IMG/VR virus record: IMGVR_UViG_3300048011_000762
Span: 1 to 22,341 of that record
Direction: 5' to 3' (one strand)
DNA from: a virus
Length of the DNA stretch: 22,341 nt
The position numbers and the translations under genes were made by a program. The notes under the pieces were generated by a model. That model had not been told where the DNA came from. It saw only the letters and a program-made list of their open reading frames with translations, and did no database searches. This document shows, in pieces, positions 1 to 22,341 of this stretch (the first letter of the stretch is position 1; every line of letters begins with the position of its first letter).

Positions 1-70
1 ACATAATCTTTGTAGGATCTCCACGATATTTTTTAGGATGCTTTGGACGAAATTTACCTTTATAAGCCAT
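1..70 (-). CDS. gp4: Head-completion protein gp4 (N-terminal fragment)
   Basis: The complement of this segment opens with ATG at position 70 and reads 23 codons without a stop before leaving the left edge. The visible peptide begins MAYKGKFRPKHPKKYRGDPT, then K-I-M. A very basic start of this kind, with a KYRGDPT-like motif, is what I recall for the T4 gp4 (gp50/65) head-completion family of marine T4-like phages, where it precedes a nuclease-like core. gp4 finishes filled heads before tail joining. Only the N-terminus is visible, so no catalytic residue can be checked. An in-frame TGA lies 15 nt upstream and no ATG lies between, which fixes the start. No good Shine-Dalgarno sequence precedes it. 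It is the only leftward gene in the window and is divergent from gp48. The identification rests on a short pattern match. Confidence 0.6.
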   Translation of the reverse strand, partial: MAYKGKFRPKHPKKYRGDPTKIM

Positions 71-82
71 ATGGATATTTAG

Positions 83-1189
83 ATGTCAATATTTAAGAAA
101 CCAACAATAAACACTAGAGGGCAGCAAGTTACTGTATCAGGCACACTAGATGCGTCTGGTGGTACTGGAGCATATTCTTTATCTTCTGGCCCAAACGGGA
201 TTTCAGGCAGTTTAGATTTTAGAGAACTTCAAAATCGTGTCGTCAACAGAAACGTCACTAGAGGGCCTTTGGCAAAACTCTACAGGCCTCAGGGTGGCAA
301 AGTACATCACCCAATCATTTATCCTATGGACTTAGATGATGAACATTACATGATTTATAATGTTGTCGAAAGACGTAGACCAAGCCAAAAGAATGAAGGT
401 ACAACTCGCATTATTCGCAGTATCATACTGCCAGTTCCATCGAATCTTGGTGTAGAATATGCCGCAGGATATTCAAACGAATCTCTAGGGGCTTTAGGTG
501 CTATGGCTCAAGGCTCTATTGGTGGCGCAGAATTAAAAGGCGCTTTAGGAGATGCTGGAGAGGCAATTTCAAATTCTTTTGCGGCGGCAAAAAATGCCTT
601 TAAGAATGATACAAGTGACGCAGTTACAAAGGCGGCGGCTATTGGTGCTGCCGGAGCCGCTGTTACGGGTGCTATAGGTGGCGCAGGCTTACTCGGTGGT
701 GCATTGGCAGCCGGAGGTCTTGGAGGGGTTGCTACGGGTGTAGTTCAAAATGAAGGACTTGCTATCAATCCACACATGGCTGTAGTATTTCAAGGTGTAG
801 ATTTCAGAACACACCAATTTCAATATAAATTTATTGCCAAAAATCAGATGGAAAGTGATAGGCTAAAGGTGCTTATCAATGTAATGAAAAAGCACATGCT
901 TCCAGAATATGCATTTGGTACAGATAGAGCAGGACTTGCATTTAAGTATCCTGACGAATTTACAATCGAATTTGCAGACAAAATAAAGCCTTATTTATAT
1001 GATATCGGCACATCTGTTATGACAGGACTATCTGTCAACTATAATGGTGAAGGAGTGCCAACCTTCTATGAAACAACTGGTGCTCCCGTTTCTATTGATA
1101 TTACTATGTCCTTCCAAGAGACAAGAATCCTTGCTAGAAATGGATTTGATGAGATTGAGTATGAAACAGACACAGAAGGACAACTCTAA
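83..1189 (+). CDS. gp48: Baseplate tail-tube cap protein gp48
   Basis: The product is 368 aa, close to T4 gp48 (364 aa), which sits on top of the hub and starts tail-tube polymerisation together with gp54. The C-terminal half (about residues 228-355) is the most family-like part. It runs from NPHMAVVFQGVDFRTHQFQY through an FKYPDEFTIEF strand to VNYNGEGVPTFYETTGAPVS and SFQETRIL, a tube-protein-like beta fold shared by gp48 and gp54. The N-terminal 120 residues are polar and strand-rich. Residues 183-222 are an unusual Gly/Ala-rich hydrophobic stretch. The start is the first ATG after the divergent gp4 start, with a weak GGA 7 nt upstream. The stop overlaps the gp53 start by one base (TAATG). 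A gp54 assignment is the main alternative; the length and the adjacent gp53 favour gp48. Confidence 0.82.
   Translation: MSIFKKPTINTRGQQVTVSGTLDASGGTGAYSLSSGPNGISGSLDFRELQNRVVNRNVTRGPLAKLYRPQGGKVHHPIIYPMDLDDEHYMIYNVVERRRPSQKNEGTTRIIRSIILPVPSNLGVEYAAGYSNESLGALGAMAQGSIGGAELKGALGDAGEAISNSFAAAKNAFKNDTSDAVTKAAAIGAAGAAVTGAIGGAGLLGGALAAGGLGGVATGVVQNEGLAINPHMAVVFQGVDFRTHQFQYKFIAKNQMESDRLKVLINVMKKHMLPEYAFGTDRAGLAFKYPDEFTIEFADKIKPYLYDIGTSVMTGLSVNYNGEGVPTFYETTGAPVSIDITMSFQETRILARNGFDEIEYETDTEGQL
629..748 (+). other. Gly/Ala-rich hydrophobic segment inside gp48
   Basis: Codons 183-222 of the gp48 gene encode almost only Ala, Gly, Val, Leu and Ile with no charged residue, in a glycine-zipper-like pattern such as AGLLGGALAAGGLGGVATG. 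The segment is long enough to cross a membrane or to form a tightly packed helical hairpin. It divides the N-terminal half from the conserved C-terminal tube-like fold. I do not recall an equivalent in T4 gp48. Confidence 0.75.
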
Positions 1190-1761
1190 TGGCAGGATAT
1201 TTTTCATATTTTCCAGATACATTTCACGATCTACGAAACTCAGGTCGTAAGACACAAGTAACAAATATCCTTCGTAGATTTAAGGTAAAGGATGTTTTGC
1301 AAGATCGTGCAGATATTTTTTATGAGTATAGTATACAAGAGGGTGACAGACCGGACGTAATCGCTGAGAAGTTTTATGGCAATGCTAATTATGCATGGAT
1401 CGTATTACATTATAATGATATCATTGATCCATTTTTTGATTGGCCGCTATTTGGTAATGACTTTAGAAGATTCATTATTGATAAGTACGGCAGTCTGTCA
1501 GCCGCCCAATCTACAGTCAAGAATTACTATAAGATTATCAGAGAAGCTAGAGTACTCAATGATGGCACACGATTGGAAAAGGTAGAACTGGCTGTTGATC
1601 TGACTACATACAACTCACTTGCTGCCAACGTAAAAAGAAGTGAAAGTGCATACGATTGGGAAGTCGAAAGAAATGAAGAACGAAAACAAATTCGTTTGCT
1701 AGAGCCTAGATATGTCTCACAAGCAATTGATGAAGTAGAGACAATATTACAGGATACATAA
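1189..1761 (+). CDS. gp53: Baseplate wedge protein gp53
   Basis: The product is 190 aa; T4 gp53 is 196 aa. The N-terminus (GYFSYFPDTFHDL, then a VTNILRRFKVKDVL stretch) and a LysM-like segment at about residues 47-90 (YSIQEGDRPDVIAEKFYGNA followed by a YAWIVLHYNDIIDPFFDWPL stretch) are characteristic of the gp53 family. In T4, gp53 joins the inner wedge proteins gp6, gp7 and gp25 to the central hub and drives ring closure. The C-terminal third is charged and helical. The start overlaps the gp48 stop by one base and the next gene begins after a 1-nt gap, so translation is probably coupled. Nothing looks truncated. Confidence 0.92.
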   Translation: MAGYFSYFPDTFHDLRNSGRKTQVTNILRRFKVKDVLQDRADIFYEYSIQEGDRPDVIAEKFYGNANYAWIVLHYNDIIDPFFDWPLFGNDFRRFIIDKYGSLSAAQSTVKNYYKIIREARVLNDGTRLEKVELAVDLTTYNSLAANVKRSESAYDWEVERNEERKQIRLLEPRYVSQAIDEVETILQDT

Positions 1762-1762
1762 T

Positions 1763-3100
1763 ATGGCGAATGAGGGTTACAGAAACGCTGGTGATATTGA
1801 ACTAAAACAATTAACTCTGATTACAAGATCAGGACAGATGTTTGATATCACAGAACTTATGCTTGAGATGAGCATATTTCAAAACTTGTATGATAAGAAT
1901 CTTACATGCGAAATTGTTATGTCTGATGCTACAGGTTTGATTGATGCTATAAAGCCTGTTAATAATGAAGTTGGTGGCTTGGCTGGTTCAGAAGTAATTC
2001 TTTTGCAATATAGAACACCATCAGAAGGAAATAGTATCAAGAAGCATCTGTTTGTTGTGAACAGCATCGACAACAGAAAACGCATTGATGAAAAGATTGA
2101 AGCATTTATCATTGAGTGTGTATCATTAGAAACTTTCGCTACAGTCGATAAAAAGATTTCACGGAGTTATGGTGGTGATAAAGGCAATACAATCGAAAAA
2201 ATGATGACTAGTCTGATCAAAGAATTTTATCAGAGTGAGATAATCAAAAAGACTTATACAGATATAAGCCAAGTGAATTTTGCAATAAAGAAAAAAATAA
2301 CGGTTGATACCACAAAAGGTTTGCACAAGTTTATTATACCGAGAATGACAGTTAGTAGTGCTATTGAGTTTTTCAGAACCGAAGCGACAAGTGATAAACT
2401 TGGTTCTTATTTTGTGTTCTATGAAGATACGCATGGTTTCAACTTTAGAAATATTGCAAATCTAGTTGAACAAGATATCAAAGCAACGTATCAGTATGAG
2501 CCATCTAATTATCAAGAAGGTGGCAAAAAAGCAGACGCACCGTTTACAGATGCATTCAAGATTATTTCGTTTGAGATTCTAAGGGATGCAGACATGCTTG
2601 ATAATATGGTTAGTGGACTGTATGGCTCTAGAAGTATTTTGATTGATCCTCTACGAAAGAAGTCTATTGAGAGGACATACACTTATGCTAGTGTGCATAA
2701 TAAATTTAGTAAACTGCAAGAGTTTCATATACCAGGAAACTCAAGTAAAGATGCGGTGATTGATTTGACTACAACAAGATTTCAGCATGATCAAATGCCT
2801 GTGTTTAATGAAGAGGCTGTAAGACCTAAGTCATCTGAAAGAATGAAGGCATTTAAGAGGGGCTATCATCATCACCTCTACAACAAAACTCTTGAGGTTG
2901 CAGTACACGGCAACTCTGAATTAAATGTTGGTGATGTTGTGTTCTTGAGTATACCTGTGGCCACTACTACAGAAGATGGCCAGAGGGAAGATAAATATAT
3001 GACAGGTAAACATTTGATTACCTCGTTGAGACATAAATTCGATAAAGAAACATTTGTAACAGTGTTTGAATGCTGTAAAGACACAGGGTTTAAGAAATGA
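1763..3100 (+). CDS. Baseplate hub protein, gp27-like
   Basis: The 445-aa product has the layout of T4 gp27-type (phage Mu gp44 / P2 gpD fold) hub proteins. The N-terminal beta domain, from about residue 10, contains ELKQLTLITRSGQMFDITEL and then NLTCEIVMSDATGLIDAI. The middle is helical. A C-terminal beta domain carries LNVGDVVFLSIPV and KYMTGKHLITSLRHKF. The NLYDKNLTCEIVMSDATGL block, describing a local deflection from a sheet, is typical of marine T4-like hub proteins. gp27 forms the trimeric ring between the gp5 spike and the tail tube, and gp5 lies two genes downstream here. T4 gp27 is 391 aa, so this version is somewhat longer. It begins 1 nt after the gp53 stop and its stop overlaps the next start (ATGA). 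The fold-level call is firmer than the exact T4 number. Confidence 0.72.
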   Translation: MANEGYRNAGDIELKQLTLITRSGQMFDITELMLEMSIFQNLYDKNLTCEIVMSDATGLIDAIKPVNNEVGGLAGSEVILLQYRTPSEGNSIKKHLFVVNSIDNRKRIDEKIEAFIIECVSLETFATVDKKISRSYGGDKGNTIEKMMTSLIKEFYQSEIIKKTYTDISQVNFAIKKKITVDTTKGLHKFIIPRMTVSSAIEFFRTEATSDKLGSYFVFYEDTHGFNFRNIANLVEQDIKATYQYEPSNYQEGGKKADAPFTDAFKIISFEILRDADMLDNMVSGLYGSRSILIDPLRKKSIERTYTYASVHNKFSKLQEFHIPGNSSKDAVIDLTTTRFQHDQMPVFNEEAVRPKSSERMKAFKRGYHHHLYNKTLEVAVHGNSELNVGDVVFLSIPVATTTEDGQREDKYMTGKHLITSLRHKFDKETFVTVFECCKDTGFKK

Positions 3101-3972
3101 TACTAGGACTAAAAGAATATTTTACACAGAAGTTGTTTCAGCAACTAGATGAAAAACTCATCATGTACAATCAGGGCAAGAGATATGGTCAGATTGTTTT
3201 CTTGGCTGGTGGCGCTGGATCAGGCAAAGGCTTTGCTATCAGCAACTTTATGGAAGGCGACAAGTTTAAGATTCGTGATGTAGATGAATGGAAGAAAGCA
3301 TTTCAGAAGATTGACGAATTGAAGAAAAAGTATCCAGAGATTCGTGGTCTAGATTTGCGTAAGCCTAAAGATGTTTTCAAGTTGCATATGTTTGTAAAGA
3401 AGGCTGGTATTAAAGAGAACACACTAAAAGTAATGTTGGACGACTTAGTACGCTCAGGCGCCGCATCAAAGGGTACACTGCCAAATATCATCTTCGATAT
3501 TACACTAAAAGATATTAGTGATATCACAAGTGTTCTGCCGCAACTCAGATCCGCAGGCTATAAAGCAGAGAACATACATATTACATGGGTACTTACAAAC
3601 TATCATACGGCAGTAAAGAATAATGCTGGTCGTAGCAGGGTTGTACCAGGAGATATTCTGTTGAAGACGCATGAGGGCGCATCTGGAACAATGTCAGAGA
3701 TTATTAAAGGTAAGATGCCTAGAGGTGTCAATGGTGCTGTCAACGTGATTCTGAACAATAGAGAAAATACTATTCCATGGACAGACAAAGACGGAAAGCC
3801 AATTAAGACCTCAGCGGGCAATATTGTTGTGAAAGATTTCACATATATTAATTTGAAGAAAGAGGGCAAGCGTTTCAGAAGAGAAGCGTCTGTCCAACAG
3901 CAAATCTATCAGTGGATCAAGGACAATGTTCCTGAAACCGCATTACAGGCTATTGATGAACCAAAGGAGTAA
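3097..3972 (+). CDS. P-loop kinase, zeta-toxin/adenylate-kinase-like
   Basis: The 291-aa product is not a recognisable structural protein. After a strand (QIVFLA) it has a P-loop GGAGSGKG at residues 38-45, with K44 as the phosphate-binding lysine. The residue after the lysine is Gly, as in adenylate kinases, rather than Ser/Thr. A second strand NIIFDIT places D134 where Walker B or catalytic aspartates sit. It is followed by a GYKAENIHITWVLTNYHTAV stretch and an arginine-containing lid-like segment, GRSRVVPGDILLKTH (R179, R181). This order matches zeta-toxin/AAA_33-type small-molecule kinases. The substrate is unknown. The start overlaps the hub stop by 4 bases, so it is co-translated with baseplate genes. 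Possible roles are an assembly ATPase, a nucleotide or sugar kinase, or a toxin-like kinase; none can be chosen from sequence. Confidence 0.72.
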   Translation: MILGLKEYFTQKLFQQLDEKLIMYNQGKRYGQIVFLAGGAGSGKGFAISNFMEGDKFKIRDVDEWKKAFQKIDELKKKYPEIRGLDLRKPKDVFKLHMFVKKAGIKENTLKVMLDDLVRSGAASKGTLPNIIFDITLKDISDITSVLPQLRSAGYKAENIHITWVLTNYHTAVKNNAGRSRVVPGDILLKTHEGASGTMSEIIKGKMPRGVNGAVNVILNNRENTIPWTDKDGKPIKTSAGNIVVKDFTYINLKKEGKRFRREASVQQQIYQWIKDNVPETALQAIDEPKE

Positions 3973-3975
3973 ACA

Positions 3976-4230
3976 ATGCCACTACCAGGATCCCCTAGAA
4001 ATAAAAAATCAGAGGTTCTCCAAGAAATTGTAGAGCCAACACCAACACCAGTAGTTGAAGAAGCACCTGCACCTCAAGTACTACAAGAGATTGTAGAGCC
4101 TGATGTCCAGATCCCACTTGCGCCTGCTGTTAAAGAGGAAGTACATGATACAGTCACAACACTCCCTAAAAATAGAGTCACAAGAAAAGTCACAAAGTCA
4201 GGCCACAGATTCAACAAATCATCTGACTGA
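3976..4230 (+). CDS. Small Pro/Glu-rich protein of unknown function
   Basis: An 84-aa product begins 3 nt after the kinase stop. Residues 12-60 are rich in Pro, Glu and Val and contain the octapeptide VLQEIVEP twice (residues 14-21 and 35-42), separated by a PTPTPVVEEAPAP linker, so this part is probably extended and disordered. The C-terminal 25 residues are basic (NRVTRKVTKSGHRFNKSSD). No family is recognised. Just downstream of its TGA, two other reading frames stay open up to the gp5 start, so the annotated end may not be the functional one (see findings). Its place directly before gp5 suggests a role near the central spike or hub, but that is only inference. Confidence 0.55.
   Translation: MPLPGSPRNKKSEVLQEIVEPTPTPVVEEAPAPQVLQEIVEPDVQIPLAPAVKEEVHDTVTTLPKNRVTRKVTKSGHRFNKSSD
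4037..4101 (+). repeat. Second copy and linker of a 21-codon direct repeat
   Basis: The stretch around 4015-4038 (VLQEIVEP, residues 14-21) recurs at 4078-4101 (residues 35-42), exactly 21 codons apart. The DNA copies differ mainly at third codon positions, so selection seems to act on the protein. The marked span covers the linker and the second copy. Confidence 0.6.
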
Positions 4231-4339
4231 TTGGGTAGACGAAAAAGAAAAGCAAAAAGATACATTGAAAAACGGTCTTTTGAGTTTTTTAAAGTATGTA
4301 GAAAAGGTGGAAGATGAACAACTTCCTAGGCAGAAATGA
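4229..4339 (+). other. Open tail in shifted frame, possible frameshift extension
   Basis: If the ribosome skips one base at the TGA ending the small Pro/Glu-rich gene (4228-4230), it enters a frame open for 36 codons to a TGA at 4337-4339, overlapping the gp5 start by 26 nt. The peptide begins DWVDEKEKQKDTLKNGLLSF and continues LKYVEKVEDEQLPRQK; it is charged and amphipathic and looks like real protein. No ATG with a ribosome-binding site lies in this frame near its beginning. Alternatively, readthrough of TGA 4228 in the original frame gives a very basic 28-residue tail (GRRKRKAKRYIEKR...) ending at TGA 4315-4317, in an ATGA overlap with gp5. A plain untranslated gap is the null explanation. 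Confidence 0.35.
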
Positions 4340-5165
4340 TTTTACATGGTTTTTCGGTGTCGTGGAGGACCGTAACGACCCTGTACAACTCGGAAGAGTC
4401 CGTGTACGGTGTTATGGTTGGCACACCGATGATAAAGACCAGATACCTACTCGACACCTCCCATGGGCTCAAGTCGTTCAAGATGTCACATCTGCGGCTG
4501 TTAGCGGAAAGGGCACCTCGCCAACAGGATTAGTTGAGGGATCTTGGGTTATTGGATTCTTTGCAGATGGCGAACGGGCTCAAGAACCTATTATCATGGG
4601 AAGTCTAGCGGGTATACCAGAATCACTTGCTGATACGACAAAGGGATTCAATGATCCTAATGGCGTGTATCCTCTCTATAAAGATGAGAGTGATGTAAAT
4701 AGGTTAGCAAGAGGTACCAATACTATTACAAAGACGATTGATGGTACCAACTCTGAACCTTCTTCACCTTATGCTGCCCAGTATCCTAAAAATCATGTGA
4801 CTGAAACCGAGAGTGGTCATGTGGTTGAATTTGATGATACACCCAATGCAGAGCGTATTCATATCTATCACAAATCTGGAACTTTTGTTGAGATGCATCC
4901 AAATGGAGATGTAGTTACCCATCATCAAAATGGCTTTAGAACTGTGACTGGTAATGACAAACTGCATGTGACAGGTGATTTGAATATTGTTGCGGATGGT
5001 AACATTACAATAGATGGCAAAACTATCAATCTAAACAGTGGTACTCAGGGTGCTGCCAGAATAGGCGATACTGCTGATACTGGCGATGATCCACCAGGAA
5101 TATCAGGTGCAGACGGTAGTAATGTTATTGAGAATGGATCTAAGACGGTCTTTATTGGAGACTAA
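4314..5165 (+). CDS. gp5: Baseplate central spike gp5, lysozyme-less
   Basis: The 283-aa product has an N-terminal OB fold (residues 12-100: FFGVVEDRNDPVQLGRVRVR, LPWAQVV, GLVEGSWVIGFFADGE, PIIMGSLAG), the standard gp5/VgrG signature. A linker (101-158) leads to a triple-stranded beta-helix region (160-245: SGHVVEFDDTPNAERIHIYH, GTFVEMHPNGD, DLNIVADGNITIDGKTI) and a Gly/Asp-rich tip. T4 gp5 (575 aa) carries a lysozyme domain between OB fold and helix; here the linker is too short for one and shows no lysozyme motif. The protein should form the trimeric membrane-piercing needle under the gp27-like hub. Translation likely starts at this ATG, preceded by AAAGGTGG at 4303-4310. A hairpin terminator follows the stop. 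Confidence 0.88.
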   Translation: MNNFLGRNDFTWFFGVVEDRNDPVQLGRVRVRCYGWHTDDKDQIPTRHLPWAQVVQDVTSAAVSGKGTSPTGLVEGSWVIGFFADGERAQEPIIMGSLAGIPESLADTTKGFNDPNGVYPLYKDESDVNRLARGTNTITKTIDGTNSEPSSPYAAQYPKNHVTETESGHVVEFDDTPNAERIHIYHKSGTFVEMHPNGDVVTHHQNGFRTVTGNDKLHVTGDLNIVADGNITIDGKTINLNSGTQGAARIGDTADTGDDPPGISGADGSNVIENGSKTVFIGD

Positions 5166-5186
5166 ATAGTAGATACTAATAGTTTT

Positions 5187-5221
5187 GATAGAGTACAGAA
5201 TTTATTCTATCAGGTTTTTTT
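5187..5221 (+). terminator. Intrinsic terminator after gp5
   Basis: Bases 5187-5195 (GATAGAGTA) pair with 5203-5211 (TATTCTATC) in a 9-bp stem with one G-U pair and a 7-nt loop. Three bases (AGG) separate the stem from a run of seven T at 5215-5221. The stem is AT-rich and therefore weak, but its placement 22 nt after the gp5 stop and before an independent small gene fits a Rho-independent terminator. Confidence 0.55.
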
Positions 5222-5247
5222 AATTTGTCAAGAGAAAAGTGAAAAAA

Positions 5248-5415
5248 ATGCACGACAATCTAATAAATTTATTTGAAACTTACATCGTTGAAAGCGAGAA
5301 GTTTGAGAGTGGAAACAAAACTGCAGGTACAAGAGCGAGAAAAGCCCTTGCTGAAATTTCAAAACTCTGTAAAGACAGACGCAAAGAAATTCAAGATTCA
5401 AAGAATGCCTCATAA
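5248..5415 (+). CDS. Histone H1-like (Hc1-type) small DNA-binding protein
   Basis: A 55-aa reading frame fills most of the gap between gp5 and gp25. The peptide starts MHDNLINLFETYIVESEKFE; its core (residues 21-54) contains SGNKTAGTRARKALAEISKL and DRRKEIQDSKNA. The GNKxAGTRARKAL...L...RKEIQ..KNA pattern is the signature of short histone H1-like (Hc1-type) proteins known from Bacteroidetes and found as small genes in phages. Such proteins bind DNA through a Lys/Arg-rich helix. Here it could help condense phage DNA or modulate transcription. The start has only a weak purine-rich leader (AGAGAAAAGTGAAAAAA). It is preceded by a probable terminator and ends 18 nt before gp25, so its expression may be separate from the hub block. 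A Cys at residue 41 is unusual for a DNA-compacting peptide. Confidence 0.7.
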   Translation: MHDNLINLFETYIVESEKFESGNKTAGTRARKALAEISKLCKDRRKEIQDSKNAS

Positions 5416-5418
5416 ATA
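5411..5418 (+). promoter_or_regulatory. Possible late promoter before gp25 (CATAAATA)
   Basis: The octamer matches the NATAAATA form of T4-type late promoters at seven of eight TATAAATA positions. It overlaps the stop codon of the histone-like gene and lies 15 nt before the gp25 ATG, so the leader would be only about 8-10 nt. In DNA this AT-rich a few chance matches are expected, so the support is mostly its intergenic position. Confidence 0.3.
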
Positions 5419-5433
5419 GTAAAAGAGAATTAA

Positions 5434-5832
5434 ATGGCAGGCGCAAAAGAGAAAGTTGTCTTTAGTGATTTGGATAGTTTATTTGTTCCAAATCCTATCA
5501 CTAAGCAACTGGCACGAAAAACAAATAGAGAATCGGTAAAGCAGTCTGTAAAGAATCTTATTCTTACTGACTATTTTGAGCGTCCTTTTAAGTCTGACAT
5601 TGGTTGTTCTATTCGTTACTATCTGTTTGAATTGTGGTCACCCGCTCTCAAGCAAACAATGGAAAATGCAATTCGTGAAGTGATCGACAACTATGAGCCT
5701 AGGGCTGATGTTCTTGAAGTTCTTGTTGAAGATCGTTCCGATTTGAATGCATTGTCTATTACGGTTGCTTTCAGTGTTCGTAATGATGTAAACCCTGTTG
5801 TTCTAAATGTAATATTAGAGAGAGTTAGGTAA
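5434..5832 (+). CDS. gp25: Baseplate wedge protein gp25
   Basis: The product is 132 aa, exactly the length of T4 gp25. It has the family hallmarks: LILTDYFERPFKSDIGCSI (residues 42-60), where gp25-like proteins carry their R-P-F-x-x-x-x-G motif, and the conserved EPR motif at residues 88-90 (NYEPRADV), which in T4 packs against the core bundle made with gp6. gp25 nucleates sheath assembly at the baseplate; its homologues serve type VI secretion (TssE). The stop overlaps the gp6 start by one base (TAATG), matching the usual gp25-gp6 pairing. A weak AGAG motif precedes the ATG. Confidence 0.96.
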   Translation: MAGAKEKVVFSDLDSLFVPNPITKQLARKTNRESVKQSVKNLILTDYFERPFKSDIGCSIRYYLFELWSPALKQTMENAIREVIDNYEPRADVLEVLVEDRSDLNALSITVAFSVRNDVNPVVLNVILERVR

Positions 5833-7592
5833 TGGCCGCTAATACATATCTAGAAGTAACGAATGTCGATTTTGAAGACATTCGTAGTAATCTAAAAACA
5901 TATCTAGGATCACAAACACAGTTTCAGGACTACGACTTTGAAGGTAGTAACATGGCTGTGCTTTTGGACCTTCTTGCTTATAATACTCATTATAATGCAT
6001 TCTATACAAACATGATTGCCAATGAAATGTTCTTGGACACTGCACAGCAAAGAGATAGTGTCGTATCAAGAGCAAAAGAACTTGGCTATATAACTCGTTC
6101 TGCGAGAGGTGCTTCAGCGAATGTCACTATTACATTTACTGGTATTGCAAATACGACTAACGAATTTATTCTTCCAAAGAATAGTAAATTTACTACAACG
6201 ATTGACGATATTGCATATACATTTGTTACACCTAAGGCTATCACCGTAGAAAATTCCGCAAACACATTTAGCAAAGCGATTACTATTGAAGAGGGTGAAC
6301 CCCTAACTCATAGATTTGTAGTTAATACTTCTAATCCTGTAAAATATGTTTTGCCTAACAAGAATATCGACACAAGCAGTATTTCTGTTAGAGTTCAAGA
6401 ATCTTCAACAAATTTAGCAAATACAGTATTCACAGAAGCGACTAATATTCGTGAGGTAAACTCATCATCAACAGTTTATTATTTGCAAGAGTGTGCGGAT
6501 CAGCAATATGAATTATACTTTTCATCTGGTGCGCTAGGCAAACCTTTGAAGAATGATCAGATTATAATTGTGGATTATCGTGTATGTAATGCTGATGAAA
6601 CGAATGGTGCTAATACGTTTACCGTTGATACACTCAACATTACGCCCAATTATACCTCAGCATCAATTTCAACAAACTCCGTTGCTAGGGGTGGTCATCC
6701 TATTGAAACTGTGGATTCAATCAAGTTTAATGCACCACGAAATTTTGAAGTTCAGAATCGTGCGGTTGTAAATAACGACTATCAAAGAATACTTCTAAAT
6801 GAGAATACTGATCTTCAGTCTGTAACTGCATTTGGCGGAGAACTTGCAGACCCTGCTGTTTTTGGTAAAGTGTTTATTGCAATTAAGCCATTTCAAGAGC
6901 AATTTTCAACCGCATTGAGAAAGCAAGAGATTAGAGAGACTATCTTGGATAGAACGCCTCTTGGAATTGATCCTGTAATTATTGATCCAGAATATATCTT
7001 TATTATTCCAACTGTCACTACGTTCTATGACGCTTTGAAAACTACACTCACTGCATCATCGACAGCGGCATCTATTAGAGCGGCTATTGATTCTTTTGAT
7101 GAGAAGAACTTAGAAAGATTTGGAAATAAACTAAGATATTCTAGATTTGTTCGGGCTCTTGATAATACAGATGAAGGTATTTTGAATAACAATGTAACTA
7201 TTAATATTCAAAAGAGATTTGTGCCTAATACTCAAGTCGCTGAAAAGGTCACCCTAAGATTTAATAATGCTATCAGAACAAACACACTATCTTCTACAAA
7301 GTTTACTTTCAATGGATTTGATGCATTCTTAGATGATGATGGTTTGGGCAATATTAATATTTTCCGTTTCAACGCTGATAAGCAGAAAGTCAATATTGTC
7401 AATGCAATCGGTTCAATAAACTATGATACAGGTCTTGTTGAAATTGAAGGATTTAATCCTTCAGCATATGATGGTATTGAAATTAAAGTTTCTGTTCAGC
7501 CAGTAAGTCTAGATATAACACCTGTGCGTGAACAGATTCTAATTATGCGTGGTTCTGATGCAACAATCACTGCGGTATCCGAGATAAATTAA
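5832..7592 (+). CDS. gp6: Baseplate wedge protein gp6 (J-like)
   Basis: The 586-aa product (T4 gp6 is 660 aa) has the strongly conserved N-terminus of the family: FEDIRSNLKTYLGSQTQFQD at residues 14-33, then FEGSNMAVLLDLLAYNTHYN (37-56), ANEMFLDTAQQRDSVVSRAK (63-82) and LGYITRSARGASANVTITF. The middle is a baseplate-J-like beta region. Residues from about 290 (RNFEVQNRAVVNNDYQRILL) to 440 form the helical domain that dimerises with neighbouring gp6 subunits to close the inner baseplate ring. The C-terminal 120 residues are beta-rich. It starts on the gp25 stop and ends 1 nt before the next gene. No truncation or unusual composition was noticed. Confidence 0.94.
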   Translation: MAANTYLEVTNVDFEDIRSNLKTYLGSQTQFQDYDFEGSNMAVLLDLLAYNTHYNAFYTNMIANEMFLDTAQQRDSVVSRAKELGYITRSARGASANVTITFTGIANTTNEFILPKNSKFTTTIDDIAYTFVTPKAITVENSANTFSKAITIEEGEPLTHRFVVNTSNPVKYVLPNKNIDTSSISVRVQESSTNLANTVFTEATNIREVNSSSTVYYLQECADQQYELYFSSGALGKPLKNDQIIIVDYRVCNADETNGANTFTVDTLNITPNYTSASISTNSVARGGHPIETVDSIKFNAPRNFEVQNRAVVNNDYQRILLNENTDLQSVTAFGGELADPAVFGKVFIAIKPFQEQFSTALRKQEIRETILDRTPLGIDPVIIDPEYIFIIPTVTTFYDALKTTLTASSTAASIRAAIDSFDEKNLERFGNKLRYSRFVRALDNTDEGILNNNVTINIQKRFVPNTQVAEKVTLRFNNAIRTNTLSSTKFTFNGFDAFLDDDGLGNINIFRFNADKQKVNIVNAIGSINYDTGLVEIEGFNPSAYDGIEIKVSVQPVSLDITPVREQILIMRGSDATITAVSEIN

Positions 7593-7593
7593 A

Positions 7594-10500
7594 ATGGCAA
7601 TTAGCGAAAAACTATCCTCTCTCGTTCAAAGTCAGTTTCCTTCTTTCTATAATGAAGAAGGTGAGAACTTTATGGCTTTTGTTAAGGCCTATTATGAGTG
7701 GATGGAAACAACGGATCAGACACAGCATGAGTTGAAGAAACTTGTTGAATATAAAGATATTGATGATACGATTGATGAGTACATTGAATATTTTCGCAGA
7801 ACGGTTATGGCAGAAGTGCCGGAAAATGCTGTTGCTGATAAAAGATTATTGGCGAAACACATTAAGGATTTTTATCAATCAAAGGGCACACTCGCATCAT
7901 ATAAGTTGCTTTTCAGAATTTTATATAATGAAGATGTTGAGGTCAACTATCCTGCAGATCAAATTCTAAAAATATCTGATGGCGATTGGCGTATTGACAG
8001 ATATGTAACAACAGGCCATGATGTAAACAATTTACGTTTTATAGGCAAAACAGTTGTAGGTAATGACTCTGGTGCTGAAGCACTTGTTGAAAATGTTGTA
8101 AAGAGATCCATTCGTGGTAGAGTTATTGATCAAATTTATGTTTCAAATATAAAGGGATCTTTCAATCACTTAGAGCCAATCAAACTTAAAACTGCTATAG
8201 ACGGTACACCGCACACTCCTATTATTGAGGCGGGCATTGCAAACTTTACAATTGTGTCTGCTGGCGGTAGATATAATCCAGGCGATGTTCTTGAAATTAT
8301 CTCAAGTGATAAGGGTAAGTTTGGTAAGATTGTTGTAACTCAAACAGTCGATTTGAACGGTGCCATTACATTTTCATTACTAGATGGCGGTTCAGGATAC
8401 TCTTCAAGCATTAATGACACCACTCAGATTACTCTAAGTGGTGGTGACGGATCATCACCCGCAAGTTTTGCTATTGCAAGAGATGACTTGAATGACACAT
8501 TTGCTTTATCTCTTAATGTAAATCTTATTGGTAGTAATACAATATTCGGTACTTTAGGTCCGACAATCACTCACACAGATGGTGGATCAAGAAAAGCAGA
8601 CACATTTGCAAATACTATTTTAGCCCAGCCTGATTATGGATTTCAAGAAACTGGCCAGGCTTTAACTGACGGAATAAACTTTAGATCAAATTCAAATGCA
8701 GTCATTGTTATAGCGAACACTTCTGATCCTTCAGTTGTTGTTGGTGATAGTTTGTATGGAGTGACATCTGGCGCAAACGCCACTGTATCGGCGATTGGAA
8801 GAGCATACAATAGCACAAATGTCATATTGCGTGTAGATGGGTATAAAAATTTTAGTGGAAGTGAAAAAGTAAATAAATCTACTGCTACGGGTACAACCGT
8901 TGGTACAGTTTCATCCTTCAACGCAAATACAATAGGTTATCATGTTCTACAATTTGGCAATACCGCAAGTCAGGTTGTTCTTGCTGGTCAAGAGCTGGTA
9001 GGTAGAACATCTGGTGCTTTTGGTGTAGTAAAGAAGGTTGTCTCAACAGTTGCTAACGGATATAGTCGTGGTGCTGGCGGTGCTGACGATAGGCATTTGG
9101 TTACAGTACAAGTGACTGCAAATACTACAGCAAATCTTACATCACAGTTTGATGCTGGTCCTATGAGATCGTTTACTGAAAATGAGGGATTGAGAATTGT
9201 TGGCGCTAATACCACTGTTGGTAATGTTGTAAGTACAACTTCAAACTCACAGATTGAAAATATTTATACAAAACTATCAGATGCATTTTTATTCCAGTCT
9301 GCTACAATCGGTACAATTTCACAATTGTCAAATCGTGTTGGTGGTTCTGGTTTCTCTGTTGCGCCTGTAGTTACTGTCAAAGATACTTCCGTAGCCGCAC
9401 TTGGTATTGGTGATCAGTATATAACGCTTCAATATAGTCATCCAAATTTTGGCACAAGCAACTCTCAGATTCTTGTTATTGATACAAATGATAGAGTGTC
9501 GCAGGCAAATACGGGTGCTTCAGGCGATGTAATGCAACGTATATTTACAAGACAGTATTCAAATGGAACATACGAAACGCAGATACGAGTGTGGCAAGAT
9601 CAATTGCAAAGAACACCGGGCAATGCATTCTTTGCTAATAATCAACATTTAGATATCATATTTTTTACAGATGCATCTCAAGACACACAAACATCTGGCA
9701 GCCCAGGCGTAGCTAAGATTGTAAATCTTCAAGATGAAGGTGTTCTTGGCGATAATGCTACTGTCAATGCTTCAGTCGGTGCAAATGGTACAATTACTGC
9801 ATTGAGGGTTGTAGATTCAGGATTTAATCATACACAAAATGAATTGGTAACGCTTTCTACCACTGATCATCCAACTGCAACCGCCGCACAGTTAAGATTG
9901 TCACTTGCTGATGTAGCAAATTCTGAAGGCTATTATGCAACTTCAAGAAGTCATATATCTACAAAGAGAGGCTTTATACAAGACAGTCGTTTCTATCAAG
10001 AATTTTCTTATGAGGTTGATGCCGCTGTTTCATTGCAAAGATATAGAGATATTGCTTTAAAATTGGTTCATCCTGCAGGTCAAGCACTGTTTGGAAAATT
10101 CAAATCAACATCTAATGTTGATGTTAATATTTCTGTATCGAAAGTACAGAGAAAGAGATTCAATGCAAATGGAACAGTTTCAATAACAAAATCTAAAGCA
10201 AGTGGTACTGTTTCTATTACCAATAACACATTCAATCTAACTGGATCTGGTACTTCACTCTCTACACAGTTCGCAAATGGTTCTTCCCTATTAGTTGAAT
10301 CATCACATAATAAGTTCTTTGAAGTTCGACTAAATAGAACTGCAAATACAATATCCGCAAATATGAGTTCGGCTTGGGTATATGGCAATGTTTCTGGCGC
10401 TAACGTCTACTATGCAAACGCATTTAACATTGTGGGTTCATCAACAACTCTGACTTCAGAATTTGCAAACGGAGATATTATTTCTATTGAAACTGCTCCA

Positions 10501-10626
10501 GAAGGTTATAGACAACTGCAACTAAATAAAGTTATTAGTGCCACTAGCGCAAATCTTGTCGCAAACTGGACACTTGCCGATGTGTCTAGTGCTAATGCTT
10601 ACTACTACTCAGGGAATATCACATAA
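7594..10626 (+). CDS. Large baseplate wedge protein in gp7 position
   Basis: The 1010-aa product lies between gp6 and gp8 and matches T4 gp7 in place and size (1032 aa). The N-terminal 140 residues are helical and conserved-looking: LSSLVQSQFPSFYNEEGENF, FVKAYYEWMETT, then HIKDFYQSKGTLASYKLLFR and ILYNEDVEV, a pattern common to tail structural proteins of marine T4-like phages. The rest is beta-rich with GGSGY-type turns (around residues 265 and 583) and near the C-terminus two tandem copies of a 64-residue module (about 877-940 and 941-1005). gp7 is the outer scaffold of each wedge and initiates wedge assembly with gp10. Direct resemblance to T4 gp7 is not obvious by eye, so the number rests on synteny. 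It overlaps the gp8 start by one base. Confidence 0.65.
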   Translation: MAISEKLSSLVQSQFPSFYNEEGENFMAFVKAYYEWMETTDQTQHELKKLVEYKDIDDTIDEYIEYFRRTVMAEVPENAVADKRLLAKHIKDFYQSKGTLASYKLLFRILYNEDVEVNYPADQILKISDGDWRIDRYVTTGHDVNNLRFIGKTVVGNDSGAEALVENVVKRSIRGRVIDQIYVSNIKGSFNHLEPIKLKTAIDGTPHTPIIEAGIANFTIVSAGGRYNPGDVLEIISSDKGKFGKIVVTQTVDLNGAITFSLLDGGSGYSSSINDTTQITLSGGDGSSPASFAIARDDLNDTFALSLNVNLIGSNTIFGTLGPTITHTDGGSRKADTFANTILAQPDYGFQETGQALTDGINFRSNSNAVIVIANTSDPSVVVGDSLYGVTSGANATVSAIGRAYNSTNVILRVDGYKNFSGSEKVNKSTATGTTVGTVSSFNANTIGYHVLQFGNTASQVVLAGQELVGRTSGAFGVVKKVVSTVANGYSRGAGGADDRHLVTVQVTANTTANLTSQFDAGPMRSFTENEGLRIVGANTTVGNVVSTTSNSQIENIYTKLSDAFLFQSATIGTISQLSNRVGGSGFSVAPVVTVKDTSVAALGIGDQYITLQYSHPNFGTSNSQILVIDTNDRVSQANTGASGDVMQRIFTRQYSNGTYETQIRVWQDQLQRTPGNAFFANNQHLDIIFFTDASQDTQTSGSPGVAKIVNLQDEGVLGDNATVNASVGANGTITALRVVDSGFNHTQNELVTLSTTDHPTATAAQLRLSLADVANSEGYYATSRSHISTKRGFIQDSRFYQEFSYEVDAAVSLQRYRDIALKLVHPAGQALFGKFKSTSNVDVNISVSKVQRKRFNANGTVSITKSKASGTVSITNNTFNLTGSGTSLSTQFANGSSLLVESSHNKFFEVRLNRTANTISANMSSAWVYGNVSGANVYYANAFNIVGSSTTLTSEFANGDIISIETAPEGYRQLQLNKVISATSANLVANWTLADVSSANAYYYSGNIT
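10222..10617 (+). repeat. Tandem 64-residue beta modules at end of gp7-position protein
   Basis: Residues about 877-940 and 941-1005 align at a spacing of 64 residues. Each starts with NxFN-[LI]-x-GS-x-T-x-L, continues with a QFANG or EFANGD turn, and ends with an xxNVYY or xxNAYYY strand. The DNA copies are divergent, so this is an old duplication. A related module occurs in the next-but-one protein near residues 585-650. Confidence 0.7.
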
Positions 10627-12398
10627 TGCCTTCATATAATAGCAAAGAAATGAGTATAATGAATGCAAAGGCTTTTATCGAGTCTTTGTCACATGAAGAT
10701 GGACGTAATACAAAAGAATCAAATATTCTTTATGCTGTTCTAGGCAATCAACTACCATATATTAACGAGCCTACGGCTACTACTCCAGTTGAAACTGATA
10801 AGAATAAGCAAAGAGAACTTTGGAGAGAAGCGATCGGTGCTAAGAAAATTACAACGGGTGATGTAAGTCATGTTGTTCCTCGTTATAATTGGACATCAGG
10901 CACAGTCTATGCACAATATCGTGATAGTGATACTAATCTTTACACTAGACCATTTTATGTTATCACTGATGAGAATAACGTATATAAATGTCTCTCAAAT
11001 AACAAGGGTGTAGCATCTACTATAAAGCCAGCAGACTTTTCTACACTACCATTTACTTTGTCTGACGGCTATACATGGAAATTCATGTATACAATTTCTC
11101 TTGGTGAAGCAGACAAGTTTCTAACTGTATCTCACATGCCAGTGAAAACAATTTCTGTAACTGATGGTTCTGTAGAGGGTGATAGACAACTTTCGGTTCA
11201 AAATGCGGCAGTCAATAGTTCTATCGAAATTATTGAGACAGTTGCTTCAGGCACAGGTTATCACCAAGTATCAAATGGTGTTGTAACATCAGCAACATCC
11301 ACTACAATTAGACTTTCGGCTGCTGGCGATAACCCACCATCATCAGTTGATAACTTCTATAATGGATCGTCAATTTACATTACATCAGGAACTGGTTCTG
11401 GACAGATTCGTAGAGTTATTGACTATGCAGGGTCAACAAAAACATTTACTGTAAATTCTGCCTTTAGTACAATCGCTAATACGGATTCACGTTGTATTGT
11501 TTCACCTACAGTAACTATTCGTGGTGACGGGCAAGGCGCCTTGGCTTACTCTGAGGTTAATACTCTAGGTCAAATTGCAAATGTTGATATTATTTCAGTA
11601 GGAAGTCAATATTCTGAAGCAGACATAATTATTTCAGCAAACTCTATTCATGGTGCAGGCGCAACAGCAAATGCAATTATTTCTCCAATTGGCGGTCATG
11701 GTAAAGATCCTGTTCGTGAATTGGGTGGAGACAGAGTTCTTCTCAATGTTCAGTTTGAAGGTTCACTAGGAGTATCTGCCAATGGTAGTGGATATATTCC
11801 AGCAAATACAGACTTCAGATCAATTAGTATTTTGAAAGATCCTATTCTAAAAGTGGATGCGAATAATAATCATGTGTCTACTGAATCAATAGCAAATACT
11901 TCAAATAGTCCTAGCACACTCAGACTCACAACTCGGGCTCTCATATCGTACACACAGATGGACGGAAATAATCCAGTCAATCCCATTGTTGCGGGTGAAA
12001 CTCTCACCAACGAAAGAATGAGACTTCTCTCTGAACTTGGTACACTAGGTTTTATTACAGAATTAAACCCAACTATCAGAACAAATCAGGCCGCTGATAA
12101 GGCTGTTTATGGTGCTAATGGCAACGTGGTATTTGTTAAGAGAGATGAGACCGAAACTGATACATCCTTCTATAATGTTTATATAAATAATGTACAGAGT
12201 TTTAGCAATCGTGTTCCCTTCACACAAGCAGATCAAATTCTAAAGAGAGGTAGTGCTACTAAGATAGCAACTATTTCTTCAATTAAGGGGCCCGAAGCGA
12301 ATACATTCTCAGGCGAATTTATCTATACAGAGAATGTACAAAAAGTTACAAGAGATGTAGAGCAAACAGAAGATATTAAGATCATTCTGGATTTCTAA
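10626..12398 (+). CDS. gp8: Baseplate wedge protein gp8, enlarged
   Basis: The 590-aa product is much longer than T4 gp8 (334 aa). The N-terminal part has the features expected of gp8: a PRYNWTSGTVYAQYRDSDTN stretch, a PFYVITDENNVYKCL strand pair, and SDGYTWKFMYTISLGEADKF, matching T4's 'GDGYVWEYLFEI' block. The C-terminus ENVQKVTRDVEQTEDIKIIL resembles the T4 ending (MENRPPIIMAMDQTEEINIL). Between them, about residues 200-360, lies extra beta sequence with GTGY and GSQY turns and a VTIRGDGQGALAYSEV repeat-like strand set. gp8 dimers sit on the wedge and bind gp7 and gp10. The start overlaps the previous stop by one base and an 11-nt gap follows. An extra-domain insertion is the best reading of the size difference. 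Confidence 0.84.
   Translation: MPSYNSKEMSIMNAKAFIESLSHEDGRNTKESNILYAVLGNQLPYINEPTATTPVETDKNKQRELWREAIGAKKITTGDVSHVVPRYNWTSGTVYAQYRDSDTNLYTRPFYVITDENNVYKCLSNNKGVASTIKPADFSTLPFTLSDGYTWKFMYTISLGEADKFLTVSHMPVKTISVTDGSVEGDRQLSVQNAAVNSSIEIIETVASGTGYHQVSNGVVTSATSTTIRLSAAGDNPPSSVDNFYNGSSIYITSGTGSGQIRRVIDYAGSTKTFTVNSAFSTIANTDSRCIVSPTVTIRGDGQGALAYSEVNTLGQIANVDIISVGSQYSEADIIISANSIHGAGATANAIISPIGGHGKDPVRELGGDRVLLNVQFEGSLGVSANGSGYIPANTDFRSISILKDPILKVDANNNHVSTESIANTSNSPSTLRLTTRALISYTQMDGNNPVNPIVAGETLTNERMRLLSELGTLGFITELNPTIRTNQAADKAVYGANGNVVFVKRDETETDTSFYNVYINNVQSFSNRVPFTQADQILKRGSATKIATISSIKGPEANTFSGEFIYTENVQKVTRDVEQTEDIKIILDF
12182..12189 (+). promoter_or_regulatory. Intragenic TATAAATA, doubtful late promoter
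   Basis: This perfect T4 late promoter octamer lies inside gp8, 221 nt upstream of the DUF4815-type gene. It could give extra transcription of the long peripheral gene block. It also encodes ordinary Tyr-Ile-Asn codons, and the base composition alone predicts a few such matches in the window, so chance is the more likely explanation. Confidence 0.15.
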
Positions 12399-12409
12399 AG
12401 GTAAAATAA

Positions 12410-15400
12410 ATGAGCATTGAAACTAATCTAAATCAAAGTCCATATTTTGACGATTTCGCTGAAAATAAAAATTTTCATCGTGTTTTATTTCGTCCCGGGT
12501 TTGCTGTACAGGCAAGAGAACTAACACAACTACAATCTATTCTGCAAAATCAGATTGAAAGATTTGCTGATGAAATTCTAGTTGACGGTACTATTGTTAC
12601 TGGTTCACCAATAAAAACAGAAACAATTAATTTTGTAAAACTCCGTGACAAAGACGCCAATAATCGGGTTGTTCTTCTTTCAGATTTCTTTTCTGGTGGT
12701 TCAGTAGCAAATGCGACAGTAACTGGCGCAACTTCTGGAATGACCGCACAGTTGGTTGATGCAAAAGAAGGATCTGAAGCCGCTGATCCTAACTTCTTCT
12801 CTATCTTTGTTCAATATACAAACTCTGGCGCAAACAATACAACAAAGGCATTTAGCGATAATGAAACTCTCGTAGTTCGCAATAGAAATGGTGGTGCATT
12901 TATTGTTGCCGCTAATACGATTGCTTCATCTTCAACTGGTACAGGCTATAGAGCAACAGTTGGTGATGGTATTCTATATCACAAAGGCAACTTTATTCGT
13001 ATTTCTCCACAGAGCATTATTGTAAATAAATTTAATGCAAGACCATCTGCACAGATTGGTTTTGAATCTGCCGAAACAATCATTGATTCAAATCAGGATT
13101 CTTCATTGCTTGATAATGCGACAGGTGCAACCAACTTTGCCGCACCGGGCGCTAATCGCTTAAAGATCACACCAACCCTTGTTGCTCGTCCAATAAATTC
13201 AGCAAACACAACTACATTCGTTACAGTTGCGGAAATCATAGATGGTACAGTAACAAAAAAGAATACTGATACAATATACTCTGATCTCGGTAAATATATT
13301 GCAGAGAGAACATATGATACAAATGGTAACTATGCAGTAAGTCCATTTAATGTTCGTATTCGTGAGCATCTAAAGTCTGGTACAAATCTTGGTCGCTATT
13401 CGGATGGTAATTATCTTAAACTGGTTGCCGAGATTGAAAAGGGTGCAGGCTATGTTAATGGTAATAAGGTTGAATTAATCAACCCTATATACAAAGACGT
13501 AGATAAAGCAACTGATTTTGAAACTAAAGATGGTAGAGTAATTTCACAAGGCTTTGGTAATTACATCATTGCTAAAGAAGTTGTTGGTACATGGGACTTC
13601 CAAGGTCTACGACAAGTATCTTTGCGTGATGGCGCACAAAAAGGCATCTCTGGTAAAAACTTAGGCGCACAAGGCGCACAAGGCGCAGAGATTGGTACTG
13701 CAAGAGTTCGTGGTTTTCAACATCACAGCGGTACGCCAGGAACATTTAACGGTCAATTTAGAATTTATCTTTTTGACATTTCAATGAATGCCGGTAAATC
13801 ATTCTCTGATGTTCGTGGTATCTATGAGAATAATTCATCGGGTCCTAAGTCGATGGCCGATATTGTTCTTACAAACGGCCAAGCAAAACTTCAAGAGCCT
13901 GGGTTGAATACGCTTGTATTCCCATTCACACAAAGAGGAACAAAACAACTTACAGATTCAACTGGCACAGTTGACACACAGTTTGTGTTTAGAACAGAAA
14001 AGACTGTTACATTCACTGGTGGCACTGCTACGGTTACTGCTAACTCGGCACATGCTGGCGGCACTGAAACTCTAAATGAAACCGGCACTTTAACAAATAC
14101 AGAAGAGCGTAACGTACTTGTTGTTGCAAAGTCTGCGGCTGAAACTGCGGCACATACTGGATCAATTTCGGGTACAAGTGGCAATACTGTAACTGGATCA
14201 GGTACAGTATTTACGACAGCATATCAAGTCGGCGACTTCATCAAAATCGGTTCTAATCCTATTCAGAGAATTACACAGATTGTAGGCGACACTTCATTGA
14301 AAGTTGCTAATACATACGGTGGTTCAGAAACAGGCGCACACAAGACAATTTTTCCAACAGGATATATCTTTGATCTATCAGGTAACGGAACGATTTCGTC
14401 TACTTCTACGGCACACACAATCAATCTACAGCAAGCGAATCTATCTTCATTCTCAGCCTCTGTCTACTTTAATGTATTGAGAACTTCAGCGGTTCAAACG
14501 ACTAAGACTGTAAATAAGAACAGATTTGTACACATTAATACTGGATCAAACCCTGCCTCGGCTTCTGGCCCATGGCCTCTGGGTGTTTCAGACGCATTTA
14601 AGTTGGTTGCAGTATACAAAGGTTCTAACACCGGAGTGACAACTACAGATAATGATGTTACTTCACACTTTGAACTTGATACTGGCATGAAAGATGCTAT
14701 GTACGATACAGCGTTTTTGAAGAAGAAGTCAACAAGCACACTAAACACAACCAATGCTGGCTTGATGGTAAAGTTTCATCACTACGGTAGAGATCGTTCA
14801 CAGGGCATTGGTTTCTTGTCAGTTGATTCATATCCTGTAGATGATAATAACACAGCAAATACATCAGCAATCACGACCCAAGATATTCCAAAGTTTGTCT
14901 CGCCGACAACTGGTAAATCATATGACTTGCGTGATGCAGTTGACTTTAGACCTCTCAAAGCGAATACGGTTGCAGTATCAACAACTGGTACAGTAGCATT
15001 GGCTCCAACGAATCCAACTGCCGCAACTTCATTTGACATTGATGCTGATGGTGCATACTTCCCAACACCAGATGAAAACTTCCAAGCAGACGTTCAGTTC
15101 TATCTACCAAGAAAAGACAGAGTGGTAGTAACAGACAGTGGCCGTGTTGAAGTTATCAAAGGTGTTCCATCACTAACACCAAAAACGCCTGACGAAAAAG
15201 CAGGCACAATGACCATCAGTGTGCTAGATATTCCAGTGTACCCATCACTTTCAGCGCAAGTTGCAAGAGAAACAGGTAGAACAGACTATCAGGTAAAGAT
15301 GACACTTGAAAACAATCGTAGATATACCATGCGTGATCTAAGAGCGATTGAAGATCGTGTGAAAAATCTAGAATACTACACTTCACTAAACGCTCTTGAA

Positions 15401-18256
15401 ACAAGCGCAAGAAACAAGCAACTCTTTGGCGATACAGGACTAGAGAGATTCAAAAATGGATTTTTAGTGGAGAACTTTGATGGACATAACCTCTCTGATA
15501 CTACAAAAGTCGGATACCGTGCAAGTATTGATAGAAACAACAATATCCTCCGGCCTGCATTCTCTAGAATGGATGTCCCTCTTGCTAAAGATAAGTCTCT
15601 AAGTTCTACGAATGTCACTAAGACTGGCAATATACTGACGCTTTCGTACACACATACAAATGAGATCAGCCAGCCATTCGCAAGTAAACTACGCAATCCA
15701 GTTCAAGAAATTACTTTCAACTGGAAAGGTGAAGTTATTCTTGATCCGCCGATGGACAATACTCCAGACATTACAACATTGCCAGACATTCAGTTGGACT
15801 TTGATGGAATGTATGAAGCAATTGAACTTATTGCAAATCAAACTGGCATCACTGGTATTGATTGGGGCAATTGGACAACTGTCTCAAGTTCAAGTACACA
15901 GAGTGGCAATGCGGTAACAACTCAAACACAACAGATCATCAACGGCATTCAAACATCTATCAGCCCATCAACTCAGTCATTTGATATCGGTGGTTTTGTA
16001 GAGAATGTTGCTGTTCGTGACTTTATGAGGTCTAGACTTATTAAGTTTACCGGTGTTGGCATGAAGCCTAACACAAGAGTATTTGCTTACTTTGATGATG
16101 AGTTGGTTTCATCATTCTGTACACCAGCAAACTCATCATTTGCTAACACGGCGGCAGAAGGTTCAATTCTAACAACAGACAGCACAGGCACCGTATACGG
16201 CAACTTCAGACTGCCAAACACAGATGCACTCAAGTTTAGAATTGGTACAAAGCGTTTTGAACTAAAAGATGTCGCTAATACAATTACACAATCTAGTCTT
16301 ATCACAACTTCAGCATTTGGTGATTATACAAGTATCCCACTTGATATTACACAAAGGGGTGCTTCTGTCAACTTGACAACACCACAGATTCAAACTGATG
16401 AAGTTACTGACACTAGAACACTAACAAGCACAGTTGTTATTGATCCGCCTAGAGATGATGATAGAGGTCGAGGCGCCGTCGGCGGCGATCCAATGTCACA
16501 GACATTTACTGTTGATACGGGTGATAATTCTGAAGGTATCATGGTCACTAAAGTTGGTGTCTTCTTCGGTAGAAAGTCAAGCACATTCCCGATCTCACTT
16601 CAAATTCGTGAAGTTGAGAATGGCTTCCCAACACCTATTATTTTGCCATATGGCTCTAAGACACTTCAAGCGTCTGCTATTTCTGCTAACTCTAGTGGTA
16701 CTGGCGGTGGCAGTGACGAGACACAATTCGTATTCGATGCTCCTGTATTCTTGAAAGCGGGTAAAGACTACTCAATAACATTGAAGCCTGCAGGTGATAA
16801 TGATGAATATGCAGTCTGGGTTGGCGAACTAGGAGGTACTGATGTTGATACCTCACGCATTATTAGTAAACAGCCTGCATCTGGCGTACTATTCTCATCT
16901 GCTAACGATAAGTCATGGACTGCTATTCAAGCTGAAGATTTAAAGTTCAATCTGTATCGTGCAGAGTTTACAAGAAGTACTGGCACAATATATGTCGAAA
17001 ATGAAGATGTAGATTTCTTGAATATCGACAATCTTACAGGCACATTCAACGCTGAAGAAAAAGTAACTGGCGAATCAATTCTCGTAGTTGCTAATACTCA
17101 AACGCTTAGTGTTGGAACCGTCATCAGAAATAAAACAAATGTCGCTAACGGAACAATTCGCTCTATAGGTACATACGGCGGTGGTCAAGTTGCTATTAAG
17201 ATTGACAACAAGGGCACATTCCCAACAACAGGCGATGCTGAAAACCTTTATGTCGGTGCAAGTACTTTTGTGGGTAATGTTGTATCATTTACTGCAAATA
17301 CTACTTCAGGCTTTGTAAACTTCTTGGATACAACAAATCTGAAGATGAATGTTAAAGATTCTTCTGGCACATTCGCAAATGGTTATATTCGTGGCACAGT
17401 GAGTGGTGCGGTTGCAAGAGTAACAGCCGCTAACAACGTAGTGATGAATGCTGTTGTTCCTAAGATTCCACAACTTACATATGCAAATACTTCTGCGGCA
17501 TGGTCTGCTAGACTTACAAGTACTGGCGGTACTATCTCAACAGGCTTTGTTGATATTGACTTGGGTGTTGAGAATGAATTTCGTGATGCAGAGAAGAAGG
17601 TATTTGGTAAGACAAATGAAGCAGGACTAGCCGCAGTTGCAGGCTCTAAGAAATCTCTAGTTATCAAAGGCACACTATCAACTACTGATACTAAACTTTC
17701 ACCAGTCGTTGATCTGTCAAGAGCAAATGCCTATGTAATCGAAAACTTCATCAACAACTCATTCACGAATGAAAACAATGAAGTTGGTGATGCTGAAATG
17801 AGATATATTTCAAAGCCAATCGAACTTGCTGATGGCCAAGATGCTGAAGATATCAAAGTCTATTTGTCATCATACAAGCCTTCTGGTACAGAAATCAATG
17901 TCTATGCCAAAATTCACAATGCAGAAGACGGTCAGTCATTTGAAGATAAAGACTACTCACTTCTCACACAGATCACGGCTTCAAACACAATATCTGATAG
18001 TGTCGATACAACAGACTACAGAGAGTTTGAATATGGCTTTACGGCAAACACAAACGGTGATAACTTCCTTGGTTCAAACAGCGATAATCAAGCGAAACTA
18101 AATAGTGCTAACAACAATGTCGTATCTTATAGAGATTCGGATGGCGCAATCTACGCCACCTATAAAACATTCGCTATTAAGATTGTAATGACAAGTACCG
18201 GCACTAATATCATTCCTCTAGTGAAAGATATGAGAGCGATTGCACTTCAGAGGTAA
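12410..18256 (+). CDS. Giant DUF4815-type baseplate/tail structural protein
   Basis: The 1948-aa product begins with QSPYFDDFAENKNFHRVLFR and FAVQARELTQLQSILQNQIE (residues 9-50), the typical opening of DUF4815-type phage proteins. A helical segment near residues 970-1000 (RYTMRDLRAIEDRVKNLEYY, then TSLNALE) and a GGDPMSQTFTVD motif at about 1358-1369, followed by an Ig-like beta domain (VTKVGVFFGRKSSTFPISLQ), are also typical. Other parts are beta-rich: collagen-like GAQ triplets at 419-427 and a beta module at about 585-650. Its place after gp8, where T4 has gp9-gp12, suggests a peripheral baseplate plate or fiber-connecting protein. Similar proteins are usually called structural without a defined role. 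AAAGG at 12397-12401 supports the start. It is the longest gene in the window. Confidence 0.8.
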   Translation: MSIETNLNQSPYFDDFAENKNFHRVLFRPGFAVQARELTQLQSILQNQIERFADEILVDGTIVTGSPIKTETINFVKLRDKDANNRVVLLSDFFSGGSVANATVTGATSGMTAQLVDAKEGSEAADPNFFSIFVQYTNSGANNTTKAFSDNETLVVRNRNGGAFIVAANTIASSSTGTGYRATVGDGILYHKGNFIRISPQSIIVNKFNARPSAQIGFESAETIIDSNQDSSLLDNATGATNFAAPGANRLKITPTLVARPINSANTTTFVTVAEIIDGTVTKKNTDTIYSDLGKYIAERTYDTNGNYAVSPFNVRIREHLKSGTNLGRYSDGNYLKLVAEIEKGAGYVNGNKVELINPIYKDVDKATDFETKDGRVISQGFGNYIIAKEVVGTWDFQGLRQVSLRDGAQKGISGKNLGAQGAQGAEIGTARVRGFQHHSGTPGTFNGQFRIYLFDISMNAGKSFSDVRGIYENNSSGPKSMADIVLTNGQAKLQEPGLNTLVFPFTQRGTKQLTDSTGTVDTQFVFRTEKTVTFTGGTATVTANSAHAGGTETLNETGTLTNTEERNVLVVAKSAAETAAHTGSISGTSGNTVTGSGTVFTTAYQVGDFIKIGSNPIQRITQIVGDTSLKVANTYGGSETGAHKTIFPTGYIFDLSGNGTISSTSTAHTINLQQANLSSFSASVYFNVLRTSAVQTTKTVNKNRFVHINTGSNPASASGPWPLGVSDAFKLVAVYKGSNTGVTTTDNDVTSHFELDTGMKDAMYDTAFLKKKSTSTLNTTNAGLMVKFHHYGRDRSQGIGFLSVDSYPVDDNNTANTSAITTQDIPKFVSPTTGKSYDLRDAVDFRPLKANTVAVSTTGTVALAPTNPTAATSFDIDADGAYFPTPDENFQADVQFYLPRKDRVVVTDSGRVEVIKGVPSLTPKTPDEKAGTMTISVLDIPVYPSLSAQVARETGRTDYQVKMTLENNRRYTMRDLRAIEDRVKNLEYYTSLNALETSARNKQLFGDTGLERFKNGFLVENFDGHNLSDTTKVGYRASIDRNNNILRPAFSRMDVPLAKDKSLSSTNVTKTGNILTLSYTHTNEISQPFASKLRNPVQEITFNWKGEVILDPPMDNTPDITTLPDIQLDFDGMYEAIELIANQTGITGIDWGNWTTVSSSSTQSGNAVTTQTQQIINGIQTSISPSTQSFDIGGFVENVAVRDFMRSRLIKFTGVGMKPNTRVFAYFDDELVSSFCTPANSSFANTAAEGSILTTDSTGTVYGNFRLPNTDALKFRIGTKRFELKDVANTITQSSLITTSAFGDYTSIPLDITQRGASVNLTTPQIQTDEVTDTRTLTSTVVIDPPRDDDRGRGAVGGDPMSQTFTVDTGDNSEGIMVTKVGVFFGRKSSTFPISLQIREVENGFPTPIILPYGSKTLQASAISANSSGTGGGSDETQFVFDAPVFLKAGKDYSITLKPAGDNDEYAVWVGELGGTDVDTSRIISKQPASGVLFSSANDKSWTAIQAEDLKFNLYRAEFTRSTGTIYVENEDVDFLNIDNLTGTFNAEEKVTGESILVVANTQTLSVGTVIRNKTNVANGTIRSIGTYGGGQVAIKIDNKGTFPTTGDAENLYVGASTFVGNVVSFTANTTSGFVNFLDTTNLKMNVKDSSGTFANGYIRGTVSGAVARVTAANNVVMNAVVPKIPQLTYANTSAAWSARLTSTGGTISTGFVDIDLGVENEFRDAEKKVFGKTNEAGLAAVAGSKKSLVIKGTLSTTDTKLSPVVDLSRANAYVIENFINNSFTNENNEVGDAEMRYISKPIELADGQDAEDIKVYLSSYKPSGTEINVYAKIHNAEDGQSFEDKDYSLLTQITASNTISDSVDTTDYREFEYGFTANTNGDNFLGSNSDNQAKLNSANNNVVSYRDSDGAIYATYKTFAIKIVMTSTGTNIIPLVKDMRAIALQR
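13664..13690 (+). repeat. Three tandem 9-bp units coding collagen-like triplets
   Basis: The 9-bp unit GGCGCACAA occurs twice in tandem, followed by GGCGCAGAG, encoding Gly-Ala-Gln, Gly-Ala-Gln, Gly-Ala-Glu. Near-identical DNA suggests recent slippage. A further GGCGCACAAA lies about 33 bp upstream in the same gene. Confidence 0.75.
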
Positions 18257-18258
18257 AT

Positions 18259-18474
18259 ATGAATGAATATGTGAAGGTCAAAGACAATGATGATTTGGTC
18301 AGAGACAAAGAAAACTCTGCCATTCTGAATGTTGACGCTGACGCTCTATCTAAATATAAGATGAGAAGAGAACAAGAACGAAAAAGAAATGAAGAGATTG
18401 ACACATTGAAGAAAGACGTTTCTGAAATAAAATCTCTTCTTTTACAAATGATAGATAAAGAAGGTAACAAATGA
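18259..18474 (+). CDS. Small coiled-coil protein before the fiber gene
   Basis: The 71-aa product has an N-terminal segment (NEYVKVKDNDDLVRDKENSA, then ILNVD) and a charged helix from about residue 30 to 66 (KYKMRREQERKRNEEIDTLK, VSEIKSLLLQMID) with leucine/isoleucine heptad spacing, a probable coiled coil. Small proteins with this 'YVKV...LVRD...AI(L/I)N' start followed by a coiled coil are a recurring type next to tail-fiber genes in marine T4-like phages; their role is not known to me. A good ribosome-binding site (AGAGG, 18249-18253) precedes the ATG. The stop overlaps the fiber start (ATGA), so the two are translationally coupled. It may be an assembly chaperone or a fiber-attachment protein. 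Confidence 0.7.
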   Translation: MNEYVKVKDNDDLVRDKENSAILNVDADALSKYKMRREQERKRNEEIDTLKKDVSEIKSLLLQMIDKEGNK

Positions 18475-21400
18475 CTGTTGCAGTATCAAACACAAATCTA
18501 AATGATAGTTTCAATACTTGGAGATTGAATACGAATCTAGCCGCAACCATTTTGAGCAACAATGTGGTAACTGTTTCTAGAGCGGGTTCTGCTAACAGAG
18601 GCGGTGCGGCTAAAGGTAACGGTCATGTCTCAGGCACATTTAGTGCTACCAATCTTAGAACTTCTACAATCAAGGGCGGTAATACAACAAGCGGAACAGG
18701 CGGTGCGCTTACAGTATCTTCTAATACAACATTCAATGGCTCACAAGTTACAGTCTCAGCAAATGCTACATTTTCAGGAAATGTAACATTTCAAACTGCT
18801 GGTACTGACCGCATTAATATGGGTGATGTCTCTCGCATTATTATTAGTGGCGGAACACCTGGTCAATTTATGCGACTTGCTGGCAGTACTGATAACCCTG
18901 ATTGGAAATCACTAACTCTTAGAGATATTACAGATTTATCATCCGACGCCGCTCCAATTATTCTTTCTGCCGCTAACACTACATTTAGTGACAACGGCGA
19001 TACTCCTCATTTAATTTTTGCGGCTAATAATGGCGCAGATAAAGTAGAAATTTATCTAGCATCTAATTCATCTGCCTCTACAGATTCGGACTTAATCGTT
19101 CAACTAGCCGGCACAAGTGCTAATGCATCTATATCAATTGTAAACTCTTCTAATACAGAAGTTGCATCAATCAGAGCGGATGGTACAATCTTTGCAACCT
19201 CAAATGTTACTGCAACTGGTATTACAACTGACGGCCATATTCTTCCGATAGGTGATGACGCAAGAGACTTGGGCGCACCAAATCGTGAGTTTAGAAATCT
19301 ATATATTGATGGTACTGCACAAGTAGATATTTTAGAAGTTGCAACTGGCGCATCACAGGGTGTAAATAGTTCCTTGATCCCGCAGCCGAATGGCACACGA
19401 AATCTAGGTTCAACAACTCGTAAGTGGAGTACACTCTGGGCGCAAAACACTAATGGTGGCACTGGTGTATTTAATACTCTTGGAGTAAGTGGCGCATTTA
19501 CTGCTAACGGTACAGCAACATTCAATGGCGGCTTCTCATTAAATGGCGATGTCAATATTGGAAATGCTACATCCGATACACTAACAATTACTGCACAGAT
19601 TGATTCAGACTTTGATCCACAAACTGGCACACGGAGAAGCATGGGTGCAACGAACAATCGTTGGCATGAAGTCTATGCAAATACAGTATATGCTAACACT
19701 ATAAATGTTGACAATAATGCAACTATTAATGGTGATCTAACTGTAAACGGAACAACGTCTGTTGCTTCTGGCCAGACATTCTCCTCACCAGTCGGTAGAT
19801 TCACCAATGTACATGCTACAACTCTTGCGGAGTTTTTCGGCACAACAATCATCGGTAATGATGCTTCAGACAATGTAACAATTACTGCACAGATTGCTTC
19901 TAATTTGATTCCAGATGCTGATGATACTTATGATTTAGGTACAAATCTACTACAGTGGCAAGACCTCTATATTGACGGCACCGCATCAATTGACATATTG
20001 ACAGTTGACGAAGCCGCAACTCTGGGTGGAGATAGAGCGACTATTTCTGGTAACGCTCATATCACCGGCACTGCTTTCATCGGTGGTGGTATCAAAGATG
20101 GCTCAACAACAATCGTTGGTGCTAACAGTAAACTACACGCAAACAACACTATCACCGCTAAGACAATCACAACTACAATGATTGCTAACACTATGTCAAG
20201 TGGTGGTAACTTTGGTTCTGCTTCACAGATTCCTATCATCAATGTAAATGATAGAGGACAAGTTACTGGTATTAGTGAGACAACGGTTGATGTTGTAACT
20301 GGAATAACTTATACTTCAGCGAATAATAATATTCGCATTTCAACGGCAGATGGTTCTACATTTGATGATGTAATCGACCCAGCAACAACTTCTGTAAAAG
20401 GTGTTGCATCGTTTGACAGTGGAGACTTTGATGTATCATCTGGTGCAGTCTCCCTCAAAGATGCCTCTACTGGTGCAGTTCTAACTGTCAATGGAACATC
20501 AAATGAAGTAAATGTTTCACGATCTAACGGCACAGTGACAGTTGGTCTACCAGATGATGTAACAGTTGCGGGCCAGTTAAACGTAGGTGAAAATGTTGTT
20601 GTCTCTGGCAACTTGATTGTTTCTGGTACAACTACAACCGTTAATACTGAAACAGTAAATATTGCTGATAACATCATTGTTCTTAACAGTAATCATTCTG
20701 GTTCTCCAACAGAAGATGGTGGTATTTCAATTGAGCGTGGTAGCAGTGCTGATAAAACACTCATTTGGGATGAAGGTAACGACAGATGGACAGTTGGTTC
20801 TGAAACCTTTGTTGCCGGAACATTTCTTGGCGATCTTTCAGGTTCAGCAACAACTCTAGCTACTGCTCGTACAATTGGAATGACGGGTGACGTTGTTTGG
20901 ACATCAGCGGCATTTGATGGTAGTGGCAATGTAACAGGTACGGCAACAATTCAACCAAACTCTGTTGCTCTTGGCACAGACACGACTGGCAACTATGTTG
21001 CTTCACTTACTCCAGGTAATTTGATTGACGTATCAGGCAACAGCGGTGAAAGTGCAACACCAACTATTGATGTTGATCTTTCGGAATTGACCACGTCTAC
21101 TTCAAATGGTGACGGAGACTTCTTTGTAGTTGTTGATAGTTCAAATGCACAAAAGAAACTTACAAAAGGTAACATTGCAATCTCTGGTTTTAACACCACT
21201 AACGGTATTGCACTTGGCACAGACACGACTGGTAACTATATTGCTGCTGTGTCTGCCGGTAATGGTATTGATGTAAGTGGCTCTGGTGAGGGCGCTACTG
21301 CAACTATTTCAATTGAATCAGACTTGCGTGGCGAGGTTACAAAGATCGGTGCAGATACAAATGACTTTTATGATATCACCTCAACTACACATGATTGGTA

Positions 21401-21770
21401 TCTAGATGGCGTTCTTGATATGCGTCTTGAAAATGATGGTGATCTTCATGTTGATGGTGACTTAGTGTCACATTCTACTACTACAAATTCCGATCGCAAA
21501 TTGAAGACAGATATCAATAATGTAGATAATGCACTTGAAAAGGTCGAAAAACTAAACGGTGTAGAATTTACATGGATAAAGAGTGGAAAAAGAAGTGCAG
21601 GTGTTATTGCTCAGGATGTTTTAGAGGTTCTACCGCAGGCAGTGAAAGAAGTGAACGATCTAAATACTGATGAGAAAAATCTAACAGTCAATTATGATTC
21701 CCTACATGCACTACTTATTGAGGCAGTAAAAGAACTTTCTGCCAAAGTTAAAGAACTAGAGAGCAAGTAA
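18471..21770 (+). CDS. Tail fiber with C-terminal S74 self-cleaving chaperone
   Basis: The 1099-aa product starts with LNDSFNTWRLNTNLAATILS, a virion-attachment type N-terminus. The shaft is beta-rich and low in charge, with four copies of an LG..x..(W/F)..LY motif at about residues 266, 311, 390 and 488 (for instance DLGAPNREFRNLYIDGTA), and two GTDTTGNY repeats at about 835 and 916. The C-terminal 95 residues are an S74 intramolecular chaperone: SDRKLKTDI, with S1007 and K1012 corresponding to the Ser911/Lys916 cleavage pair of endosialidase NF, then GVEFTWIKSGKRSAGVIAQD, LPQAV and a final helix. After trimer folding the chaperone should cut itself off just before S1007. The region between about 550 and 1000 probably includes the receptor-binding part. 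The start overlaps the previous stop by 4 bases, and the stop overlaps the next start by one. Confidence 0.9.
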   Translation: MTVAVSNTNLNDSFNTWRLNTNLAATILSNNVVTVSRAGSANRGGAAKGNGHVSGTFSATNLRTSTIKGGNTTSGTGGALTVSSNTTFNGSQVTVSANATFSGNVTFQTAGTDRINMGDVSRIIISGGTPGQFMRLAGSTDNPDWKSLTLRDITDLSSDAAPIILSAANTTFSDNGDTPHLIFAANNGADKVEIYLASNSSASTDSDLIVQLAGTSANASISIVNSSNTEVASIRADGTIFATSNVTATGITTDGHILPIGDDARDLGAPNREFRNLYIDGTAQVDILEVATGASQGVNSSLIPQPNGTRNLGSTTRKWSTLWAQNTNGGTGVFNTLGVSGAFTANGTATFNGGFSLNGDVNIGNATSDTLTITAQIDSDFDPQTGTRRSMGATNNRWHEVYANTVYANTINVDNNATINGDLTVNGTTSVASGQTFSSPVGRFTNVHATTLAEFFGTTIIGNDASDNVTITAQIASNLIPDADDTYDLGTNLLQWQDLYIDGTASIDILTVDEAATLGGDRATISGNAHITGTAFIGGGIKDGSTTIVGANSKLHANNTITAKTITTTMIANTMSSGGNFGSASQIPIINVNDRGQVTGISETTVDVVTGITYTSANNNIRISTADGSTFDDVIDPATTSVKGVASFDSGDFDVSSGAVSLKDASTGAVLTVNGTSNEVNVSRSNGTVTVGLPDDVTVAGQLNVGENVVVSGNLIVSGTTTTVNTETVNIADNIIVLNSNHSGSPTEDGGISIERGSSADKTLIWDEGNDRWTVGSETFVAGTFLGDLSGSATTLATARTIGMTGDVVWTSAAFDGSGNVTGTATIQPNSVALGTDTTGNYVASLTPGNLIDVSGNSGESATPTIDVDLSELTTSTSNGDGDFFVVVDSSNAQKKLTKGNIAISGFNTTNGIALGTDTTGNYIAAVSAGNGIDVSGSGEGATATISIESDLRGEVTKIGADTNDFYDITSTTHDWYLDGVLDMRLENDGDLHVDGDLVSHSTTTNSDRKLKTDINNVDNALEKVEKLNGVEFTWIKSGKRSAGVIAQDVLEVLPQAVKEVNDLNTDEKNLTVNYDSLHALLIEAVKELSAKVKELESK
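20970..21232 (+). repeat. Direct repeat in the fiber shaft near the receptor-binding end
   Basis: A 20-bp sequence starting CTTGGCACAGACACG is identical at 20970-20989 and 21213-21232, 243 bp (81 codons) apart and in frame. Both copies continue into similar protein: GTDTTGNYVASLTPGN and GTDTTGNYIAAVSAGN, then IDVSG. The exact DNA identity amid diverged flanks points to recent recombination or conversion. Confidence 0.75.
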
Positions 21771-22105
21771 TGGCAGCAAAAGCAAATATAATTGTCGAAC
21801 AAGGCACTGATTATTCAACAACATTGACTGTAACTGGTGATGATGGATCCGCTCAGAATCTAGAAGGATATACTGCCGCCGCACAAATGCGTAAGCACTA
21901 TAGTTCTAATTCGGCAGTGGATTTTGCAGTTACTTTTGGATCACCCAGATCGTCTGGTCAGTTAATATTAACCCTCACCAGAATACAAACTGCTGACATT
22001 GCAGATGGCAGATATGTGTATGATGTAGAACTAACAAATTCTGCAAATAATACATCAAGACTTGTTGAGGGTATTGTTACAGTAACTCCACAAGTAACAA
22101 GATAG
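21770..22105 (+). CDS. Small beta-rich virion structural protein
   Basis: The 111-aa product is predicted to be mostly beta strands. It begins AKANIIVEQGTDYSTTLTVT, then a DDGSAQNLEGYTAAAQMRKH stretch, GQLILTLTRIQTADIADGRY and VYDVELTNS, ending with VEGIVTVTPQVTR. The 'EQGTDYSTTL...GYTAAAQMRK...G.YVYDVEL...LVEGIVTVTPQVTR' layout is a widespread small Ig-like phage structural protein type, comparable in look to the N-terminal domain of upper baseplate proteins (BppU). Its direct coupling to the fiber gene (TAATG) suggests a decoration or fiber-attachment role. No catalytic motif is visible. The precise family name is not certain. Confidence 0.72.
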   Translation: MAAKANIIVEQGTDYSTTLTVTGDDGSAQNLEGYTAAAQMRKHYSSNSAVDFAVTFGSPRSSGQLILTLTRIQTADIADGRYVYDVELTNSANNTSRLVEGIVTVTPQVTR

Positions 22106-22170
22106 TCTAAATAATCCGAAATAATAATATTACTTACCGATGGTTTGTAACTTTTTGAGCATCATATTCT

Positions 22171-22178
22171 TATAAATA
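22171..22178 (+). promoter_or_regulatory. T4-type late promoter (TATAAATA)
   Basis: A perfect TATAAATA octamer, the T4 late promoter -10 element read by the gp55/gp33 form of RNA polymerase, lies in the 99-bp gap after the 111-aa protein. Transcription would start about 5-7 bp downstream, leaving a leader of roughly 20 nt with AAGGAT at 22193-22198 ahead of the next ATG. Position, exact match and spacing all fit. It implies that the next gene begins a new late transcription unit. Confidence 0.65.
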
Positions 22179-22204
22179 AGTGTACAACTATTAAGGATAA
22201 AGAT

Positions 22205-22341
22205 ATGCCAAATGTGACATTAAGTAATAGTAATGACGTACTTTCTGTTTCCCTAAAAAATGGGACAAATGGTATAACTGTTCTAAGGCCTTCTGTAGCA
22301 TTTTCTGGTACTGCATCTAATTTATCTTTAAGAAATGGAAG
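22205..22341 (+). CDS. Unknown protein, N-terminal fragment
   Basis: A frame opens with ATG at 22205 and stays open to the right edge (45 codons). The peptide begins MPNVTLSNSNDVLSVSLKNG and continues TNGITVLRPSVAFSG..., rich in Ser, Asn, Thr and Val and low in charge, like beta-strand virion or fiber proteins. Its ribosome-binding site AAGGAT is 6-7 nt upstream and a late promoter lies 26 nt before the start. It may be another fiber or adhesin component, but the fragment is too short to assign. Confidence 0.6.
   Translation, partial: MPNVTLSNSNDVLSVSLKNGTNGITVLRPSVAFSGTASNLSLRNG

Follow-up and report, generated by a model that had tools for sequence, protein, structure and literature searches.

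A putative overlapping gene between a small Pro/Glu-rich gene and gp5 in the baseplate-hub operon of a T4-like phage

The question raised by this locus is how to read the 83 nt that separate the stop codon of a small Pro/Glu-rich gene, here named N, from the ATG of gp5 at position 4314. The window is the whole stretch of DNA analysed, a viral record of 22,341 bases with a T4-like phage gene set. A first-pass annotation had placed the end of N at the TGA at 4228 and had noted that skipping one base there gives 36 further codons (DWVDEKEK...LPRQK) that end in a TGA at 4337-4339, 26 nt into gp5; we confirm the gap and both sets of coordinates. The annotation explained this continuation by a +1 frameshift at the TGA, by stop readthrough, or by a single-base assembly error. 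It overlooked how far ahead of the TGA the +1 frame is already open, and that this frame has a start at 4145 preceded by a Shine-Dalgarno (SD) sequence. Our preferred reading of the sequence, to which we give a probability of roughly 0.78, is that the gap holds a separate overlapping gene, here named C, started internally in N at ATG 4145. The features are collected in Table 1.

Table 1. Features of the N/C/gp5 region, in positions of the window.
Feature	Coordinates	Strand	Remarks
N gene, Pro/Glu-rich, 84 aa, LQEIVEP repeats, ATG 3976	3976..4230	+	SD AAAGGAG, -6.6 kcal
Candidate internal SD AAAGAGGA, inside N	4132..4139	+	-5.8 kcal with CCUCCU; 5 nt before ATG 4145
Putative gene C, 64 aa, MIQSQHSLK...NHLTDWVDEKEKQKDTLKNGLLSFLKYVEKVEDEQLPRQK, +1 frame relative to N	4145..4339	+	core kept in 30 distinct ORFs
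TGA closing N, the proposed shift site, context GAC TGA	4228..4230	+	not slip-prone in the window
AAGGTGG, likely gp5 SD, within the C gene	4304..4310	+	found by eye; duplex score only -2.1
gp5-like baseplate hub protein with OB domain	4314..5165	+	Pfam Gp5_OB 1.7e-33; PHROG 430 7e-90

The gene order in the window is tail-tube cap, gp53, gp27-like, a zeta-toxin-like P-loop protein, N, gp5, and others. The P-loop protein (291 aa, 3097-3972, between the gp27-like gene and N) matches Pfam Zeta_toxin with 24.7 bits (cut-off 22.3) and PHROG 5268, a family of unknown function, at 1.3e-55, and it has tblastn matches in 206 phage records. Between gp5 and gp25, in the middle of the baseplate operon, a 58-aa ORF (5239-5415) matches Pfam Hc1 (histone H1-like) above cut-off, at 1.3e-15. 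A large tail-fibre-like ORF occupies 18471-21770; its end reads SDRKLKTDI..., which we take to resemble an intramolecular chaperone domain.

Conservation of the +1 frame

We gathered relatives from IMG/VR by a gp5 search, a tail-profile search, and then searches with the gp5 of three relatives. Scanning 400 sequences with profiles of both halves gave 30 distinct tail ORFs. The +1 relation to N is constant in 49/49 tail-carrying loci (48 IMG/VR contigs and the window), which are not independent and amount to 22 distinct N 3' ends. In the stretch between the N stop and the start of gp5, the +1 frame changes mainly synonymously: the pair L094/L098 differs by 8 synonymous and 0 nonsynonymous changes in 31 codons, and the pair L097/L094 by 8 and 2. 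By the constant relation and these substitutions, the +1 frame past the N stop is truly coding, under purifying selection. The same scan found N present without C in 34 distinct ORFs, and never found C without a preceding N gene. Among five C-less N ends that we read, PRKKKS, KAKKKK and SKKLFG resemble the ends of N linked to C. Since N occurs alone with similar ends, we take its stop to be genuine.

The first-pass annotation had doubted that the gap is plain untranslated spacer, and this holds for the +1 frame and fails for the readthrough frame. In the window, readthrough would indeed add 28 codons and close in an ATGA overlap with gp5, but that frame is not conserved, and most relatives have further in-frame stops just past the first one (for instance L005-L017). 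What lies downstream of the stop in relatives is not an unrelated spacer; it is the conserved +1 frame, which we read as a separate overlapping gene.

Upstream of the stop, where C would overlap N by 86 nt (its overlap with gp5 is 26 nt), the constraint is uneven. The length of the open +1 frame is no greater than chance (combined p 0.37) and is uninformative. The synonymous rate of N in the overlap is not lower in the pair L092/L097 (7/22 codons there vs 2/33 outside), and it is reduced in L120/L123 (1/17 vs 13/40 outside); because it is not lower overall, the C tail in the overlap would be little constrained. Particular residues do persist. In N ends of the KVLGLF type, the second-last codon is CTC, ATC or GTC in 9/9 cases while N varies between Leu, Ile and Val, so that a Ser is kept in the C frame before the stop; CTC is otherwise a rare choice (36/423 Leu codons). 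The tail residues HL[TS]D are kept in most relatives, and in the window, L085 and L086 they precede the N stop (the window encodes NHLT before its TGA), too early to result from a shift at the TGA.

At loci L025-L041, a different small protein (MAEEFLQEIKEPKHTDDPHDS...) with an LQEI motif, encoded in one frame, replaces N and C upstream of gp5, and in several of these loci it also terminates inside gp5. We considered it as an unshifted homologue and dropped it as evidence, because its C-like end is a shadow of the gp5 start present in both.

The candidate start signal inside N

The proposed start in the window has the form AAAGAGGA-N5-ATG, with the ATG in the C frame. Only 2.9% of background ATGs reach -5 kcal or below, and 10/15 control genes of the window have SDs weaker than -3.5. 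Comparable signals occur in relatives, either before an ATG, as in AGGAGG-TTCTTG-ATG (L119), GGAG-CAGTTAG-ATG (L120) and AGAGGG-CAGAGA-ATG (L107), or before a TTG, which would serve as start in several relatives, as in AGGAGG-TTCTCG-TTG (L114). To obtain an expectation we kept the N protein and redrew the N codons. A start with an SD of -5 kcal or below in the open +1 frame is found in 14/18 representatives, against a mean of 3.5 expected under this synonymous resampling and a maximum of 10/18 in 2000 rounds; the representatives share ancestry, so the result is not an exact probability. An earlier run of the test gave 15/19 representatives against 3.7 expected, and 2/19 for the +2 frame.

A better control than the resampling is the comparison of N genes with and without C. 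In the [HY]EE motif of N, a GAG at the first Glu codon makes the Shine-Dalgarno sequence, and GAG is found there in 10/12 ORFs with C and in 1/9 without it (21 distinct ORFs; one-sided Fisher by hand 1.7e-3, with rows that are not independent). The window lineage, where the motif is absent in such form, is outside this set. On the same side, L162 has a C-frame stop between the SD and the TTG. The start signal thus occurs above chance and is linked to the presence of C.

There are exceptions. A strong internal SD is absent in 4/18 representatives (L097, L102, L104 and L109), and the loci without a good one are those of the L097 type, L102-L105 and L109/L110. At L185 (1728-1998), N carries GAGGA and a TTG in the +1 frame while the tail ORF is missing, which may be what is left after C was lost. 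We also tried ATG 4103 as the start of C, which would give a 78-aa ORF, and rejected it; its SD is weak (-2.9), and L084/L085 have no ATG there.

In the mechanism that we propose, ribosomes would initiate C at ATG 4145 inside N using the SD at 4132-4139, read the +1 frame past the N stop, and end 26 nt inside gp5. One mRNA would then yield N and C as two proteins, each from its own initiation, and recoding would be unneeded in the window. Phage gene pairs that overlap in part and have an internal ribosome binding site are known, nested T4 genes such as 30.3/30.3' among them. N/C is like these pairs in that the second gene begins within the first in another frame, from an SD and a start of its own; it differs in having no convincing Pfam, PHROG or PDB family and in that several relatives would start with TTG.

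The N stop and the case for recoding

The main alternative is a programmed +1 frameshift at the N stop, of the kind known from bacterial release factor 2 (prfB), by which N and C would be fused; N/C shares with prfB a conserved +1 frame beyond the stop. We consider it unlikely. It would account for the +1 relation being constant in all 49 loci, and a TTT or CTT precedes a stop starting with T in 9/22 distinct 3' ends. The first-pass annotation would have taken a conserved stop together with a conserved downstream frame in relatives as support for recoding, and they have the second without the first: the 49 loci show 16 different P-site/stop contexts, with TTT TAA/TGA and CTT TAA but also GAC, GAG, AAT, CAT, AAA, AAG, AAC, AGT, GGA, CTC, ATT and GTT before the stop, against an RF2 shift site, CUU_U, that is described as highly conserved in PMC5009743. 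In the window, the junction AAC AAA TCA TCT GAC TGA has no slip-prone P-site codon and no SD-like stimulator adjoining it, and NHLT lies ahead of the TGA. Unlike prfB, then, N/C has no conserved shift site, has a non-slip-prone codon in the window, and in several lineages has a C frame that is conserved already ahead of the stop. Listeria phage PSA likewise has phage structural genes (capsid and tail shaft) with a +1-frame extension; it shifts on a proline codon, according to PMC5009743, and there is no proline codon at the window junction (TCT GAC TGA). Finally, a start signal elsewhere would account for C, and N alone has similar ends. The frameshift proposed for the window is not supported, given the unconserved, non-slip-prone stop context and a conserved tail that partly precedes the TGA, and internal initiation would make it needless.

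A shift is conceivable in a minority of relatives. In L102-L105, GGNGGAG-N2-TTT TGA, found by eye only in 2/22 distinct ends, places an SD-like sequence two bases ahead of TTT TGA in a prfB-like layout; these loci have no good internal SD, and conservation extends in N as far as the stop and begins in the C frame only there. One could then propose both routes, with internal initiation in most lineages and frameshifting in the L097 type, L102-L105 and perhaps L109/L110. The distribution is complementary, as all four of the 18 representatives lacking a strong internal SD have NTT before the N stop. This arrangement seems very unlikely to us, given that the L097 type retains a C-frame Ser-x-Ser-Phe before the stop, that SDs as weak as those of the control genes above are common in the window, and that the RF2-like layout occurs in only two lineages. 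The remaining alternative, an assembly error or a broken gene in the window, starts from the fact that one single-base indel would join both frames. We regard it as excluded, because the same arrangement is found in 48 other contigs (22 distinct 3' ends in all), and the C frame is under purifying selection. Internal initiation of a separate C gene is the reading that we retain.

The predicted C product and its meaning

The predicted C protein is small, with a basic N-terminal tail under little constraint and an amphipathic helix that is strongly conserved. In the structure model (22 aligned sequences; mean pLDDT 75 and pTM 0.40 overall), residues 6-58 are helical, blocks within 31-50 reach a mean pLDDT of 94-96, and the N-terminal tail is of low confidence. 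We found no convincing family match for C in Pfam or PHROG and none among PDB sequences. Weak matches to two coil-like profiles were not believed: phrog_9014, in 6/22 members (best 0.0026), and MitMem_reg, in 14/22 (best 0.0017), where the first member reaches 13.7 bits and the cut-off is 26.6. The genome contigs searched gave no relative of C, the named phages gave none of N or C (one search returned only matches with E 7 to 8), and the literature searched, mostly abstracts, gave no account of the N/C pair. Within the libraries searched C is new as a family; the gene arrangement is ordinary in kind.

We infer that start 4145 is used in the cell and that C has a role in the hub. Its baseplate hub neighbours gp53, gp27-like and gp5 suggest that C may serve hub assembly, as a helper or as a small part of the hub.

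The constant +1 relation found here can mimic programmed frameshifting, and similar cases elsewhere can be sorted by synonymous resampling combined with a look at relatives without the second frame. A quite unlikely evolutionary scenario is that an RF2-like +1 frameshift joins N and C in L102-L105, and perhaps in the L097 type, and that the internal start is used in sister lineages, including that of the window, the two mechanisms having replaced each other in phage evolution. Should a shift occur at the L102-L105 junction, one could observe there how recoding and internal initiation swap places. On our preferred reading, marine T4-like phages would have in their baseplate-hub operon one more small conserved gene, without a match to any described family.
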